64,000 nucleotides of DNA, taken from Acidimicrobiales bacterium (GTDB lineage: Bacteria > Actinomycetota > Acidimicrobiia > Acidimicrobiales > Aldehydirespiratoraceae). The stretch lies in assembly GCA_029263195.1 (NCBI GenBank), contig JAJCXX010000084.1, positions 62,001 through 126,000 of the forward strand, given 5' to 3'. Positions 1-64,000 of this stretch are shown here, piece by piece. The translations under genes and the position numbers were made by a program. Numbering within the stretch: position 1 is the stretch's first letter; each line of letters starts with the position of its first letter. The notes under the pieces are model-generated. The model was not told the DNA's origin. It saw only the letters and a program-made list of their open reading frames with translations, and ran no database searches.

Positions 1-1
1 G

Positions 2-1186
2 GCACTGACGATCGCAAGGATTCCTCGGTCGCTGCTGGCGGCAGAGCTATTCCATGTGTCACCGAGTTTCGAGACGGTGAAAGGACTGTTCGATTCCATC
101 GGTCGGATCGAGGGAGTTGCCGTCGGCTCGGCGGAAGGAAACTTCGACCTTGTGACGTTCAACCCTCTCGATGACAACCAGCTTCTCGCCTCGGCGCGAT
201 CAAGTTATGGGTTCGCCGAAAACCAACTGGTCAACGAGCTGTGGACTGTGACCGATGGCGGCGTCCTCCAACAACTCAACGCGGCCGAGCTTCCCCACGA
301 CTACGCGCACTTCAACCCAGACGGCACCACGACCTATTGGATTCGCGGCGAACCGACGATGAACTTCACATCGCGAATCCCGATGATCTTCGACGGGCCT
401 GGCTCGGCTGATTCCAGGAGCCCGGTTTTCGCGGGACGAGCCGTCGTCGTCGATGGCACTCTCTTTGCCCTCACTGACAGTCCGGTCTACGGATCGAACC
501 TCCGCGAGTACGATGAACTCGTCGCGGACGATGGATTCGACGTCGCTCTCCTCGGTTCCGGCGCGGCGTGGGCGTGGCTGGATAGCCCTGCACCGGGAAT
601 CGTCGCCGCGTACCCGACGTCAGCAGATGGCGGTATCGCACTGTGGGATGTAGCCAGCCTTGAGCACATTGATGAGCATCCGTTGGCTCGGCTGTCCTAT
701 CAACGAGCGGCGATAAGCGGTGACGGCAAGATAGCTCTAGCCATCCGCTTCAACGGACAGGTCGACCGCATCGATCTTGATACGGGAAAGATCACGCTGT
801 CGTTCGGATCGGTCGATCCCGAAGGCATCGCTGTACCAATCTCGCTCAATCACGACGGCACAATCGCGGTGACGGTCGACCGCCGAGGCGCCGTCTCGAT
901 GTGGTGGGTCGACAACGGCAAGCCGATATTTGTTGTCGATGGTGACAGTGGCCCGGCGCGAGTCCTTGCGGAGAAGCGTGCCGCAAGAGTCGCTTCAGTC
1001 GTCGCTGCTGACGCAAGTCGGGTGGCTTTGCGGTTTCAGAACACCCCGGTCACGTGGACCGTGGTCGAAACAAGTCCTGACCGGTGGGTCGCCCACGCTT
1101 GCGAGCTCGCAGGCCGCGGACTCACCGAAACCGAGGCTGTGGCAATCGGAATACCGACCACTTCTTCCGCCTGCTCCACGAGCTAA
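2..1186 (+). CDS. WD40-type beta-propeller protein, C-terminal part (5' end outside window)
   Basis: The frame is open from base 2 to the stop at 1186, so the gene begins before the window; the GTG at 56 is only an internal codon. The first residues (LLAAELFHVSPS) resemble the linker ahead of the propeller in large actinobacterial NACHT/AfsR-like WD40 proteins. After it come repeated blade-like segments such as GGIALWDVASLEHI, GQVDRIDLDTGK and GAVSMWWVDNGKP. The C-terminus (ACELAGRGLTETEAVAIG) matches the conserved tail of that group, where ACxxAGRxLT follows the last blade. By analogy the missing N-terminus would hold a regulator or ATPase module, but that is inference. No signal peptide can be judged. 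Confidence 0.7.
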   Translation, partial: ALTIARIPRSLLAAELFHVSPSFETVKGLFDSIGRIEGVAVGSAEGNFDLVTFNPLDDNQLLASARSSYGFAENQLVNELWTVTDGGVLQQLNAAELPHDYAHFNPDGTTTYWIRGEPTMNFTSRIPMIFDGPGSADSRSPVFAGRAVVVDGTLFALTDSPVYGSNLREYDELVADDGFDVALLGSGAAWAWLDSPAPGIVAAYPTSADGGIALWDVASLEHIDEHPLARLSYQRAAISGDGKIALAIRFNGQVDRIDLDTGKITLSFGSVDPEGIAVPISLNHDGTIAVTVDRRGAVSMWWVDNGKPIFVVDGDSGPARVLAEKRAARVASVVAADASRVALRFQNTPVTWTVVETSPDRWVAHACELAGRGLTETEAVAIGIPTTSSACSTS

Positions 1187-1191
1187 CCGGT

Positions 1192-1440
1192 CAGCGATCG
1201 GGATGGTGAGCACGAGAGTTGCGCCGCCGCGACCGTTGCGAGTGCGACTGGATTCGGCTCGGAAGAAATGGCTGGGGCTCTCGGAACACGTAGCCGTCGA
1301 TGGCAGGGAGCATGACGTCCAGCACGATCAGTCGATACGCGTTGTTGCTGGCGAGTTTCGAGCCCGGTCGAGCTATCGCCGGTCTGGGTGACCGCGTGTC
1401 CCTGATACCGCAGCGCAGTCGACACCGTGAACCTGTGAGA
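1192..1440 (-). pseudogene. Relic of a two-component system: receiver fragment joined to kinase tail
   Basis: Reading down the minus strand from about 1425, one frame gives a receiver-like start (STALRYQGHAVTQTGDSSTG). A shifted frame continues with the phospho-acceptor region (YRLIVLDVMLPAIDGYVFRE). A third frame ends in HFFRAESSRTRNGRGGATL then VLTIPIAD, which joins the FxRxxSSRxR and GRGATxxxTIP elements of histidine kinase ATPase domains with most of the domain missing. No intact frame spans the block. I read it as the decayed remains of a response regulator and kinase gene pair collapsed by deletion plus frameshifts. It fills the gap of about 300 bases between the WD40 gene and the lipoprotein operon. 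Confidence 0.5.
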
Positions 1441-1495
1441 ACACTGTGCACGTTCTCACAGCGTATTCACAGAATTGAGGTCCAAGGTTGCGTTC

Positions 1496-2302
1496 ATGAG
1501 ATCACTGACCCGTGCCGTTTCCCCTTCAGCCCTGTTCGTCGCGCTGCTCCTTCTCACCGCAGCGTGCGGATCATCTGCAGACGAAGAGACGACTGCAACC
1601 GCTTCGAGCGAGACGTCAGACGTCGCGGACGTCGATCTCGATACCGATGAATCTTCATCGGAAGGCGATGAACCTGCTGCTGCTGCTGCCGCCGCCGGCG
1701 GTTCCGACACGCCCGACGGAAGCTCGACGTTTCTGGTCGAGGTGTGGGCGGACAACTGGATGGCCGTCTACATCGATGGCGTCTTGATCGGCGAGGACTC
1801 GGTCTCGATCACCACGGAGCGTTCCTTCAACGAAGAGAGCTTCACATTCGACGCTTCCTACCCCTTCACGGTGGCCATCGAGGCCAAGGACTTCAAGGAG
1901 ACCGACTCCGGCCTCGAGTACATCGGTGAGAACAATCAACAGATGGGCGACGGTGGACTGATCGCTCAGGTCACCGATATCGGCACCGGCGAAGTAGTCG
2001 CCGTGACCAGCGCCGACTGGTCGACTCTCGTGGTGCATCGGGCGCCTCTGAATGTCGAGTGCGAAAGGGACACGGATCCCACAACGACCTGTGAATTCGA
2101 GATCATCGAGACGCCCTCGGATTGGACCGACTCTGACTTCGATGACAGCTCGTGGGGTGACGCCACGGAGTGGTCGGCAACCGACGTCGGACCCAAGGAC
2201 GGCTACGACGAGATCACTTGGGACCAGTCGGCTCAGCTGGTCTGGGGCTCGGACCTCGAGGTCGACAACACCGTCCTGTTGCGACTGACCGTCGCGTCCT
2301 GA
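1496..2302 (+). CDS. Lipoprotein with Ala/Ser linker and C-terminal beta domain
   Basis: A 268-residue exported lipoprotein. The signal peptide ends in a lipobox (LLTAAC, Cys24), followed by an acidic Ser/Thr/Ala linker to about residue 75. The rest is a soluble domain rich in Trp, Asp and Thr (EVWADNWMAVYIDGVLIG, then a late SDFDDSSWGDA motif) of the kind seen in galactose-binding or carbohydrate-binding folds; I do not recognise the exact family. The ATG at 1496 was chosen over the TTG at 1475 because it directly precedes the charged n-region of the signal peptide. It is the first gene of a run with the YHYH lipoprotein 45 bases downstream and then HupE, which suggests the three work together at the cell surface. 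Confidence 0.75.
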   Translation: MRSLTRAVSPSALFVALLLLTAACGSSADEETTATASSETSDVADVDLDTDESSSEGDEPAAAAAAAGGSDTPDGSSTFLVEVWADNWMAVYIDGVLIGEDSVSITTERSFNEESFTFDASYPFTVAIEAKDFKETDSGLEYIGENNQQMGDGGLIAQVTDIGTGEVVAVTSADWSTLVVHRAPLNVECERDTDPTTTCEFEIIETPSDWTDSDFDDSSWGDATEWSATDVGPKDGYDEITWDQSAQLVWGSDLEVDNTVLLRLTVAS

Positions 2303-2347
2303 GAATCCCCCGACCCAAACTCTTCAACACAAAGGATCAGCAGCACC

Positions 2348-3292
2348 ATGACCACCAGATCGTTCCGAGCCGCCACCGCTGCGCTCGTCGCTTTCGTACT
2401 TATCGCCTCCGCTTGCGGAGACGACACGGATGTCGAGACCGGTGTATCACCGACTACTACCGCCTCGAGTGCCGCTGAGCCCACGAGCACCGACCCGGAA
2501 ACCACCGATGAGACATCTGCGTTTGCGGGGTCGTACACGATCTCGGACGCGACCTACGGCACTGAAACGACCGTGACGGTTGAGGGTGGGCTTCGCACGA
2601 TCGTGTCGAACGGCCTGCCAAACCATGAGACTGGTGAGTTTCCCGGAGCGGGAAACCCGAACGCGATCAGTGCGCAGGACTATTCCTACACGTTGCCGAC
2701 CAGTCCCAATGTGGCGACCGTGTCGAGCTACAACGTTCCCCAGGCATTCGGTATTGCGACCAACGGAGTGGTGCTCGATCCGTTCGCGGCGGAGTGGTAC
2801 CAGAATGACGCCAACTCAGGCTGGCAGCTGGCTGCGTTGGCGAACGGCCTCGGAATCGACGACAACAACGCCCACGTACAGCCCACCGGTGCCTACCACT
2901 ACCACGCCACCCCTACCCCGTTGGTCACGACAACCTCGGCACCGGTGTTGCTGGGGTGGGCCGGCGACGGATTCCCGATCTACAGCGCCTACGGCTACGC
3001 AGACGCCGACGATGTCTCCTCGGGGGTTGTCGAGCTGAATCCGTCGTACCAGCTCAAAGCGGGCGATCGACCTGATGGTCCCGGTGGCACCTACGACGGC
3101 ACCTACATCGAGGACTACGAGTACGTAGCCGGCTCGGGAGACTTGGATGAGTGCAACGGACGTACCGGCGTCACGGCCGAATACCCCGAAGGCACCTACT
3201 ACTACGTCGCCACCAACGCATGGCCATATCTGGGTCGGTGCTTCGTCGGCGACATCGCCGATTCGTTTGTCAAAGGGCCTGGCGGCAGATGA
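2348..3292 (+). CDS. YHYH-domain lipoprotein
   Basis: A 314-residue lipoprotein with a lipobox around Cys23 (IASAC) and a Thr/Glu-rich linker to about residue 58. The body is a YHYH-family domain: it carries the namesake GAYHYHATP (Tyr183-His186) and a preceding DDNNAHVQPTG, plus the later YYYVATNAWPYLGRCF near the end. The biochemical role of the YHYH family is not established; its clustered His suggest metal binding. A good ribosome site (AAAGGA) precedes the ATG. Its stop codon overlaps the ATG of the next gene (ATGA at 3289-3292), so it is translationally coupled to the HupE-like membrane protein. Confidence 0.85.
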   Translation: MTTRSFRAATAALVAFVLIASACGDDTDVETGVSPTTTASSAAEPTSTDPETTDETSAFAGSYTISDATYGTETTVTVEGGLRTIVSNGLPNHETGEFPGAGNPNAISAQDYSYTLPTSPNVATVSSYNVPQAFGIATNGVVLDPFAAEWYQNDANSGWQLAALANGLGIDDNNAHVQPTGAYHYHATPTPLVTTTSAPVLLGWAGDGFPIYSAYGYADADDVSSGVVELNPSYQLKAGDRPDGPGGTYDGTYIEDYEYVAGSGDLDECNGRTGVTAEYPEGTYYYVATNAWPYLGRCFVGDIADSFVKGPGGR

Positions 3293-4338
3293 CACGCCGC
3301 CCTTGGTTCGCGGTGCGGGGCGGGCTGGCGGTCATCGGCATCCTCGTGATGGTTGGCAGCGCTTCGGCCGCGTCAGCCCACAGCACCGCTGATGGTCTGA
3401 CCGTCCAAGTCAATGAACGCACGGTGCGGCTGCGTGCGGAAGTGCCCTTTGAAGAGGTCTACCTGAGCGACGACAACGGCGATGGTCTGATCGATGCAGC
3501 TGAGATCAACGACCAGCGCGACTACGTCACCACGAGGCTGGCCACTGCGGTCGAGGTGACCGCCGACGGCCAGCTGTTGCCAGTCGCCATCATCGATCTG
3601 CTGTTGTCCGGCGGTGAAGCTTCCGAACACGTCACCGTCGATGTCGTCAGTGAGGCCCACGACGGCAACGTCGGCACGCTGGCACTGACCTGGGCACTGG
3701 CCAATGACGGCGAACTGGTGACAGCGGTGCATCCAGATGGTGTATCAATCGGACGTCTGACCGATGACGGCTCGGTCGTCTTTTCGTTTGGCGCGTGGTC
3801 CACGGTCACGGGATTCGTTCGACTCGGAGTCGATCACATTGCCGGCGGCCTGGATCACCTGCTGTTCCTGGTCGTACTTACGGCTGGCGTTGTCGGGCTC
3901 GGCGCGCGCCGGGTCCGGTGGCGTGAACTCATCCGTCTCGTCTCGACGTTCACAGCCGGGCATGCCATCAGTCTGGGCCTCGCCTACTTCGGCCTCGTTT
4001 CAGTACCCGCGGGCATCGTCGAGCCGGCCATTGCGCTCTCGATCGTCGTCGGCGCGGTCGCCATTCGATGGGAGTCGGCGATCCAACACCGCACCATGGC
4101 CGTCGCCGGCATCGGAGTGATTCATGGGCTCGGCTTCGCCGGCAGCCTGGCCAGCCAGGGCCTCATCGCCGGCAACCGATGGATGGCGCTGGCCTCGTTC
4201 AACATCGGAGTCGACATTGCCCAGATTGCGGTCGTCTGCGTCATCGCCAGTTCGTTGGTCGCGTTCACTCACGTCCTCGGCCGCCTGGGTGAGAGTGCTT
4301 TGGGTCAAGCGCGGCCAGACTGGATATCGAACTCCTAG
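3289..4338 (+). CDS. HupE/UreJ-family membrane protein with extracytoplasmic EF-hand loop
   Basis: A 349-residue protein. A signal peptide (to about residue 30) is followed by an exoplasmic domain of about 130 residues. This domain holds a textbook EF-hand loop, DDNGDGLIDAAE, with D61, N63, D65, G66, I68 and E72 in the Ca2+ positions. From about residue 175 come roughly six membrane spans with the HupE/UreJ_2 signature (GVDHIAGGLDHLLFLVVL, later TAGHAISLGLA and VIHGLGFAGSL). Members of the wider family are linked to nickel or cobalt uptake, and the His residues in these spans fit a metal path. The start is the ATG overlapping the YHYH stop, chosen over upstream in-frame codons because it begins the signal peptide. 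Confidence 0.85.
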   Translation: MTRRPWFAVRGGLAVIGILVMVGSASAASAHSTADGLTVQVNERTVRLRAEVPFEEVYLSDDNGDGLIDAAEINDQRDYVTTRLATAVEVTADGQLLPVAIIDLLLSGGEASEHVTVDVVSEAHDGNVGTLALTWALANDGELVTAVHPDGVSIGRLTDDGSVVFSFGAWSTVTGFVRLGVDHIAGGLDHLLFLVVLTAGVVGLGARRVRWRELIRLVSTFTAGHAISLGLAYFGLVSVPAGIVEPAIALSIVVGAVAIRWESAIQHRTMAVAGIGVIHGLGFAGSLASQGLIAGNRWMALASFNIGVDIAQIAVVCVIASSLVAFTHVLGRLGESALGQARPDWISNS

Positions 4339-4350
4339 TGAGGTGTCGTC

Positions 4351-4668
4351 TTGGCCAAGACAACTGTCGTCCACAACTTGCGCGATGACTTCGACGTCTA
4401 TATCGGACGTGAGGTGCCAGACCAAGGAATTCGCGCCAGCAAGTGGGGAAACCCGTTCGTCATGGTGGACGAGAGTGACACCGAGCGAGAGCGCGCCATT
4501 GCCGCTTACCGTGAATGGGTAGTGAAGCAGCCTGAGTTGATGGGTTCGCTCGAGGAATTGCGAGGCCGGCGTTTGGGCTGTTGGTGTGCACCGAAGCGCT
4601 GCCACGGTGATGTGCTGGTCGAACTCATCGAATCGCCTCAAAAACCCGTGGCGGCCCCGGCGTTCTAG
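4351..4668 (+). CDS. DUF4326 domain protein
   Basis: A 105-residue protein of the DUF4326 family. It has VVHNLRDDFDVYIGR and SKWGNPF near the N-terminus and ends with the conserved metal-binding-like motif GCWCAPKRCHGDVL, with three Cys and one His. The family is small, of unknown function, and often found in phage or variable regions. Translation starts at TTG 4351, which follows a GAGGTG ribosome site; no ATG fits. It lies 12 bases after the HupE gene, so it may be cotranscribed, but nothing ties it to that operon functionally. Its stop overlaps, tail to tail, the stop of the small Lys-rich gene on the other strand. Confidence 0.85.
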   Translation: MAKTTVVHNLRDDFDVYIGREVPDQGIRASKWGNPFVMVDESDTERERAIAAYREWVVKQPELMGSLEELRGRRLGCWCAPKRCHGDVLVELIESPQKPVAAPAF

Positions 4669-4787
4669 GAATTGAGCCCCGATTTCGACTTCGACGCCTT
4701 CTTGTCTCTCTTGGACTGACGCTTCTCTTTTGCTGATTTGGCTGCGGGCGTCTTGGCGCTCCGCCCACCCTTGTCCTTGCCGGCCAT
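4665..4787 (-). CDS. Small Lys-rich basic protein (40 aa)
   Basis: A 40-residue protein starting MAGKDKGGRSAKTPAAK, with about one third Lys plus Arg and almost no hydrophobic residues. The start is supported by a strong ribosome site (GGGAGAGG) seven bases upstream. Short proteins of this type recur in actinobacteria without assigned function. The composition suggests nucleic-acid or ribosome association, which is inference only. The long frame that runs past this start to 5717 is a shadow of the EamA gene. Confidence 0.6.
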   Translation of the reverse strand: MAGKDKGGRSAKTPAAKSAKEKRQSKRDKKASKSKSGLNS

Positions 4788-4867
4788 GTTGGCCTCTCCC
4801 TGACCGGGCTGAAAGCCGGCCAGGCTCCACCCTCTCACACCAGAGGGCCACGGGGTGCTGATCGCCT

Positions 4868-5833
4868 CTAGTTCCGGTGTAGTTGATTGAGAATGAGGCC
4901 GGTGACGACCAGGGCGGTGCCGCCGATCTGGCCCGGAGTGATTGTCTCGTCGAGCATGATCCAGGATGTGATTCCGCTGACGACCGGCACGGCAAAGAGG
5001 AGCGGGGCGACCTGGGTTGGCTCGAGTCGTTGGAGGACCCAGTTCCAGACCGACCAGGCGACGAAGACCGGAGCCACGACGAGCCACAGCAGGGCCAGCC
5101 AGCCGGTCGTCGTTACCGCCGACCACTCCTGGTTCGGCAGCTGCCAGGCAGTTGCTGCCATGACCGGGATGGCAGCGATGGAGATGCCGTAGGTGGTGAG
5201 TGTGACTGGCGGGTAGTGATCGACAAGGTCGCGGTTCATCAGCAGGTAGGTCGCATACGCGGCGGCAACTGCCACTGAGATCAGGTCGCCCCAGCCGAAA
5301 GAGACGGACGTGCGGGCGGTAACGAACATGGTCGTGCCGATGGCGGCGAGGCCGACGGCGACGAGCGAGGCGGCCTGGGGGAGCTGCCGCTGTCGTGTTG
5401 CGGTGATGGCCAGAACCCACATAGGTACCAGCGCCAGTAGCAGCGAGGCCGAGAAGGCGCTGGTGAAGTTGAGTCCGACGCTGAAGCCGAACACGTAACC
5501 CAAGAATCCGACCAAGGCGACGAGCACCATCGGCCTGCGGTGTTGAGGTTCGATCGGACGGATCTGGTTCGTCGCGGCGATGACGATCCAGCCGATCGCG
5601 CTCATGGCGGCGAAGCGGAAGAAGTTGAACGTCGCCAGGTCGAACTGGTTCAATGCGTGCTTCGCGAACACGAAATTGATCCCCCACCCGAACACGACGA
5701 CCGCGGCGATCACCCACGCCCGACGGCTCTCTGACGACGCTTCGCGAACCTGCGCTGGTCGTCGTGTTGAAGAAGCGTTCGTGCCCACGGCCGTGTCGAG
5801 ATCATGGAGGTCCTGGTCGATTCCGAGGCTCAT
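4868..5833 (-). CDS. EamA-family (DMT) transporter
   Basis: A 321-residue integral membrane protein of the drug/metabolite transporter superfamily. After a hydrophilic N-terminus of about 35 residues there are ten predicted spans in two EamA halves: the first begins AWVIAAVVVFGWGINFVF, and the second begins around GWGDLISVAVAAAYATYLL and ends with VVSGITSWIMLDETITPGQ, typical for the family. EamA proteins export or take up small metabolites; the substrate cannot be read from sequence. The ATG at 5833 overlaps the stop of the deiodinase-like gene (ATGA), making it the last gene of the coupled PPOX-deiodinase-EamA operon. Longer upstream starts would run into that gene. Confidence 0.88.
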   Translation of the reverse strand: MSLGIDQDLHDLDTAVGTNASSTRRPAQVREASSESRRAWVIAAVVVFGWGINFVFAKHALNQFDLATFNFFRFAAMSAIGWIVIAATNQIRPIEPQHRRPMVLVALVGFLGYVFGFSVGLNFTSAFSASLLLALVPMWVLAITATRQRQLPQAASLVAVGLAAIGTTMFVTARTSVSFGWGDLISVAVAAAYATYLLMNRDLVDHYPPVTLTTYGISIAAIPVMAATAWQLPNQEWSAVTTTGWLALLWLVVAPVFVAWSVWNWVLQRLEPTQVAPLLFAVPVVSGITSWIMLDETITPGQIGGTALVVTGLILNQLHRN

Positions 5834-6678
5834 GACAACCCGAGCCACAGCGCGATGCCGCCAGTGAGTGCGACGGCGATCAGGGCGAGGAGAACCGGGC
5901 CTCGCTTGGCAGGTGACACGGTCGGGAGCAGCTTGGTCAGCGCGGACATTGCCGCCATCGGGGGAGCGCTTCGCCATAGGTCTCGCTTTGCCCGGGGTCC
6001 GGCGCGATCGAGGACTTCATCGATGTAGCCGAGAGAGCGCACCAAGTTCGGCACGGTGCGAGCCAACTTCTCTCGCCGCAGGGCATTGCCGGAGACCATG
6101 GCTTCGAGCGCCTCCTCGAGCCCGCGCGTGTCGTTGGCCCACTGTGCCCGGAAGCGAATCGTTCCAGTCTGGTCAATCAGGTAGGCGGAGTTCGGCTTGG
6201 GGCTCATGGCCCGGTGAAGCGTGCCGTCGAGGTCGTCGACAGCCACCGCGAACTCGAACCGGTGGTGGTCCCGAAGAGCATGTGCCTGGGCGAGTTTGTC
6301 GGCGGCGGTGTGTGGCTGCGGGATGTTCTCGCCGGGATGTGCTTCCCGGACGTTGACCGCGACGAATCGGACCTGGTCGCCGAATCGACGGTGGAGTTGG
6401 TTGAGGCCGGGCCCGGATGCCTCGGTGAGCGGGCAGGTCAGCGAGCCGAAGACCATGAGGACCGGCTTGGTGAGTGCGGTACTGCGAAATCTGTCGCCGT
6501 CGGTTGTGGGTAGATCGAATGGCGGGACCGGGTCGCCTGCGCCAGGGTCTCGCCGGCGGAATCGCATGTCGGCCAAGATCAGTGGCAAGGAGAGACGGTC
6601 GAAGTCGTAGCTGTGGCTTAGTGCGTCGCGATTGGCGACAGCGTTGTCCTCATCGGCTGGTGTGTCGGTGGTTGTCAT
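5830..6678 (-). CDS. Deiodinase-like thioredoxin-fold protein with C-terminal membrane anchor
   Basis: A 282-residue protein with a redoxin/thioredoxin fold at about residues 45-190. It starts GDPVPPFDLPTTDGDRF, and its active site reads LMVFGSLTCPLTEASGP, matching the FGSxTUxPF site of iodothyronine deiodinases with Cys in place of selenocysteine; there is no CxxC. The region YLIDQTGTIRFRAQWAND completes the fold. A basic stretch follows, then one C-terminal membrane span (about residues 262-280), placing the domain in the cytoplasm or at the membrane face. The substrate is unknown; bacterial relatives are annotated as deiodinase-like or redoxin proteins. It overlaps both neighbours by four bases (ATGA), so it is coupled to the PPOX gene before it and the EamA gene after it. 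Confidence 0.8.
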   Translation of the reverse strand: MTTTDTPADEDNAVANRDALSHSYDFDRLSLPLILADMRFRRRDPGAGDPVPPFDLPTTDGDRFRSTALTKPVLMVFGSLTCPLTEASGPGLNQLHRRFGDQVRFVAVNVREAHPGENIPQPHTAADKLAQAHALRDHHRFEFAVAVDDLDGTLHRAMSPKPNSAYLIDQTGTIRFRAQWANDTRGLEEALEAMVSGNALRREKLARTVPNLVRSLGYIDEVLDRAGPRAKRDLWRSAPPMAAMSALTKLLPTVSPAKRGPVLLALIAVALTGGIALWLGLS

Positions 6679-7301
6679 TGTTTTGCACCTTCCTCGTGCG
6701 TTGATGTCTGGGGGTGACCTTCTAGTTCTGCTTCCAGCTCACGGATGTGCTGCCGGAGCGGGCCTGTGAGCGCATCAACGTGCTCTTGGGTGAAGCGCGG
6801 GGTGATGAACTTGGGGCAGTTCCAGTCGAAGGAGACGACGTCAACTGTGATCGCCCCGTCACGGCGGGTGTCATTGCCGCCGAGCGTGTCGATCAGGTCG
6901 GACGGAGGTTCGAGGTGATGTGTGGCCAGCCCAAACAGTTTGAGCCGGGTTCGGCTCGGGTAGTCCACGATGATGATCGCCACCTTGTTGTTGGCGGCAA
7001 TGTTTCCAGCGCTCACGTACTGACGGTTTCCGAGGCGTTCCACCCAGCCGATGGTGTGGTCGTCGATCACTTTTACGAATCCTCTAGAGCCGCCGCGATG
7101 TTGGACGTAGGGCCATTCGGTGTCGGACACCGATGCCATGTAGAAGCTGTCCGCGGCCTGTATGTGGCCGATTTCTCCCGTGTCGAGCCCGATCGGGTTC
7201 GGCCATGTTTCGGCGGCCCGGCTGTAGTGCTCCCGCGCTCCCTTTAGTGTTTGGAGTTCGGTGACCGGCGGCGTGAAGGCGATGTCGAAGTACTTTTCCA
7301 T
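6675..7301 (-). CDS. Pyridoxamine 5'-phosphate oxidase-fold (FMN-binding) protein
   Basis: A 208-residue protein of the PPOX split-barrel flavoprotein family. Recognisable segments are the N-terminal TPPVTELQTLKGAREHY, the strand region DSFYMASVSDTEWPYVQHRGG, and SAGNIAANNKVAIIIVDYPSRTRLKLFG, the usual FMN-phosphate and dimer-interface part. Such proteins bind FMN or F420 and reduce or oxidise small molecules, often as detoxification enzymes. It is the first gene of the operon with the deiodinase-like and EamA genes and starts 13 bases after the palindromic operator at 7314-7331. Repression by the neighbouring TetR protein is a strong inference. Confidence 0.85.
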   Translation of the reverse strand: MEKYFDIAFTPPVTELQTLKGAREHYSRAAETWPNPIGLDTGEIGHIQAADSFYMASVSDTEWPYVQHRGGSRGFVKVIDDHTIGWVERLGNRQYVSAGNIAANNKVAIIIVDYPSRTRLKLFGLATHHLEPPSDLIDTLGGNDTRRDGAITVDVVSFDWNCPKFITPRFTQEHVDALTGPLRQHIRELEAELEGHPQTSTHEEGAKQ

Positions 7302-7313
7302 GATTGTTCCTTC

Positions 7314-7331
7314 GTACCGAACGATCGGTAC
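7314..7331. promoter_or_regulatory. TetR-type operator in front of the PPOX operon
   Basis: Inverted repeat GTACCGA-N4-TCGGTAC with perfect 7-base arms and spacer ACGA. It lies 13 bases upstream of the PPOX start codon on the minus strand. The same 18-base string (core TACCGA-ACGA-TCGGTA plus CA) occurs just upstream of the tetR gene at 7954-7971. Two copies at the two promoters of a TetR unit are the classic autoregulation pattern. Confidence 0.8.
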
Positions 7332-7377
7332 AATAGTGGGGTAGAGGGGCGCGCGAAAACGTTGGTCCAGGGGCGCT

Positions 7378-7941
7378 CTAGTCCCTCTGCAGGAGACGCT
7401 CAGGGAGCAGGGCTATCGCCCGTTCGAACGCGTTGTGGTTGTTGGTCGTTCGAGCCACCACCAGGGCGCCCTGAATGCTCGCAACAGCATCGGTGGCCCG
7501 GACCTGGGCGTCGCTACGGCTGTGCCCGGCGTCCCGAGAGAGCCCAGCCAAGACGCTGATCCAGGTGGTCATCGCCTGCTCGAGGAGGTCTGCCAGGTCG
7601 CCGGCCGGCTGTCCTATCGACATGGTGTCGAGCAGGCACGGCAGGTGTCCATCGTCGTAGAAGGACACGAGGTTTCGGCCGATCTCATTGATGCGGTCCT
7701 CCAGCGGCTCGTCGGTGCTGGCAGCAGCAAGGATGGTGGTGCCGAACCTGTTCGTGACCTCTGCGACAACAGCGCACGCCATATCGTTCTTTCCGGCGGG
7801 GAACCGGTGATACAGGCTCGAACGTTTGAGGCCGGATGCGTCCTGGAGCCGGGCCAGGCTCGCCCCCTCGAACCCTTCCTGGCGAAAGACCTCGATAAGT
7901 CGGTCCATTAGGAGGATGTCAGAGACGAGTTTCGGAGGCAC
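7378..7941 (-). CDS. TetR/AcrR-family regulator (local repressor of the PPOX operon)
   Basis: A 187-residue TetR-family protein. The N-terminal helix-turn-helix spans roughly residues 10-50 (LIEVFRQEGFEGASLARLQ then GLKRSSLYHRFPAGKNDMA). The C-terminal helices form the ligand pocket and dimer face, including the later VASIQGALVVARTT. The SLYHRFPxGK type is common in regulators of detoxification genes. The gene sits 76 bases upstream of the PPOX operon on the same strand. An operator lies 12 bases ahead of its own start and an identical one ahead of the operon, so it probably represses both until an inducer binds. The inducer is unknown. Confidence 0.88.
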   Translation of the reverse strand: MPPKLVSDILLMDRLIEVFRQEGFEGASLARLQDASGLKRSSLYHRFPAGKNDMACAVVAEVTNRFGTTILAAASTDEPLEDRINEIGRNLVSFYDDGHLPCLLDTMSIGQPAGDLADLLEQAMTTWISVLAGLSRDAGHSRSDAQVRATDAVASIQGALVVARTTNNHNAFERAIALLPERLLQRD

Positions 7942-7952
7942 CTCGCATTTAT

Positions 7953-7970
7953 ATACCGAACGATCGGTAC
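7953..7970. promoter_or_regulatory. TetR-type operator in front of the tetR gene
   Basis: Second copy of the palindrome (TACCGA-ACGA-TCGGTA at 7954-7969), 12 bases upstream of the tetR start codon on the minus strand. The core and the two following bases are identical to the copy at 7315-7332, while the flanks differ, as expected for a protein-binding site rather than a recent duplication. Confidence 0.8.
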
Positions 7971-8028
7971 AGTCAACCCATTTTCTGAGTTTGGTCAGCC
8001 GGAGGCGGTGGCTGCTCTTTGGCCGAGG

Positions 8029-8592
8029 TCAACCGGCAGTCTCGGTGGTCAGGGCGGCGAGGATTGTGGTCGTTGCGTCGCTGACGATGGTGGCTGCAGC
8101 GATGGGAATTTCGGCAACGAGTTCGGATACGGCGTTGAGCATGTGGCGGACAAGCTTCGTGGTGGTGTCGAGGCTCAGGCTGGGGCGGAACTCACCGGTC
8201 GTGGTGCCATCGGTCAGGGCGCGGTGGATCTGGTGTTCGAGTTCGTCGTCGAAGGCGGAGAGTTGGTCGCGCAGGTCGGGCGGGAGTCCGTGGTGGGTCT
8301 GGAGGGTGTGACCGTGGCTGGAGATGGCGGCGACGTAGCGGACGAGTTGTTGGATCGTTTCGATCGGGGTGGAGACTACGGCCAGGGTCTGGTGAAGCCC
8401 GGCAATGGCCATGTCGTTGTGGCGTGTCGCACCGTCGGCCAGGATGCTGGCCACGTCGGGGTAATGGTTGTAGAGGGTGGCGCGGGCGATGCCGGCGGTG
8501 CGGGCGATATCGATCATGGCGACGGCGCTCAAGCCGTGGTCGGCGACGAGGCCGAAGGTGGCTTCGATGATGCGGTCCTGGGTGGTGGTCAC
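8029..8592 (-). CDS. TetR/AcrR-family regulator linked to the ABC exporter
   Basis: A 187-residue TetR-family protein with its helix-turn-helix in the first 50 residues (IIEATFGLVADHGLSAVAM, IARTAGIARATLYNHYPD) and a helical ligand domain after it. The GTG at 8592 is chosen because it lies two bases after the permease stop and begins exactly at TTTQDRIIEAT, where the family normally starts; a longer frame upstream reads through the permease gene. It is the third gene of the ATPase-permease-regulator unit, so it probably controls expression of this exporter and itself. A candidate operator precedes the ATPase gene (10380-10390). Confidence 0.85.
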   Translation of the reverse strand: MTTTQDRIIEATFGLVADHGLSAVAMIDIARTAGIARATLYNHYPDVASILADGATRHNDMAIAGLHQTLAVVSTPIETIQQLVRYVAAISSHGHTLQTHHGLPPDLRDQLSAFDDELEHQIHRALTDGTTTGEFRPSLSLDTTTKLVRHMLNAVSELVAEIPIAAATIVSDATTTILAALTTETAG

Positions 8593-8594
8593 GG

Positions 8595-9401
8595 TCAGGC
8601 GCCGTTTCGATAGAGGCGGACCGAGAGGGGCACGAACACCACGAGGAGGCCGATCGTCCAGCCTGCCGCCAGGATGATGTCGGTCGATGCGGGGGTGCCT
8701 TCGCAAAGGCCGCGGACGGCGTCGGCGGCGACGGAGATGGGTTGGTAGGTGGCGAAGGGCTGAAGCCAGCCGGGCATCGAATCGGCCGGGGTGAAGGCGG
8801 TGCTGGCCAGCATGAGAGGGAACAGCCAGAACATCGACAGCATGCCGACCATGTCGGGCTGTCTGACTTTGGCGGCGATGGCGGCGCCGAGCCAGGAGAA
8901 GCCGAACCCGACCGCTGTGGTGAGAAGGATCGCAGCGATTGCACCCTGGGCGGAGTCGAAGCGGTAGCCCATGACCAGGGCAAGTAGAGCAACGAGGACG
9001 AGCCCGACAAGGTTGCGGGCGGCATCGGCGATGGTGCGGCCGGCGATTACTGCGACCTGGCTCATTGGCAGTGAGCGGAATCGGTCGGTAACTCCTTCGG
9101 AGAGGTCGGTGGCGAACCCCATGCTGGTCTGTTGCGCTCCTTGCAGGGCCGTGATGACAAACACGCCGGGTACGAGGAACTGGAGATAGTCGACCCCGGC
9201 CCCGGAGCCGATGGCGCCACCGAAGACGTAGTTGAACAGCACGAGAAAGAACACGCCCATTACCACCGAGAACACGAGCAACTCAGGTTGACGGGCGGTG
9301 CGGATCATGTCGCGCCACAGCATGGTCAACGTGTCCTGGGCAGCCCAACGGATGCGGTCGCGAGCGCTTGGTGCGAGGTGGGCTGGTGCTGTTGTGATCA
9401 T
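8595..9401 (-). CDS. ABC-2 type exporter permease (DrrB-like)
   Basis: A 268-residue membrane protein of the ABC-2 permease family with about six spans. After a cytoplasmic N-terminus (RDMIRTARQPELLVFSVVM) come the typical LFNYVFGGAIGSG region and the conserved loop FATDLSEGVTDRFRSLPM, which touches the ATPase. Later spans end at FVPLSVRLYRNGA, the usual C-terminus of DrrB-like permeases. With the ATPase next to it, it should form a homodimeric exporter for drugs, lipids or a polyketide-like compound. Its start overlaps the ATPase stop by four bases (ATGA), so the two are coupled. Confidence 0.9.
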   Translation of the reverse strand: MITTAPAHLAPSARDRIRWAAQDTLTMLWRDMIRTARQPELLVFSVVMGVFFLVLFNYVFGGAIGSGAGVDYLQFLVPGVFVITALQGAQQTSMGFATDLSEGVTDRFRSLPMSQVAVIAGRTIADAARNLVGLVLVALLALVMGYRFDSAQGAIAAILLTTAVGFGFSWLGAAIAAKVRQPDMVGMLSMFWLFPLMLASTAFTPADSMPGWLQPFATYQPISVAADAVRGLCEGTPASTDIILAAGWTIGLLVVFVPLSVRLYRNGA

Positions 9402-10363
9402 CGTCGGACCTCCTCGGTCGGGGTGGTGGGGGAGCCGGTCAGGGCCAAGAAGACGTCGTCGAGGGTCGGCCGGCGGAGCTGGAAGTCGTCGATGGTGACT
9501 CCCGTGTCGTCGAGCTGTCTGAGTACGTCGAGTGACTGGGCGGCCCCGCTGGTGATGGGGAGGTCGACTTGGCGGCGATCGGGGTCGATCAGTACGCCGG
9601 CGACGCTGGCCAAGAGGTTCTGCGCCAGGGCCAGGTCGGTGTCGTCGGGGACGTGGATCTCGAGGACGTCACGGCCCACCTCGGCCTTGAGCTGCTCTGG
9701 TGTTCCCGCGGCGACGGTGCGACCTTGGTCGATGACCAGGATCTGATCGGCAAGTTGGTCGGCTTCGTCGAGGTACTGGGTCGTCAACAAGATCGCCGTG
9801 CCGGCTGCGGCCAGCTCTCGCACCGAGTTCCAGACCTCGGCCCGGCTGCGCGGGTCGAGGCCGGTCGTGGGCTCATCAAGAAACAGCGCCAGCGGATCCG
9901 CGACCAGGGCGGCGGCGATGTCGAGGCGTCGACGCTGTCCGCCCGAATAGGTCGAGGCCGCTCGGTCAGCAAACGTACCCATGTCGAAACGCTCCACGAG
10001 CTCATCTATGCGGGCGTGCCGGCGCTGGCGTGGAAGCTTGTAGAGACGGGCGAACAGCTCGAGATTCTCGCGGGCCGTCAGCTTCTCGTCGACTGCTGCC
10101 GCCTGTCCGGCCAGCCCGATCAGCCGTCGAACCTGCTCCGGGTTGCGGTCTACGTCGAAACCAGCGACGGTCGCGTTGCCCCGGTCGATCGGGATCAGGG
10201 TTGTCAACATCTTCACTACGGTCGTCTTGCCAGCCCCGTTCGGCCCCAGCAGCCCAAGCACTTCGCCGCGTCTGGCCGACAACGTCACGTCCTCGGCGGC
10301 CACAACATCGCCGAAGTGCTTGGTCAACCCGTTGGTCACGATCATGGCGTTGGAGTCAGACAT
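9398..10363 (-). CDS. ABC transporter ATP-binding protein (DrrA-like)
   Basis: A 321-residue ATPase of the daunorubicin-resistance (DrrA) type. It has Walker A GPNGAGKTT, the signature STYSGGQRRRLD, Walker B ALFLDEPTTGLD, a switch region LLTTQYLDEADQ, and a C-terminal extension (RRPTLDDVFLALTG) typical of DrrA. The ATG at 10363 was chosen because a TATATT box lies seven bases upstream, which fits a leaderless transcript; an ATG three codons earlier would sit inside that box. First gene of the exporter operon. Confidence 0.92.
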   Translation of the reverse strand: MSDSNAMIVTNGLTKHFGDVVAAEDVTLSARRGEVLGLLGPNGAGKTTVVKMLTTLIPIDRGNATVAGFDVDRNPEQVRRLIGLAGQAAAVDEKLTARENLELFARLYKLPRQRRHARIDELVERFDMGTFADRAASTYSGGQRRRLDIAAALVADPLALFLDEPTTGLDPRSRAEVWNSVRELAAAGTAILLTTQYLDEADQLADQILVIDQGRTVAAGTPEQLKAEVGRDVLEIHVPDDTDLALAQNLLASVAGVLIDPDRRQVDLPITSGAAQSLDVLRQLDDTGVTIDDFQLRRPTLDDVFLALTGSPTTPTEEVRR

Positions 10364-10370
10364 AGCGTTC

Positions 10371-10390
10371 AATATAGCAGACAGAGTGTC
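10371..10390 (-). promoter_or_regulatory. Promoter -10 box and dyad of the ABC exporter operon
   Basis: On the minus strand a TATATT hexamer (10376-10371) sits seven bases before the ATG at 10363, the spacing of a leaderless actinobacterial promoter. Directly upstream is the short palindrome GACA-GAG-TGTC (10380-10390), well placed to block RNA polymerase and so a candidate site for the TetR protein encoded at the end of the operon. Only one copy was seen, so the operator part is tentative. Confidence 0.45.
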
Positions 10391-10457
10391 CAGAGCGAGT
10401 ATGAGTCGATTTCGGGTGGGGACCGGATGAACTCGTGGTCCCGTTGAGCGGCGTCGC

Positions 10458-10463
10458 TACGCT
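10458..10463 (+). promoter_or_regulatory. -10 box of a probable leaderless transcript (DUF1697 gene)
   Basis: TACGCT lies six bases before the ATG at 10470 and no ribosome site is visible. The same hexamer at the same distance occurs before the genes starting at 42129 and 44624. Confidence 0.5.
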
Positions 10464-10469
10464 CGCGTC

Positions 10470-11006
10470 ATGCCCACCTACGTTGCGTTCCTACGTGGCC
10501 TCAACGTCCAGGGTCGCCGCGTGAAGAACGACGAGCTCTGCGCGTGCTTCGAGGATGTGGGCCTTGAGCGGGTGTCGGCATTCCTCGCCAGCGGGAACGT
10601 CATCTTCCATTGCGGTCGTAGGTCAGCGGCGAAGTTGGAGACCCAGATCGAGCTTGCCCTGACGGAGAGGCTGGGCTACCAGGTGCCGACATTCCTGCGC
10701 AACGCCGGTGATGTCGGCGAGATTGCGCGGAAGCGGCCCTTTCCGAACGCCGCGGTCGAATCGTCGGCCGGAAACCTTGAGGTCGCCCTTCTCTCGACCT
10801 CCCCGACCATCTCGGCCCGCACTTCTGCGTTGGCTCTGGCGACTGCTGACGATCATCTCGACATCAATGGCCGAGAGATGTACTGGCTCCCGAAGGGGAC
10901 ACTGTCGGAGTCCGGGCTCAACCTGAAGACCCTGGGAAGGATCCTTGGTCCCATGACGATTCGAGCGCAGCGAACGATCATTCGTCTGGCAACGAAGCTT
11001 GGCTGA
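10470..11006 (+). CDS. DUF1697 family protein
   Basis: A 178-residue soluble protein of the DUF1697 family. The N-terminus MPTYVAFLRGLNVQGRRV is the family hallmark (alternating strand followed by RGxNVGG-like turn). Next come FLASGNVIFHCG and the closing helix region NLKTLGRILGPMTIR, which matches the usual N(W)xTxxKLxxM ending. The family is widespread in actinobacteria and has no established biochemical role. It stands alone between two operons on the opposite strand and has its own promoter. Confidence 0.88.
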   Translation: MPTYVAFLRGLNVQGRRVKNDELCACFEDVGLERVSAFLASGNVIFHCGRRSAAKLETQIELALTERLGYQVPTFLRNAGDVGEIARKRPFPNAAVESSAGNLEVALLSTSPTISARTSALALATADDHLDINGREMYWLPKGTLSESGLNLKTLGRILGPMTIRAQRTIIRLATKLG

Positions 11007-11042
11007 GCTTCGTTGTTGCTTGCGATCGAATTGCCGCGGTTG

Positions 11043-12521
11043 TCAGCTGGTGGTCGCGTCGTTGGGGAAGCGGTCGACGAGAATGTCGGCCCAGTGGGAT
11101 CGGCCGGTATCGCGGAGGCGTTCCAGGTAGGCGGGGAGGTGGCCACGGGTGTGATAGGGCCCGCCTTCGGCCAGCACGATGTCCATCGGGTCGCCCAACC
11201 CGCCGAGTGAAATCTCGACCTGTTCGGCGGTCCACTCCTCAAGCATGGTGGCGCCGTCGGCGACGAGGGTCGGGACGACGTCGGCGAGGTCGGTTGTCTC
11301 GTGGGGATCTGACGCGACGTCGAAGAGCATTTCAGGGTTCCAGTGCGGGTGGTAGCCGTCGTGGAAGGTGCGGAGGTAGAGGTGGTCGCCCCAGCGGACG
11401 CCCCGCTGGCAGCTCCACGCCCCTTGTGACAGGAAGAGGGCGTCTCGTCCTGACTCCTCGCCGGCGAGCAGGGCGTTCTTCGCTGACTCTCCGCTCCACC
11501 ATCCGGTGGGAACCTCGATTCCTGCGAGATCGACCACAGTGGCGGCCATGTCGAGGTGGTAGTGCAGGCCCGCGTACGAGCGAGCCTCGACCCCGGGCCA
11601 GCGGAGGATCGCCGGGATGTGGCAGGTGGCCTGATCGGCGCCCTGGTGATCGGCGTAGACGCCGAGTTCGCCGAACGCCTCGCCATGGTCAGATGAAACC
11701 AACACGGCAGTGTCGTCGAGGACTCCGAGCTCGTCGAGCTTGGACATGATCGTTCCGACCGCGTCGTCCGCGTAGCGGATGCCGACGTCGTATCCGTCGA
11801 AGATCCCCTTCACCGAGTCGGCCGAGTCTGCGTTCCATGGCTGACGTACGGGTGGAGGGCCCCACTCATCGGGGGTGAATCCCCACGGTTCCTGGGCGGA
11901 GTGCGGCCCGGCGAGGCCCCAGTTGTGCTGACGGACTTCCTCGGTGTGCCAAGCCGGTATCGGATCGCTGTCGAACGGGTTCCCGTACTGGTCGGGCGTG
12001 TTGTAGGGCGTGTGGGGATCCCACAAGTGAAGATGAAGGAACCACTCGTCGGCAGCGCCGCGGCGGTCGAGCCAGTCCAGCGCCCCGGGCAGGACCTCGT
12101 CGGCCCGTTCGCCCCCCATTCCCCGCATGAGGTTCATGGCCTCCATCACACCGTGGTTCCACCAGCTGGCCGAGTGGCGGAACGGAAAGCTCGAAATTGA
12201 GGCCGTGTGCCAGCCCGCCGAGTAGAACTTCGACGCCCACGCGTTCGCGGCGACCGCGCCAATGAATTGACGGGTCGAGCCCTCACCCCGAAGGTCCGAA
12301 GCGACACCGCCGTGGTTCACCACTCCGTTGCGGATCCCGAACATCCCCGTGGCCAGAGCGGTGCGGGAGGGCAGGCAGGGCACGTCCGACGCGTAGACGT
12401 TGTCGAAGCGGACCCCCTCGGCCGCGATCGCATCGATGTTGGGCGACGTGTTGCGGTGGTAGCCGTAGCAGCCCAGATGGTCGGCCCTCAGGGTGTCGAT
12501 GTCGATGTAGAGGAACCGCAT
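11043..12521 (-). CDS. Type I (formylglycine) sulfatase
   Basis: A 492-residue enzyme of the alkaline-phosphatase superfamily that hydrolyses sulfate esters. The active-site motif is CLPSR (Cys49), where Cys is converted to formylglycine by a maturation enzyme not present in this window. Metal-binding residues are visible at the N-terminus (DIDTLRADH, Asp7 and Asp9) and in VLVSSDHGEAFGE. The N-terminus has no signal peptide, so it appears cytoplasmic, unlike many polysaccharide sulfatases. The substrate is unknown. The gene stands alone and points away from DUF1697. Confidence 0.9.
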   Translation of the reverse strand: MRFLYIDIDTLRADHLGCYGYHRNTSPNIDAIAAEGVRFDNVYASDVPCLPSRTALATGMFGIRNGVVNHGGVASDLRGEGSTRQFIGAVAANAWASKFYSAGWHTASISSFPFRHSASWWNHGVMEAMNLMRGMGGERADEVLPGALDWLDRRGAADEWFLHLHLWDPHTPYNTPDQYGNPFDSDPIPAWHTEEVRQHNWGLAGPHSAQEPWGFTPDEWGPPPVRQPWNADSADSVKGIFDGYDVGIRYADDAVGTIMSKLDELGVLDDTAVLVSSDHGEAFGELGVYADHQGADQATCHIPAILRWPGVEARSYAGLHYHLDMAATVVDLAGIEVPTGWWSGESAKNALLAGEESGRDALFLSQGAWSCQRGVRWGDHLYLRTFHDGYHPHWNPEMLFDVASDPHETTDLADVVPTLVADGATMLEEWTAEQVEISLGGLGDPMDIVLAEGGPYHTRGHLPAYLERLRDTGRSHWADILVDRFPNDATTS

Positions 12522-12647
12522 CCGTCAGCTGATCTCCGTGATGGCGGCAACGACCGATCGTCCTCGCCCATTGGCCGGGAACCTATCACCGGACAAATCT
12601 TCACTGGACGCGAACCCTCTGCCCCTCGCGCAATGACGCTCAACAGG

Positions 12648-15600
12648 TCACCCTGGCTTGGCGGCGCCCGGGCCTCTGATCCGTTCCCACCCTTCGGTCA
12701 TGTCGTCGAGTTGGTGCTTGATCTGCTCGAGTCGGTCGCGGGATTGCTCAATTGTTGTCGCCACCGCCACGGCGGCGAGGCCGATGACGATCACAGTGAT
12801 CCAGAGTCCGGGTCCTTGCACTACAGCGAGGTCTGACAGGGGCACTCCAATCAGGAATAGCACTGCGAGCACGACGGCCGCAACGCCGAAGTCCAGACGA
12901 CGCCGAACCTTCGTGATCACTCCCCACCCCGCCAATGCGAGGCCGATGCCGATGGCCAACAGCGCGTTCACCAGATCGCCGGCCAGAGTCCGTGCTAGGG
13001 GTGCTGCCACGGTGAAGGCCATGCCGACCAGCTCCAACAGGACGATGTCGAGCCCCACGACTTCCCCGCCCCGGTCGGCACGGATCCACCGGATCAACCC
13101 GACCGTCACCAACACCGTGACGCCGATTGGCACCGTGAACCAGTTGGCTTCGCCGGAGAGTGCATCGCCGGCATGGAGAAGCCAGGCAGTGCACGCCAGA
13201 GCTGGGGAGGCAATGAACAGCGAGGGACGGGCCGCGATCAGGCCGATAGCGACGATCTCGGCGGCGGCGGCCAGCAGCACGACGATCAAGAGATTGTTAC
13301 TGGGGAGATGGTCGATCGCTGCTTCGGCACCACCGACCTGCGTCACCACGGCCCACAGGACAGCCGGGCCGATCCATGGTGACGAGGGAGCAAACGCAAA
13401 CGTAACCAAGGTGACGACAAGGAGACCGAGGGCCAGCAGCGTCATCACGATGGCGATGACAGCAATACTGGGTTCGAGTGCCCACAGCAATGGCAGCCAC
13501 GCCAGAGTGAGGATGGCCACCGCCAGCCAGCGCAGTGACGGTCCGATCACAGAGGCGCACATGCCACACGCGATGGCCACCAAGGCAAGGGCGGCGGCCA
13601 CGGTCAGCCCACCTGGACGACGAGCGATCTCACTGTGGAATACGAGTGTCGTACTGGCGATGGAGGTGATCGCACCCGCGACAACCCAGACCACGGCCAG
13701 TTCGTGGGGAGCGCGTCGAGAACGGAGCACTGCTGCAGCGCAGATCGAAACCGCGGCGGCGCCTGGAGCTGTTGCATACAGCACGGTGGAAACAGACCAC
13801 GACAGCCAAACCGCGAGGCTGATCCAGGAGCCGACGATGCTGCCCCCACCGAGAAGAAGAAGGATCCATCGCATCGGAGACGAGAGCTGCAGCCCCGCCA
13901 CGGTCAGGGCCAGTCCGGCCGCCAGAAGGGCGAGGGCCAACCACCCCGGGCCGGCGTCTGCCGCGGCGAACAGAGTCAACGCGGCACCTGCAACAGCCCA
14001 GGGCCACTGCCGAATGACGATCGACACAGCCACGGACACCGCCGCCGCGGCGAGGAAGGTCGGTGATACCGAGTCCTCTATCACTGATGCCACCAGGGCC
14101 GTACCGATCACGCCGTGGGCGACCACGAACGACGGTATGTCCCAGCGGGATGGACGAGGCTGTGTTCCGGGCGACCATGTCATCCACGCCGCCATGAGTA
14201 CCGCTACACCGACGGGCACGATCGACCATGGATGCTCGATGGGATCCCAGGGCGAGAGCAACAGCATGGAGATGAACGCCAGGGTCTCGAAGAGGCCGGC
14301 CAGCGCACCCAGCGACAACAGCAGCGCCGCGGCCAAGGCAACGACCGCCAGCCCGGCCGACATCCAACCGATCTCGGTTGTCGTCCCTTGGGTGAGTCCG
14401 GAGATGCCCCCCACGGCGATCGCAACGGTGCCAAGCGTCGACGGCGCGAGCAAGCTGCGCTGACGCACGAAGGTGCCAGACGCCGCCGGCCCGTTCAGGC
14501 GGTTGTCCACCAGCAGGCTGCCGAGCAGAACCAGAGCTCCCCAACTGATGAGAGAGGCGTCGACCCAACGCTCGGCCAGCCCGACCCGATCAGAAGCAAG
14601 TGCGGTCATCACGCCGAACTCGGCCCAGCCCACCCAAGCAAAGAGCAGCGGTCGTGGGCTCCGGGCCAGGGTCACCACGACGATGCCGAGGGCAAGGCAG
14701 GAGATCGCCGACCAGCTCGATCCCTCAGGCGCAACCGATGGCGCCATGTATGCAGCCCCGAGTGACAACATCAGTGTTGCCCACGTCAACAGGCGTGGAT
14801 TGGCCCGCCGCCACGACACCAAGCGAACCGCGGCCCCGGCGACAACTGCGACACCAGCAAAGACTGCCGGCGCCCAGGCGCCATCGGTGGCAATGAGACC
14901 ACCGGCATCGGCAGCTAGAAGAGCCGCGAGTGCCCCACCGCCGATCGACACGAGAATCGGCAGGTCGTCTGCCCAAGTAGTCCAGTCCGGCGGGTTCGCT
15001 TCAGTGGTCCTTCGCAACCAACCGATGTGGGCCGCGTCTGATTGTTCGTTGACCACTGAGGTCGCCAGCCACCCTGCGGTTGCTGCCCCCACGACGAGCG
15101 TTGACGTCCAACCCAGACCATCCAGCGCCAGGATTGCTCCTATTGCCGATGTGTGTCCGATGAATGCCAAGTGGTGAGTGATCGGCCAGTCTCGGGCAAG
15201 GCCGAGGACCACGAGCGCGAGAGCGAGGGCTGCGAGGCTGGCCGCCTGGGTGTCTCGACCCAGTTCCAAGACGGTTGCCAGGTTGGCCAGGGACCACATC
15301 CAGATGGCGCTGGCCAGCCATGCCCTCTGTCCAGATTTCAGGGCGCTCAGCACCACGGCGGCCCCTGCCATGCCGGCTCCGGCCGCGATCGAACCGGGTA
15401 TCTCACCCCATCGGGCTCCGATGGAAGCGACTGTCAGAGCTGCTGCGGCCGCCGGTACCAGCCACTGCCACAGTAGATCTGAGCGGACTCGCGGCCACGA
15501 ATGTCCGGCAACAGCCAGCAACAGCACGCCCGCTCCGGTCAACAAGACGCTGGAACCTCCGTCTCCAAATCGCCATAGCTCACCCACAGCCACCGTCGCG

Positions 15601-16325
15601 GCCGCGGCAGCTACGACACCCGCCCGATCCACAACCGGAAGCCATCTTGGCGGGGCAACATGGCGCCACAGTGCCCAACACGCAGCCGCTCCGAATGCCA
15701 GCGACCCAGCACCCGCGCTGGCGACAGACGCCACCAAGGCGAGCCCCACCACGACCAGCCCGATCCCTGCACCCATCGTCGTGGGTCGTCGCCATCCCGC
15801 GTACTCAATAAGAGCCAGCAGCGCGAGCACGGCGACACCTGCGGTCCACTCACCGTCTGTGTGAGTGCCGAGACGAGCACTCGTGACCCCGATCACTGCC
15901 ACCTGAGCGACCGTCACCGCCCACTGCGGGAAACGGGCAGCCGAGACTTCGACGATCCCGAGTGCGGCCAACCCTGAGAGCAGGGCGGCAGTCACCGGCC
16001 ACCCTTCGTTCCCGGACAGAACCAGCTCAAGGACATAAACCGATCCCGCAGTTGGCAGAGCTACGGCCATTGTCGCTTTCGCCAGCCGTCCGTCCGGTCG
16101 CCAACGCTCGAACAGAACCATGGTTGCGGCTATCGCCGCGAGAACCGCCCCGAGCTGGAGCGCAGAGGCACGCGAAACGTCGTAGCCCTGGGCTACCTCG
16201 TCCTGGAAGATGGGGCGAAGAGGCCGACCCCGAGCCAAATGACCGGAGCGACAAGGAATCGCAGCGGTGTCGAGTCGTCTCGACGTCGCGCGATTGCATA
16301 CATCGCCGTAGCGATCGCAATGCAC
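12648..16325 (-). CDS. Giant multi-span membrane protein, C-terminal part (frameshifted from the gene at 16193-17080)
   Basis: A stretch of over 1,180 residues that is almost entirely hydrophobic: dozens of predicted spans rich in Ala, Leu, Val and Trp, ending in a short soluble tail with a coiled-coil-like segment (IEQSRDRLEQIKHQLDDM). True coding starts near 16215 (PIFQDEVAQGYDVSRA); residues upstream of that are out-of-frame. It continues the protein encoded at 16193-17080, and one missing base in a C-run at 16212-16215 separates the two. The whole protein of about 1,480 residues resembles the large DUF2157-like or SCO7613-type membrane proteins of actinobacteria, whose function is unknown. 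If the break is real, the gene is inactive. Confidence 0.65.
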   Translation of the reverse strand: MHCDRYGDVCNRATSRRLDTAAIPCRSGHLARGRPLRPIFQDEVAQGYDVSRASALQLGAVLAAIAATMVLFERWRPDGRLAKATMAVALPTAGSVYVLELVLSGNEGWPVTAALLSGLAALGIVEVSAARFPQWAVTVAQVAVIGVTSARLGTHTDGEWTAGVAVLALLALIEYAGWRRPTTMGAGIGLVVVGLALVASVASAGAGSLAFGAAACWALWRHVAPPRWLPVVDRAGVVAAAAATVAVGELWRFGDGGSSVLLTGAGVLLLAVAGHSWPRVRSDLLWQWLVPAAAAALTVASIGARWGEIPGSIAAGAGMAGAAVVLSALKSGQRAWLASAIWMWSLANLATVLELGRDTQAASLAALALALVVLGLARDWPITHHLAFIGHTSAIGAILALDGLGWTSTLVVGAATAGWLATSVVNEQSDAAHIGWLRRTTEANPPDWTTWADDLPILVSIGGGALAALLAADAGGLIATDGAWAPAVFAGVAVVAGAAVRLVSWRRANPRLLTWATLMLSLGAAYMAPSVAPEGSSWSAISCLALGIVVVTLARSPRPLLFAWVGWAEFGVMTALASDRVGLAERWVDASLISWGALVLLGSLLVDNRLNGPAASGTFVRQRSLLAPSTLGTVAIAVGGISGLTQGTTTEIGWMSAGLAVVALAAALLLSLGALAGLFETLAFISMLLLSPWDPIEHPWSIVPVGVAVLMAAWMTWSPGTQPRPSRWDIPSFVVAHGVIGTALVASVIEDSVSPTFLAAAAVSVAVSIVIRQWPWAVAGAALTLFAAADAGPGWLALALLAAGLALTVAGLQLSSPMRWILLLLGGGSIVGSWISLAVWLSWSVSTVLYATAPGAAAVSICAAAVLRSRRAPHELAVVWVVAGAITSIASTTLVFHSEIARRPGGLTVAAALALVAIACGMCASVIGPSLRWLAVAILTLAWLPLLWALEPSIAVIAIVMTLLALGLLVVTLVTFAFAPSSPWIGPAVLWAVVTQVGGAEAAIDHLPSNNLLIVVLLAAAAEIVAIGLIAARPSLFIASPALACTAWLLHAGDALSGEANWFTVPIGVTVLVTVGLIRWIRADRGGEVVGLDIVLLELVGMAFTVAAPLARTLAGDLVNALLAIGIGLALAGWGVITKVRRRLDFGVAAVVLAVLFLIGVPLSDLAVVQGPGLWITVIVIGLAAVAVATTIEQSRDRLEQIKHQLDDMTEGWERIRGPGAAKPG

Positions 16326-17080
16326 AGGGCTCCATGTACAACCGGGAGGGCTCGGCCGGTCACATCGGGAGGGAAGGGGGCGTTGTCGGTCACCGACGCC
16401 AGGGCAACCAGTGGCACCAGGCCCGCCCCTATCAGCGTCAGTGCCCCTGACACCGTCGGGGCCCCACGCTGTTGGAGATACCGGCCGGCCACGAGCAGGC
16501 TGGTCGGCACCAACAGTTCGGTGAGGGTGCGGAACTCGGCGCTGATGTCACCGAAGGAGAATGCGATCAGTCCCACAACCCCGGCGAACATCAACAGCAC
16601 TCCGAGATACGCCAACCCGTGCAGCACCAGATCGCTACGAACCGCCTCACGGGTCCGACCCCACCAGCGCGCTATCGAGCCAGGCTCGACCCGGACAGGC
16701 TCGATCCCGACCGGCTCGACTGCGGACTTGTGCCGACGGGGTGAGGGAAGTCTCGAATTCACCGCCGCCGGCGAAGGAGGCGGCAGATGCTGATGGGCTG
16801 TCACCTGAGTGCAGACACGGGAGCGCTGTTGCAGGTCGGGGAGCAGTCGGCTGACCGTCTCTCTGCTGATCAGACCGCGCTCAGCGGCGTTGTCCAGGTA
16901 CGACCGGACGACGTCGGCTTCGGCTGCGGCGAGGCGCCTCTCGACCTCGGCGATCGGGGTCGGATCGGTTTTCGTGTTGCCACCCCAGGACACCACGTCG
17001 GTCCAGGCCCGGCCATCCCAGTAGCGGGCCGCTCCAACCGCCACAGGATCGGCATACCAGCCCCGCTCCCTGGCGGTCAT
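16193..17080 (-). CDS. DUF2510-type membrane protein, N-terminal part of the giant membrane protein (frameshifted)
   Basis: The protein opens with a DUF2510-like motif (RGWYADPVAVGAARYWDGRAWTD condensed around WYADP and YWDGRAWT). A short helical region follows (EVERRLAAAEADVVRSYLD), then a Pro/Arg/Val-rich linker, then membrane spans beginning LVLHGLAYLGVLLMFAGVV. The frame stays good until LGVGLFAP, after which it reads SSRTR and stops. Adding one C to the C-run at 16212-16215 would join it seamlessly to PIFQDEVAQ in the next frame. The ATG at 17080 is preferred; GTG 17095 is possible. The DUF2510 motif is common at the cytoplasmic N-terminus of actinobacterial membrane proteins. Confidence 0.65.
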   Translation of the reverse strand: MTARERGWYADPVAVGAARYWDGRAWTDVVSWGGNTKTDPTPIAEVERRLAAAEADVVRSYLDNAAERGLISRETVSRLLPDLQQRSRVCTQVTAHQHLPPPSPAAVNSRLPSPRRHKSAVEPVGIEPVRVEPGSIARWWGRTREAVRSDLVLHGLAYLGVLLMFAGVVGLIAFSFGDISAEFRTLTELLVPTSLLVAGRYLQQRGAPTVSGALTLIGAGLVPLVALASVTDNAPFPPDVTGRALPVVHGALCIAIATAMYAIARRRDDSTPLRFLVAPVIWLGVGLFAPSSRTR

Positions 17081-17263
17081 GTCGACGCCGTCCACGTTCG
17101 GACCGGGACCCGATGAAGCCCCAGATCATGTGCTGCCGGAAAGAGAACGAATGCCATGGGTCAACCTTCAAGGGTCGAGCCATCAGCCGCAATCGGGGAT
17201 GCCCCTCATTTTGACCCCGGAAATCCCCTACGGATGCCTCACGTCCATTGGAGAGGCTGCCGT

Positions 17264-17902
17264 TCAGTCGATGCCGTGCTCGATCGCGTAGCGCATGAGC
17301 TCGTCGCGGCGACTGAGATGGAGCTTGTTGAGAATGTTTCGGACGTGGTTCTCGACTGTCCGCGGTGAGATGAATAGATCTTCACCTATCGCCCGGTAGG
17401 TGTGTCCCCGGGCCACGAGTTGGAGAACCTCGCGTTCCCGCTCCGACAGCGCCTGGCTCGCCCCGGGAGCGGCGCCCACCATCTTGCGGAATTCTCCGAG
17501 CACGAGCGCGGCGAGCGTCGGTGAGAACACCGGCTCACCCGCCGCGGCCCGAATCAGCGCAGCCCGCAGCTCCGCCAGCGAAGTGGACTTCACGAGGTAT
17601 CCGACGGCCCCGGCCGCCACTGCATCGAGCAGATCGCGCTCTTGCTCGGACACGGTCAACATCACGATCTTGCTCTTCGTGGCACACTCGCGGACGACCC
17701 GCAACCCGCCTCCACCAGGCATATTCAGGTCGCAAACCACCAGATCCGGCTTCGTGTCTTCGATGACCTTCACAGCGGAGGAGGCATCCGCAGCCTCGCC
17801 GACGACGACGAATGCCTCTCCCAGGTCACCCCGCACGCCGTCACGCCAGATCGGGTGATCATCGACCAGGACCACCCGGATCGGCTCATTCACGGTAGCC
17901 AC
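17264..17902 (-). CDS. NarL/FixJ-type response regulator
   Basis: A 212-residue two-component regulator. The receiver domain (about 8-122) has the acidic pocket VDDHP, the phospho-acceptor Asp58 in VVCDLNMPG, the Thr in MLTVSEQE, and Lys in GYLVKS. The LuxR-type DNA-binding domain is C-terminal (LSEREREVLQLVARGHTYR, then ISPRTVENHVRNILNKL). It starts at GTG 17902 inside the kinase gene (13-base overlap), so it is coupled to that kinase, its likely phosphate donor. Targets cannot be read from the sequence; no obvious repeated site was found nearby. Confidence 0.92.
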   Translation of the reverse strand: MATVNEPIRVVLVDDHPIWRDGVRGDLGEAFVVVGEAADASSAVKVIEDTKPDLVVCDLNMPGGGGLRVVRECATKSKIVMLTVSEQERDLLDAVAAGAVGYLVKSTSLAELRAALIRAAAGEPVFSPTLAALVLGEFRKMVGAAPGASQALSEREREVLQLVARGHTYRAIGEDLFISPRTVENHVRNILNKLHLSRRDELMRYAIEHGID

Positions 17903-19008
17903 AGCAGTACCTCCGTGCCCTTGTCGATTCCGCTGTGGACCTCCACACGGCCGCCGGCGTCGACGATGCGGCCTCGGATCGAGTCAGTGAGACCCCTACC
18001 CTCCGTCACCGCATCCGGGTCGAAGCCGACACCGTTGTCGTGCACTGAGCAAAACAGCGACCACCCATCACCCGGCTCTGCGTACACGGTCACCTTCTTG
18101 GCTGCCCCGTGCTTGCCCGCGTTGGTGAGCGCCTCGGTGACGGCCCCTCCAAGCGCGTGTACCTTCGGGGAAGGCAACGGCCCGATATCGGTGGCAACGA
18201 TTACATCCACGATGCCGTCGAACGACTGCTCGAATCGTCGTCCGGCCGCACGTAGCACGGCCTCGAGATCCTTTCCACCGTCGCTTGGCAGGTCTCGGTC
18301 GCCGTACAAGTACTCGCGCAGCTCGCCCTCCTGATCGCGTGCCAGCCGAGCCAGAGCAGGATCGGCAGCCCGACTCTGCACCACCGCAAGCGTCTGCAAT
18401 ACACCGTCGTGCAACGTCCGAGCCACCTCCTCACGCGCTCGGGCCACCGCCACCTCACGCTCCCAGCGTCGAACAAAGCTCATCACGACCCCGGCCACGA
18501 CCCCGTTCAGCATCGAGATTACGGTGAACGACACAACCGCCATGATGATTGCACGGTCGAACTCACCGGTGTCCGACACGACTGCCGCCAAGCCCCGCGA
18601 CAACCCGATTGCGGTTCCGGCGACACCGCCCCATCGTGGTCCGCGGGCAACGCCCACGGCAATCACCCCAGCGGTGGGCCACCCTGTTCCCAGCGATGGG
18701 CCTCGCCCGTTGACGTGGTCCAACCCGTAGACCAAGCCGGTCGATGCAATCAGCGCAACCCCGAGGCCCACCTCCACGGCCATGATCACAGAAGATGTCG
18801 CTACGGCCGGAGAGGTGCGCAGGAGCCCCGCGACCACAGTCACCGCGAACGCTCCTGCCAGGAGAGCGATTGCCAGCCACGCCCAGCGTCCGTTCATCTC
18901 GTCGGCGTGCACGGCGGCCACCACGGCCATCCACACCCAGGTTCCCCACCGGTACAGCGAGAGTCCCCGCAGGAAACTCAGCGTTGCCCCTTCTCGGCTC
19001 CATGGCAC
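17890..19008 (-). CDS. MacS-type sensor histidine kinase
   Basis: A 372-residue kinase of the NarL-partner class. The N-terminal half holds five to six membrane spans (FLRGLSLYRWGTWVWM through VVAGVVMSFV), with no large extracellular loop, as in the MacS/DUF5931 group. The dimerisation box follows (VARTLHDGVLQTLAVVQ, phospho-accepting His), then an ATPase domain with the N-box VTEALTNAGKHGAAK and DNGVGFDP. GTG 19008 fits a leaderless transcript (TAGGTT six bases upstream); the adjacent GTG 19011 adds one codon. It is coupled to the response regulator downstream. Confidence 0.9.
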   Translation of the reverse strand: MPWSREGATLSFLRGLSLYRWGTWVWMAVVAAVHADEMNGRWAWLAIALLAGAFAVTVVAGLLRTSPAVATSSVIMAVEVGLGVALIASTGLVYGLDHVNGRGPSLGTGWPTAGVIAVGVARGPRWGGVAGTAIGLSRGLAAVVSDTGEFDRAIIMAVVSFTVISMLNGVVAGVVMSFVRRWEREVAVARAREEVARTLHDGVLQTLAVVQSRAADPALARLARDQEGELREYLYGDRDLPSDGGKDLEAVLRAAGRRFEQSFDGIVDVIVATDIGPLPSPKVHALGGAVTEALTNAGKHGAAKKVTVYAEPGDGWSLFCSVHDNGVGFDPDAVTEGRGLTDSIRGRIVDAGGRVEVHSGIDKGTEVLLWLP

Positions 19009-19014
19009 CACCTC

Positions 19015-19020
19015 AACCTA
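19015..19020 (-). promoter_or_regulatory. -10 box of a probable leaderless transcript (sensor kinase)
   Basis: On the minus strand TAGGTT ends six bases before the GTG at 19008, with no ribosome site in between. The layout is the same as the other leaderless candidates in this window. Confidence 0.4.
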
Positions 19021-19201
19021 CTGCACGCCCCGGCCCACCTCATATCCCCGAGGACCCCCGTTTCGAGAATAGGGGAGACCCCGGATGGCGTATCTAGCCG
19101 CGACAGGCGCAAGATCGTGATGTGATCAGCAAGACCGTCACTGTCAATGCGTCGACAAGCGATAGGCAGTCGCCCTGGTGCCCAAAAGAGAGGACCACGT
19201 C

Positions 19202-19903
19202 ATGACCGAACGTCCAACCGCCACCCTCCGGCCCGCGGAGGTACACCACGCACTTGCTTGGTTTGCTGTCGCCGTGATCGTGGGAATGCAGGCAGGCACG
19301 ATCTTTCGATTGCTCGGATCTGTCGGCGAGACCCGCGTCGCCGACTGGATCGACTTGATAACCCCCTTCGCCATCGTGGGATCGGCGGCGCTCGTTCTAC
19401 AACACCTGGACACAGCGAAGCGACACTGGATTCTGTTTGGAGTAGGCGCCCTGAGCTTCACCCTCGGTCACGGGCTGCACCTATCGGCGAATTCGATCAG
19501 CAACGCCGACGATATTGCTCTGAAGGAGGCCGACATCGTGCACCTGTGGGACGAGGTGGTCAGTCACCGCATCTGGTACCCAGGGCTGTTTGTCGTACTG
19601 GTTGCACTCGCGCTGGCACTTCGCTCCGAGATGCTGCGGCTGAGACCCGCGGCGGTGCTTCTCACCGCAGCATTTACCGTGACTCTAGTGAACACCTACA
19701 TCGAGGGCGGTGTCCCGTGGCTCGGTCTCGGGGCCTTCATCTCGGCAGTAGGCGCCGGGCTGATGTGGCGGCCAAGGCCCGTGGCTGTCCCGCTGCTGAT
19801 CATCGGCGGACTCGGTGTGGCGCTGCTCGGCGGCTGGGGCATTGCGTGGTTCGTCGTGGACGGCAGTGTGTTCCCCGAATTCAGCGACGTCGGATGGATC
19901 TAG
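19202..19903 (+). CDS. Integral membrane protein of unknown function
   Basis: A 233-residue protein with about seven predicted spans covering nearly its whole length. Conserved-looking polar residues sit within or beside spans: LGHGLHLSANSI and DIVHLWDEVVSHRIWYPG, where paired His residues could bind metal or heme, though that is speculation. No family was recognised with certainty. The ATG at 19202 is preceded by AGAGGA at good spacing; the GTG at 19178 would overlap that site. The phosphoribosyltransferase gene follows after 39 bases on the same strand. Confidence 0.7.
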   Translation: MTERPTATLRPAEVHHALAWFAVAVIVGMQAGTIFRLLGSVGETRVADWIDLITPFAIVGSAALVLQHLDTAKRHWILFGVGALSFTLGHGLHLSANSISNADDIALKEADIVHLWDEVVSHRIWYPGLFVVLVALALALRSEMLRLRPAAVLLTAAFTVTLVNTYIEGGVPWLGLGAFISAVGAGLMWRPRPVAVPLLIIGGLGVALLGGWGIAWFVVDGSVFPEFSDVGWI

Positions 19904-19942
19904 AAGTGCCGAAGGGCTCGCTGCGGTTGAAACGAGTGGGCA

Positions 19943-20602
19943 ATGTTTGCTGATCGACGACAGGCTGGTCGGCGACTCGCGCCTCTGCTCTCACATCTTC
20001 GCGGGGAAGACGTTGTCGTGGTCGGATTGCCCAGGGGAGGTGTTCCAGTCGCGGAGGAGCTTGCCACCGACCTCGGTGCGCCGCTCGACGTGATCCTGGT
20101 TCGCAAGCTTGGTGTTCCCTCTCAGCCCGAGCTGGGCATGGGGGCCATCGGGGAGGGAGGTGTCCGGGTGATCAACGATGAGGTCGTGGCGATAGCGGGC
20201 GTCGGCTCCGCCGACCTCGCCGCGGTAGAGCGCGTCGAGCGCGTCGAGCTGCACCGGCGCGCCCAGCGCTACCGATCTGGGCGCGAGCGGGAGCGTCTTG
20301 CCGGGCGGATTGTCGTAGTGGTCGACGACGGGATCGCCACGGGTTCCACGGCGAGAGCAGCCTGCGAGGTGGCCCGCGCCGAGGGTGCACAACGGGTGAT
20401 CTTGGCTGTCCCGGTTGCTCCCCGTGGCTGGACCGATCGCCTCGCAGGTAGCGCCGACGAATTCATCTGTGTGGACACACCGAGCCCGTTCTTGGGGGTG
20501 GGCCAGTTCTATGACCGGTTCACGCAGACCACCGATGAGGAGGTCATCGCCAGCCTGCTTCGAGCAGCTCGGACGGCAACGGGTGAGGAGATGTCCGACT
20601 GA
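19943..20602 (+). CDS. Phosphoribosyltransferase-fold protein
   Basis: A 219-residue type I phosphoribosyltransferase. The PRPP-binding loop is intact (VVVVDDGIATGSTARAA, with the two acidic residues and the ATGST loop), and the early turn VVVGLPRGGVPVAEEL is the PPi loop of this group. Stand-alone members of this kind are common in actinobacteria, often near erythromycin-esterase or stress genes, and their base substrate is not known. It starts at ATG 19943 right after the membrane protein gene and may be cotranscribed with it. Confidence 0.88.
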   Translation: MFADRRQAGRRLAPLLSHLRGEDVVVVGLPRGGVPVAEELATDLGAPLDVILVRKLGVPSQPELGMGAIGEGGVRVINDEVVAIAGVGSADLAAVERVERVELHRRAQRYRSGRERERLAGRIVVVVDDGIATGSTARAACEVARAEGAQRVILAVPVAPRGWTDRLAGSADEFICVDTPSPFLGVGQFYDRFTQTTDEEVIASLLRAARTATGEEMSD

Positions 20603-20740
20603 GGTTCGTGTGGCGCAATCTCCCTGCTGCGCTACAGATTGAGGGAGTGGCGGAGTTCTCTCAACCTGTCTGGGGTGTTGGCCGATGGGTGGGGTATCTA
20701 GCGGGTGGTCTGGCTCGTGTGTTGGAAGGCGAGGTGTGAT

Positions 20741-22885
20741 GTGAGATCGAGGGATTCAGGAGTCGAGCGTGGCAGTTTGCTGCCGACCATGCAAGCTCGT
20801 CTGATTGCGGTGATGGCGACGTTGTCGGTGTGCTTCTTGGCCGCTGTAGGGGTGATTACGTGGTCGATGCTCGGCATGGAGAGCAGTCTGTCGGCGATGG
20901 CGGCGCACACAAGTGAGGAAGTGGTTCCGGTTATGCATCTGGAGGGGGAGGTCCGCGAGACGGAGCTAGCGGGCTGGACGGCCTCCTTTGCGATCCAACA
21001 GGGTGCTCCGTCGTTCGTTCGCGGCGAGTACGACCGTGCCGCGGCCATTGCAAACGACACATTTGACTATCTCCGTGCTCAGGATGAGCACATCGTCGAG
21101 GAGCTGGCCCTGCTCCAAGCCGCTGAAGAGCATTGGCGTGTGGCGTTGGATGGGTTCGACTTCGCGATGGCTGGTGGCTTCTCCGATGCATTGGCGCTGG
21201 CCGACTACCTGGCTGGTGTCGGCGATGAGATCGATGCGGTGGTAGAGGCGCTTGACGGCGCACAAGAATCGGCGTTGTTCGAACAGGCCGAGGCAGCCGA
21301 TGCGGCGACGGCCCGGAAGCGTTTGGCGTTGGGGTTGGCTGCCGTCACGTTGTTGGCCACGCTCGCGCTCATGTATTTGGTGACAAAGTTGTTGATGGGC
21401 GGGGCGGTAGCCGCGATCGTACGGCTGCGTGAAGCGGCCCAGCGGTTGGCCTCGGGCGAGTGGGGCCAGCACGTTGAGGTGAACGGTCCCTCGGAATTGG
21501 CAGAGTTGGGCAAGTCGTTCAACACCATGTCCGATCGACTCCGCCAGAGCCACAACGATCTCGAGCATCGGGCATTGCATGATCAGCTCACAGGGTTGGG
21601 AAACCGCACTCTCATGGCTGATCGAATCGAACACGGCGCCGCGACCCGCCAAGCCCAACGCCGTATCGACGCGCTCTTGGTGATCGATCTGGACCGCTTC
21701 AAAGACCTCAACGACACCCGCGGCCATGCGTTGGGTGATCAAGCGCTCATCGAGGTGGCGAGACGACTGTGCCGATGTGTTCGCGATGTCGACACCGTGG
21801 CTCGTTTGGGTGGTGACGAGTTCGGGGTGCTGCTCGAAGGCCTCGACGGGTTGGCCGAAGCCGAGGACGTCGCTGAGCGCATCGTCACGGCGATATCGAC
21901 GCCTCTGCGTCTCAGGGGCGCCGAGGTCACGGTCAGCGCCAGCGTGGGTATCGCGAATGCTGCCCAGGTGACGTCGACCACCGAACTGATCAGTGGCGCG
22001 GACCTGGCCATGTATGAAGCCAAACGCGCTGGCGGGTCGACCTGGCGACTGTTCGAAGAGGATCTACGCGTCGCGCTCGCGGACCGTGTCCAGATCGAAG
22101 CGGATCTGCGAATCGCAATCACCGACAACAAGATCGACGTCGCCTACCAGGCTGTATATGACCTCGAATCCAACCAGCCCATCGGCGTAGAGACGCTGGC
22201 GCGGTGGACCCACCCCACTCACGGCGTGGTCGGCCCCGCCCGGTTCATTCCCATCGCCGAGAACGCGGGCCTCATCGCTGAGCTCGGCTGGAACGTACTT
22301 CACCGGGCCTGTACGCAGACCGGCATCTGGCGCTCCCACTACCCCCACCTCGACTCATTCACCGTCGCAGTCAACATCGCCGCCGCCCACCTCCAAGAGT
22401 CCGAGTTCGTTCCGCGGGTGCTCGACATCGTTGGTTGCGCAGGACTCGAACCAGCCAACCTGGTCCTCGAGATCACCGAAACCATGATGATCCAACGCGG
22501 ATCAGACGCCCGCGAAAAGCTGCTTCAACTCCGCGAGCATGGTGTCAGCGTCTCCATCGACGACTTCGGCACCGGGTACTCGTCGCTGGCCCAACTACGC
22601 GACTACCCGGCCGACAGCCTCAAGATCGATCGAGGGTTCATCGCCGACGTCGATACAGACACCGACAAACAGGCCCTCACCCGAACGATCATCGAACTCG
22701 GCCTGAACCTCGGCCTTCCCTGCATCGCCGAAGGCATCGAAACCCCCGAAGAGTTTGCCACGCTCCGCGCCCTCAACTGTCAGTTCGCCCAAGGCTTCCT
22801 CTTCCACAAACCCAGCCCCGCAATCGAAACCGAAGCCCTGCTCGCCCTCCACACCTCCACCTCGACACGACCCGAGAGTGTCTGA
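20741..22885 (+). CDS. Membrane-bound GGDEF-EAL c-di-GMP protein (intact GGDEF, variant EAL)
   Basis: A 714-residue protein. An N-terminal span (LIAVMATLSVCFLAAVGVI), an extracytoplasmic helical sensor of about 150 residues, a second span (LGLAAVTLLATLALMYLV) and a HAMP-like linker are followed by the GGDEF domain, with the active motif LGGDEFG and start DQLTGLGNRTL. The EAL domain follows, where the motif reads VETLARW: the Glu is kept but Ala is replaced by Thr. IDDFGTGYSSL and LKIDRGFI are intact. It may therefore make c-di-GMP and still bind or degrade it. GTG 20741 is chosen because AAGGCGAGG lies six bases upstream. Confidence 0.9.
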   Translation: MRSRDSGVERGSLLPTMQARLIAVMATLSVCFLAAVGVITWSMLGMESSLSAMAAHTSEEVVPVMHLEGEVRETELAGWTASFAIQQGAPSFVRGEYDRAAAIANDTFDYLRAQDEHIVEELALLQAAEEHWRVALDGFDFAMAGGFSDALALADYLAGVGDEIDAVVEALDGAQESALFEQAEAADAATARKRLALGLAAVTLLATLALMYLVTKLLMGGAVAAIVRLREAAQRLASGEWGQHVEVNGPSELAELGKSFNTMSDRLRQSHNDLEHRALHDQLTGLGNRTLMADRIEHGAATRQAQRRIDALLVIDLDRFKDLNDTRGHALGDQALIEVARRLCRCVRDVDTVARLGGDEFGVLLEGLDGLAEAEDVAERIVTAISTPLRLRGAEVTVSASVGIANAAQVTSTTELISGADLAMYEAKRAGGSTWRLFEEDLRVALADRVQIEADLRIAITDNKIDVAYQAVYDLESNQPIGVETLARWTHPTHGVVGPARFIPIAENAGLIAELGWNVLHRACTQTGIWRSHYPHLDSFTVAVNIAAAHLQESEFVPRVLDIVGCAGLEPANLVLEITETMMIQRGSDAREKLLQLREHGVSVSIDDFGTGYSSLAQLRDYPADSLKIDRGFIADVDTDTDKQALTRTIIELGLNLGLPCIAEGIETPEEFATLRALNCQFAQGFLFHKPSPAIETEALLALHTSTSTRPESV

Positions 22886-22908
22886 TCGGGGACTGGAATG
22901 TGGGAAGG

Positions 22909-23736
22909 TCAGCCAGCGGCTCGCAGGCCGTCGGTGGGGGAGAGGCGGGCGCCGGCGCCAATGACGAGAGCGGCGCCAGTTCCGGCCGCGATTGCGATGC
23001 GCGGGTTGATTGTCTCCCAGCTGCGGATTCGGGTGTAGATGTTGGTGGCGGCTACGCCAAGGGCCACGCCGCCGGCCTGCACGGTCAGGACATTGGTACC
23101 AAGGGAGTCGAGTTGGACCAGCAGCACGAGCCGGGAGGACTCAGAGAGTCCGAGCCAGTCGACCATGGCGGCGATACCGATCATGATGCCCAGCGCGGAG
23201 AGAATGGTTCGCACCTTACGAGTTCGCATTCCGACCGCTACTCGTGGGCGTTCGCCACCATCGGGGAAACGAATAGTCAGAAACTCAAGCACGACGTCGT
23301 CCAATGGTCCGCCGTCGGCGAGAAAGCTCGCTCCGGTGAACGTCAGCACAACCGCGTTTGCCGGGGCTATCACCGGGTCGGTGTGGTCGTTGGCGATCGG
23401 ATATGAGCGGGGCACTACACCTTCACGTGGCTGATAGCTGGTAGCTCCCGGGACGTGCTCGAGCCCCTCGGCATAGAACTCCAAATCGAGGGGAAGTCCG
23501 CAAGACGCGGCACTGATGTTGGTCAATCTGATGCCGGTGAACATCTTTCCGCCGGCGCCGTCTCGGATGCCGAGGTCGGCCGACAAGTCAGAAGAGGTAC
23601 ACAATCGCAGGCCGTCGGGTGGTGCCGGCGCGGCGATGAGTGCCTGCTCCGCCAACTCTTGGGCACTCTCGTTCGAGCACCCTGTGAGGATGACTGTGGC
23701 CAACACCCCGCACACCAACCAACGCCGCCACCGCAT
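22909..23736 (-). CDS. Lipoprotein (DUF4232-like) fused in frame to a MacB permease relic
   Basis: The first 165 residues look like a lipoprotein: signal peptide with lipobox VILTGC (Cys20), then a DUF4232-like domain (CTSSDLSADLGIRDGAGG, TGIRLTNISAASCGLPL). From about residue 168 the reading frame turns into the start of a MacB/FtsX-type ABC permease (MRTRKVRTILSALGIMIGIAA, LGLSESSR, LDSLGTNVLTVQAG), then jumps to the end of such a permease (AIAAGTGAALVIGAGARL then SPTDGLRAAG). The large periplasmic domain and catalytic spans are missing. This is best read as a lipoprotein gene whose 3' end was joined by deletion to a decayed macB gene. Whether the fusion is expressed is unknown. Confidence 0.7.
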   Translation of the reverse strand: MRWRRWLVCGVLATVILTGCSNESAQELAEQALIAAPAPPDGLRLCTSSDLSADLGIRDGAGGKMFTGIRLTNISAASCGLPLDLEFYAEGLEHVPGATSYQPREGVVPRSYPIANDHTDPVIAPANAVVLTFTGASFLADGGPLDDVVLEFLTIRFPDGGERPRVAVGMRTRKVRTILSALGIMIGIAAMVDWLGLSESSRLVLLVQLDSLGTNVLTVQAGGVALGVAATNIYTRIRSWETINPRIAIAAGTGAALVIGAGARLSPTDGLRAAG

Positions 23737-23742
23737 CGTCCA

Positions 23743-23748
23743 ACATTA
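23743..23748 (-). promoter_or_regulatory. -10 box of a probable leaderless transcript (lipoprotein-MacB fusion)
   Basis: On the minus strand TAATGT ends six bases before the ATG at 23736, with no ribosome site between them. Confidence 0.45.
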
Positions 23749-23852
23749 GATCGCACCACCGCCGCCACAAGAGCCAGGTCTCGACTTCTTGGCATCTCGA
23801 CGGCCCAGTTAGAGTCCATTCATCCGCTCCGGGCGAGATCAGGAGACTGCCG

Positions 23853-24029
23853 ATGAGGTTGAGCGCACCAACGAATCGGACCTTCTTCATGGCGTTCGCG
23901 CTGATCGTTCTCGGCGTTGCGGCTTGGGTCTCTCCAATCGGAGACGAAGTCTCGACCGACACAGCATTCTGGGCGGTCGCCGCTGGCGGTGGGCTGCTTG
24001 TGATCGGGAGTGTCTTCAATCGCGTTTGA
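23853..24029 (+). CDS. Small two-span membrane protein (58 aa)
   Basis: A 58-residue protein starting MRLSAPTNRTFFMAFALIV, with two predicted spans (about residues 10-25 and 40-56) and a short loop of Asp, Glu and Thr between them. It resembles a widespread group of short bacterial membrane proteins that begin MKLSAP and have no assigned function. The start is supported by AGGAG seven to eight bases upstream. Its 3' end overlaps the end of the convergent EamA gene by 14 bases. Confidence 0.7.
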   Translation: MRLSAPTNRTFFMAFALIVLGVAAWVSPIGDEVSTDTAFWAVAAGGGLLVIGSVFNRV

Positions 24030-24942
24030 CCGCTCCTGGCGTAGCGACCTCCGTTCGGGTCTGAGCGAGGAACGCTCCGCCTGAGACGATGACGATTCCT
24101 ATGACGCCGAGAGCGCCGGGCCGTTCCCCGAGGAAGACCCACGCCAGCGCGGCGATTTGGATCAGCATGGTGTTGTTGATTGCGGATGACTCGACTGCCG
24201 CAAGCCGCCGTTGAGCGGTGTTCCACAGGGTGAACGCAATGGCGGTGTTCACGATGGCAAGCCATCCAATTATCAAGGCCGACTTGACCCCGAGATCGGG
24301 CAGGCCTTCCACCCCCAATCCAATGGCAAGTAGGACCGCTGCCCCGATGGTCATGCTGACGGTGGTGACTACGAGGGGCGAAGCGTTGCCTTGTCGGTTC
24401 ACGTGTCGTCCGAGCAAGGCCCCCGCGACGTTGGCGGTCAAGCCGGCGCTTGACGCGACCATACCGACCCAGGTTGCGCCGAGATCGCCTGAGAAATACA
24501 CAGCCGCACCGCCCGCCACGAGCACTGCACCTATCAATTGACGGGCTGAGACCCTCTCACCGATCGACCAGCTCGAAAGCACCGCCACGAAGAATGCGGT
24601 CGGAGCGAGCATCAGGCTCGAGGTCGCGGCCGGCTGTGCGTCGATCGCTACGAACTGGGCCCCCTGAGTGACGCTGAAATAGACAAGCCCCAGAATCACC
24701 AGCATCTTGATCGTTGATCTGTCGAGCTTGACGAACTGGTGACGACGCGATCGACTTGAAACGGTCCATCCCAGCAGCACCATCGCTGCAACCGTGAAAC
24801 GCAAACCGGCGAAGGTGAGCGGTGGAAGCTCCTCATCGTCGAGTCCAATGCGGATCAGCACCCACGACGAACTCCACAACATCGTTACGAAGAGGGCCGT
24901 CCATACGGCGCGGGCATGGCTGGGACGATCGGCTTCGGGCAT
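24016..24942 (-). CDS. EamA-family (DMT) transporter
   Basis: A 308-residue membrane protein with ten predicted spans in two EamA halves. The first half starts AVWTALFVTMLWSSSWVLI, and the second contains GMVASSAGLTANVAGALLG and ends with INNTMLIQIAALAWVFLGE, the classic last-helix motif. It differs clearly from the EamA protein at 4868-5833, so the two are paralogues rather than a recent duplication. The substrate is unknown. The ATG at 24942 has AGGAAG upstream. It stands alone between the small membrane protein and a GGDEF-EAL gene; the 216 bases upstream of it hold nothing recognisable. Confidence 0.87.
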   Translation of the reverse strand: MPEADRPSHARAVWTALFVTMLWSSSWVLIRIGLDDEELPPLTFAGLRFTVAAMVLLGWTVSSRSRRHQFVKLDRSTIKMLVILGLVYFSVTQGAQFVAIDAQPAATSSLMLAPTAFFVAVLSSWSIGERVSARQLIGAVLVAGGAAVYFSGDLGATWVGMVASSAGLTANVAGALLGRHVNRQGNASPLVVTTVSMTIGAAVLLAIGLGVEGLPDLGVKSALIIGWLAIVNTAIAFTLWNTAQRRLAAVESSAINNTMLIQIAALAWVFLGERPGALGVIGIVIVSGGAFLAQTRTEVATPGAVKRD

Positions 24943-25158
24943 CTGGAGCTTCCTGGGTCGGCACGCGTTCTACGGTGCCGATCTCACTCCTCGAGGCTTT
25001 TGTCCCTTCAGATGCACGCCGACTCTTCGAGGGCGCTGTGGCGCTCGGTCCTCTCCGTTGGCACGGCCGGATCCCTAGCCACCGATGTCGATCGGTTGCC
25101 GGTCACTCTAGAAACGAATGCGGAACCTGTCGAGCAGAAGGGAATCAGCGCGGCCGGC

Positions 25159-27312
25159 TCACCGGTGCGCCCGGGACCGTTCCCTTGCTCTGCGAGGAGA
25201 AGACGTGGCGCCCTGGAGCCAGCGTTGTTCGAACTCGTCGGCGGCAACGGCTTTCCCGAACCAGTAGCCCTGTGCGTTCGAGGCACCGAGCTCTTGAAGC
25301 GTGGTCGCGTCCTCTTCGGTTTCGACACCCTCAGCCACAACTATTCGGCCAAAGGCGGTTGACATCTGGATCACGGCCCCGACGAGCGAGCGAAGTTCCT
25401 CGAGGTCGGAGATTCCGCTGACGAAGCTTCGGTCGATCTTAATGACGTCGACATCGAGTGTGTTCATGAGGTGCAGCGATGAGTAGCCAGTTCCGAAGTC
25501 GTCGAGGGCGATGCTTATTCCGATATCTCGGAGATAGTGGAGCTTGCCGTCGATGGGCTGCTTGAACATCGCCGTCTCGGTCAGTTCGAGACAGAGGTGT
25601 TGTGGTGCTGCTCCGGAGCGCGCCAGTGCGGCTTCGATGTCGCCGACGAAGTTGGTGAGTGCGAGCTGGTGAGCGGAGACGTTCACTGAGATCCTGAATG
25701 CGTCGACACCGGCGAACTGGTTGCGCCATCGGGTCGAGTCCCGCAGCGCGATGTCGAGTACCTCCGCGCCGAGGGGGACGATGAGTCCGGTGTGTTCGGC
25801 GACATCGATGAATTCGGCCGGTGAGAGTAGCCCTCGCTCGGGGTGGCGCCAGCGCACCAGCGCTTCGGCTCCGATGACTGTTCGGTGCTCGAGATCGACA
25901 ATGGGCTGGTAGTGGACTTCGAACTGTCCGGTGTCGATGGCGCCTCGGAGGTCCTCGGCGATCTGATTTCGTCGGGTCGCGTCGTCGAGAAGGGTCTCCT
26001 TGAAGATCTCGCTCCGGTTGCCTCCTTCGGTCTTGGCGGCGTACATGGCAAGATCCGCTTGGCGAATCAGGTCCGCAGCGCTCTCGGTGCCGTCGATTGC
26101 CAATGCGATCCCGGCGCTCGCGGTGAGTTGTGTCGCGTGGCCTGCGATCTGGAGGGGCTTGTTGATTGCTGTGAGGAAGCGCTCGGCGAGCTCGGTTGAT
26201 GCGGCCGTGGCGTTTGGTGCGACGATGACGAACTCGTCACCGTCGAGTCGACAGGCGGTGTCGGTCTCTCTCAGACACGATCGGATCCGCTCAGCAATGA
26301 TCACGAGTGCTTCGTCTCCGCCGGAGTGCCCGAGGGCGTCATTGAGATCCTTGAATCGATCGAGATCCAACAAGATCACGGTGAATTGGTCAGCCGGTCG
26401 TCGGCGCAGTTGTGACATTGCAACGTCCAAGCATTGCTGAAGGGTGGCGCGGTTTCCGAGTCCGGTCAGTTGATCTTGGTAGGCGTGACGGGTGAGTGTG
26501 GCTTCACGATCGCGCAACGCGTCAGCCATCGAGTTGAACGACGACGCGACGTCTACGATTTCTGCCGGGCCCTGGAGCGCTACGAGGAAGCTCTGCTCTC
26601 CGTTGGCGATGCGAGTCGCTCCGACACGGAGTTCGTCCAGTGTCGCGGCCAGGCTCTGAGCCAGCTTCTCCATCAGGAGACCTGATGCGAATAGGCCAAT
26701 CAATGCAACGGCGATCGCCAATCGCTCGGTGGTGCGGCGTTGGGACACGCCCTGTTCGGTCTCTTCGATGGATTCCAGGTGCGAGAGCTCCGCAGTTGTC
26801 TCAAGGTCGGCCGCGGCCGATGACATGGCATCAAAAGTATTCGCGATGTGAAGGTCGCGCGTGTCGAGATCCGGGGCACGGACCGCCAACGCGAGCTCCG
26901 AGCGGACTTGGGTCCACTCGTCGCGGGCCCGATTGAAGGTGACCAGCTCTGCGTCATCATGTACGTGCGATCCCACGGCCGCTAGTGCTGCATCAATCGC
27001 AGCGATCTCGGACTCGAGCGACGACAGTTGGGCGGACAGCGTGGTTGCGGATTGGCTGGTCATGTTGGAGATGTCCGCCATAGTTCGGTTGATCGAAGAT
27101 GCCGCCTTTAGGAGCGGAATCGTCTCGTCGACCTGTTCGTCGTGAGCCTTGTCAACCGTGGAGGCCGACGATCTCCCGCCCCACATCATCGCAGCGATGA
27201 CGACAACCACCGATACCAAAACGACGAAGCCGACGCCCCAGATGCGAGCTGTAACGGATCCGTTCCGCCAACGCGTGTGTCTGCTCGTAGTCGAGGTGGC
27301 CCGCGCTTCCAT
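25159..27312 (-). CDS. Membrane-bound GGDEF-EAL c-di-GMP protein (variant GGDEF, intact EAL)
   Basis: A 717-residue protein with the same layout as the one at 20741: span (IWGVGFVVLVSVVVVIAAMM), helical extracytoplasmic region, second span (LAIAVALIGLFASGLLME), HAMP-like linker, GGDEF and EAL. The diguanylate cyclase motif reads LDGDEFV, with Asp replacing the first Gly, which may weaken or abolish synthesis. The phosphodiesterase domain is complete (GAEALVRWRHP, ALDDFGTGYSSLHL, VIKIDRSFV). It is therefore more likely a phosphodiesterase, with GGDEF as a regulatory site. The ATG at 27312 is chosen over a TTG three codons earlier. Confidence 0.9.
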   Translation of the reverse strand: MEARATSTTSRHTRWRNGSVTARIWGVGFVVLVSVVVVIAAMMWGGRSSASTVDKAHDEQVDETIPLLKAASSINRTMADISNMTSQSATTLSAQLSSLESEIAAIDAALAAVGSHVHDDAELVTFNRARDEWTQVRSELALAVRAPDLDTRDLHIANTFDAMSSAAADLETTAELSHLESIEETEQGVSQRRTTERLAIAVALIGLFASGLLMEKLAQSLAATLDELRVGATRIANGEQSFLVALQGPAEIVDVASSFNSMADALRDREATLTRHAYQDQLTGLGNRATLQQCLDVAMSQLRRRPADQFTVILLDLDRFKDLNDALGHSGGDEALVIIAERIRSCLRETDTACRLDGDEFVIVAPNATAASTELAERFLTAINKPLQIAGHATQLTASAGIALAIDGTESAADLIRQADLAMYAAKTEGGNRSEIFKETLLDDATRRNQIAEDLRGAIDTGQFEVHYQPIVDLEHRTVIGAEALVRWRHPERGLLSPAEFIDVAEHTGLIVPLGAEVLDIALRDSTRWRNQFAGVDAFRISVNVSAHQLALTNFVGDIEAALARSGAAPQHLCLELTETAMFKQPIDGKLHYLRDIGISIALDDFGTGYSSLHLMNTLDVDVIKIDRSFVSGISDLEELRSLVGAVIQMSTAFGRIVVAEGVETEEDATTLQELGASNAQGYWFGKAVAADEFEQRWLQGATSSPRRARERSRAHR

Positions 27313-27369
27313 GACGCTCAAGTCGGCATCTAGTCCGAAATATTGAGTTGCCGCGCCGTCGGAGGAGTA

Positions 27370-28134
27370 TCAGGACCAGCGGATACGGACGTTCCCGCGC
27401 CAGACCCCCATCAGGTCGGTGTTGCCGGTCATCGTGACGGTGGAGTCAGGGGCACGGTTCCACATCAGGAGATATAGCTCCTCGGCCGATCCTCTGAGTG
27501 TGAGATCAGCGTTTCCGCCCTGACGTGAGGTCTCGATGCTCTCCGGTCCGATTGTGAGGAACCAGTCCTGGTCGACGTCCTCGGCGTGGACGTGCATCAC
27601 CTTCTCTGCATCGATTGCGAGCTCTCGGCGGCGTGGGGCGAATCCGCACAACATCTCGTCGAGAACGTCGGCTGCGAACGCATTCTCGAAGTGTGTCGTG
27701 ACGCCGCGAGCAGACTCGGCATCGAAGCGGTGGATTGCTATCTCGCTGGCCTGCCGACGGGCCCACATCGCCAGTGGGGAAGGTGCCGGGAGATACATGA
27801 AGCTCTCGACGTCGGCCGGCGCGGCCCTCAGCGTTTCAACCAGGTTTGCGCTGGTGGCTCGGTACCAGCTGACAAGATCGGCGTCGTCGGGCCATGCAGC
27901 CAGATCCGGCCAGTACTCGGCGAGGTCCTGCAGCTTCACATCGTCTGGCTCGGCGTGAGGAAAGGCGATGTGTCCCGCGGCCCAGAGATGAATCAAACCG
28001 AGGTGGCGGACCAGCTCGCGCATGTCCCAGCCGGGACAGGTCTCAACGGCCGCCCCCAAGTCTCCGCTTTCAGCCGCGGCGGCAAACAGTTCCGCCTCCG
28101 AGGCCACGAATCCGATGTGCTCCGATACATCCAT
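27370..28134 (-). CDS. Maleylpyruvate isomerase-fold (mycothiol-dependent type) protein
   Basis: A 254-residue protein of the MDMPI/TIGR03083 group. The N-terminal four-helix domain has the signature TCPGWDMRELVRHLGLIH and the metal-ligand helix WARRQASEIAIHRFDAE. A smaller C-terminal SCP2-like sheet domain follows (DADLTLRGSAEELYLLMWNR-like segment). Relatives are mycothiol-dependent isomerases or S-transferases, though many have unknown substrates. A cluster of inverted half-sites upstream (28178-28208) suggests tight control by a regulator that is not next to the gene. Confidence 0.85.
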   Translation of the reverse strand: MDVSEHIGFVASEAELFAAAAESGDLGAAVETCPGWDMRELVRHLGLIHLWAAGHIAFPHAEPDDVKLQDLAEYWPDLAAWPDDADLVSWYRATSANLVETLRAAPADVESFMYLPAPSPLAMWARRQASEIAIHRFDAESARGVTTHFENAFAADVLDEMLCGFAPRRRELAIDAEKVMHVHAEDVDQDWFLTIGPESIETSRQGGNADLTLRGSAEELYLLMWNRAPDSTVTMTGNTDLMGVWRGNVRIRWS

Positions 28135-28177
28135 GAAGCTCTCCCTCTCGAGGAACCTCCCATCACCGAGATTCCCT

Positions 28178-28208
28178 GCTACTGCATAATGCAGCAGTAG
28201 CCTACTGC
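28178..28208. promoter_or_regulatory. Cluster of inverted GCTACTGC half-sites upstream of the MDMPI-fold gene
   Basis: GCTACTGC (28178-28185) faces GCAGTAGC (28194-28201) across an 8-base spacer, and a third half-site CTACTGC follows at 28202-28208. The last two form a perfect palindrome, GCAGTAG-C-CTACTGC. A second perfect palindrome, CTGCAT-A-ATGCAG, lies at 28182-28194. The cluster starts about 44 bases upstream of the start codon at 28134, where promoter elements are expected. It looks like an operator; the regulator is not identified. Confidence 0.55.
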
Positions 28209-28245
28209 AAAACGCCGCACTGTCAAGGGCTCGATCTGTCCACAG

Positions 28246-29262
28246 TCACTTCGGCTTCTCGCCCACGCAGTGCCAGTTGAGGGTCAGTAATTCCTCTTCC
28301 TCGGCTTGGATGTAGGACTGGCTGTTCTCGTTCAGTCGCTTCATCAACGCGTTGGTCTTTCTGGGGATCAGGTGGATCCGGGCGAGGAACTTGAATGCCG
28401 CTTCGTACTTGTCGAACAGCGCGACTTCTTTCTTGATCATCTCCACCGCTGGTCGCCCCACCGAGGAGGTCAGATCGAACCCGGCAGTCCGATATGAGTC
28501 CTCCCAGTACTTGTAGTGCCAGAACCCTCCGAACACTGTGAGTTCGCGAGTGTGCTGAATCAGCGTCTTCTGGTGTGGGTTGTCGCGGTCGTAGGCATCG
28601 AGAGCAGCGACGTCGTTGATGACGAACACTCCTCCCGGCTTCAGGACACGAAACACCTCATTGAAGGTGAACTCGTGGTCGCTGACGTACGTCATCGGCT
28701 GGACTGCGTAGACAGCGTCGAACATGCCGTCGTGGAAATCGAGCGGCTTGTTGAAGTCTCCGACTGTGAAGTTGGAACTCGGGAGATTCGGATTCTTCCA
28801 GGACTTCACGATCTGAGATCTGTCGAGGTTGATGCCGTAGGGGGTGGCCCCGGTGAGGTCCGCGATGTGCTCGGCGATGGCGCCACAGCCACAGCCCAGG
28901 TCGAGAACCTTGTCACCCGTGCCCAGCGCGAGGTCGTTGGCGACGATGCGCTCGAACAGGATCTGGTTCTGGAGCACTGATTGCTCCGGGTCGATCTCGG
29001 GCGGCATGTACATCTTCTCGACCGAGCCGAGTGTGCAGAGCAAATGAATAACCTTGTAGAGCTCCTGGAGTTCGTTGCTGCTGCCCTGGGGATACCCCTG
29101 GATTGCAACTCCGTTGTCGTGGTCTGCCCTGGTGTTCTCGGGCGAGTCCACGAACAATTCGTCGTAGGAACGCATGTAGGCGTTGAAGTCTTCGTCGCTG
29201 ATCGTGAGTAGGCCTCGGAGGGCGCCCAGTCGGTCGAGCACGGAGGTCGGCTTGTGCTTCAC
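28246..29262 (-). CDS. Class I SAM-dependent methyltransferase (Erg6/SMT-like)
   Basis: A 338-residue enzyme with a Rossmann methyltransferase core: motif I VLDLGCGCGAIAEHIAD near residue 118, motif II region GINLDRSQI, motif III-like DAVYAVQPMTYV, and GGVFVINDV. The long N-terminal helical part, the WHYKYWEDSYRTAGFDL segment and the C-terminal helices recall the sterol C24-methyltransferase/tocopherol methyltransferase group, so a lipid or sterol-like acceptor is plausible but unproven. It starts at GTG 29262 with AAAGAGA upstream. The gap of about 110 bases to the MDMPI-fold gene contains that gene's operator-like repeats. Confidence 0.8.
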   Translation of the reverse strand: MKHKPTSVLDRLGALRGLLTISDEDFNAYMRSYDELFVDSPENTRADHDNGVAIQGYPQGSSNELQELYKVIHLLCTLGSVEKMYMPPEIDPEQSVLQNQILFERIVANDLALGTGDKVLDLGCGCGAIAEHIADLTGATPYGINLDRSQIVKSWKNPNLPSSNFTVGDFNKPLDFHDGMFDAVYAVQPMTYVSDHEFTFNEVFRVLKPGGVFVINDVAALDAYDRDNPHQKTLIQHTRELTVFGGFWHYKYWEDSYRTAGFDLTSSVGRPAVEMIKKEVALFDKYEAAFKFLARIHLIPRKTNALMKRLNENSQSYIQAEEEELLTLNWHCVGEKPK

Positions 29263-29297
29263 GGTCTCTTTCTGGTCGCGGTTTGTGCGGGATTGGC

Positions 29298-29756
29298 TCA
29301 GCGAGTGTCGCGGCCCAAGAAGGCCTTGACCAAATCTGCCACTCGGCCGTCGGGATCGCCATGGTGGGTCAGTGTGAGCGGACGGAGGAGCTGGTTTGCC
29401 AACTCTTTGGCATTGAGGCTGCTGACGTAGGCGGCGTCACCGACGTCGCTACGGCTGCAGGCGTAGACAATCTCGCTGACGCCGAAAACCGCTGCGGCGT
29501 GTAGGCACATAGCGCACGGTTCCAATGTCGTGAACAGGATGGCACCGGGGGAGAGCAAGCGACAGGCCGCAGCTTCTCGTAGAGCCGCTACCTCGGCGTG
29601 GGCGGTTGGATCGGAGCCGTCCTCGGCCTGACTCCCGGATACGGCAACCGCTTCCTGCCCGACCACGACACAGGCTCCGTTGGGGAAGTCGCCAGCGCTG
29701 TCCGCGTCGGCAGCAGCGTCGAGGCAAAGGGCCATCCAACGATCGTGATCACGCAT
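29298..29756 (-). CDS. Cytidine/guanine deaminase-family nucleoside deaminase
   Basis: A 152-residue zinc deaminase. The catalytic motifs are complete: TAHAEVAAL gives His53 and Glu55, and EPCAMCLHAA gives Cys81 and Cys84. The PNGACVVVG strand precedes them. Length and spacing fit the tRNA adenosine/guanine deaminase-like branch rather than classical cytidine deaminase. The exact base cannot be told from the motifs alone. It is divergent from the dehalogenase gene, with 93 bases between the starts, and lies 35 bases upstream of the methyltransferase on the same strand. Confidence 0.88.
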   Translation of the reverse strand: MRDHDRWMALCLDAAADADSAGDFPNGACVVVGQEAVAVSGSQAEDGSDPTAHAEVAALREAAACRLLSPGAILFTTLEPCAMCLHAAAVFGVSEIVYACSRSDVGDAAYVSSLNAKELANQLLRPLTLTHHGDPDGRVADLVKAFLGRDTR

Positions 29757-29849
29757 TCCCGCACGCTAGTGGGCGGCCCCGAGAACGATTGGGTGATGAG
29801 TGGTGCAAAGATTCCAACAGCACGCCCACAAACCGAAACGACACCCGCC

Positions 29850-30728
29850 ATGCCCATCTCAGAAGAGTTTCCATATGAGTCTCGATACGTCGAGGTGCTC
29901 GGATCCTCGATGCACTACGTCGAACAGGGAGAGGGCGACCCGATCCTGTTTCTCCACGGCAATCCGACCTCGAGTTACCTGTGGCGCAACATCATCCCCT
30001 ACGCCTCCCCGCACGGCCGGGCCGTTGCCGTCGACCTGATTGGTATGGGCAAATCGGCCAAGCCCGACATCGACTACCGCTTCGTCGACCACGCTCGATA
30101 CCTCGACGGCTTCATCGAGACCCTCGGACTCACGAATGTCACGCTCGTCATCCACGACTGGGGTTCGGGGCTCGGGTTTCACTACGCACATCGCAACCCC
30201 GACAATGTGCGAGGCATCGCGTTCATGGAAGCGATCTTGAAACCAGCCGAGTGGAGCGACGCCAACCCGGTCGTCCGGTTCATCTTCAAACGCATGCGCG
30301 ACCAAGCCAAAGGCGACCGTATGAACATGGACAACAACTTCTTCATCAAGCGACTCCTTCCCATGATGACCAGCCGAAAGCTCAGCGCTGTCGAACGAGA
30401 GACCTATGGGGTGCCCTACCCGGACCGGGCCTCACGCAAGCCGGTGGCGGTGTGGCCCCGCGAGATCCCCTTCGTCGGAGACGGGCCCGCCGACATGAAC
30501 AAGATCGTCACCGACTATGCCGCCTGGCTCAAGACGACCGAGATCCCGAAACTGTTGCTCCACGCCAAGCCGGGCATCATCCTCACCAAGGATTCCGTGG
30601 CCGAGCTCGAGGCCACCCTGTCCAACCTCACGTCAGTCCATATCGGCAAGGGCAAGCACTACGTGCAAGAAGACCAGCCAGATGCCATTGGCCAGGCGTT
30701 GGCGGAATGGCTCGCGGTCAGCCGCTGA
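29850..30728 (+). CDS. Haloalkane dehalogenase, HLD-II type
   Basis: A 292-residue alpha/beta hydrolase that cleaves carbon-halogen bonds. All catalytic and halide-binding residues of the LinB-like HLD-II subfamily are seen: nucleophile Asp103 with halide-binding Trp104 in IHDWGSGLGF, second halide ligand Asn38 in LHGNPTSSYLW, acid Glu127 in FMEAIL, and base His270 in GKGKHYVQED. The ATG at 29850 gives a start matching LinB (about 15 residues before the first strand); ATG 29796 would add 18 residues. The gene stands alone, so its natural halogenated substrate is not indicated. Confidence 0.92.
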   Translation: MPISEEFPYESRYVEVLGSSMHYVEQGEGDPILFLHGNPTSSYLWRNIIPYASPHGRAVAVDLIGMGKSAKPDIDYRFVDHARYLDGFIETLGLTNVTLVIHDWGSGLGFHYAHRNPDNVRGIAFMEAILKPAEWSDANPVVRFIFKRMRDQAKGDRMNMDNNFFIKRLLPMMTSRKLSAVERETYGVPYPDRASRKPVAVWPREIPFVGDGPADMNKIVTDYAAWLKTTEIPKLLLHAKPGIILTKDSVAELEATLSNLTSVHIGKGKHYVQEDQPDAIGQALAEWLAVSR

Positions 30729-30773
30729 GCTTCTCGGCTGGTTCGAGAAGCAAGGGAGGGTCGTATCGCCGGC

Positions 30774-31049
30774 TCAGCTTGTCGGTACGAGCTCGATGTC
30801 GTCGATCGAAGAATGGTCGGTCTTGGTCTGCTGCTCCAAGAGGTCGAGGATTCGCTCGCTGGTGGCCCTGGTGGCTTCCACATTGTCGAACATGACGCGG
30901 GGCGGGAAGTCCTCCGGCATGTCCTCCATGCACTTTCGCATCCTGTCCGCCATCGTGACCTTCGGCCCGGTCGAGGCCGAGCGACTCTTGGCTACAGCGA
31001 CGACTACGGCCATGCCGACGACAACGCCGGTGATCAGTTTCTTGTTCAT
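30774..31049 (-). CDS. Small membrane-anchored hypothetical protein (91 aa)
   Basis: A 91-residue protein with one N-terminal span right after the start (KKLITGVVVGMAVVVAVA), then a soluble tail (DRMRKCMEDMPEDFPPRVMF, followed by an amphipathic helix ATSERILDLLEQQ). The ATG at 31049 is preceded by GGAGAC; the upstream in-frame ATG at 31094 adds a basic stretch unlikely to be translated. The tail resembles short actinobacterial proteins with MxEDMPEDxPPxxM, but no function is known to me. Confidence 0.65.
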   Translation of the reverse strand: MNKKLITGVVVGMAVVVAVAKSRSASTGPKVTMADRMRKCMEDMPEDFPPRVMFDNVEATRATSERILDLLEQQTKTDHSSIDDIELVPTS

Positions 31050-31202
31050 GTTGTGTCTCCGGTGGGTCGAGCCCCCCGACCGGGGCCTTCTCACGTATGT
31101 CGACGGCGGCCAGCAGTCGCTTTCGACCCAATCGCAGGGTGGGGGTGACGCCTAGAGGCGAAGGTCCCTTGGGGGTACCGGCTGACGGCTGCGGGGAACT
31201 AT

Positions 31203-31628
31203 CTAGTCGCCGACTGTTGGCGAAGAGTCGTGCAGCCATGGAGTGTGGCAGACACCAACGAGGAGGCCTTCGGGTCCGAGTAGTCGAGCGATGGTCTGGC
31301 CCCAAGGCTCGGTCCGCGAGCTGTGAACGAGTTCGTGGCCAGCGGCAACGAACTCCTCTGCTGCTGCGGACACGTCTGTGACCTCGAACTCGATGGTGGC
31401 CTGAGGGATTGGTACGTCTTCGGGCCAGTCGGTTGTTCCGAAGCACGACAGTGCGGCCTCGCTGAGCGGCCACACGCCAAGATGCTTGGTGCCGCCGAAG
31501 CCGTCCACGGCGACGTAGTCGCCCGACACAGACTCGAGCGGTAGCCCGAGAGTGTCGCGGTAGAACTCGATAGCCGAGGGCGGGTCCGGGACGATTGGGG
31601 AAAAGCCGGCAACGAAGAGAATCTGCAT
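31203..31628 (-). CDS. VOC (glyoxalase/bleomycin-resistance) family protein
   Basis: A 141-residue protein of the vicinal-oxygen-chelate fold. It has the first-module strand and helix (SPIVPDPPSAIEFYRDTLGLP) and the second module (ATIEFEVTDVSAAAEEFVAAG) ending GQTIARLLGPEGLLVGVCH. Two modules in one chain of this length are typical of single-domain dioxygenase-like or resistance-type VOC proteins that act as dimers. Substrate unknown. The gap of about 150 bases between this gene and the small membrane protein holds nothing recognisable. Confidence 0.87.
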   Translation of the reverse strand: MQILFVAGFSPIVPDPPSAIEFYRDTLGLPLESVSGDYVAVDGFGGTKHLGVWPLSEAALSCFGTTDWPEDVPIPQATIEFEVTDVSAAAEEFVAAGHELVHSSRTEPWGQTIARLLGPEGLLVGVCHTPWLHDSSPTVGD

Positions 31629-31699
31629 TCGGCCATTGTGTCAGCCCGAACCAGCCAGGGTAGGACGGTCATCTGGCCCCCACGGAGCGGGGTCGTGAC

Positions 31700-33010
31700 T
31701 CACCGCGCTGCGGCGAACCCCTTCTCGAGATCGGCGATGATGTCGTCGATGCTCTCGATGCCAACCGACAGGCGAACCAGTCCGGGGTAGACGCCGGCCG
31801 CGGCCTGTTCTTCCTCGGAGAGTTGGCTGTGGGTGGTGGACGCCGGCTGAATGGCGAGGCTACGAACATCACCGATATTGGCCACATGGCTGTGCAGTTC
31901 GAGGCCCTCGACGAACTTCTTACCCGCCTCCAGCCCGCCCTTGATGTTGAATGCCGGAATGGCTCCATATCCCTTGCCGCCGGTGAGCGACGTGGCGCGG
32001 TCGTGCCATTCACTGCTGGAAAGCCCTGCGTACTGTACCGAATCGACCTGGTCGTGGCCGTCGAGGAACTCGGCTACGGCGAGGGCGTTGGCGCAGTGGC
32101 GTTCCATACGGAGGCTGAGGGTCTCGAGGCCCTGCAGGAACATGAAGGAATTGAACGGAGTGGTGCACGCGCCCAGGTCGCGCAGCATCTGAACCCGGGC
32201 CTTGATGATGTAGGCGCCATGGCCGAGAGCGGGCCAGTACGCCAGGCCGTTGTAGCTCGGATCGGGATCGGTCATACCGGCGAACTTGTCGTTTTGTCCC
32301 CAGTCGAATGAGCCTCCGTCGACGATCAGCCCGCCGATGGATGTGCCGTGGCCTCCGATGTACTTGGTGGCGGAGTGCACCACGATGTCGGCGCCGTGGT
32401 CGATGGGTCGGACCAGCCAGGGTGTGGCCGCGGTGTTGTCGACCATGAGCGGTACGCCGTTGGAGTGGGCCACCCCGCTGACGCCGGAAATATCGAGCCA
32501 GTTGTTCTTCGGATTGGGGTTGACCTCGCCGTAGAAGAGCTTGGTGTTGGGCTTGACCGCGGCCTGCCACTCGTCGAGGTCGTCGGGATCGTCGACGAAG
32601 GTGACGGTGATCCCGAACTTGGGGAGCGGGTAGTGGAAGAGGTTGAACGTGCCGCCATACAGCGACGCACCGGCCACCAAGTGGTCGCCCGACTCGAGGA
32701 TGGTGAGGATCGCGAGGGTTTCAGCGGCCTGGCCCGACGCCACGGCCAGCGCACCGGGAATACCGACTGCGGTCTCGGTGGCACCTTCGAGTGCAGCGAT
32801 CCGAGCCTCGAACACACCCTGGGTGGGGTTCATGATGCGGGTGTAGATGTTTCCCATTTCCGCCAAGGCGAAGAGATTGGCAGCGTGGTCAGTGCTGTCG
32901 AAGGTGTACGACGTCGTCTGGTAGATCGGAACCGCCCTGGAGTTGGTGGCCCCGTCTGGTTCCTGGCCTGCGTGGATCTGTTTGGTCTCGAAGCCCCAGT
33001 TGGTGCTCAT
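31700..33010 (-). CDS. metY: O-acetylhomoserine aminocarboxypropyltransferase (sulfhydrylase)
   Basis: A 436-residue PLP enzyme that makes homocysteine from O-acetylhomoserine and sulfide. Features are the opening FETKQIHAGQEPDG, AVPIYQTTSYTF, NIYTRIMNPTQGVFEARIAALEGA, and the PLP lysine Lys216 in VHSATKYIGGHG. Length and the long GGTFNLFHYPLPKFG loop favour OAH sulfhydrylase over the shorter cystathionine enzymes. The ATG at 33010 is preceded by AGGAGACAC; the upstream in-frame start at 33055 has no site. Divergent from the SsnA-like gene, with 207 bases between the starts in which I see no riboswitch fold. Confidence 0.92.
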   Translation of the reverse strand: MSTNWGFETKQIHAGQEPDGATNSRAVPIYQTTSYTFDSTDHAANLFALAEMGNIYTRIMNPTQGVFEARIAALEGATETAVGIPGALAVASGQAAETLAILTILESGDHLVAGASLYGGTFNLFHYPLPKFGITVTFVDDPDDLDEWQAAVKPNTKLFYGEVNPNPKNNWLDISGVSGVAHSNGVPLMVDNTAATPWLVRPIDHGADIVVHSATKYIGGHGTSIGGLIVDGGSFDWGQNDKFAGMTDPDPSYNGLAYWPALGHGAYIIKARVQMLRDLGACTTPFNSFMFLQGLETLSLRMERHCANALAVAEFLDGHDQVDSVQYAGLSSSEWHDRATSLTGGKGYGAIPAFNIKGGLEAGKKFVEGLELHSHVANIGDVRSLAIQPASTTHSQLSEEEQAAAGVYPGLVRLSVGIESIDDIIADLEKGFAAAR

Positions 33011-33217
33011 CGTGTCTCCTGCCGGATGGTGGTGAGCGCTGAATCTACGCCGCAATCATGACCGATGCAATCGGGATTATGGTGGTCATCGGCATGCCGA
33101 TTTCGCCTTCGAGCCGGGCCTTCCGGGTGACGGCGCTTGCCAGCCCCGGAATGTATGGTGCGTCAGGCCTTGCCACTGGTAGTCAGTGCACAGATTCGCG
33201 ACACGTGGAGTCGATAG

Positions 33218-34240
33218 ATGACCGCAACAACTCCTGGTCTGGTGTGTTCTCACCATCACCTCTATTCGGCGTTGGCGCGAGGAATGCCGGCTCCGCCGAA
33301 GAACCCCGCCAGCTTCATGGAGATACTCGAACAGGTCTGGTGGCGTCTCGACACGGCTCTCGACCTGGAGATGCTGCGATGGTCGGCGATGCTCGGAGCG
33401 GTTGAGGCCCTCGAGAACGGCACCACAGCCATTGTCGACCACCATGAGAGTCCCAACGCGATCGAGGGCAGCCTCGATGTGATCGCCGACGCGTGCGCAG
33501 AAGTCGGGGAGCGGATCAACACCACCTACGGCATCACCGACCGTCACGGCATCGAGGGCGCCCGGCGTGGCCTCGCCGAGAATGAGAGGTTCATCAAGGC
33601 GGGTGGCCAGGGCTACGTCGGGGTACACGCCTCGTTCACCTGCAGCGACGAATCGCTCGAGGCTGCGGCAGGGCTCGCTGACGACTTGGGAGTCGGAGTC
33701 CACATACACGTCGCCGAGGGTGTCGATGATGTCGATGCCACCGAGCGGCTCAAGGGACTCACCAACGAGAGATGGCTGTTGATTCACGGCGTCCACCTGC
33801 CCGACGACCATGAGCTGCAAGGCACGATCGTGCACAATCCGCGATCCAACCTCAACAACGCTGTCGGATACGCCAACCCAGCGCGATTCTCCAATCCGGT
33901 GGCGCTCGGCACCGACGGCATCGGAGCCAACATGATCGAAGCGTTCCGCCTCGCCTATGTTATGCAGCGGTCCGTCGATGTGAGTAGCAGCCCCGACGAT
34001 GCGTGGTCCTGGCTCTCCGCAGGTTGGGATCTCATGCCCGAGGCCCAAAGCGACACCGTCACATGGTCCTACGACCCGATGGATCCTTGGCACCTGGCGT
34101 TCACGCCGGGTGTCATGCCGGTCTCCGTCGAGGTCGGTGGTGAGACGGTGTTCGAGCACGGAAAGACAACCCGTGTCGACGCCGGCGAGGTACGAGCCAA
34201 GGCGAATGAGCAGGCGGGCCGCCTTCACGCCCTCCTCTGA
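33218..34240 (+). CDS. ssnA: SsnA-like aminohydrolase, N-terminally truncated
   Basis: A 340-residue metal-dependent hydrolase of the SsnA group. The metal ligands are all present: CSHHHLYS, VGVHIHVAEG, LLIHGVHL and ALGTDGIGANM. Also conserved are MEILEQVWWRLDTALD, IVDHHESP and NPRSNLNNAVGY. Compared with E. coli SsnA, the first 55-60 residues, which build part of the beta-sandwich, are missing. An in-frame TAG at 33215 sits directly before the ATG, and upstream frames do not encode the missing part. There is also a small internal deletion near the C-terminus. It precedes YgfK, its usual neighbour. Activity is uncertain because the outer beta domain is incomplete. Confidence 0.85.
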   Translation: MTATTPGLVCSHHHLYSALARGMPAPPKNPASFMEILEQVWWRLDTALDLEMLRWSAMLGAVEALENGTTAIVDHHESPNAIEGSLDVIADACAEVGERINTTYGITDRHGIEGARRGLAENERFIKAGGQGYVGVHASFTCSDESLEAAAGLADDLGVGVHIHVAEGVDDVDATERLKGLTNERWLLIHGVHLPDDHELQGTIVHNPRSNLNNAVGYANPARFSNPVALGTDGIGANMIEAFRLAYVMQRSVDVSSSPDDAWSWLSAGWDLMPEAQSDTVTWSYDPMDPWHLAFTPGVMPVSVEVGGETVFEHGKTTRVDAGEVRAKANEQAGRLHALL

Positions 34241-34292
34241 GGGGTGAGGAACACCGCGCCACACGATTCAACGGTACGAGGAGAGAAGCGAC

Positions 34293-37200
34293 ATGTCCGA
34301 CCGATTCCATCCGATCTCGATGGAGCAACTCACCAACTGGGTTTTCGATGAGCTAGAGGCCAAGGAGGCGCTCTTTGGCGTGCCAGAGACGGCGTTCTTT
34401 GTGCCGAATGGGGAGCACCGTTATCGCACCGAGATGTACGGCGTCGAACTCGACACGCCGTTCGGAGTGGCGGCAGGTCCCCAGACTCAGATGGCGCAGA
34501 ACATCATCGTGTCGTGGCTGGTAGGTGCCCGTTTCATCGAGCTCAAGACCATCCAGACCCTCGACGAACTTGATGTGGCGAAGCCCTGCATCGACGTCCA
34601 GGACGAGGGTTACAACGTCGAGTGGTCCCAGGAGCTGAAGGTCTACGAGTCATTCGACGAATACCTGCGGGCGTGGGTACTCATCCATGCCTTGCACCAC
34701 AAGTTCGGTTGGCACGGCGACCTGCCGGGTCTGATCTTCAACATGAGCGTTGGCTACAACCTGGAAGGCATGTTGAAGCCCAACGTCCAGTGGTTCTTCA
34801 ACGCCATGGACGATGCCTCGGAGTATCTCCCGGCCTACATAGACATCGTGGCCGAGCGCTATCCCGAAGTGCGCGACATCGAGATTCCTTCGAAGATCTC
34901 CGACACCATCACTCTCTCCACTATGCACGGCTGTCCCCCCGACGAGATCGAGAAGATCTCCCTCTACCTGATCGAGGAGCGCGGTCTCCACACCTCGGTC
35001 AAATGCAATCCGACGCTGCTCGGAGCTGATCGCGTGCGGGCGATCCTCAACGATGACCTGAGCTTCAGCGACGTACCCGTGCCCGACGAGGCGTTCGGAC
35101 ACGACCTCATGTACGTCGACGCGGTGCCCATGTTGCACAACCTGCGCCGCGTCGCGGCGGGCCGCGGCCTTACGTTCGGTGTGAAGCTCAGCAACACGCT
35201 TGAAGTCAACAACTGGCGTGGCGTGTTCGAGGGCGACGACATGATGTACCTGTCGGGACGGGCCCTTCACGCCTTGACAACCAACCTCGCGTCGAAGCTC
35301 TCCGAGGAATACCGAGGCGACTTGCTGATGTCGTTCGCCGGGGGCGCCGACTGTTTCAACGTCGCCGATCTCATTCGATCGGGCATGAAGACCATCACCG
35401 TGTGCTCTGACTTGCTCAAGACCGGCGGCTATCTGCGCATGCTTCAGTACACGGAGAACCTCGATGCGGCGATGGACACCGTCGGAGCGGGTGATACCGC
35501 CGACTTCATCATGATGTCGGCGATGGCCCAGCCGAACTTCCACGAATTCCCGATGTCGCTCCGCCTGGCCGCCATCGGCGATAGCGGACTCGAGCTGCCA
35601 AGACACCTTTGTGATTCTCTACATCTGAAGCTGTCGGAGGCCACCGGCGAACGCCCCGTTCTTTTGGTCGTGGCCGATTGGGCCGCCGCCAACGGTTTCG
35701 ATGGTGAACGTGCCGAAGTCATCGTGCAGCTCACCCTCAAGACCATGGCCCGCCTCAACCTCCGTCAGAGCGCCGACGATGTCCGCTCGGACTGGCGCTA
35801 CCAGAAGCACTCTTTCCGAATGGACCGCTCCAAGACCGAGCGGGAGCTTCACTACTTCGACTGCATCGAGGCTCCCTGTGTCGATGAGTGCCCCGTCGAT
35901 CAGAACGTCCCCGAATACATGAACGCAGTCCGTGAAGGCGACTTCGCCGAAGCAGTCAGGATCACACGCCAGGACAATCCCGTCCCGGCCATTCTCGGCC
36001 GTGTGTGTGATCATCTTTGCGAAAACACCTGCATTCGTTCCCACCTCGACCAGCCGCTGGCGATCCGCCACATGAAGCGGTTCATCATGAGTCACGAGGT
36101 TCAGCCGGTCGTGCTCGGCCGGAAACCGGCCGAGGCAGGCAAGGTCGCCATCATCGGTGCCGGGCCGGCGGGCATAGCCGCGGCGCAAGAGCTTGGCTAC
36201 GCCGGGTTCGGTGTGACCATCTTCGAGGCTCATCCCTACTCAGGTGGAATGGTGGGCGGCGCCATCCCCTCATACCGACTGCCTCGCAGCGACATCGACA
36301 AGGACATGGCCGTCCTCGATGAGCTCGGCGTGGAGGTCCGCTACAGCCAGAAGGCCGGCGTCGATTTCACCATCGACGATCTGCGCAGCGACGGCTACAT
36401 CGCAGTGATGGTCGCGGTCGGTGCCCAGCTGGCGAAGAAGTTGGGACTACCAGGAGACGACGCCGACGGAGTGATCGACGGCATCACCTTCCTGCGGTCG
36501 GTCCGTGAAGGTGACCCAATGCCGATCGGGCCGAAGGTTGGCGTAATCGGCGCCGGCGACACCGCAATGGACTGCATCCGTTCGGCCCGCCGAGTGGGTG
36601 CCGGTGAGGTCAACCTCATCTACCGGCGAACGATCGATCAGATGCCTGCCGATCCCGAAGAGATCGTGGCCAGTGTCGAGGAGGGCATCAACATCGTCGA
36701 GTTGGCCAGCCCGGCAGGAGTGAACGTCAGCGACGGGCGGCTGGCAGGCATCGTCTGCACCCGCACCGAGTATCGAGGCGAGCGCGACGCTTCGGGCCGC
36801 AACATCCCGTTCGCCGTGCCCGACTCAGAATTCGAGATCGAACTCGACACGTTGATTCTTGCCATCAGCCAGCACTCGGTCCTCGACTTCTTTGCCGACG
36901 ATCAGCCCGAGCTCAACGACTGGGGCTACATCAAGGTCGATCCTCACACCTACGAGTCGTCGATTCCGGGTCTCTATGCCGGCGGTGATGTCGCTGCCGA
37001 CGGGCCCTCCTCGATCGTGAAGGCGGCTTCGGATGGCAAGGCGGTTGCCGCGGCGATCATCGCCAAGCACACATCGCCTGAGCCGACCGTCGTTGTCGAG
37101 GATCCCAGGTCGATCGATCTCCAAGGCCTGGTGGTCCGCCGGGCCCGTCGCGAGTATCGGGTCCCGATCCAGTTCAGTCCGCTCGACCAGCGTGATGGGT

Positions 37201-37862
37201 TCGAGGAGACCGTCCTCAACTTCACAGATGAAGAGGCGATGGCCGAGGCGGGTCGCTGTCTCGACTGTCACGACATCTGCAGCCTCTGTGTGGGCGTTTG
37301 CCCGAATATGGCCCTGATGACATATGAGATGAGCCCTTCAGCGGCCAAGCTCCCAACGCTGCAGTTCAGCGACGGGGCCCTGGCGGCCAGCGGCGACGTT
37401 GAGTTCAGGGTTGGTCAGGGGCTTCAGATAGCGGTGCTCACCGACTTCTGCAACGAGTGCGGAAACTGCGAAACCGTTTGTCCTACGTCGGGCACGCCCT
37501 ACCGCGACAAGCCTCGTCTTTTCCTCAACAGAGCCGATTTCGAGAGCGAGACCGATAACGCATTCATGTTGATGGGTGACTCTGCTGTCGAATGTCGCGT
37601 GGCCGGGGAGACTCATCGGGTGGATGTCAACGGCCAACTCGAATACAGCTCACCGACCTTCACCGCCACGCTCGACCGTCACACCATGGAATTGCTCGAC
37701 GCGTCACCCAACGGGGGAGCGACCGCGGAGGATGAATTTTCGCTCGAGCCGCTGGCCGTCATGCTGACGATCTCCGAGGGCGTCTCCGGCTCGCTGCCGC
37801 ACATCCCGGTGCATGCCGAAGCCGGCACCTTCGTCGAGCATCCCGGCTACGCGGAGGACTGA
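34293..37862 (+). CDS. ygfK: YgfK-like putative selenate reductase subunit / iron-sulfur flavoprotein
   Basis: A 1,189-residue multidomain oxidoreductase. Residues 1-480 form a dihydroorotate-dehydrogenase-like barrel (GVAAGPQTQMAQNIIVSWL, TLSTMHGCPPDEIEK, DLLKTGGYLRML). Cys clusters near 524 and 570 (CIEAPCVDECPVDQ, GRVCDHLCENTC) bind iron-sulfur as in the glutamate synthase small subunit. Dinucleotide folds follow (IIGAGPAGIAAAQ near 621, GVIGAGDTAMDCI near 750). C-terminal ferredoxin clusters are near 991 (CLDCHDICSLCVGVCP) and 1052 (CNECGNCETVCP). In E. coli it is encoded with ssnA and xdhD in the selenium-dependent molybdenum hydroxylase locus. Here only SsnA accompanies it. GGAGAGAAG precedes the ATG. 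Confidence 0.93.
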   Translation: MSDRFHPISMEQLTNWVFDELEAKEALFGVPETAFFVPNGEHRYRTEMYGVELDTPFGVAAGPQTQMAQNIIVSWLVGARFIELKTIQTLDELDVAKPCIDVQDEGYNVEWSQELKVYESFDEYLRAWVLIHALHHKFGWHGDLPGLIFNMSVGYNLEGMLKPNVQWFFNAMDDASEYLPAYIDIVAERYPEVRDIEIPSKISDTITLSTMHGCPPDEIEKISLYLIEERGLHTSVKCNPTLLGADRVRAILNDDLSFSDVPVPDEAFGHDLMYVDAVPMLHNLRRVAAGRGLTFGVKLSNTLEVNNWRGVFEGDDMMYLSGRALHALTTNLASKLSEEYRGDLLMSFAGGADCFNVADLIRSGMKTITVCSDLLKTGGYLRMLQYTENLDAAMDTVGAGDTADFIMMSAMAQPNFHEFPMSLRLAAIGDSGLELPRHLCDSLHLKLSEATGERPVLLVVADWAAANGFDGERAEVIVQLTLKTMARLNLRQSADDVRSDWRYQKHSFRMDRSKTERELHYFDCIEAPCVDECPVDQNVPEYMNAVREGDFAEAVRITRQDNPVPAILGRVCDHLCENTCIRSHLDQPLAIRHMKRFIMSHEVQPVVLGRKPAEAGKVAIIGAGPAGIAAAQELGYAGFGVTIFEAHPYSGGMVGGAIPSYRLPRSDIDKDMAVLDELGVEVRYSQKAGVDFTIDDLRSDGYIAVMVAVGAQLAKKLGLPGDDADGVIDGITFLRSVREGDPMPIGPKVGVIGAGDTAMDCIRSARRVGAGEVNLIYRRTIDQMPADPEEIVASVEEGINIVELASPAGVNVSDGRLAGIVCTRTEYRGERDASGRNIPFAVPDSEFEIELDTLILAISQHSVLDFFADDQPELNDWGYIKVDPHTYESSIPGLYAGGDVAADGPSSIVKAASDGKAVAAAIIAKHTSPEPTVVVEDPRSIDLQGLVVRRARREYRVPIQFSPLDQRDGFEETVLNFTDEEAMAEAGRCLDCHDICSLCVGVCPNMALMTYEMSPSAAKLPTLQFSDGALAASGDVEFRVGQGLQIAVLTDFCNECGNCETVCPTSGTPYRDKPRLFLNRADFESETDNAFMLMGDSAVECRVAGETHRVDVNGQLEYSSPTFTATLDRHTMELLDASPNGGATAEDEFSLEPLAVMLTISEGVSGSLPHIPVHAEAGTFVEHPGYAED

Positions 37863-37889
37863 CCGCCACCGGGTAGTCCATGGGCGGTC
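37861..37889 (+). terminator. Possible hairpin after the ygfK-like gene
   Basis: GACCGCC (37861-37867) pairs with GGCGGTC (37883-37889) across a 15-base loop, starting at the stop codon. There is no T-run, so termination by this hairpin is only a possibility. Confidence 0.3.
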
Positions 37890-37950
37890 GGCTCGAACCG
37901 CGATCTCCCCCAGTAGGTAGGCGGAGCTGGATTGAACCTACGCTCGCTTG

Positions 37951-39105
37951 ATGAAGCCGTTCTCGGTGGCGATGTGGGACTTTTCTTGGGCAACTCGGCG
38001 CTCGGGAAACGAGGCCGAGTACCGGGACTGGGAACGAGTTCTGGACGAACTGGCCGACCGAGGATACGACTGTGTTCGGATCGACGCCTTCCCTCACCTG
38101 ATCGGGTCCGGCCCGGCAGACTCACCGGTAACGACATCTGTGATCGGGCCCCAACGAAAGCGCTTCATGTGGGGCAATCACATCGCGGTCGAAATTCGGC
38201 CTCGACATGACTTGCTCGGATTCGTAACCGCCTGCGCCGATCGCGGGATCGGCGTGGCCCTGTCGTCTTGGTTCATACCCGACGCATCCGATCGACGACG
38301 TGAGGTCGTAACCCCCGACGACTTCGTACGAGTTTGGGATGAGACCTTGAGATGTCTCGCCGAAGCTGACCTGCTCGACTCCGTCGTATGGGTCGACCTG
38401 TGCAACGAGTTTCCGCTCGACGTTTGGGCCCCGGGCGCGGCCCGTCAGATCTTCGGTCATGCGTTTCGCAGACCGGTCGGGGTTGCTCTTCGAGGTCTAC
38501 CTTGGCGTGAGATATGGGCGCAGCGAACCCAGCAGTACCTCACAGACGCGGTGGGCGAACTCAAGGAGCGCTGGCCGGGGATGCGATTCTGCTACTCGTA
38601 CCATGGGTTGGTCGGTGGGCAGCTACGACGGCTGGATTCGTCGGCCTTCGACGTGGCGGAGGTGCACTGTTGGCTGACCGACGGCGCCCTGTGGAATCTC
38701 TGGAGCCTTCAGGTACTGCCTCTCCTGGAGGTGCCTATGGGCGCAAAGCTGCACGCGTGGAGGATGGCTGCAGTCTCGCGGCGCAGGATAGAGCGGTGGG
38801 TCGATTCGACCCTGGATCCGGTCATGCGCGAATGGGCGAGTTGGGCATCGGTGGAGTCGCTTCCGCTCATCACCAGCGAGGGCTGGGGCCCGACCAATTA
38901 CGTCGATCAGACTGCTATCGATGCGGAGTGGCGGTGGATTCGCGATGTGTCGGAGCTGGCCGTCGAGCGGGCCATCGACCTGGGTTGGATCGGGATCTGC
39001 ACCAACAACTTCTGCCAGCCCCACCACCGCGGAATGTGGACGGAAGTCGGGTGGCACCGCGAATTGACCGACGAAATTCGCCGGGCCGGGACTCGTCGGT
39101 CATAG
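37951..39105 (+). CDS. Cellulase-like (GH5-type) TIM-barrel protein
   Basis: A 384-residue protein with a glycoside-hydrolase-like TIM barrel: VLDELADRGYDCVRIDAFP at the first strand, VVWVDLCNEFPLDVW with the candidate acid/base Glu at strand 4, and LPLITSEGWGPTNYVD with the candidate nucleophile Glu at strand 7. Trp and Tyr residues line the would-be cleft. There is no signal peptide, so it acts inside the cell if at all. It fits the bacterial cellulase-like family rather than true secreted GH5 enzymes. The ATG at 37951 is preferred over a preceding TTG. Substrate unknown. Confidence 0.75.
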   Translation: MKPFSVAMWDFSWATRRSGNEAEYRDWERVLDELADRGYDCVRIDAFPHLIGSGPADSPVTTSVIGPQRKRFMWGNHIAVEIRPRHDLLGFVTACADRGIGVALSSWFIPDASDRRREVVTPDDFVRVWDETLRCLAEADLLDSVVWVDLCNEFPLDVWAPGAARQIFGHAFRRPVGVALRGLPWREIWAQRTQQYLTDAVGELKERWPGMRFCYSYHGLVGGQLRRLDSSAFDVAEVHCWLTDGALWNLWSLQVLPLLEVPMGAKLHAWRMAAVSRRRIERWVDSTLDPVMREWASWASVESLPLITSEGWGPTNYVDQTAIDAEWRWIRDVSELAVERAIDLGWIGICTNNFCQPHHRGMWTEVGWHRELTDEIRRAGTRRS

Positions 39106-39114
39106 CCCCTCTGT

Positions 39115-39147
39115 GGCCTCTGGGATGGTTCGGTTGGCGCCGTGGCG
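39115..39147 (+). repeat. Dispersed 33-base repeat, copy 1
   Basis: A 33-base segment beginning GGCCTC and ending GGCGCCGTGGCG matches 41497-41529 at 31 of 33 positions in the same orientation. Here it lies between genes; the second copy is inside the 3' part of the HD-domain gene. The copies read on the minus strand give RHGANR-x-IPEA, so this may be a broken piece of a duplicated gene end or a small dispersed element. Confidence 0.6.
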
Positions 39148-39186
39148 CGATCTTCGCATGGCGGCGGGCTGTGCAAGACTTGGGCT

Positions 39187-40566
39187 ATGCGGATTTCGGC
39201 GGTGGTTGTTGCGGTGACTCTCTTGGCGACCGCCTGTGGTGGCGAGGGCACCGACCTCACGACCGAGCCGAGCGACAACACCACATCCGTGCCACCGACC
39301 ACGGTCGCCCCGCCGGCCATCTCGCCGACCGCCCCGGCGGATCTCGCGATCCAGCTCTGCGACAACATCGAAATTCCCGTGCCATCGGTGATCGGAACGC
39401 TGAGCGGAGCTGAGAACATGCCATGGGAGCTCAACGGTGTGCTGAGCACCTACGTCGTTGAACACCCCGACACCTACGGGGGTAGATGGATCGATCGAGA
39501 GTACGGCGGCACGGTCGTGCTCGCCTTCACCGACGAACCAGGCCCCCATCTGGAGGAGATTCTCGGGCGTCGGCCGAGCGAAACCGATATCGCCGCGATC
39601 GAACCCCGCCCACCAATCACCGTCGACTGGACAGTCGGCGAGTCGGGCTACGCGGTTGATGTCGTGCAGGTCACCCACACCGAGACCGACCTGCGCGCCC
39701 TCCAGGACGAGGCTGTTCAGGCCCTGTTCGGACGCGACGACGTCGCTGTGGTCGGGATGGGAGCCAGCAGCTCACTCAACCGAACGACCCTCGACATGAT
39801 CCGGCCGACACCGGCGCAACTCAAGGTCATCGCCTCTGAGTTCCCCGACCGTGCCGACATGTTCTGTCTGCGCGGCAGCCTGTGGGACGAGTCGATGGCG
39901 CCGCCCTCAGTCGATGAGCCGCTTACGGTGATGGCCGATGGGAACGACGATCCCCTCGTCACGTGTGGAGAGACAGAGTCGTTCGTGCTGTCGGTACTCG
40001 ATGGTCCGCCCGACGTGGATCCCGCGTCCGACGACCCCCTCGTTGTCGCCCTGCTCACGTCGGTACCGGTAGGCGTCCCCGTCCCCCAGGCGGGTTGGCG
40101 CACGCTTCACCGCGACGACGAGACCGCTCTGTTCGGTCACTTCGAGGATCCCGCCGGCGCCTTGCTGCACTCGTTCGAAAACACTATGGCTGGATGGTCG
40201 CTTCGCGGTACGCGCGGCTGCTCGCTGAGCCTGGCGCTGCCGGACGGGGTCGGCCTCATGAACGTCGGACTCGATCCCGAGCATCCGATTGATCCGGACT
40301 CGGTGACGCTGCATTTGCTGGTGTCCCAATCAGCGTGCTCGAGTGGCGCCAGCGGCGTCGAGAACATGCGACCGCCGGAGGTCATCGAGTCCGCCACGGA
40401 GGTCCGTATCGCGATCGCCGTCCTATTGCCGGAAGGAAACCAAACCTGTCAGGGCAACCCAACGGCGCCGATCACCGTCGAGCTTCAGTCGCCCATCGGC
40501 GACCGCTCACTTCTCGATGGCATGAGCGTCCCGCCCGAACTGCTCGAGAATTGGGATGGCTTCTGA
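39187..40566 (+). CDS. Large secreted lipoprotein of unknown function
   Basis: A 459-residue lipoprotein with signal peptide MRISAVVVAVTLLATACGG (lipobox TACG around Cys17), a Thr/Pro linker to about residue 50, and a long extracellular part that may hold two similar domains (one begins LAIQLCDNIEIPVPSV, the other DDPLVTCGETESFVLSVL). It has several Cys and no motif I recognise. The ATG at 39187 is taken because it opens the signal peptide; a GTG at 39142 is unlikely. It follows the repeat copy at 39115-39147 and stands alone on its strand. Confidence 0.7.
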   Translation: MRISAVVVAVTLLATACGGEGTDLTTEPSDNTTSVPPTTVAPPAISPTAPADLAIQLCDNIEIPVPSVIGTLSGAENMPWELNGVLSTYVVEHPDTYGGRWIDREYGGTVVLAFTDEPGPHLEEILGRRPSETDIAAIEPRPPITVDWTVGESGYAVDVVQVTHTETDLRALQDEAVQALFGRDDVAVVGMGASSSLNRTTLDMIRPTPAQLKVIASEFPDRADMFCLRGSLWDESMAPPSVDEPLTVMADGNDDPLVTCGETESFVLSVLDGPPDVDPASDDPLVVALLTSVPVGVPVPQAGWRTLHRDDETALFGHFEDPAGALLHSFENTMAGWSLRGTRGCSLSLALPDGVGLMNVGLDPEHPIDPDSVTLHLLVSQSACSSGASGVENMRPPEVIESATEVRIAIAVLLPEGNQTCQGNPTAPITVELQSPIGDRSLLDGMSVPPELLENWDGF

Positions 40567-40598
40567 GCTCATGGGGCTCGGTCATACACTTCCGGCTC

Positions 40599-41384
40599 CT
40601 ACGCCCAGATGACCGAAGTCTCGACGCTCCCGTCGTCTCGGAGCTCGACCAGGCGAGCACCGGATTGTGTGGCTGTTGAGTTGTTCTCCTGCATAGGGTG
40701 CACGTGACGAAGCTGAAGACAGGTTGAAGGGGAGAGTAGATACTTCACTCCACGTCGCTCGATCTCATCGGCGGTGTGGAGGTGGCCCGACATCACCGCT
40801 GAGACGTTGGGGTGGCGATCGATGATCTCCAGGAACTGCCAAGCATTGAAGGTACGGCAATCACTGTCTGGGCAGGGTGACAGCGGCGGGTGGTGAACCC
40901 CGATGAGGATCGAGTGGTCGCAGTCGAGCGCAGCTTCGAGTTCTTCCAACGTGGCATCGGTGAAGCTGCCGCCTTGGGTGCCGTGAGTGGAGGAGTTCAC
41001 CACCAGCACACGCCATCCACCGAGATCTCTGAACCCAACGTTGGTGGCTACGCGGTCGCCGAACACCGACTTCATGAGTTCGACCCCGTCGTGGTTCCCC
41101 GGCGTGGCGAATATGGGAGCGTCGAATCTCTCGAAGAGGGCCAGGGCGTCCATATAGGCGTCCTCTGCCGGAATGTCGACGATGTCACCGGTATGCACGA
41201 CGAGATCGATGCCGCCGACAGCGTCGACGAACTCTTTGGTCGCATTGACGACGAGTGCTGCGCTTTCGTCGGTGGTCGTGCCGTTGAGGAAGTGGACGGC
41301 ATCGGCGAAACACTTCGGTGGAAACTCCGGCACTGCGTTGGGACGAATGTGAGTGTCGGTGATCTGTACGACTCGAATGGTCAT
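40599..41384 (-). CDS. Metallophosphoesterase of the CpdA (cyclic-nucleotide phosphodiesterase) type
   Basis: A 261-residue calcineurin-like phosphoesterase with all metal motifs: QITDTHIRP (Asp10, His12), VVHTGDIVD, TPGNHDGVE, VHHPP and MSGHLHTAD. This set and the length match class III cyclic nucleotide phosphodiesterases, which hydrolyse cAMP or related esters, though many members act on other phosphodiesters. It starts seven bases after the HD-domain gene, so the pair is an operon. No cyclase is in the window to support a cAMP role. Confidence 0.87.
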   Translation of the reverse strand: MTIRVVQITDTHIRPNAVPEFPPKCFADAVHFLNGTTTDESAALVVNATKEFVDAVGGIDLVVHTGDIVDIPAEDAYMDALALFERFDAPIFATPGNHDGVELMKSVFGDRVATNVGFRDLGGWRVLVVNSSTHGTQGGSFTDATLEELEAALDCDHSILIGVHHPPLSPCPDSDCRTFNAWQFLEIIDRHPNVSAVMSGHLHTADEIERRGVKYLLSPSTCLQLRHVHPMQENNSTATQSGARLVELRDDGSVETSVIWA

Positions 41385-41391
41385 GGCGAGG

Positions 41392-42129
41392 TCACTGGTA
41401 CTTTCGGGTGGGGGAGACGGCTATCAGGAGCGGAAACCCGCAACGTCTGAGCAAGGCGAAGCGTCCCCGGGGCACGGCCCGGGCTTCCCTGCGTATGGCC
41501 TCGGGGATGGATCGGTTGGCGCCGTGGCGGGGATGGCGATCATGGATCGCCTGGAGTTGTTCCTTCGGGATCACCCGCGATCGCAATCCGGTGAGGTCGG
41601 CGAGCGCGCCAGTCTGCACGTAGTAGCCCAGAGGATTGGTGTCGGGACGTAATCCTGGAGTGGCGTGCGCGACCACCGCGTCGGAGATGACGGTCGCTTG
41701 GGTGGGGTCAACGGCGTCGGTGCACGCTCTTCGTATGACCTCGGCGGAACGAATAGTGAAGTCCTCACCGACGACGCTGGACATCAGACCCGAGTCGTGG
41801 AGAAGGGCGGCGGCGTACAACAACTCGGGATCGACTGCCACACCGTCGAGTTGGCTGAAACAGGCCCCGAAGATCCATGTGCGGTATCCGTGTCCGATTA
41901 AGGCGGGGGACTGCTCATCGGCGCACTCCTCGACCTGACGAGCGAACTTCGAGTCTGGGGCAACGGGATCAGGAACCGCGGCGTTGGTGGTCCGATGGGG
42001 CGGCAGGCGATCGGCGATGTAGCTCACCACACTTCCGGCGATCGGTCGAAGCATCGCAAGTCGCTCCGTACGGCTCAGGTCTCCGCCGGTGCGGGTGGCC
42101 CAGTCGATCGACACCAATGGTTGGCTCAC
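41392..42129 (-). CDS. HD-domain phosphohydrolase-like protein
   Basis: A 245-residue protein with an HD-type metal site: first His in GHGYRTWIFGACF, the HD pair in LLYAAALLHDSGLMS, and later Asp and His in VISDAVVAHATPG. The pattern matches the group that includes cyanamide hydratase-like and nucleoside phosphohydrolase-like proteins; the substrate is unclear. The C-terminal tail carries the RHPRHGANRSIPEA segment duplicated at 39115. GTG 42129 is preceded at six bases by TACGCT, pointing to a leaderless transcript. It is followed by the phosphoesterase gene in the same operon. Confidence 0.78.
   Translation of the reverse strand: MSQPLVSIDWATRTGGDLSRTERLAMLRPIAGSVVSYIADRLPPHRTTNAAVPDPVAPDSKFARQVEECADEQSPALIGHGYRTWIFGACFSQLDGVAVDPELLYAAALLHDSGLMSSVVGEDFTIRSAEVIRRACTDAVDPTQATVISDAVVAHATPGLRPDTNPLGYYVQTGALADLTGLRSRVIPKEQLQAIHDRHPRHGANRSIPEAIRREARAVPRGRFALLRRCGFPLLIAVSPTRKYQ
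41497..41529 (+). repeat. Dispersed 33-base repeat, copy 2
   Basis: Second copy of the repeat at 39115-39147, with two mismatches. It lies within the 3' coding part of the HD-domain gene (minus strand) and encodes the RHGANRSIPEA stretch there. Confidence 0.6.
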
Positions 42130-42135
42130 AGCGAC

Positions 42136-42141
42136 AGCGTA
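42136..42141 (-). promoter_or_regulatory. -10 box of a probable leaderless transcript (HD-domain gene)
   Basis: On the minus strand TACGCT lies six bases before the GTG at 42129. The same hexamer precedes the starts at 10470 and 44624. Confidence 0.5.
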
Positions 42142-42175
42142 TTACTCGGCGTTCACATCTTGTTGCCGATAGCGG

Positions 42176-44443
42176 TCAGCCGACAGGAACCAGCTCCCGC
42201 GGGCACACCGGCTCATCAACGTCGTCCTCGATCGAGGGAACGGGCTCGTACTCGGGTTCCGGCAGGCTGGCTTCACCATCGATGTCGATGGTCGGCAGTA
42301 TCCGGTCGAGCCAGCCCGGGATCCACCAGTTGGCGTCGCCCATCAGCTTCATGGTGGCCGGCACCAGCACGATCCGCACCACGGTGGAGTCGACGAGAAT
42401 CGCGGTGGCGAGACCGAGACCGAACATCTTCATGATCGGATCGTCGCCCATGACGAAGCCGCCGAACACCGAGATCATGATCAGGGCGGCCGAGGTGATG
42501 ACCCGGGCCGTGCTCGAGATTCCATGTATGACCGAGGCGTCGTTGTCGCCGGTGGCGAGATACTCCTCACGGACTCGTGAGAGCAGGAACACCTCGTAGT
42601 CCATGGACAGGCCGAAGAGGATCGCGAACATGAACATCGGGATGAACGAGACGATCGGCACGGTCGACTCGAGGCCGATCAGGTCCTTGCCCCAGCCCCA
42701 CTGGAAGACCATCACGAGCACGCCGTAGGCCGCGCCGATACTCAACAGGTTGAGTATGGCGGCCTTAAGGGGCACCAGAACCGATCGGAAGACCATCACC
42801 AGGAGCAGGAAGGACAGGACGATCACTGCCGCGATGAAGATGAAGAGCCGGTCACTGATACGTCCAGCCACGTCGGCAAAGCTGGCCGTCTGGCCGCCAA
42901 CGTGGGCCGTGGCAGCACTGTCAGCCAGTACGACTGGGAACACCTCGTTGCGCAGCCGTTCAACAGTTTCGAAGGTGGCGGCATCCTGAGGAGCAGTGGT
43001 GGGGAACGCCACGAGTGTGGCCACGCCAGCATCAGTGTTGATCTCGGCCGGGGCGACAGCGTCGATCCCCGGGTCGCCGACAACGGCACTGGCGAGAGGT
43101 TCGACGACACTTGCGTCCTGTGAGATGTCGATCGCGATCAGAAGAGGTCCGTTGATGCCGGCTCCGAAACCGTCGGCGACGATGTCGTAGGCCTGACGCT
43201 GGGTGCTGGACTCGGCGAGGGTTCCCTCGTCGGGAAAGCCGAGTCGTAGGGCGAACACCGGCGCGGTGAGGGCCACCAGCACGACGGTGACGCCGATCGC
43301 GTAGGGCCAAGCATGGGCCGATACGTGGCGACCCCAGCGCTCCCAGCCTTGGCCAGCCGGCCGGCTGCCCTCGCCGTGGTGAATGCCCCGCCTGTGGATA
43401 CCGAGTCGGTTGATCCAATGGCCACTCAGGCCGAGAAAGGCCGGAAGCAATGTCACCGAGGCGACGACGATGATCAACACGATTACCGCGATGGCGATAC
43501 CGGCTGCGGTCAGGAACGGGATGCCGGCAACCGCAAGACCAAGAATGGCGATCACGACGGTTCCGCCGGCAAAGACCACTGCCTGCCCGGCGGTGGCAAC
43601 AGCGCGACCAGCCGACTCCTCGACCGTCATGCCCCGGGCGAGGAACTCGCGATGCCGTGTGACGAGGAAGAGTGCATAGTCGATGCCCACGCCAAGACCG
43701 ATCATTGCGCCGATGTCCGGCGCCCATGATGGGATCTCGACCAGGTAGGTGATGAGCGACATCGAGCTGACCCCGAGGGCCAGTCCGAACAGCGCCATGG
43801 CAATGGGAAGACCCATGGCGATCAGCGATCCGAATGCCAGCAACAGCGTGATCGCTGCGACTATCAGTCCGACCATCTCACCGCCTTCGGCCTCTTCGAA
43901 TGTGAAGAAGAGGTCGCCGCCTGTCTCGATGCGGAGTGGCGATCCCTCGCGGGCGCTGACCACAAACTCCTTCAAGTTGTCGAGGTCGGCTTTGGAGAGA
44001 TCCTCCATCAAGGGGTACTGGATCTGGATCAGAGCGATCCGGCCGTCGAAGGAAACAGCCCCGGATGAGACAGCAGACTCGTTGCCGGCCTGTAGAGCTC
44101 CGGCCGGATCGTTCGTCCCCAGAACATTCGGGAGAGCGGCTACTTCTTGCTGGACCTCGACCAGAGCGCTCTGAGCCTCTGGCGAGTCGAAGAACGTCGA
44201 GCTGTCATCAAGGGGCACCAGGACGATTCGAGCGGTGAGTCCGGCCTGCTCCGACTCGGCGGCCTCCAGGAGCTCGACGGCCTCTTGAGAGTCGAGTCCA
44301 GGGGCCTCGAAGGTGTCTTCGAGCTCACGGCCGAAGGTACTGGACGCTGCCACCACCACGACGGCGGCAAGCAGCCAGATCCCGATCATCACCCATGGTC
44401 TGCGGGCCGCAAATCGACCTACTCGATAGAGCAAAGTTGACAT
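42176..44443 (-). CDS. MMPL/RND-family exporter
   Basis: A 755-residue membrane protein with twelve predicted spans and two large extracytoplasmic domains. The MMPL signatures are clear: IGLGVGIDYALFLVTRHREF in the first half, and FGLSMDYEVFLLSRVREEYL then VITSAALIMISVFGGF in the second; the Asp-Tyr pairs in the spans carry protons in this family. MMPL proteins export lipids or siderophores. The ATG at 44443 has GAAGGAGAAA upstream. The gene points away from the sensor kinase at 44624 with 180 bases between, so that two-component system may control it. Confidence 0.9.
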   Translation of the reverse strand: MSTLLYRVGRFAARRPWVMIGIWLLAAVVVVAASSTFGRELEDTFEAPGLDSQEAVELLEAAESEQAGLTARIVLVPLDDSSTFFDSPEAQSALVEVQQEVAALPNVLGTNDPAGALQAGNESAVSSGAVSFDGRIALIQIQYPLMEDLSKADLDNLKEFVVSAREGSPLRIETGGDLFFTFEEAEGGEMVGLIVAAITLLLAFGSLIAMGLPIAMALFGLALGVSSMSLITYLVEIPSWAPDIGAMIGLGVGIDYALFLVTRHREFLARGMTVEESAGRAVATAGQAVVFAGGTVVIAILGLAVAGIPFLTAAGIAIAVIVLIIVVASVTLLPAFLGLSGHWINRLGIHRRGIHHGEGSRPAGQGWERWGRHVSAHAWPYAIGVTVVLVALTAPVFALRLGFPDEGTLAESSTQRQAYDIVADGFGAGINGPLLIAIDISQDASVVEPLASAVVGDPGIDAVAPAEINTDAGVATLVAFPTTAPQDAATFETVERLRNEVFPVVLADSAATAHVGGQTASFADVAGRISDRLFIFIAAVIVLSFLLLVMVFRSVLVPLKAAILNLLSIGAAYGVLVMVFQWGWGKDLIGLESTVPIVSFIPMFMFAILFGLSMDYEVFLLSRVREEYLATGDNDASVIHGISSTARVITSAALIMISVFGGFVMGDDPIMKMFGLGLATAILVDSTVVRIVLVPATMKLMGDANWWIPGWLDRILPTIDIDGEASLPEPEYEPVPSIEDDVDEPVCPRELVPVG

Positions 44444-44610
44444 CTGATTTCTCCTTCGGTGAGCCGCCGTTCGCCCTCGTGGCGATCAACATCAGTGAGC
44501 ATGATGAGTACGGCCCGCCGGGTCGCCGGTGAAGTGGCCATATATCTCCTGACCGATCAGCCAGTGAAAAGACCATCCGTTCGACTGATACCCCGCGGCC
44601 CGGGATTCTC

Positions 44611-44616
44611 TACGCT
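44611..44616 (+). promoter_or_regulatory. -10 box of a probable leaderless transcript (DesK-type kinase)
   Basis: TACGCT lies seven bases before the ATG at 44624 and no ribosome site is seen. Confidence 0.5.
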
Positions 44617-44623
44617 GGAACCC

Positions 44624-45775
44624 ATGAGGAATTCCCTCCACGCCCTATGGGCTGAATCCCGGGCCACGGAACCGCCGGCGCGATTGCCTCGTGACTACGT
44701 ATTGGTCGCTGTCCTGATTCCGATCGTGGTGATCGAAGGGCTCTTCCAGCCCGACCTCGCCTGGCGTGCCTTCGCCATCCCGTACGGCGTAGCCCTTTCA
44801 TTCACTCTCCTGTGGAGGCGTACCCATCCGCTCGCCATGGTCGCGTTGGCACTGGGATCCTTCACAGCGCTCGACATCGCATCCTCCATCTTCAACAACA
44901 AGCCGGTGGAGCTCTATGCCGGTGCCTTCGCCTTGATCCTGGTCTACTCATTGTTTCGATGGGGCGCCGGAAGGGATACAGCAATCGGTTTCGCCGTCAT
45001 GATCGTCGCCCTTGTGACCAGCCTGATTACCGACTTCACCGGAATCGGTGACGCCATCGGTGGGTCGGTGGTGCTGATGTTTCCTGCTGTGCTCGGTCTC
45101 GACGTTCGCTACTGGATCGTCGTCAGGCGCCAGCGGCTGGAACGATTCCAGTCCCAGGAACGCGAGCAACTGGCGCGCGAACTCCACGACACCGTCGCCC
45201 ATCACGTGTCGGCGATCGCCATCCAGGCGCAGGCCGGACGCATTCTCGCCGGCACCTCATCTCCCGAGAGGGCAGTCGAAGCTCTCGAGGTGATCGAGGA
45301 AGAGGCCTCTCGAGCGCTCGCCGAGATGCGATCGATAGTCACGGTTCTGAGAGACGGAGAGGCAAGTCCCGATCTGTCACCCCAACAAGGAGTCGCCGAG
45401 TTGGGGGCCCTCGCCGCCGCCGGCGGTCCCGATGCCCCGGTTGTCGACGTGGAAATGTGCGGCGAGCTGGAAGGCCTCCGACCCTCGGTTGAGTCAGCGG
45501 TGTATCGGATCGCTCAAGAATCGATCACCAATGCAGTCCGTCATGCGCGCAACGTCTCGCGGGTCGAGGTGAGGGTCGAAGGAGGAGGCGACTCCGTGCG
45601 GCTCACCGTCAGCGATGACGGCGAGGCTGTCACCACGACCAACTTGTCCGGATATGGCCTGGTCGGAATGAATGAGCGTGCGAGTCTTCTCGGAGGAACG
45701 CTGGACGCCGGCCCCTCGCCCGACCGAGGATGGACTGTTCGTGCTGTTCTCCCGCGGCGAGGTACCCCTTCGTGA
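44624..45775 (+). CDS. DesK-type sensor histidine kinase
   Basis: A 383-residue kinase. Four to six membrane spans fill the first 160 residues (VLVAVLIPIVVIEGLF onward) with no sizeable outer loop. The phospho-accepting His lies in the HisKA_3 box (ARELHDTVAHHVSAIAIQAQ), and the ATPase domain has AQESITNAVRHARNVS, VSDDGEAV and GYGLVGMNERASLLGG. The ATG at 44624 opens the first span and fits the TACGCT box; the longer frame from 44459 is mostly charged and unlike a kinase. Its stop overlaps the response regulator start (GTGA). Confidence 0.92.
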   Translation: MRNSLHALWAESRATEPPARLPRDYVLVAVLIPIVVIEGLFQPDLAWRAFAIPYGVALSFTLLWRRTHPLAMVALALGSFTALDIASSIFNNKPVELYAGAFALILVYSLFRWGAGRDTAIGFAVMIVALVTSLITDFTGIGDAIGGSVVLMFPAVLGLDVRYWIVVRRQRLERFQSQEREQLARELHDTVAHHVSAIAIQAQAGRILAGTSSPERAVEALEVIEEEASRALAEMRSIVTVLRDGEASPDLSPQQGVAELGALAAAGGPDAPVVDVEMCGELEGLRPSVESAVYRIAQESITNAVRHARNVSRVEVRVEGGGDSVRLTVSDDGEAVTTTNLSGYGLVGMNERASLLGGTLDAGPSPDRGWTVRAVLPRRGTPS

Positions 45776-46428
45776 CCATCAGAGTCCTGATCGCCGATGA
45801 CCAGAGCATCATCCGCGCCGGACTCGCCACGATCCTCGATGCTCAACCCGATATCGACGTGATCGCGCAGGCTGAGGACGGTCGTCAGGCCGTTGCGCTG
45901 GCCAACGAGCTTCGGCCCGACGTGTGTCTGCTCGACATTCGAATGCCCCGCCTCGATGGGGTCGAAGCCACACGCCAACTCGCCGGGCCTCAAGTTGATC
46001 GGCCGCTGGCGGTCGTGGTGATCACCACCTTCGACACCGACGAGTATGTGCGTGGGGCCCTGAAGGCCGGGGCAAGGGGATTCCTTCTCAAAGATGCCGG
46101 CCCCGATCTGCTCGTTCAGGCGATCCATGCTGCCGCCAACGGCGATGCTCTCATCGCCCCCAGCATCACCGCCCGCCTGCTCTCCAGCTTCTCCGACACC
46201 ATCTCTCAGACCCCGCCCTCAGAGCCGGTGGACTCGCTCACCGACCGAGAAGAGGAGGTTCTCGTCACCGTGGCGAGGGGCCGCACCAACTCTGAGATCG
46301 CCGATGAGCTCCACATCAGTCTGAGCACGGTGAAGTTCCACCTCGCGAGTCTCATGAGCAAGCTCGGCGCCCGAAATCGTGTGGAGATCGCGATGTGGGC
46401 CTACGAGACCGACCGCGTGCGGCACTGA
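45772..46428 (+). CDS. NarL/FixJ-type response regulator
   Basis: A 218-residue regulator. The receiver has IADDQSIIRAGL, phospho-acceptor Asp55 in LLDIRMPRLDG, Thr in VITTFDTDEYV and Lys in GFLLKDAGP. The LuxR-type C-terminus reads LTDREEEVLVTVARGRTN, then ISLSTVKFHLASLMSKL. GTG 45772 overlaps the kinase stop by four bases, the standard coupled arrangement. The most likely targets are its own operon and the divergent MMPL exporter gene, by position only. Confidence 0.93.
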   Translation: MTIRVLIADDQSIIRAGLATILDAQPDIDVIAQAEDGRQAVALANELRPDVCLLDIRMPRLDGVEATRQLAGPQVDRPLAVVVITTFDTDEYVRGALKAGARGFLLKDAGPDLLVQAIHAAANGDALIAPSITARLLSSFSDTISQTPPSEPVDSLTDREEEVLVTVARGRTNSEIADELHISLSTVKFHLASLMSKLGARNRVEIAMWAYETDRVRH

Positions 46429-46476
46429 GCAGATCCGAGAGTTGGTCCTGATGTCGGGGCCGATCGCACGGATCGG

Positions 46477-46941
46477 CTACACAGCCGCAGTTCCAACGGC
46501 GTCGGCTGTCAGCTCGAGGTGCCCGAGGTGCTGAAATAGCTCCTCCAGCGCATGTAACACGAGTGAGCCGTCCGATGTGTCGCCTTCGTGCAGAAGGGTA
46601 CGTAGTTCGTGATCGGTGGCCGACGGCCCAGCGTCGAGCTCGGTGGCAAGGGCGGCCAGCCGTTCTGTGGTGGATTCGATCAGAATCTTCAGCTCCGAGA
46701 TCGTGGACTCCACCTCGAACTCGAACTCGCGATCACGGTCGACGTGGCGACCAATACCGATGTGCTCGAACCAGTAACGAGCCGCCGCACATGAGTGCAC
46801 GATCAGGGCGGCGGCACTGTTGGTCTGTGCGCCGTGAGGTCGGATGTTGACCGTTTCATCGTCGAATCGTTGGAGCGTACGGTCCATACCGGCGAGGGCC
46901 TCGCGGCAATACACGGCGATCGTGTGAGCGGCGAGTTCCAT
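46477..46941 (-). CDS. DinB-fold protein (mycothiol-transferase-like)
   Basis: A 154-residue four-helix protein. A His near the second helix (ALIVHSCAAARYWFEHIG) and His residues in the last helix (ALEELFQHLGHLELTAD) form the usual DinB metal site. The family includes thiol S-transferases that use bacillithiol or mycothiol, and stress proteins of unknown substrate. It is a monocistronic gene convergent with the response regulator gene. Confidence 0.82.
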   Translation of the reverse strand: MELAAHTIAVYCREALAGMDRTLQRFDDETVNIRPHGAQTNSAAALIVHSCAAARYWFEHIGIGRHVDRDREFEFEVESTISELKILIESTTERLAALATELDAGPSATDHELRTLLHEGDTSDGSLVLHALEELFQHLGHLELTADAVGTAAV

Positions 46942-46974
46942 GTGTGGAGATCCTAGTAGGCCCCGCCGTCGTGA

Positions 46975-47221
46975 TCAGTCGGCTGAACCAAGCTCGCTCA
47001 GGGGCTTGTTGATCGGTTGGCTCAGACTCGACGGATCGACGCTGAAGCCGAAGACTCCCCGAAAGCTCGCTCCTGGGACATCTCGGTGGACGGTGCCAGC
47101 GGGGGCCGACGCTTCCGACGAAGTCCATAGCGAGACCGAACAAGCCCTTCTCCTCAACCGCGGCCATGGCCTCCTCCTCGGTGGTCACATCTGTGTGAGA
47201 GACAGTGGCGGCGTTGGTCAT
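46975..47221 (-). pseudogene. Small hypothetical gene broken by a one-base shift in a C-run
   Basis: Reading from the ATG at 47221, the frame encodes MTNAATVSHTDVTTEEEAM, then AAVEEKGLFGLAMDFVGSVG with good codon use. It then meets a run of five C (plus strand G at 47101-47105), after which codon use in this frame becomes poor. Deleting one C restores a good frame (AGTVHRDVPGASFRGVFGF then SVDPSSLSQPINKPL) to a stop at 46975, giving a protein of about 81 residues. I do not recognise it. Either the gene is mutated or the sequence has a homopolymer error. Confidence 0.45.
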
Positions 47222-47367
47222 GGAGAAAACCTCGTCGGGTTCGGTCGGGGCCACTGACACTATTGCGCCAAGTAGCGCACACGAGGGTAGAGCGGTGGAA
47301 ACAATGAGGTAGAGAATTGGGCATGTGCCCGATGCGCCGCACTACCTCAGACCTTCAATATGGAGTC

Positions 47368-47514
47368 ATGCACCACATGACCTTCACCACACCCGATTAC
47401 CCCCGAGAGCTTGCGGGCCTCACCGACCGCCAGCGTTCGGCCCGTGCGGCCTGGCGATTCTCGTTGCGCGAGGCACTCTTGAACAACCGCCTAGAGAGTG
47501 CAACAAGAAGCTGA
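47368..47514 (+). CDS. Short hypothetical protein (48 aa)
   Basis: A possible 48-residue protein starting MHHMTFTTPDYPRELAG, rich in Arg, Ala and Leu (RQRSARAAWRFSLREALLNN). Codon use is reasonable and it ends 18 bases before the LAL regulator gene. There is only a weak AGG-like site upstream and no known family, so it could be a leader peptide or not a gene. Confidence 0.35.
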   Translation: MHHMTFTTPDYPRELAGLTDRQRSARAAWRFSLREALLNNRLESATRS

Positions 47515-47528
47515 CGCATTCCCGTCGC

Positions 47529-47534
47529 TAGTAT
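47529..47534 (+). promoter_or_regulatory. -10 box of a probable leaderless transcript (LAL regulator)
   Basis: TAGTAT lies seven bases before the ATG at 47542. It overlaps an earlier in-frame ATG at 47533, which argues for the later start. Confidence 0.4.
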
Positions 47535-47541
47535 GACCAAT

Positions 47542-50220
47542 ATGGTTGCACGCCCTGATCCTGGCGGGAGCAGGCCGTTCGTCGGCAGGGGCCGCGAACT
47601 TGCTGTAGCCACGACGCTGCTGGAGGAGACCGACCGGGCTGGAGTGGCACTCATAGGCGGGGAGAGCGGCCTGGGCAAGACTCGGCTCGTAACGGAGATC
47701 ATCGCGGCCGCACCAGATGGCACTCACGTGGTTCGCGGCGGCGCCGTGCCGCGCCAGACCCCGATTCCGTTCGAACTGATCCACTCCGCGATGGGCCGAG
47801 TGGCGGATAGCGATGAAGACCACCCGCCGGCGACTCAGGTGCTGGCTGCTGCTGAGGCTCTGCGTGCCCTGCACAACGAATCAACCATCTACGTATTCGA
47901 GGATGTCCACTGGGCCGACGCCGAAAGCCTGGAGGTCATCGATCGTCTCATGGCGGCTGGACCATTGGGGGCGTCGGTGCTCGTTACGTACCGTCCCAAC
48001 GCCTTACGTCCGGGGCATCCTGGAAGCACATTTCTGCAACGGGCCGAGCGACGCAGTCATGTCGCCCAACTTCGACTCGAGCCGCTTCGTCGCGACGAGG
48101 TGGCCGACTATCTAGCGGCGGTTGGTCGCGCTGCCGATGCCAAGACCGTCGAACACGTTCACAGCCGCACCGGCGGCAACCCTCTGTTGTTGTCAGAGCT
48201 GGTAGCGGCCACCGACGATGAAGCCGACCTCACCGGCGGTCTGCCCTGGACCCTCGCCGAGATGCTCCGGCCCGAGATCGAGCGATTGCCGGGGAACGAA
48301 CGGGTGGTGGCCGAGGCTGTGGCCGTGTTGGGCATTGATGTCGGATTTGAGGTGGTGGCCGCTGCTGTGCAGGCGTCAGAGGACCAACTCTTGGAGAGCC
48401 TTCGCTCTCTCGTCATCCTCGGAATACTCGTGGAGAGCGGCCCCGATCGCTTCAGCTTCCGGCACGATCTCGTACGCGAGGCCGTGGCCGACAGCTTGTT
48501 CACCAGAGAGCGGCGTCGGATCCACGCCGCGGTTCATGACGCTCTACTGGCTTCTGGCTCCGACGACGTGGTGGCGCTCATCACACATGCCACCGGAGCA
48601 GGTCGCACCAAACAGGCCGCCGATGTGGCGCGAGAGGCGGCATTTGCGGCCCTCGAAGGCGGCAGTAGCCATCAGGCGCTGGCGTTCGCCGAAGAGGCCA
48701 TGCTTGTGCACACCGACGACATCGGTCTCCTTCGGGTGGCAGTGGTAGCGGGATGGATGATCGGTCAGGAGAGGGCCGCCTTCGATCATCTCGACAGGTG
48801 GGAGGAGCTCGTGGGCCCGGGTTTGGCTGAGCGGGCCGAAATCCTGCATCACCGTGTCCGACTTCTATGGGAACAGAGCGACACCGAGCGCGCCGAGCGA
48901 GTCGCGGAGGAACTAGCGGCCGTCGTGGAAGCAATGGATCCGTCGGTGAGCAAAGCCCAAGCGCTGGCCGATCTGGCCCAGCACCACATGCTCAATGGTC
49001 GAGCCGGGCCGGCCATGGCTACGGCTGATCTGGCGATCGCGATGGCCGAGAAGGTCGGGCCGGGGGCGGCTGATGCCGCATTGCAGGCCCGGGCCGAGCG
49101 AGCCAGCGCGAGTCTGTGGGGTGGAGTGGATCTCGAGGAGACGGTCAGCGAACTGTTGGCTGTGGTGACCGATGCCGAAGCGGCCAGCAATCACGTCGTG
49201 GCGAGTCGGGCTCTAAACAACGTTCCGATAGAGGGTGTCAAGCTCGACGCGCGCACCCACCTCGAGCGAATGCGCCGTGCCAGCCAGCGGGCGGGCCTCA
49301 CCTGCATAGCCACCGGGACGTACCGCACTTCGTTGCTGTTCGTCGCGGAGATCGAAGGAGATCGAGACGCGTACGAGCCACTTCTGAACGCGGCCCTGGA
49401 GGATCTGCCTGATAACGCGGAGGTCGTCATCCGTGCGATGTCGCTGGCTCTCGACGATGGACGTGTCGAGGACGCCCGAAGGCTGGCGAAGTCGATTTCA
49501 AATCTCCCCCGGGCCTCTCACCACGCCGATACCCGGTCAGATGGTGTCGTCGCGTTCGCCGAACTCGTTCTGGGTGACTCTGGCCCGGCGCGTTCCTGGT
49601 TCGAGGAGGCTGAAACCGAAGGCCACACCGGAGCGATGGAAACCATCCTTCGCTTCCTCAGCTCGATCGTCGCCGCCGGGCTCATCCCCGATCTTCGGGG
49701 CTACCTCCGTCGCCGAAGCGACGCCCAGTCGAGTGGGGAGGCGTGCTTTTTCATAGACCCGGCCATCAGAGGGATCGAGGCCGAGTTCCTCGGGGACGAT
49801 CCAGCAAAGGCCGATGATCTCTACGATGCCTCGCTCGGGTCCGGATTCAGGCGCTCAGTCTTCGACGAGGTCGAAGTTCATCTCGCACGCGCTCGTCTGG
49901 CGACGATCCTTCATCGAGACGAACGGCCGCACCTCGAGGCTGCTGGTCAGATTCTCGTTCGGTGGCCGGGGCGACGCCAAGACCTCGTCGCTTCGCTGTT
50001 GGGTGAGTCGTGCTGCGACGATGCGCCGACCCTGCTCACACCACGTGAGCGTGAGGTGGCGACCTTGGTGACCCGCGGCCTCACGAACGGTGGTATTGCG
50101 GACGAACTGTTCATCTCGACCAAGACCGCGAGCGTCCATGTGAGCAACATTCTGGCCAAATTGGGGATGTCGTCTCGCACCGAAATCGCCGCGTGGGTTG
50201 CGGGCGGCGCCCTCACCTGA
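47542..50220 (+). CDS. LuxR-family large ATPase regulator (LAL)
   Basis: An 892-residue transcription regulator. The N-terminal AAA/NACHT-like ATPase has Walker A GGESGLGKTRL, Walker B-like TIYVFEDVHWADAESLE and sensor segment RTGGNPLLLSEL. The middle is a long array of helical TPR-like repeats. The C-terminal LuxR helix-turn-helix reads LTPREREVATLVTRGLTNG, then ISTKTASVHVSNILAKLG. LAL proteins switch on genes after ligand and ATP binding. The start at 47542 follows the TAGTAT box; ATG 47533 would add three residues. Its target genes are not obvious, though the secreted 5'-nucleotidase follows on the same strand. Confidence 0.92.
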   Translation: MVARPDPGGSRPFVGRGRELAVATTLLEETDRAGVALIGGESGLGKTRLVTEIIAAAPDGTHVVRGGAVPRQTPIPFELIHSAMGRVADSDEDHPPATQVLAAAEALRALHNESTIYVFEDVHWADAESLEVIDRLMAAGPLGASVLVTYRPNALRPGHPGSTFLQRAERRSHVAQLRLEPLRRDEVADYLAAVGRAADAKTVEHVHSRTGGNPLLLSELVAATDDEADLTGGLPWTLAEMLRPEIERLPGNERVVAEAVAVLGIDVGFEVVAAAVQASEDQLLESLRSLVILGILVESGPDRFSFRHDLVREAVADSLFTRERRRIHAAVHDALLASGSDDVVALITHATGAGRTKQAADVAREAAFAALEGGSSHQALAFAEEAMLVHTDDIGLLRVAVVAGWMIGQERAAFDHLDRWEELVGPGLAERAEILHHRVRLLWEQSDTERAERVAEELAAVVEAMDPSVSKAQALADLAQHHMLNGRAGPAMATADLAIAMAEKVGPGAADAALQARAERASASLWGGVDLEETVSELLAVVTDAEAASNHVVASRALNNVPIEGVKLDARTHLERMRRASQRAGLTCIATGTYRTSLLFVAEIEGDRDAYEPLLNAALEDLPDNAEVVIRAMSLALDDGRVEDARRLAKSISNLPRASHHADTRSDGVVAFAELVLGDSGPARSWFEEAETEGHTGAMETILRFLSSIVAAGLIPDLRGYLRRRSDAQSSGEACFFIDPAIRGIEAEFLGDDPAKADDLYDASLGSGFRRSVFDEVEVHLARARLATILHRDERPHLEAAGQILVRWPGRRQDLVASLLGESCCDDAPTLLTPREREVATLVTRGLTNGGIADELFISTKTASVHVSNILAKLGMSSRTEIAAWVAGGALT

Positions 50221-50328
50221 GCGTCCGGGTCGAATGGGGCCCGTATCGGTTGCAGAGCAACTGGATCGCGATTAGAAGATTATGCACGGGCGCACGTGCG
50301 GCCCCGTTCACCTAGTGGGGGAATGTTC

Positions 50329-52227
50329 ATGGCAGTTCAGGCGAAGTTGGGTAAACGCGGGAAGTTCCGCCAGTTGTTGACGCTGCTGGCGGTGTTTTGC
50401 CTTGCGGCGACTGCTGTGGCGTTCGCCAACACCGCGTCGGCACACGACAGGGACGGCGGCCGTTCCGACGACGAATCGTCCGAGGACGAACAGTCCGATG
50501 ATGACGACGATGAGTCCGATCACGAGTCTGACGACGACGAGTCCGATCACGACGATGACGACGACGATGATGACGATGATGACGACAGCGATGACGATGA
50601 TGACGACGATCTGGTCGACCTTCAGTTGCTGGCCTTCAACGACTATCACGGCCATCTCGAAGCGACTACGCCCGGAAGCGTCGGCGGAGTTCCCGCCGGT
50701 GGATCAGAGTTTCTATCTGCGAAGTTGTCGGAGCTCCGAGCGGGCCACGAGAACTCACTCACGGTGGCAGCTGGCGACCTGATCGGTGGATCGCCTGCCT
50801 TCTCCGGCCTGTTCCACGACGAACCCTCGGTGGAGTCGCTCAATGCGTTGGGGCTCGACGTCTCAAGTGTCGGTAACCACGAGTTCGATGAGGGAGTGAC
50901 CGAGCTACTGCGCATGCAGGGCGGCGGTTGCCACCCGATCGACGGTTGCTACTTCCCCACACAGCCCTACGCCGGGGCGGACTTCCAGTGGTTGTCGGCG
51001 AATGTCGTCGACCAGAATGGTCAAACTCCGCTTCCGCCTTACTGGGTTGAGGAGATCGACGACGTGAAGGTCGGCTTCATCGGCATGACCCTCGAAGGCA
51101 CCAGCAACCTCGTTGCTGCCGCCGGAATCGTTGGATACCAGTTCCTCGACGAGGCCGAGACGGCCAATCGTGTGGCGGAAACACTCCGTGAAGACGATGT
51201 CGAGGCAATCGTCGTGCTGCTGCACGAAGGCGGAGTACCCAACCCGTTCGCGATCAACGGCTGCCAAGGCATCTCAGGTCCGATCGTTGCCATCAACGGT
51301 GCGCTGAGCCCGGCCATCGATGCTGTGATCACCGGCCACACCCACCAGCCCTACACCTGTGTGTTCGACGATCCGGCTGGGAATCCCAGGACCATCACCA
51401 GCGCCTACTCGTTTGGTCGAGTCGTGTCGGAGATCAACCTGGTACTCGACAAGGAGACCGACGACGTGCGTCGTGACCTAACCACGGTCACCAACCACGT
51501 GGTCGACCAGACCGTTCTGACGGCCGACCCGGCCCTGACGGCTGTGATTGACAAATGGACGCCTCTGGTGATCCCGGCCCGCGAAACTCAGATCGGCACG
51601 ATCGTCTCCGACATCACCCGTGGCGGTGTCCCCACCGGATCCGACCGAGGAGTCGAGTCGGCTGCCGGAAACCTCATCGCCGATGCCCAGTTGTGGTCGA
51701 GCAGTGCGGCAGGTGCGCAGATAGCGCTGATGAACCCGGGTGGGGTTCGCTCAGATCTGACGTTCGTTGCGTCGGGAACTGAAGGGGACGGTGTCGTCAC
51801 CTTTGCCGAGGCTTTCACTTTCCAGCCCTTCGGCAACACCCTCCAGACGATTCCGATGACCGGTGCTCAGGTGGTGACAGCGCTCGAGCAGCAATGTCAG
51901 CCGGCCGCCGCGAGCCGACCGTTCCTGCATCTCGGAGTCTCCGAGGGGCTCACCTACGACCTGGCAACGACGATCACCGCTGGTACCTGCACCAGTGTTT
52001 CGATCACCAATGTCTTGTTGAACGGTGTGGCTCTCAGCCCGAGCACCACGTATTTCGTTACCGTCAACAGCTTCTTGGCCGACGGCGGTGACAACTTCGG
52101 GGTGTTCGCCACTGTGGCGGCTTCGCTGCGGGTCGACGGAGGCAACGATCTCGAAGCTTTGGTCAACTACCTCGGCACGTTCAGCCCGGTAGCACCCCCG
52201 CCCACCGATCGAGCCAACGAGCTCTGA
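50329..52227 (+). CDS. Secreted 5'-nucleotidase/UshA-type phosphoesterase with acidic tract
   Basis: A 632-residue exported phosphoesterase. A signal peptide ends near ANTASA (residue 38). Residues 47-94 are an extremely acidic Asp/Ser/Glu tract with a few His. The metallophosphoesterase domain follows with AFNDYHGHLE (Asp105, His107), AAGDLIGGS, SVGNHEFDEG, LLHEGG and ITGHTHQPY, then a C-terminal 5'-nucleotidase domain (MNPGGVRSDL, FQPFGNTLQTI). It should dephosphorylate nucleotides outside the membrane. The start at 50329 is chosen because GGGGGA lies six bases upstream; ATG 50323 is too close. The acidic tract may bind Ca2+ or act as a spacer. Confidence 0.92.
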   Translation: MAVQAKLGKRGKFRQLLTLLAVFCLAATAVAFANTASAHDRDGGRSDDESSEDEQSDDDDDESDHESDDDESDHDDDDDDDDDDDDSDDDDDDDLVDLQLLAFNDYHGHLEATTPGSVGGVPAGGSEFLSAKLSELRAGHENSLTVAAGDLIGGSPAFSGLFHDEPSVESLNALGLDVSSVGNHEFDEGVTELLRMQGGGCHPIDGCYFPTQPYAGADFQWLSANVVDQNGQTPLPPYWVEEIDDVKVGFIGMTLEGTSNLVAAAGIVGYQFLDEAETANRVAETLREDDVEAIVVLLHEGGVPNPFAINGCQGISGPIVAINGALSPAIDAVITGHTHQPYTCVFDDPAGNPRTITSAYSFGRVVSEINLVLDKETDDVRRDLTTVTNHVVDQTVLTADPALTAVIDKWTPLVIPARETQIGTIVSDITRGGVPTGSDRGVESAAGNLIADAQLWSSSAAGAQIALMNPGGVRSDLTFVASGTEGDGVVTFAEAFTFQPFGNTLQTIPMTGAQVVTALEQQCQPAAASRPFLHLGVSEGLTYDLATTITAGTCTSVSITNVLLNGVALSPSTTYFVTVNSFLADGGDNFGVFATVAASLRVDGGNDLEALVNYLGTFSPVAPPPTDRANEL

Positions 52228-52246
52228 CCCGGTCAGACAGTTCGGT

Positions 52247-52282
52247 ACCGAGGGCGCGCATCGCGAGATGTGCGCCCTCGGT
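52247..52282. terminator. Bidirectional terminator between nucleotidase and methyltransferase genes
   Basis: A 16-base stem (52247-52262 with 52267-52282, one G-T wobble) closes a four-base loop, GCGA. It lies between two convergent genes and overlaps the last bases of the methyltransferase gene. There is no long T-run, but the stem is very stable. Confidence 0.7.
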
Positions 52283-53061
52283 CAACCGATCGGTGTGCTG
52301 GCAATCATGAACAGGCGTGTGAACGGCAAGAGAGTGATGCCGTTGGTCGTCCGTGGATAGCGCCGGTTGATTCGTTCGGAGTACTCGGCGATGAAACGCC
52401 GTGCCTCGGGTTCCGGTAGTACCGACAGGATCGGACGCAGTGCGCTGCCTGATACCCAAGCCGTGACAGCGTTGGGCCCCGAAAGCTCCTGGATGTAAGT
52501 CGTTGTCCAGATATCGAGGGTCTGAGCAATCGGGGACAGCACCTGGTGGTAGTCGCCAGGCCTTCCGACCGGATCCGAGAACAGGTTCGGTTCAAGATCG
52601 ACGGTCCAGTCCAGCTCCCGGGCCACGTCGTTGATGATGGTGTGGGTCGGCTGATCGAAGTTGGCCGGCATCTGCGCGGCGAGAACTCCACCGGGGTTCA
52701 GGCAAGCCATCAAGGCGGCAAGAAGCGACTCGTGGTCGGGTAGCCAGTGCAGCGTGGCGTTGCTGTAGAGCAGATCGACCGGAGAACTGGGCCGCCAGGT
52801 GTTCAGGTCGGCCTCCAACCAGGAAGCGTCCGGATGATCAGCGCGAGCCCGTAGGAGCATGTCGGGGGAGTTGTCTACGCCCAGATAGTCGACGGTGGGC
52901 CAGCGCGACATCATGAACGGGCGGGCCGATCCTGTGCCGCAGCCGAGATCGATCACCGTCTCCACGGCATCGGACGGCACTCTGGCCAGCAACTCGACGG
53001 CCGGACGGAGACGATGGTCGGCAAATTCCAGATACTGCCCGGGATCCCACTTGCCTGTCAC
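52282..53061 (-). CDS. tam: Trans-aconitate 2-methyltransferase-like enzyme
   Basis: A 259-residue SAM methyltransferase. The N-terminus KWDPGQYLEFADHRLRPA is the family hallmark, followed by motif I ETVIDLGCGTGSARPFM, the acceptor loop YLGVDNSPDMLLRAR and VDLLYSNATLHWLPDHESL. Tam monomethylates trans-aconitate, an aconitase side product. It starts at GTG 53061, 12 bases after the small pilus-related gene on the same strand, directly beside overlapping palindromes at 53057-53076 that may control it. A link to pili is not expected; it is probably just downstream. Confidence 0.87.
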   Translation of the reverse strand: MTGKWDPGQYLEFADHRLRPAVELLARVPSDAVETVIDLGCGTGSARPFMMSRWPTVDYLGVDNSPDMLLRARADHPDASWLEADLNTWRPSSPVDLLYSNATLHWLPDHESLLAALMACLNPGGVLAAQMPANFDQPTHTIINDVARELDWTVDLEPNLFSDPVGRPGDYHQVLSPIAQTLDIWTTTYIQELSGPNAVTAWVSGSALRPILSVLPEPEARRFIAEYSERINRRYPRTTNGITLLPFTRLFMIASTPIG

Positions 53062-53076
53062 AGTGACACTGTGTCA
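53057..53076. promoter_or_regulatory. Overlapping palindromes at the tam start
   Basis: GTCAC-A-GTGAC (53057-53067) overlaps TGACAC-T-GTGTCA (53064-53076); both are perfect. They cover the tam start codon and the stop of the small pilus-related gene. They look like a repressor site, though the coding overlap also allows chance. Confidence 0.4.
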
Positions 53077-53364
53077 TTCGAGCGGGGGTGACACGCCATC
53101 CTCGCCATCCTCGCCATCGTCGACGACGGTGCCGAGGTCGATCGTGACGAACGGGTTCCTTGGATTGGATGGAGCTACCCACCTCTCGGCCTGAAAGGAC
53201 GTCGGCTCGTCGAGATCGATCTCTTCGGCGACGTCATAGAAATCCTCGAACTCGGAATCTGACGATGAGCCGCCGACGTAGGGGCGAGCCAGAGTGAATA
53301 CGGCCATCAGGGCAGTGATGGCGAGCGCGAGCAGGAGCTTCGAAGAGGGTCGTTGGGCGCTCAC
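53074..53364 (-). CDS. Small membrane protein of the pilus operon (PilP-like)
   Basis: A 96-residue protein with one N-terminal span (LLLALAITALMAVFTLA), an acidic linker (EFEDFYDVAEEIDLDE) and a short tail with ERWVAPSNPRNPF, which recalls the RxPF element of PilP lipoproteins. PilP normally links PilNO to the secretin; here there is no outer membrane, so its role would differ. Its ATG overlaps the PilO stop by four bases, so it belongs to the pilM-N-O operon. Confidence 0.6.
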   Translation of the reverse strand: MSAQRPSSKLLLALAITALMAVFTLARPYVGGSSSDSEFEDFYDVAEEIDLDEPTSFQAERWVAPSNPRNPFVTIDLGTVVDDGEDGEDGVSPPLE

Positions 53365-53975
53365 TGTTCGCTCTCCGTGGGATCTGTGAAGTCTTCGAGG
53401 TCAGGTTCGGCCTCGGGCGTGAGGACCGCTGTGGTGAACACACGAAGCTCGAGGTCGAGAATGACCTGCTCCGATATCTCGTCGTCGACATTGAGATCGA
53501 CCAGGTCGATCAGCACGAGGCGATCGAGAGCCGTCAACTCGTCGACGAAGGCCAGAAGCCCCGGGTATGTACCTACAGCCCCGATGCTGATCACGATGGA
53601 CGAGGTGCCGACCGGAAGTTCGGCGAGTTGATCGTCGACGTCGTCGTCTCCGCTCACGGCCAAGGGGGCGATCTGGTCAATCGTCACGCCGGCTCGGTTG
53701 CCGGCAATGCCGGCATCAGCGATGAAGACCCCGAGCTGAGACTCCGGTGGTATCGCGCTTTCGGTAGTGGCGATGCGCTGCTCGAACAGGTCGAGGTTCT
53801 CGTCGAGAAGCGAGGCTTCGTTCAACTCTGCGATCAGTTGTACGCGGTCGTCCTCGGCTTGCTGAAGTCTCGCTGCCTCCGTGCCGGACTGCGCTGGGAT
53901 CCAGCTTGCTGCGAACCAGACGGAGAGCGTGAGGGCAGGGGCACCGACGAGCTGCATGATCGAACGGCCGGTCAT
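53361..53975 (-). CDS. pilO: Type IV pilus assembly protein PilO
   Basis: A 204-residue PilO-like protein. One N-terminal span (LVGAPALTLSVWFAASW), a coiled-coil helix (AARLQQAEDDRVQLIAELN) and a C-terminal ferredoxin-like domain (GVTIDQIAPL, IVISIGAVGTYPGLLAFVDE, DRLVLIDLVDL) in the order expected for the family. It forms the inner-membrane alignment complex with PilM and PilN. It overlaps the PilMN gene and the small downstream gene by four bases each (ATGA). Confidence 0.8.
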   Translation of the reverse strand: MTGRSIMQLVGAPALTLSVWFAASWIPAQSGTEAARLQQAEDDRVQLIAELNEASLLDENLDLFEQRIATTESAIPPESQLGVFIADAGIAGNRAGVTIDQIAPLAVSGDDDVDDQLAELPVGTSSIVISIGAVGTYPGLLAFVDELTALDRLVLIDLVDLNVDDEISEQVILDLELRVFTTAVLTPEAEPDLEDFTDPTESEQ

Positions 53976-55636
53976 CGGAGTGGATCCAGTTCAATGACCG
54001 TCACGGCCGGCGTCACGACTGCTCCGTCGATGGTGAACACGGCAGCGGTCCTGTCTTCGCTGCTGTAGGGACCGGTGGCAGATTGCGCCAGCCAGAGCCC
54101 GGATAGAGATGGCACCTCCTCGACGGACTGCAACCAGCTGCCGACGCCGCCCAGGTCCTCAGTCACGCCTGTGACGCTCAGAATCGCTCCGGGCTGTGAG
54201 CCGTTGTAGCCAATGGGGGACTCGCCTCGCTGGGCGCGTTGAATACGAAGAGACAGGAGGAACGAGTCCTGAGGGGCTGCCTCCGCCAGTTGCCGTATCA
54301 CTGTCGTGAAGCCGTATTCCTGATTGAGTAGCTCGTTTACTCGATCGGTTTGTCGAGCCGCGGCGGCCTCTTGAGCTTGGTCATCGTCGAGAGCCGACAG
54401 ATCGGTGCGGAGCTCCTCGACCACGCGCTCCACCGCCTCGGTGGATGTTCGAAGATTCTGGGCGTTGTCGCTGCGATCCATGGCGTTCGCCATCAGTACT
54501 GGTGACATGGCGATGGCCACGGCCACTCCGGCACCGATGCGGGACATCCCGGCTCGTCGGTCGCGCACCACGGTCGGGACGAGATCGAAGGTACGGGCGG
54601 CGAGCGATGTCGTGGTGGCGGCGTGGGCCACCGCGAGTGCCTCGTCGAATTGTGAAGCATCGTCGGTGTCGGCTGGCCAGTGTTTGTGTTCGTGGCGCAG
54701 GATTTCGGCCTGTGGGAAAAGCTCCGCCAGATCTGAGGCCAAACTGCGGGATACCGACATGATGCCGCAGAGAGTGATCCGCCCGATCGTGCGAGTGTCA
54801 AGGTCCCCCTGGACGTAGCGGAGAGTACGACGAATCCCTTCCACCACAGTGGCGCTGCTGGCCACAGCAGGGTCGATCGCTACCGAGTCGTGGCCGCTGT
54901 GGTCGTCGTTGCGTCCGAATTCTTCCAGGATGCTGAGTTCCTTCTGGAGTTCATCGGAGAGCGATGTGGACGAGGCACTGATGCCTGCGGTGACGACTCT
55001 GGTGAACAAGATGCCGTCGTTGTCGTGCACAATTACGCTGGTGACCGTGGTTGACACGTCGACCAGCACCCCTATGGAGTCCTCAGGCAGCGGATTAGGG
55101 CGACTGATCGACGACGTGAGAGCTGCCTGAGTCAACTCAATGGACTCGAGTCTCAGCCCGGCTGCCTTGACGGACTGTCGAAGGTCGAGAACGGTTTGCT
55201 GTCGGGTGGCGAGAATCAGGGACTGCACGGTTCCGGGCGACAGGCTCCCTTGGGATCCGATGTCCAGGACGGACACGAGAGCCTCGTCGATCGGGTAGCT
55301 CAGGAGATCGGCAATCTCGAACTCGGCGGCCTGCTGGATGCCTCTCTTGGCCTCCGGGGGGAAGATGGCACGCCGAATCACCGCGGCCCGAGCATCGAGA
55401 CCCACGGCAATCCGCTTGGTGGAAAACCCGGCTTCACTCCATAGCTCACGAAGACAGTCTCGGAAGGCTCCGACGTCAGAGATCTCGCCCTGGTCGACGA
55501 CGCCCGGCGGGAGATCGAAGGCGATTGCCTTGGTGACGACGTCATTGGATGGCCGTCCAAGTCGGCCCGCGGGCGCGAGTTCGACGGCCCGGATTGTCTG
55601 GTCGTCGAACGCGACTCCGACTGTGCGCCTAGACAT
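53972..55636 (-). CDS. Fused type IV pilus assembly protein PilM-PilN
   Basis: A 554-residue protein. Residues 1 to about 345 are a PilM actin-like ATPase (VGVAFDDQTIRAVELAP, RIAVGLDARAAVIRRAIFP, IGVLVDVSTTVTSVIVHD, ITLCGIMSVSRSLASDLAE). A PilN module follows: FDLVPTVVRDRRAG, a span (GAGVAVAIAMSPVLMANAM), a coiled coil, and a ferredoxin-like domain (GAILSVTGVTEDLGGVGSWL, EVPSLSGLWLAQS). Usually these are separate genes, with PilM binding the PilN N-terminus; fusing them fixes the stoichiometry. ATG 55636 is preferred over 55678 because it begins just ahead of the first PilM strand. Confidence 0.8.
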   Translation of the reverse strand: MSRRTVGVAFDDQTIRAVELAPAGRLGRPSNDVVTKAIAFDLPPGVVDQGEISDVGAFRDCLRELWSEAGFSTKRIAVGLDARAAVIRRAIFPPEAKRGIQQAAEFEIADLLSYPIDEALVSVLDIGSQGSLSPGTVQSLILATRQQTVLDLRQSVKAAGLRLESIELTQAALTSSISRPNPLPEDSIGVLVDVSTTVTSVIVHDNDGILFTRVVTAGISASSTSLSDELQKELSILEEFGRNDDHSGHDSVAIDPAVASSATVVEGIRRTLRYVQGDLDTRTIGRITLCGIMSVSRSLASDLAELFPQAEILRHEHKHWPADTDDASQFDEALAVAHAATTTSLAARTFDLVPTVVRDRRAGMSRIGAGVAVAIAMSPVLMANAMDRSDNAQNLRTSTEAVERVVEELRTDLSALDDDQAQEAAAARQTDRVNELLNQEYGFTTVIRQLAEAAPQDSFLLSLRIQRAQRGESPIGYNGSQPGAILSVTGVTEDLGGVGSWLQSVEEVPSLSGLWLAQSATGPYSSEDRTAAVFTIDGAVVTPAVTVIELDPLR

Positions 55637-55707
55637 GGCCGTCGGCTTTCGCGCCCACGAGGCGAATTGTTGTCGCATTGTCCCGATATCTCACCCGACT
55701 CCATCGG

Positions 55708-55719
55708 ATCACCGGTGAT
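55708..55719. promoter_or_regulatory. Perfect 12-base palindrome in the divergent pilus promoter region
   Basis: ATCACCGGTGAT is a perfect palindrome in the 132-base gap between the pilMN and pilV-like starts. It is placed where both promoters could be controlled. Only one copy was found. Confidence 0.35.
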
Positions 55720-55768
55720 GGGCTTGAGGGATTTGGCAAAACATCTCACCCTGAACAGGAAATAGCCG

Positions 55769-56284
55769 ATGGTCACGGTGATGAACCCCACGTCCGCCTC
55801 TCGCGCGTCGAAGCAACTTGAACGCGGCGCCACGATCGTGGAGATGATCGTGGCCACCATGTTGTTGGCAATCGCGGTATTGGCCGCGGCGACAGCCATG
55901 GGGGCCGCGACCAAGACAGCCGCCGTGGCCGAACATCGAAGCGTGGCCGCCCGTCTCGCCACCAGTGAAGTCGAGTCGATTCGCTCGCGCCCCTACGGTC
56001 TGATTGGAATCGATCCAGCCACCAGGGGGTACAAGCCGCGCTTCGAGGGGCGACCGACAGTGTCCGGGCGCGATCATGTGCTGAAGCCAACCGGAACCGT
56101 GAGCGTGGGCGGAGTCGACTACCGGATTGAGCGCCACGTGACGTGGTCGCCAATCACGGTCGGAGGTTCGACCTCCGCTGAAGGGTTCAAGATCATCACG
56201 ATCATCGTCGCCTGGGACGACACCGGCGGGCCACACGAAGTACGTCAGGACACGGGGATCTTTCGTCATGATGACGATGACTGA
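55769..56284 (+). CDS. PilV-like minor prepilin
   Basis: A 171-residue prepilin. The leader ends ERGATIVEM, with the cleavage Gly before Ala and Glu at +5, then a hydrophobic helix (IVATMLLAIAVLAAATA). The C-terminal domain is a short beta region (GRDHVLKPTGTVSVGG, YRIERHVTW). The length and position match PilV/PulI minor pilins. The ATG at 55769 has AGGAAA eight bases upstream. It is the first gene of the minor pilin run and overlaps the next gene by 17 bases. Confidence 0.8.
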   Translation: MVTVMNPTSASRASKQLERGATIVEMIVATMLLAIAVLAAATAMGAATKTAAVAEHRSVAARLATSEVESIRSRPYGLIGIDPATRGYKPRFEGRPTVSGRDHVLKPTGTVSVGGVDYRIERHVTWSPITVGGSTSAEGFKIITIIVAWDDTGGPHEVRQDTGIFRHDDDD

Positions 56285-56858
56285 CCACGAGCGCGGAACC
56301 ACCATCATCGAGATGCTGGTCGTGTTGTCGATGTCGGCGCTGTTGGCCGTTCCGCTGCTGGGTGTCGTTCAGAGTGCAACTCGGATCGAGGAGGACCAGA
56401 TCACGCGAATCGATGTTCGGTCCAAGCTTGATAGGGCCCTCACCGAGATCTCCGATGACATTCGTCTTTCGGTGCCGAACGCAGATCTGGTTTCATCGTC
56501 GAGTCTCGGACATACGCTACCTCTCTCGGCGAACGCGGCCGATGGCAGCCAGACGCTCACGCTCTGGGTGGTGGGGGCCGACGGGCTGGAGCGTGTCGTC
56601 CACGACGCCGCGACCTTGCGAGAGACACAACGCTCGGTGTTCGTGGCTGAGGTGGTTCCCGTGGCCGGTATGCCTTCGTTCTCGTACTTCGACTCCGACG
56701 GAGATGAGCTTCAACCCAGAACCACACCGATCGACACGCTCGTCAACTGCACGGCGCTTATCAGGGTGACGCTCGCAGCCGATGCGGGGAGCAAGATCGT
56801 GACGTCCTCCGTCGACGTGGCGCTGCGCTCGAGAGAGCCTGGAGGGAACGGATGCTGA
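56268..56858 (+). CDS. PilW-like minor prepilin
   Basis: A 196-residue prepilin. The leader ends ERGTTIIEM (Gly then Thr, Glu at +5), followed by LVVLSMSALLAVPLLG. The large C-terminal part has beta segments such as GSQTLTLWVVGADGLERVV and a Cys pair at the end region (LVNCTALIRVTL and GGNGC). It overlaps the genes on both sides, so pilV, pilW and pilX-like genes are one coupled unit. Confidence 0.78.
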   Translation: MMTMTDHERGTTIIEMLVVLSMSALLAVPLLGVVQSATRIEEDQITRIDVRSKLDRALTEISDDIRLSVPNADLVSSSSLGHTLPLSANAADGSQTLTLWVVGADGLERVVHDAATLRETQRSVFVAEVVPVAGMPSFSYFDSDGDELQPRTTPIDTLVNCTALIRVTLAADAGSKIVTSSVDVALRSREPGGNGC

Positions 56859-57907
56859 ACCGCCGTGGGTTGAGAGATCCCGAGAGTGGCAGTGTTGTCC
56901 TGGCCCTTCTGGTGATGATGGTGGTGACCCTTTTGGGCATCGCCGTTCTCTCGGAATCGCAACGTGCTCTTGGTGGAAGTCGCCGCGACACCGATGAGGG
57001 GCGAGCCCTCGCATCGGCTGAACTCGCAGTGAACGAGGCATTCGCCCGCATAGATGCTGGCGAGGTGTCACATTTCGCTGGCGCTGGCGCCTTCGACAAT
57101 GCCGACTACAGCTTCGATGCCCAGCCGGCAGGCCGTTCGACATGGGACATACAGGCTCGCGCCACATCCGGTGACACAACTCGAGCCTTCACCGCAACGG
57201 TCAGCCGGGAGGCACTCTTCTCCTACACGCTGTTCGCCACCTCAAGCATCGAGATCAACCGCAACACCGGCCGGATCAGGGGACGAGTCGGCACCAACGG
57301 ATCGATGGATATCACGGGACCGGCCCCCGGCGACGTGCAGGAGCTCTATCTACCCGACGGAATCTGCTCCGGCTGTACTGACCCGGTCACTCTCGACGGA
57401 CCTCGCGCCGTTCCTTCGGTGGAGTTTCCGGACGGTTCGACCCAGGAATGTCCTGAAGACGGGCTGTTCGAGGAGGACGTCGACGGCCGGTCGGGAATTC
57501 CCTACATCTGCGACGATTCCTTCGACGAGGTTGTCTTCGAGGGAGAGGTGAGAATTCTGAATCCCCCTCTGATCGTCTATGTAGACGAGGGTGTGGATGT
57601 CGAGTTGGACGAAGCCACTGTGGTGCCGCCTGGCCGGGCGTCTGGGTTCCAGCTGTTCGTGGCGAGCGAGGACGATGATGACGATGAGTCGATATCAGCC
57701 TCCGAGGCCGAGATCAAGGGCCTGATTTTCGCGCCGGGACGGTCTCTTCGCACCGACGACTTCGATCTGACCGGCTCGATCACTCTGCGAAGCTTGGAAG
57801 TGCCTCGAAGGGGGGACGTGTCGATATTGGCCGATGTCTCACTCCTGACCTTGGGCGACGGTTCGTGGCGCCTGGTCGATCTTCGGTCGGTTCCGCCCAA
57901 GGCGTGA
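56852..57907 (+). CDS. PilX-like pilus protein
   Basis: A 351-residue protein with a PilX-type N-terminus: a short charged leader, ESGSVVLALLVMMVVTLLG and a helix without the +5 Glu, which is normal for PilX. The large extracellular domain includes a CSGC pair and CEDD-like acidic stretches (ASEDDDDDESISASE) and ends with a beta-rich part (LTGSITLRSLEVPRRGD). It is probably a minor pilin or tip protein that joins the pilus with the PilV and PilW-like proteins. Confidence 0.7.
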   Translation: MLNRRGLRDPESGSVVLALLVMMVVTLLGIAVLSESQRALGGSRRDTDEGRALASAELAVNEAFARIDAGEVSHFAGAGAFDNADYSFDAQPAGRSTWDIQARATSGDTTRAFTATVSREALFSYTLFATSSIEINRNTGRIRGRVGTNGSMDITGPAPGDVQELYLPDGICSGCTDPVTLDGPRAVPSVEFPDGSTQECPEDGLFEEDVDGRSGIPYICDDSFDEVVFEGEVRILNPPLIVYVDEGVDVELDEATVVPPGRASGFQLFVASEDDDDDESISASEAEIKGLIFAPGRSLRTDDFDLTGSITLRSLEVPRRGDVSILADVSLLTLGDGSWRLVDLRSVPPKA

Positions 57908-57926
57908 CAGCCACCGCGAGACCGGG

Positions 57927-59642
57927 TCAGGTGATGACCCGGAACAGCTCCTCCACCGTGGTCAATCCCGTCTTCACTTTCCGAAGCCCGTCGGCCCGCA
58001 GGGTGATCATTCCCTGCTGAATGGCCAGACGTTCGACCTCCTCGACCCGTGCGTGCGAGAGGACCAGTTCGGAGATCTCTTCCGACATCGACAGGACTTC
58101 GTGAATGGCGAACCGGCCCCGGTAGCCGGTACCGCTGCAGGAATCGCATCCAACAGTAGCGAAGCCCTCGAAGGATTCGCTCGATCTGAGGTCCTCCGGG
58201 AGCGCCGCAATGCCTGCGTCCTTCAGGCCAAGATGTTCGAGCCGGATCTCCTTGGGTACCTTGCACTTCTCACAGAGCTTGCGTGCCAATCGCTGAGCCA
58301 AGACCGCCGAGAGCGAGGAAGAGACCAAGAATGGCTCGACTCCCATCTCGATGAGCCGCATCGGAGCGGACGCGCTGTTGTTGGTGTGAAGAGTCGAGAG
58401 TACGAGGTGACCGGTGAGGGCCGCCTCCACGGCAGTGGTGGCGGTCTCACCGTCGCGAATTTCGCCGATGAGCATGACATCAGGATCGGCCCGCAGGAAG
58501 GATCGGAGCGCCCGAGCGAATGTCATGCCGGTCTTCTCGTTGACCTGGACCTGCTTGATGCCGTCCATTCGATACTCGACGGGATCCTCGATAGTGATGA
58601 TGTTGCGTGTCGGGTCTCGTAGTTCCTCGAGAGTGGCGTACAGCGTCGTGGATTTGCCCGACCCGGTGGGTCCGGTGACCAGAATCGCTCCCCAGGGCTG
58701 CTCGTAGGCGTCCCGATAGCGAGCCAGCTGGTCGGGGAGGAATCCGATTCCGCCGATGCCCCCACCATGCGTGCCGCCCCTCAGGAGTCTGAGAACGGCA
58801 GCCTCTCCATGGATTGTTGGAATGGTCACGACCCGCACGTCGTAGTCGACATTGTTGACGCTGGCCGTGAGGCGTCCGTCCTGGGGCACCCGACGCTCCG
58901 CGATGTCCATCTCGGCCATGACCTTGATTCGGCTGATGATCCCGGCGCGGAGAGAACGTGGGGGTGACATTGCTTCATGCAACACGCCGTCGACTCGGAA
59001 TCGAATACGAAGATCATCAGAAGTCGGCTCCACGTGGATATCCGACGCATCCTCCTGTATCGCCTTGGCAAGCAGTAGGTCGATGAATTGAACGATCGGG
59101 GCCTTGCTCCGATCACTACTCGGCGACGTGGTGATGGGCGCCGCGGCATCCTTGCGCTCTCCGACGGCGGCCTGGATGGTCTCCAACACTCGGTTGTCGC
59201 TGTGTCCAAGTTGGCCTATGGCGGCCGTGATCTGTGCAGCCTCCGCCATTACAGGCACGACCTGGCGACCTACGAGCGATCGAATGTCGTCGAGGGCGAG
59301 AACGTCCGCTGGATTGACCATGGCTACGACTATCTGGCGGCCATCTCTCCAGACCGGTAGCGCACGATGTCGGGTTGCCAGCTGTTGGGGAATTGCCTGG
59401 GCAAGTTCAATGTCGATCGGCCGATCGTTGAGATCGACGAACGGAAGATCGAACTGCACTGCCAAGGCCCGCACGAGATCTCGTGACTTGACCAAACCCT
59501 GGTCGAGGAGGACCTCGCCGAGTCTCTTGCCGGTTGAGCGTTGAAGTTCCAGCGCGCTCGAAATGTCGGATTCGTTGACAATATTCAGCTCGACGAGGAT
59601 CTCGCCGATTCTTCGGCGTGTTGCGACAGCGATCTGGCTCAT
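57927..59642 (-). CDS. pilB: Type IV pilus extension ATPase PilB
   Basis: A 571-residue ATPase that drives pilus extension. The N-terminal MshEN-type domain (RRRIGEILVELNIVNESDIS, GKRLGEVLLDQGLV) often binds c-di-GMP. It is followed by the core with SDIHVEPTSDDLRIRFRVDG, Walker A GPTGSGKSTTLYATL, Asp box TIEDPVEYRMDG, Walker B PDVMLIGEIRDGETA, and the His box LVLSTLHTNNSASAP. A zinc tetracysteine site follows (CEKCKVP and CDSCSGTGYRGR). The start at 59642 opens the MshEN domain; earlier frame residues are unlikely to be coding. It is divergent from pilT. Confidence 0.93.
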   Translation of the reverse strand: MSQIAVATRRRIGEILVELNIVNESDISSALELQRSTGKRLGEVLLDQGLVKSRDLVRALAVQFDLPFVDLNDRPIDIELAQAIPQQLATRHRALPVWRDGRQIVVAMVNPADVLALDDIRSLVGRQVVPVMAEAAQITAAIGQLGHSDNRVLETIQAAVGERKDAAAPITTSPSSDRSKAPIVQFIDLLLAKAIQEDASDIHVEPTSDDLRIRFRVDGVLHEAMSPPRSLRAGIISRIKVMAEMDIAERRVPQDGRLTASVNNVDYDVRVVTIPTIHGEAAVLRLLRGGTHGGGIGGIGFLPDQLARYRDAYEQPWGAILVTGPTGSGKSTTLYATLEELRDPTRNIITIEDPVEYRMDGIKQVQVNEKTGMTFARALRSFLRADPDVMLIGEIRDGETATTAVEAALTGHLVLSTLHTNNSASAPMRLIEMGVEPFLVSSSLSAVLAQRLARKLCEKCKVPKEIRLEHLGLKDAGIAALPEDLRSSESFEGFATVGCDSCSGTGYRGRFAIHEVLSMSEEISELVLSHARVEEVERLAIQQGMITLRADGLRKVKTGLTTVEELFRVIT

Positions 59643-59759
59643 GAATCTGTAATCGGCCGCATGGTGCATGTTGTGAGACATCTGTTCGGCATCGTGACTC
59701 TCGGACCCGCCGGGAAACGATGCGCTCAAGATGGCGATGCTGCGTCCGACTCTGAACAT

Positions 59760-60920
59760 GTGGAAGCTGAACTAAACACCGACTGGAACGACCTCGACGA
59801 TGACAGCCGAGACTTTCTCGCTGGCGCTCTCATGGAAGGTGACACCCAAGGAGGCGACCGACTCGGCGAGCTACTTGATGCGGCGGTATCTGCCGGAGCG
59901 TCGGATCTTCACCTGAGCGCCGGGCACGCCCCCCACATTCGAGTCTCGGGCGATCTGAGACCTCTGGCCGGATCGGAACTCTTCTCGGAGCGCGAACTCA
60001 ATGAGATCCTCACAGGCGCCCTGTCCGTTGATCAACGAGCCACTCTTGAATCTGCCGGTGATCTGGACACAGCGCTCAGCCTCGGTGCCAGCGGCGACGG
60101 CCGACGGTTTCGGGCCAGCTTCTTCCGGCAATCAGGATCCCTCGCGGCCGCGATACGAGTTGTGCCTTCGAGAATCCCTGCACTTGCCGATCTGGGTCTG
60201 CCGCCCCTGGTTGATCAGTTCGCTCAACTCCGAAGTGGTCTCGTGCTGGTCACCGGCCCCACCGGTTCTGGAAAGTCCACAACTCTCGCTTCGATGATCG
60301 AGCAGATCAATCAGACCCGGTCGGCTCACATCATCACCATTGAAGATCCGGTGGAGTACCGGTATTCACCAGTCATGTCCGTTGTCCAGCAGCGGGAGGT
60401 CGGGCCCGACACGAAGTCATTCGTCACGGCGCTGCGTTCCGCCCTCCGGCAGGACCCTGATGTCGTTCTGATCGGCGAGCTCAGAGATCTCGAAACCATT
60501 CGGATCGCCCTAACGGCAGCGGAGACTGGCCACGTCGTGTACGCGACCCTTCACAGTTCGGATGCCACCAGCTCGGTCAATCGCATCATCGACGTGTTCC
60601 CGGCCGATCAGCAAAGCCAGATTCGCTCGCAGTTGGCTCTTTCGATCGAGGGTTGTATCAGTCAACGACTCCTCACCGCCCGTGATGGCTCGCTCGTACC
60701 GGCCACCGAGGCAATGGTGGCGACCACCGCCATCAGGAATCTGATCCGAGTTGACAAGGTCCATCAGTTGAAGTCCGTCCTGGAAATGGGCGGAGCTGAA
60801 GGCATGCACACGTTCGATCAATCGCTCGCCGGCTTGGTCCGTCGAGGGCGCCTCGACATTCAGGTTGCAATGACGGTGGCCGACAACACGAAGAACTTGG
60901 AAGCGCTGGTGAGAGCATGA
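59760..60920 (+). CDS. pilT: Type IV pilus retraction ATPase PilT
   Basis: A 386-residue ATPase for pilus retraction. Motifs are GASDLHLSAGHAPHIRVSG, Walker A GPTGSGKSTTLASMI, HIITIEDPVEYRYSP, VVLIGELRDLETI, the His box VVYATLHSSDATSSVNRII, and AEMG-like KSVLEMGGAEGMHTFDQSL. The start is uncertain: GTG 59760 fits a leaderless reading and adds an acidic leader, while ATG 59832 would begin closer to the conserved part. PilC follows with a four-base overlap. Confidence 0.9.
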   Translation: MEAELNTDWNDLDDDSRDFLAGALMEGDTQGGDRLGELLDAAVSAGASDLHLSAGHAPHIRVSGDLRPLAGSELFSERELNEILTGALSVDQRATLESAGDLDTALSLGASGDGRRFRASFFRQSGSLAAAIRVVPSRIPALADLGLPPLVDQFAQLRSGLVLVTGPTGSGKSTTLASMIEQINQTRSAHIITIEDPVEYRYSPVMSVVQQREVGPDTKSFVTALRSALRQDPDVVLIGELRDLETIRIALTAAETGHVVYATLHSSDATSSVNRIIDVFPADQQSQIRSQLALSIEGCISQRLLTARDGSLVPATEAMVATTAIRNLIRVDKVHQLKSVLEMGGAEGMHTFDQSLAGLVRRGRLDIQVAMTVADNTKNLEALVRA

Positions 60921-62227
60921 GAGCGCTCTCGGTTCGCTCCTCGACCCGCCGTCAGGGGCAGGGTCCGACTCGGCCACGCGACGCCGCGCGGACTCCAGCG
61001 AGTCGCCGACCCCGCACTTACCGCTACAAGGCGATTTCGGCAGATGGTTCGGTCCTGGCCGGGGACGTGGAAGGCGATTCCGAGTCCGATGCCGCTGCTC
61101 GAATCCGTCGACTGGGGCTTCGTCCCATGTCGGTCCGCAAGTCGCATTCGGCCAATCTCGGCAAAGAGATGTCCATCCCGGGATTCAGAGCGAAGGTGAA
61201 GGGCGGGGATCTCGCTGTTGTGGCGCGCCAGTTCGCGACCATGGTCAACGCGGGGGTACCTCTCCTTCGGGCCTTGGCGGTGCTGAGAGATCAGTCCGAC
61301 AACGCGCTGCTGAGCGCGACGTTGGAACGAATGAGGGCAGATGTCGAAGGCGGTGACTCACTCAGCGACGCGATCAGCCGCCATCCCCGCGTCTTCGATC
61401 GCCTCTTCGTGTCGATGATTCGGTCAGGAGAGGCCGCCGGAGCGCTGGATGTCGTTCTGATGCAGATGGCCACGACGCTGGAACGATCGGTCGCAATGCG
61501 TCAGAAGATCCGGTCTGCTCTGGCATACCCGATTGCGGTGCTGTTCATGGTTACGGGAGTGATCATCGCGATGCTCGCGTTCGTAGTACCGGCATTTGCT
61601 GGGATCTACGACGACCTCGGTGGAACGCTGCCACTGCCGACCAGGGTCCTGGTTGCGGTGTCTGATCTGTTCACGCAACGACTTCCGCTGGTGATCGTTC
61701 TGATTGTGGTGACCGTGGTGGGGGTACGGAGTTGGAAGCGCACCGAGTCGGGGCAGCTGCGCTGGGACTCGATCAAGCTACGGCTGCCGCTGGTCGGCGA
61801 TCTGCTTCTCAAAAGCAGCATGGCCCGATTCGGGAGAACCATGTCGGTTCTCACAAAGTCCGGAGTACCGGTACTGGAGACTCTCAGGATCACCTCAGAG
61901 ACCCTCGGCAACGCGGTTCTTTCGCGCTCGTTGCTCGATGCACGTGACGCGGTGCGCCGAGGGGAGGAGATTGCTCCGAATCTGGCGAAGAACAGTCTGT
62001 TCCCGGCGATGGTCGTGCAGCTGGTAACAGTCGGCGAGGAGGCTGGAGCGCTCGACGAGATGTTCGACACGATCGGCCGCACCTACGAGCAAGAGGTCGA
62101 GACGGCGGTCGCCGGCTTTGCCGCTCTGATCGAACCGTTGATGATGGCATTCATCGGGGTGGTCGTCGGCGGAATGGTTGTTGCTCTGTATCTCCCGATG
62201 TTCAGGGTGATTGATCTCGTGCAGTGA
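60917..62227 (+). CDS. pilC: Type IV pilus inner-membrane platform protein PilC
   Basis: A 436-residue GspF-family platform protein. A basic N-terminal region leads into TYRYKAISADGSVLAGDVEG, then the two GspF halves: AVVARQFATMVNAGVPLLRAL and MARFGRTMSVLTKSGVPVLETL, each followed by helices, with three spans (AVLFMVTGVIIAMLAFVVPAF and the last one IGVVVGGMVVALYLPMF). It connects the ATPases to the pilin pool. Its ATG overlaps the pilT stop (ATGA). Confidence 0.93.
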   Translation: MRALSVRSSTRRQGQGPTRPRDAARTPASRRPRTYRYKAISADGSVLAGDVEGDSESDAAARIRRLGLRPMSVRKSHSANLGKEMSIPGFRAKVKGGDLAVVARQFATMVNAGVPLLRALAVLRDQSDNALLSATLERMRADVEGGDSLSDAISRHPRVFDRLFVSMIRSGEAAGALDVVLMQMATTLERSVAMRQKIRSALAYPIAVLFMVTGVIIAMLAFVVPAFAGIYDDLGGTLPLPTRVLVAVSDLFTQRLPLVIVLIVVTVVGVRSWKRTESGQLRWDSIKLRLPLVGDLLLKSSMARFGRTMSVLTKSGVPVLETLRITSETLGNAVLSRSLLDARDAVRRGEEIAPNLAKNSLFPAMVVQLVTVGEEAGALDEMFDTIGRTYEQEVETAVAGFAALIEPLMMAFIGVVVGGMVVALYLPMFRVIDLVQ

Positions 62228-62321
62228 CCTGGCGCCAAACCCTCACCTGCGCGGTGACTCGTCCGACAGGTAGAAGACCCGATTCTCGTGAAGTGCTCTA
62301 CGAATCAAACAGGAGAGAGAC

Positions 62322-62819
62322 ATGAATACTTTGACATCAACCGCCGGCCGCAAGCGACCGGGATTCCGCGATCGGGAGGCCGGATTCACGCTGATCGAGG
62401 TGATGGTGGTCGTCATGATCATCGGGATCCTGCTCGCGATCGGTGTGCCGACCTTCATGGGCGCACGAACCCGCGCCCAAGAGAGAGCGGCACAGTCCAG
62501 CCTCCGCATCGCTCAGACCAGCGCGATGGTGGTCTACACCGACTCGGGAGATTTCGGTGATGCCACCGTGAACGCGCTTCGGGCGACCGAGCCCGGCTTC
62601 ACATGGCTGTCGAGTAACTCGGCGTCCACCGACGATAAGCGAATCAGCATTGCCAGCAACAGAGCAGGTACGGAGTGGGCAGCGGCAGCGATGTCCGACT
62701 CCGGTACGTGCTACTACATCCGTGTTCGCGAAAGCGGCTCCACGCTGTACGGCCAGTCCTCGAGGTCATCGTGTACGGGCCAGTCTGCTCTCACCAGAGC
62801 GCGGGGCGCGGAGTGGTGA
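62322..62819 (+). CDS. pilA: Major type IV pilin PilA
   Basis: A 165-residue prepilin and the likely major pilin. The leader ends REAGFTLIEVMVVVMIIGI, with cleavage after Gly and Glu at +5. The C-terminal domain has a likely disulfide pair (CYYIRVRES and SSCTGQ). Very good ribosome site, AGGAGAGAG, directly upstream. It has its own gap of 94 bases after pilC, so a separate strong promoter is plausible. A hairpin terminator follows at 62833-62860. Confidence 0.92.
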   Translation: MNTLTSTAGRKRPGFRDREAGFTLIEVMVVVMIIGILLAIGVPTFMGARTRAQERAAQSSLRIAQTSAMVVYTDSGDFGDATVNALRATEPGFTWLSSNSASTDDKRISIASNRAGTEWAAAAMSDSGTCYYIRVRESGSTLYGQSSRSSCTGQSALTRARGAEW

Positions 62820-62832
62820 TCACGTAGATCGG

Positions 62833-62860
62833 AGGGCCCTCGGCATTGGTCGGGGGCCCT
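62833..62860. terminator. Hairpin terminator between pilA and the EAL-domain gene
   Basis: A ten-base stem (62833-62842 with 62851-62860, one wobble pair) closes an eight-base loop in the 70-base gap between two convergent genes. No T-run. Confidence 0.55.
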
Positions 62861-62889
62861 GCGGGTTCTGCTGCCGCCGCTTGCAGCTC

Positions 62890-64000
62890 TCAGTCGGTGC
62901 CTGTGGTGGCCGACTCCAAATCCATCATCCAACGAAGCTCGAAGTCACTCGCCGAGACCGCTCTGCCGTATAGGTAGCCCTGGGCGAAGGTCGCACCGAG
63001 AGTCGTCAGCAGAGACGCATCTTGCTCAGTCTCCACCCCCTCGGCGATCGTTTCACAGCCATAGGCATCCGCGATTCGCATGATCGAACTGACCATCGCT
63101 CTGAGTTCGGGACGATGGGATACACCCAGGACGAACGACTGGTCGATCTTGATGTAGTCGACTCGAAGAGTGTTGATCAGATGCAGAGACGAAAAGCCGG
63201 TACCGAAATCATCCAGAGCAACACCGATGCCCCGCAATCGCAATGTGGTGAGATCACGAGTCAGATTGGTTGATGGGTTGAATGCGGCCGCCTCCGTAAT
63301 CTCGAGGCAGAGTGCCGTGGGCGGCAGCCCGGTTCGTTGCAGCGCAGAAGCAACGTCGTCAACGAATGTGCCCGTGCCGAGCTGTCGCGGTGAGACGTTC
63401 ACCGTGATGATGAAATCATCGGCCATCTCACGCCACCGTGCAGCGTCTCGAAATGCCTCCTCCATGATCTGAAGTCCCAACCGACAGATATGACCGCCCT
63501 GCTCGGCGGTCTCCAGGAAATCGACTGGCTGCAACAGTCCCTTGACGGGGTGCTGCCAGCGCACGAGCGCCTCTGCCCCCAAGAGTCTTCCGTCTCTCAC
63601 ATCGACGATTGGCTGGTAGTGGACAACGAACTCGTCGACGTCGATGGCGTTCTCGAGCTCCTCGGTCAGCCGGAGTCGGTCAGTCGACCTTTCCCGAAGC
63701 GACTGATCGAATACGAGAATCGAGCTCTGGCCCTCAACTCGTCCAGCCAACTTCGCTACTTCCGCGTCCACAATCAGGCTGTCGCTGATCTGAGAGGGCG
63801 TCGTTGTGGTCGCTACGCCGATGCTGACGCGAGGATGAAATACCGAACCGTGGGCCCGGAGGGGCATGGCAATACTGGCAATGAGACTGTCGCCCAGGGC
63901 GGTGGCCCCTTCAGGCGGTTGCACGGTCAGTAGTGCCAGGGTGTCGTTGCGAAGGCCGAACAAGAGGTCTGAGGTGGTCTGAATCGACCGGATTCTCTCT
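62890..64000 (-). CDS. GGDEF-EAL protein with degenerate GGDEF (5' end outside window)
   Basis: At least 370 residues remain; the frame is open to the window edge. The end of a GGDEF domain is visible (ERIRSIQTTSDLLFGLRND, with SIGVATTT later), but the active motif is replaced by RNDTL, so it cannot be a cyclase. The EAL domain is complete: GAEALVRWQHPVKGLLQ, EITEAAAF, ALDDFGTGFSSLHLI, YIKIDQSFVLG and EGVETEQDA. It is therefore a predicted c-di-GMP phosphodiesterase, probably allosterically controlled through the dead GGDEF. It lies beside pilA and could tune piliation. Confidence 0.88.
   Translation of the reverse strand, partial: ERIRSIQTTSDLLFGLRNDTLALLTVQPPEGATALGDSLIASIAMPLRAHGSVFHPRVSIGVATTTTPSQISDSLIVDAEVAKLAGRVEGQSSILVFDQSLRERSTDRLRLTEELENAIDVDEFVVHYQPIVDVRDGRLLGAEALVRWQHPVKGLLQPVDFLETAEQGGHICRLGLQIMEEAFRDAARWREMADDFIITVNVSPRQLGTGTFVDDVASALQRTGLPPTALCLEITEAAAFNPSTNLTRDLTTLRLRGIGVALDDFGTGFSSLHLINTLRVDYIKIDQSFVLGVSHRPELRAMVSSIMRIADAYGCETIAEGVETEQDASLLTTLGATFAQGYLYGRAVSASDFELRWMMDLESATTGTD

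Follow-up and report, generated by a model that had tools for sequence, protein, structure and literature searches.

A palindrome shared by a tetR gene and a PPOX–deiodinase-like–EamA operon as the candidate operator of a proposed detoxification-and-export unit in an Acidimicrobiales genome

Genes and palindromes of the locus

The window analysed here, a 64,000-nt stretch of an Acidimicrobiales genome, carries on its minus strand four genes in the order tetR, PPOX, deiodinase-like and EamA (Table 1). The TetR protein exceeds the cut-offs for both of its domains, TetR_N (29.0 bits, cut-off 24) and TetR_C_13_2 (32.7 bits, cut-off 27). The latter is the LmrA/YxaF-like C-terminal domain, which places the protein by domain content in the LmrA/YxaF (QdoR) subfamily, and among PDB structures it weakly matches Bacillus subtilis YxaF (1sgm, E 9e-4). 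The EamA protein scores 121 bits over two stretches, with two EamA (DMT) repeats above cut-off. The PPOX protein matches PNPOx_N at 26.6 bits, under the Pfam gathering score of 28.1 yet significant, and TIGR04025 at 40.1 bits, under the cut-off of 170; its annotated homologues at 40–44% identity are named PPOX-family. We consider these matches to the PNPOx and TIGR04025 families weak, yet real. The structure model of the PPOX protein is of low confidence (pLDDT 56.8) and too poor for use.

Table 1. Features of the locus (window coordinates).
Feature	Position	Strand	Remarks
EamA/DMT-type exporter, 321 aa	4868..5833	-	from ATG at 5833; ATGA overlap with deiodinase-like stop
Deiodinase/peroxiredoxin-like thioredoxin-fold protein, 282 aa	5830..6678	-	single Cys82, REAHP motif, C-terminal hydrophobic helix; ATGA overlap with PPOX stop
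PPOX/FMN split-barrel-like flavoprotein, 208 aa	6675..7301	-	weak PNPOx_N and TIGR04025 matches; five-member family alignment
Candidate operator palindrome O2	7315..7330	-	13 nt before PPOX ATG at 7301; 15/16 bases in OFTM10
TetR-family repressor, 187 aa	7378..7941	-	GTG start; TetR_N and LmrA/YxaF-like C-terminal domain
Possible tetR core promoter TTGACT-17-TATAAA, around O1	7948..7976	-	10/12 consensus bases
Candidate operator palindrome O1, TACCGATCGTTCGGTA on coding strand	7954..7969	-	12 nt before tetR GTG at 7941; same 16-mer in OFTM10 and G243

Both junctions downstream of the PPOX start, PPOX/deiodinase-like and deiodinase-like/EamA, are 4-nt start–stop overlaps with the sequence ATGA. 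For EamA, the ATG at 5833 is probably the start rather than position 5977, because it gives the same kind of 4-nt overlap that joins PPOX to the deiodinase-like gene. A first-pass annotation of the same DNA had described a TetR repressor, a flavin-fold enzyme, a deiodinase-like redox protein and an exporter, the last three in a coupled operon. The calls for TetR, EamA and the peroxiredoxin/deiodinase-like protein hold up, that for PPOX rests on a significant match under the gathering score, and the two ATGA overlaps support translational coupling.

The same 18-mer, TACCGAACGATCGGTACA, is read directly from the window at 7315–7332 and 7954–7971 on the plus strand, with flanking sequence that differs between the two copies. 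The coordinates and spacings given in the first-pass annotation were right. Its description of the string as a perfect inverted repeat is correct for the two 6-nt arms of TACCGA-N4-TCGGTA, whereas in the full 16-mer seven of the eight positions pair. With up to three mismatches allowed, these two sites are the only ones in the window (four strand matches), where 0.33 matches were expected by chance and 100 shuffles gave a maximum of 3. The exact 16-mer occurs twice in the 3.63-Mb genome, both times at the tetR/PPOX starts.

We list the tetR core promoter around O1 as a suggestion only; it shows up only when the consensus is relaxed, and its counterpart in the related genome OFTM10 is weaker. 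A strict sigma-70 scan of the region reported nothing; it passes over the tetR promoter because its rule demands T as the last base of the −10 element. Before PPOX, neither the loose nor the strict scan gave a convincing −35/−10 pair. The neighbouring positions 8029–10372 hold a separate drug-exporter-type operon that the OFTM10 locus lacks: genes for an ABC-2 permease and for an ATPase whose C-terminal domain is DrrA-like, followed by a second TetR gene.

Conservation of the palindrome beside related TetR genes

A related locus lies in the MAG OFTM10, which belongs to the same family and another genus. Its contig (L035) carries tetR–PPOX–deiodinase-like genes at 80–87% protein identity, and 16 of 16 bases of O1 and 15 of 16 bases of O2 are kept within intergenic regions that are 56% and 64% identical. 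The O2 counterpart there, TACCGATCGATCGGTA, is a perfect 16-nt palindrome. The EamA gene of OFTM10 is split over two contigs; its remainder (88% identical, residues 113–368) begins another contig, consistent with the gene order of the window, and its junction with the deiodinase-like gene is a GTGA overlap. Among 51 genomes of the family, the motif was found in two, the window's own and G896 (which appears to be the OFTM10 assembly), twice in each and at the tetR/PPOX places. The deiodinase-like and EamA cargo likewise accompanies the TetR gene in 2 of the 51.

Of 395 genomes of the class, three carry the degenerate motif TACCGAWCGWTCGGTA: that of the window, G243, where it precedes a tetR gene, and G102, where it lies once within an unrelated coding region. 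In G243, which falls outside the order, the identical 16-mer stands 10 nt upstream of a tetR gene with 43% identity, and the next gene after this tetR is a PPOX gene (53% identical). No deiodinase-like or EamA gene adjoins this pair; the gene after PPOX we take, from its translation, to be an unrelated carotenoid-oxygenase-like gene. In G700, from another class of the phylum, TACCGAACGTTCGGTA is found 10 nt before a 36%-identical tetR. The full four-gene cluster was sought outside the family and not found, and phage records gave no match to the TetR. PPOX homologues of about 50% identity within the order (G145, G113) adjoin DUF1348 genes and lack the palindrome; the G145 locus also has an unrelated TetR.

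The TetR subfamily is spread over actinobacteria, proteobacteria and cyanobacteria, with relatives at 30–39% identity in plasmid records. Its recurrent neighbours are PPOX, DUF1348 (NTF2-like), GST and DsrE genes. PPOX or DUF1348 was a neighbour of the TetR gene at 21 of the 23 subfamily loci sampled and at 0 of 34 other TetR loci, the latter being mostly shorter (about 3 kb, compared with 4–13 kb). In a tree of 34 TetR proteins, with a site defined as TACCGA-N4-TCGGTA with at most two mismatches, the nine site-bearing rows group in a single branch (support 98/99). Because the operator label was assigned with the sites already in view, the tree illustrates the link between TetR and site and is no independent test of it. 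The site is present in 9 of the 11 rows of this branch, which includes plasmid copies from Methylocystis, Sphingomonas, Variovorax, Nostoc and Synechocystis; the other two rows are near-identical Rhizobium TetRs without the site. Four of these copies, those of Methylocystis, Sphingomonas, Nostoc and Synechocystis, have tetR and a PPOX-containing or DsrE–PPOX operon in divergent orientation, with two site-like palindromes in the intergenic region between them.

Half-sites of the type ACCGA...TCGGT also precede more distant TetR genes (L069, L076), and the motif is therefore read as a TetR operator class and not as the private signature of one repressor. A separate, DUF1348-linked TetR group has mostly shorter palindromes of the TACC-N4-GGTA type. 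In this sister group they were observed upstream of DUF1348 (L112–L122), sometimes as a pair, which suggests an operator change within the subfamily. The gene order DUF1348–tetR–PPOX was seen at an actinobacterial locus (L045 in G145, 479–2120) and on a Novosphingobium plasmid (L118, 1992–3690) with differing TetRs, and PPOX–DUF1348 may be the more constant pair. On a Rhizobium plasmid (L106, 3001–5330), where no 6+4+6 palindrome was found, tetR overlaps the gene of an annotated PPOX-family protein of 584 aa, an unusually long product that may be a fusion.

The palindrome, sought upstream of orthologous genes, is thus kept in OFTM10, G243, G700 and proteobacterial and cyanobacterial relatives, which favours, as far as sequence can, the earlier proposal that one TetR acts on its own gene and on the PPOX operon. 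It stands at the promoter regions of the regulator and of its putative target and is conserved with the regulator, as for a TetR autoregulator with a local target operon. Among open-licence papers, no characterised system was found that combines TetR with PPOX, DUF1348 or DsrE operons, in agreement with the earlier statement that the four-gene combination is no named system. What appears to be new is an unnamed TetR–PPOX switch that recurs across phyla with a defined operator, together with its local deiodinase-like/EamA variant.

The deiodinase-like protein

The product of the third gene scores just over the cut-off for AhpC-TSA (27.8 bits, cut-off 26), and under those for T4_deiodinase (PF00837; 23.3 bits, cut-off 27) and NF038285 (80.7 bits, cut-off 250). 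Its top PDB sequence match is a type III iodothyronine deiodinase (mouse deiodinase 3, E 4e-4). Cys82, in the motif GSLTCPLT, occupies the position of the deiodinase selenocysteine; it is the sole cysteine of the protein and is an invariant cysteine in seven homologues. The REAHP motif is invariant in the same seven, with E112-A113-H114-P115 aligned to the EAHP of Dio3, so that the substrate-site Glu-Ala-His motif of the T4_deiodinase family is present here. The substrate-side His202 of Dio3 lies in this Glu-Ala-His-Pro motif (PMC11592359). Conservation among the seven homologues does not extend to the His that aligns near the Dio3 'PQH'. A strongly hydrophobic helix at the C-terminus predicts a membrane anchor. 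The structure model (pLDDT 70.7) matches thioredoxin-fold proteins at E ~1e-8, with DsbE, ResA and 2cvb-type thioredoxin-like proteins slightly above deiodinase 3.

Deiodinase-like proteins are a listed group of prokaryotic selenoproteins, largely without known function (PMC13188914). At the Chloroflexota and SAR202 loci that encode them (L037–L042), a search for homologues of the TetR, PPOX and EamA proteins of the window found none. The window's genome has a solo paralogue (L130, G000:C6:24040-24846), whose counterpart in a same-genus genome (L131/L036) sits in a locus without TetR, PPOX or EamA; this suggests that L130 is an older chromosomal copy. On a plasmid of Mycolicibacterium vanbaalenii JOB5 (L103, 3711–7876), tetR stands in divergent orientation to a series of AhpD-like, deiodinase-like, glutaredoxin and MFS genes; this redox-export cluster is an independent case of a deiodinase-like thiol protein in a TetR-exporter setting.

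Proposed regulation, alternatives and related systems

We propose, with a probability of about 0.75, that the locus is a ligand-relieved TetR unit in which repression at O1 and O2 controls a detoxification-and-export operon. By analogy, an operon of this kind, like those of the Bacillus QdoR/LmrA system, is the best explanation of the locus. A TetR dimer would bind TACCGA-N4-TCGGTA at O1, in its own promoter, and at O2, just upstream of the PPOX operon, and would thereby repress both tetR and the three-gene operon. It would be released by a small molecule, for which an electrophilic or aromatic xenobiotic is the likeliest candidate. The compound, or the damage it causes, would next be modified or reduced by the flavoprotein and the membrane-anchored thiol protein, and the product would leave the cell through the EamA protein.

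The two sites, their conservation beside TetR and rarity elsewhere, the coupled operon layout and the TetR–PPOX pairing are read from the sequences themselves, and this strong comparative evidence makes repression through two sites well supported. From it we infer binding and repression by the TetR protein. Release by a ligand is drawn from knowledge of the family, in which B. subtilis QdoR controls its own gene and holds qdoI repressed until it is released by quercetin (PMC8481877). The functional link of the deiodinase-like and EamA proteins to PPOX rests on the operon layout, because these two join the TetR in two genomes only. The chemistry of the operon and the exported compound are speculative.

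The first-pass annotation went further and offered, as a plausible reading, a dehalogenation, reduction and export pathway for a halogenated or aromatic small molecule; its dehalogenation step is not supported here. Under the same wiring, the thioredoxin-fold protein, helped by the flavoprotein, would strip an aromatic compound of its iodine or other halogen by reduction, and EamA would export the product. The sequence match to type III deiodinase, the alignment of the catalytic Cys with the deiodinase Sec and the invariant REAHP motif with its counterpart of Dio3 His202 all speak for such a pathway, but the T4_deiodinase and NF038285 scores stay under their cut-offs, Cys replaces Sec with no second cysteine in the protein, the 'PQH' histidine is not conserved, and other thioredoxin-like proteins outrank deiodinase 3 in the fold search. 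Moreover, the same TetR in relatives adjoins PPOX, DUF1348, GST and DsrE genes and not deiodinase-like ones, partners that point to general electrophile or xenobiotic stress rather than to halogens specifically. Dehalogenation is thus at most weakly supported, by a partly conserved active site, and we hold a true pathway of this kind to be quite improbable. We would give still less credence to a halogen-responsive operon, in which the Cys-based deiodinase relative and the FMN protein dehalogenate the very molecule that releases TetR and EamA exports the product; if true, bacteria would have, under a dedicated sensor, their own version of the reductive deiodination of vertebrates.

It is unlikely that the TetR meaningfully regulates itself and PPOX only, with the deiodinase-like and EamA genes as passengers of a recent gene capture. 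G243 does have the TetR–PPOX pair without them, and the deiodinase-like protein stands alone elsewhere, including the solo paralogue and the Chloroflexota copies; against this, both junctions are 4-nt start–stop overlaps, the EamA junction of OFTM10 overlaps by GTGA, and, as an independent case, the deiodinase-like gene of the Mycolicibacterium plasmid is joined to AhpD by an ATGA overlap, with TetR, glutaredoxin and MFS neighbours. We find it very unlikely that the palindromes belong to another regulator such as the second TetR (8029–8706), which ends the ABC-transporter operon. Its gene is within 700 nt and TetR proteins often bind related palindromes, but it is missing from the OFTM10 locus, where both palindromes persist, and from the genes seen at the G243 locus, and the palindrome tracks the first TetR across phyla. 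An RNA hairpin or a duplicated repeat without regulatory role is the most improbable reading. In its favour, the 6-bp arms might pair into a stem, and a 5′ leader might contain the PPOX copy; however, the flanks differ, there are two copies per genome only, and related sites sit between divergent tetR and PPOX operons, while the arms are invariant in the window's family and hence offer no compensatory change in support of a stem.

Under the preferred reading, ligand-relieved repression at two operators, the TetR subfamily with its defined operator TACCGA-N4-TCGGTA and recurring PPOX neighbour would constitute a testable regulon. The operator would give a direct route to TetR targets and a reporter for the inducing signal, and the local cargo would be among the few settings that tie a bacterial deiodinase-like protein to a regulator and an exporter.

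Several known systems share parts of this arrangement. With Dio1–3 and the prokaryotic deiodinase-like proteins, the third gene product shares the thioredoxin/peroxiredoxin fold, the nucleophile position and the Glu-Ala-His-Pro motif; it differs in having Cys rather than Sec, no resolving Cys and scores under the family cut-offs. Its hydrophobic helix is C-terminal, unlike that of Dio, which is at the N-terminus. Prokaryotic selenoprotein forms of the deiodinase-like group are listed as UxxC (PMC13188914). The JOB5 plasmid cluster resembles the locus in having a TetR gene, a gene of exporter type and a redox enzyme gene that is ATGA-coupled to the deiodinase-like gene (45% identical), but its TetR is unrelated (no BLAST match), AhpD stands for PPOX and MFS for EamA, and no 6+4+6 palindrome was found in it. 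The TetR–PPOX/DUF1348/GST/DsrE clusters of alphaproteobacterial and cyanobacterial plasmids, for example Sphingomonas ERG5 pCADAB1 and Synechocystis 6714 pSYLB, are annotated, with no characterisation found in the literature searched. They share the TetR subfamily (30–39% identity), the PPOX neighbour and, in one branch, the operator type, whereas they lack the deiodinase-like and EamA genes, and several are divergent with two sites per intergenic region.

The QdoR(YxaF)/LmrA system of B. subtilis has the same LmrA/YxaF-like C-terminal domain, an operator at the regulator's own gene and another before a detoxification gene. Its regulon (qdoI, lmrAB) has a drug exporter beside the enzyme, and the published LmrA/YxaF box differs in sequence from TACCGA-N4-TCGGTA. 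A quercetin dioxygenase there contrasts with PPOX and a thioredoxin-fold protein here, and the exporter belongs to a different family. The wiring of the TetR is ordinary for its family, and the cargo of a deiodinase-like thiol protein and an EamA exporter is the unusual part.
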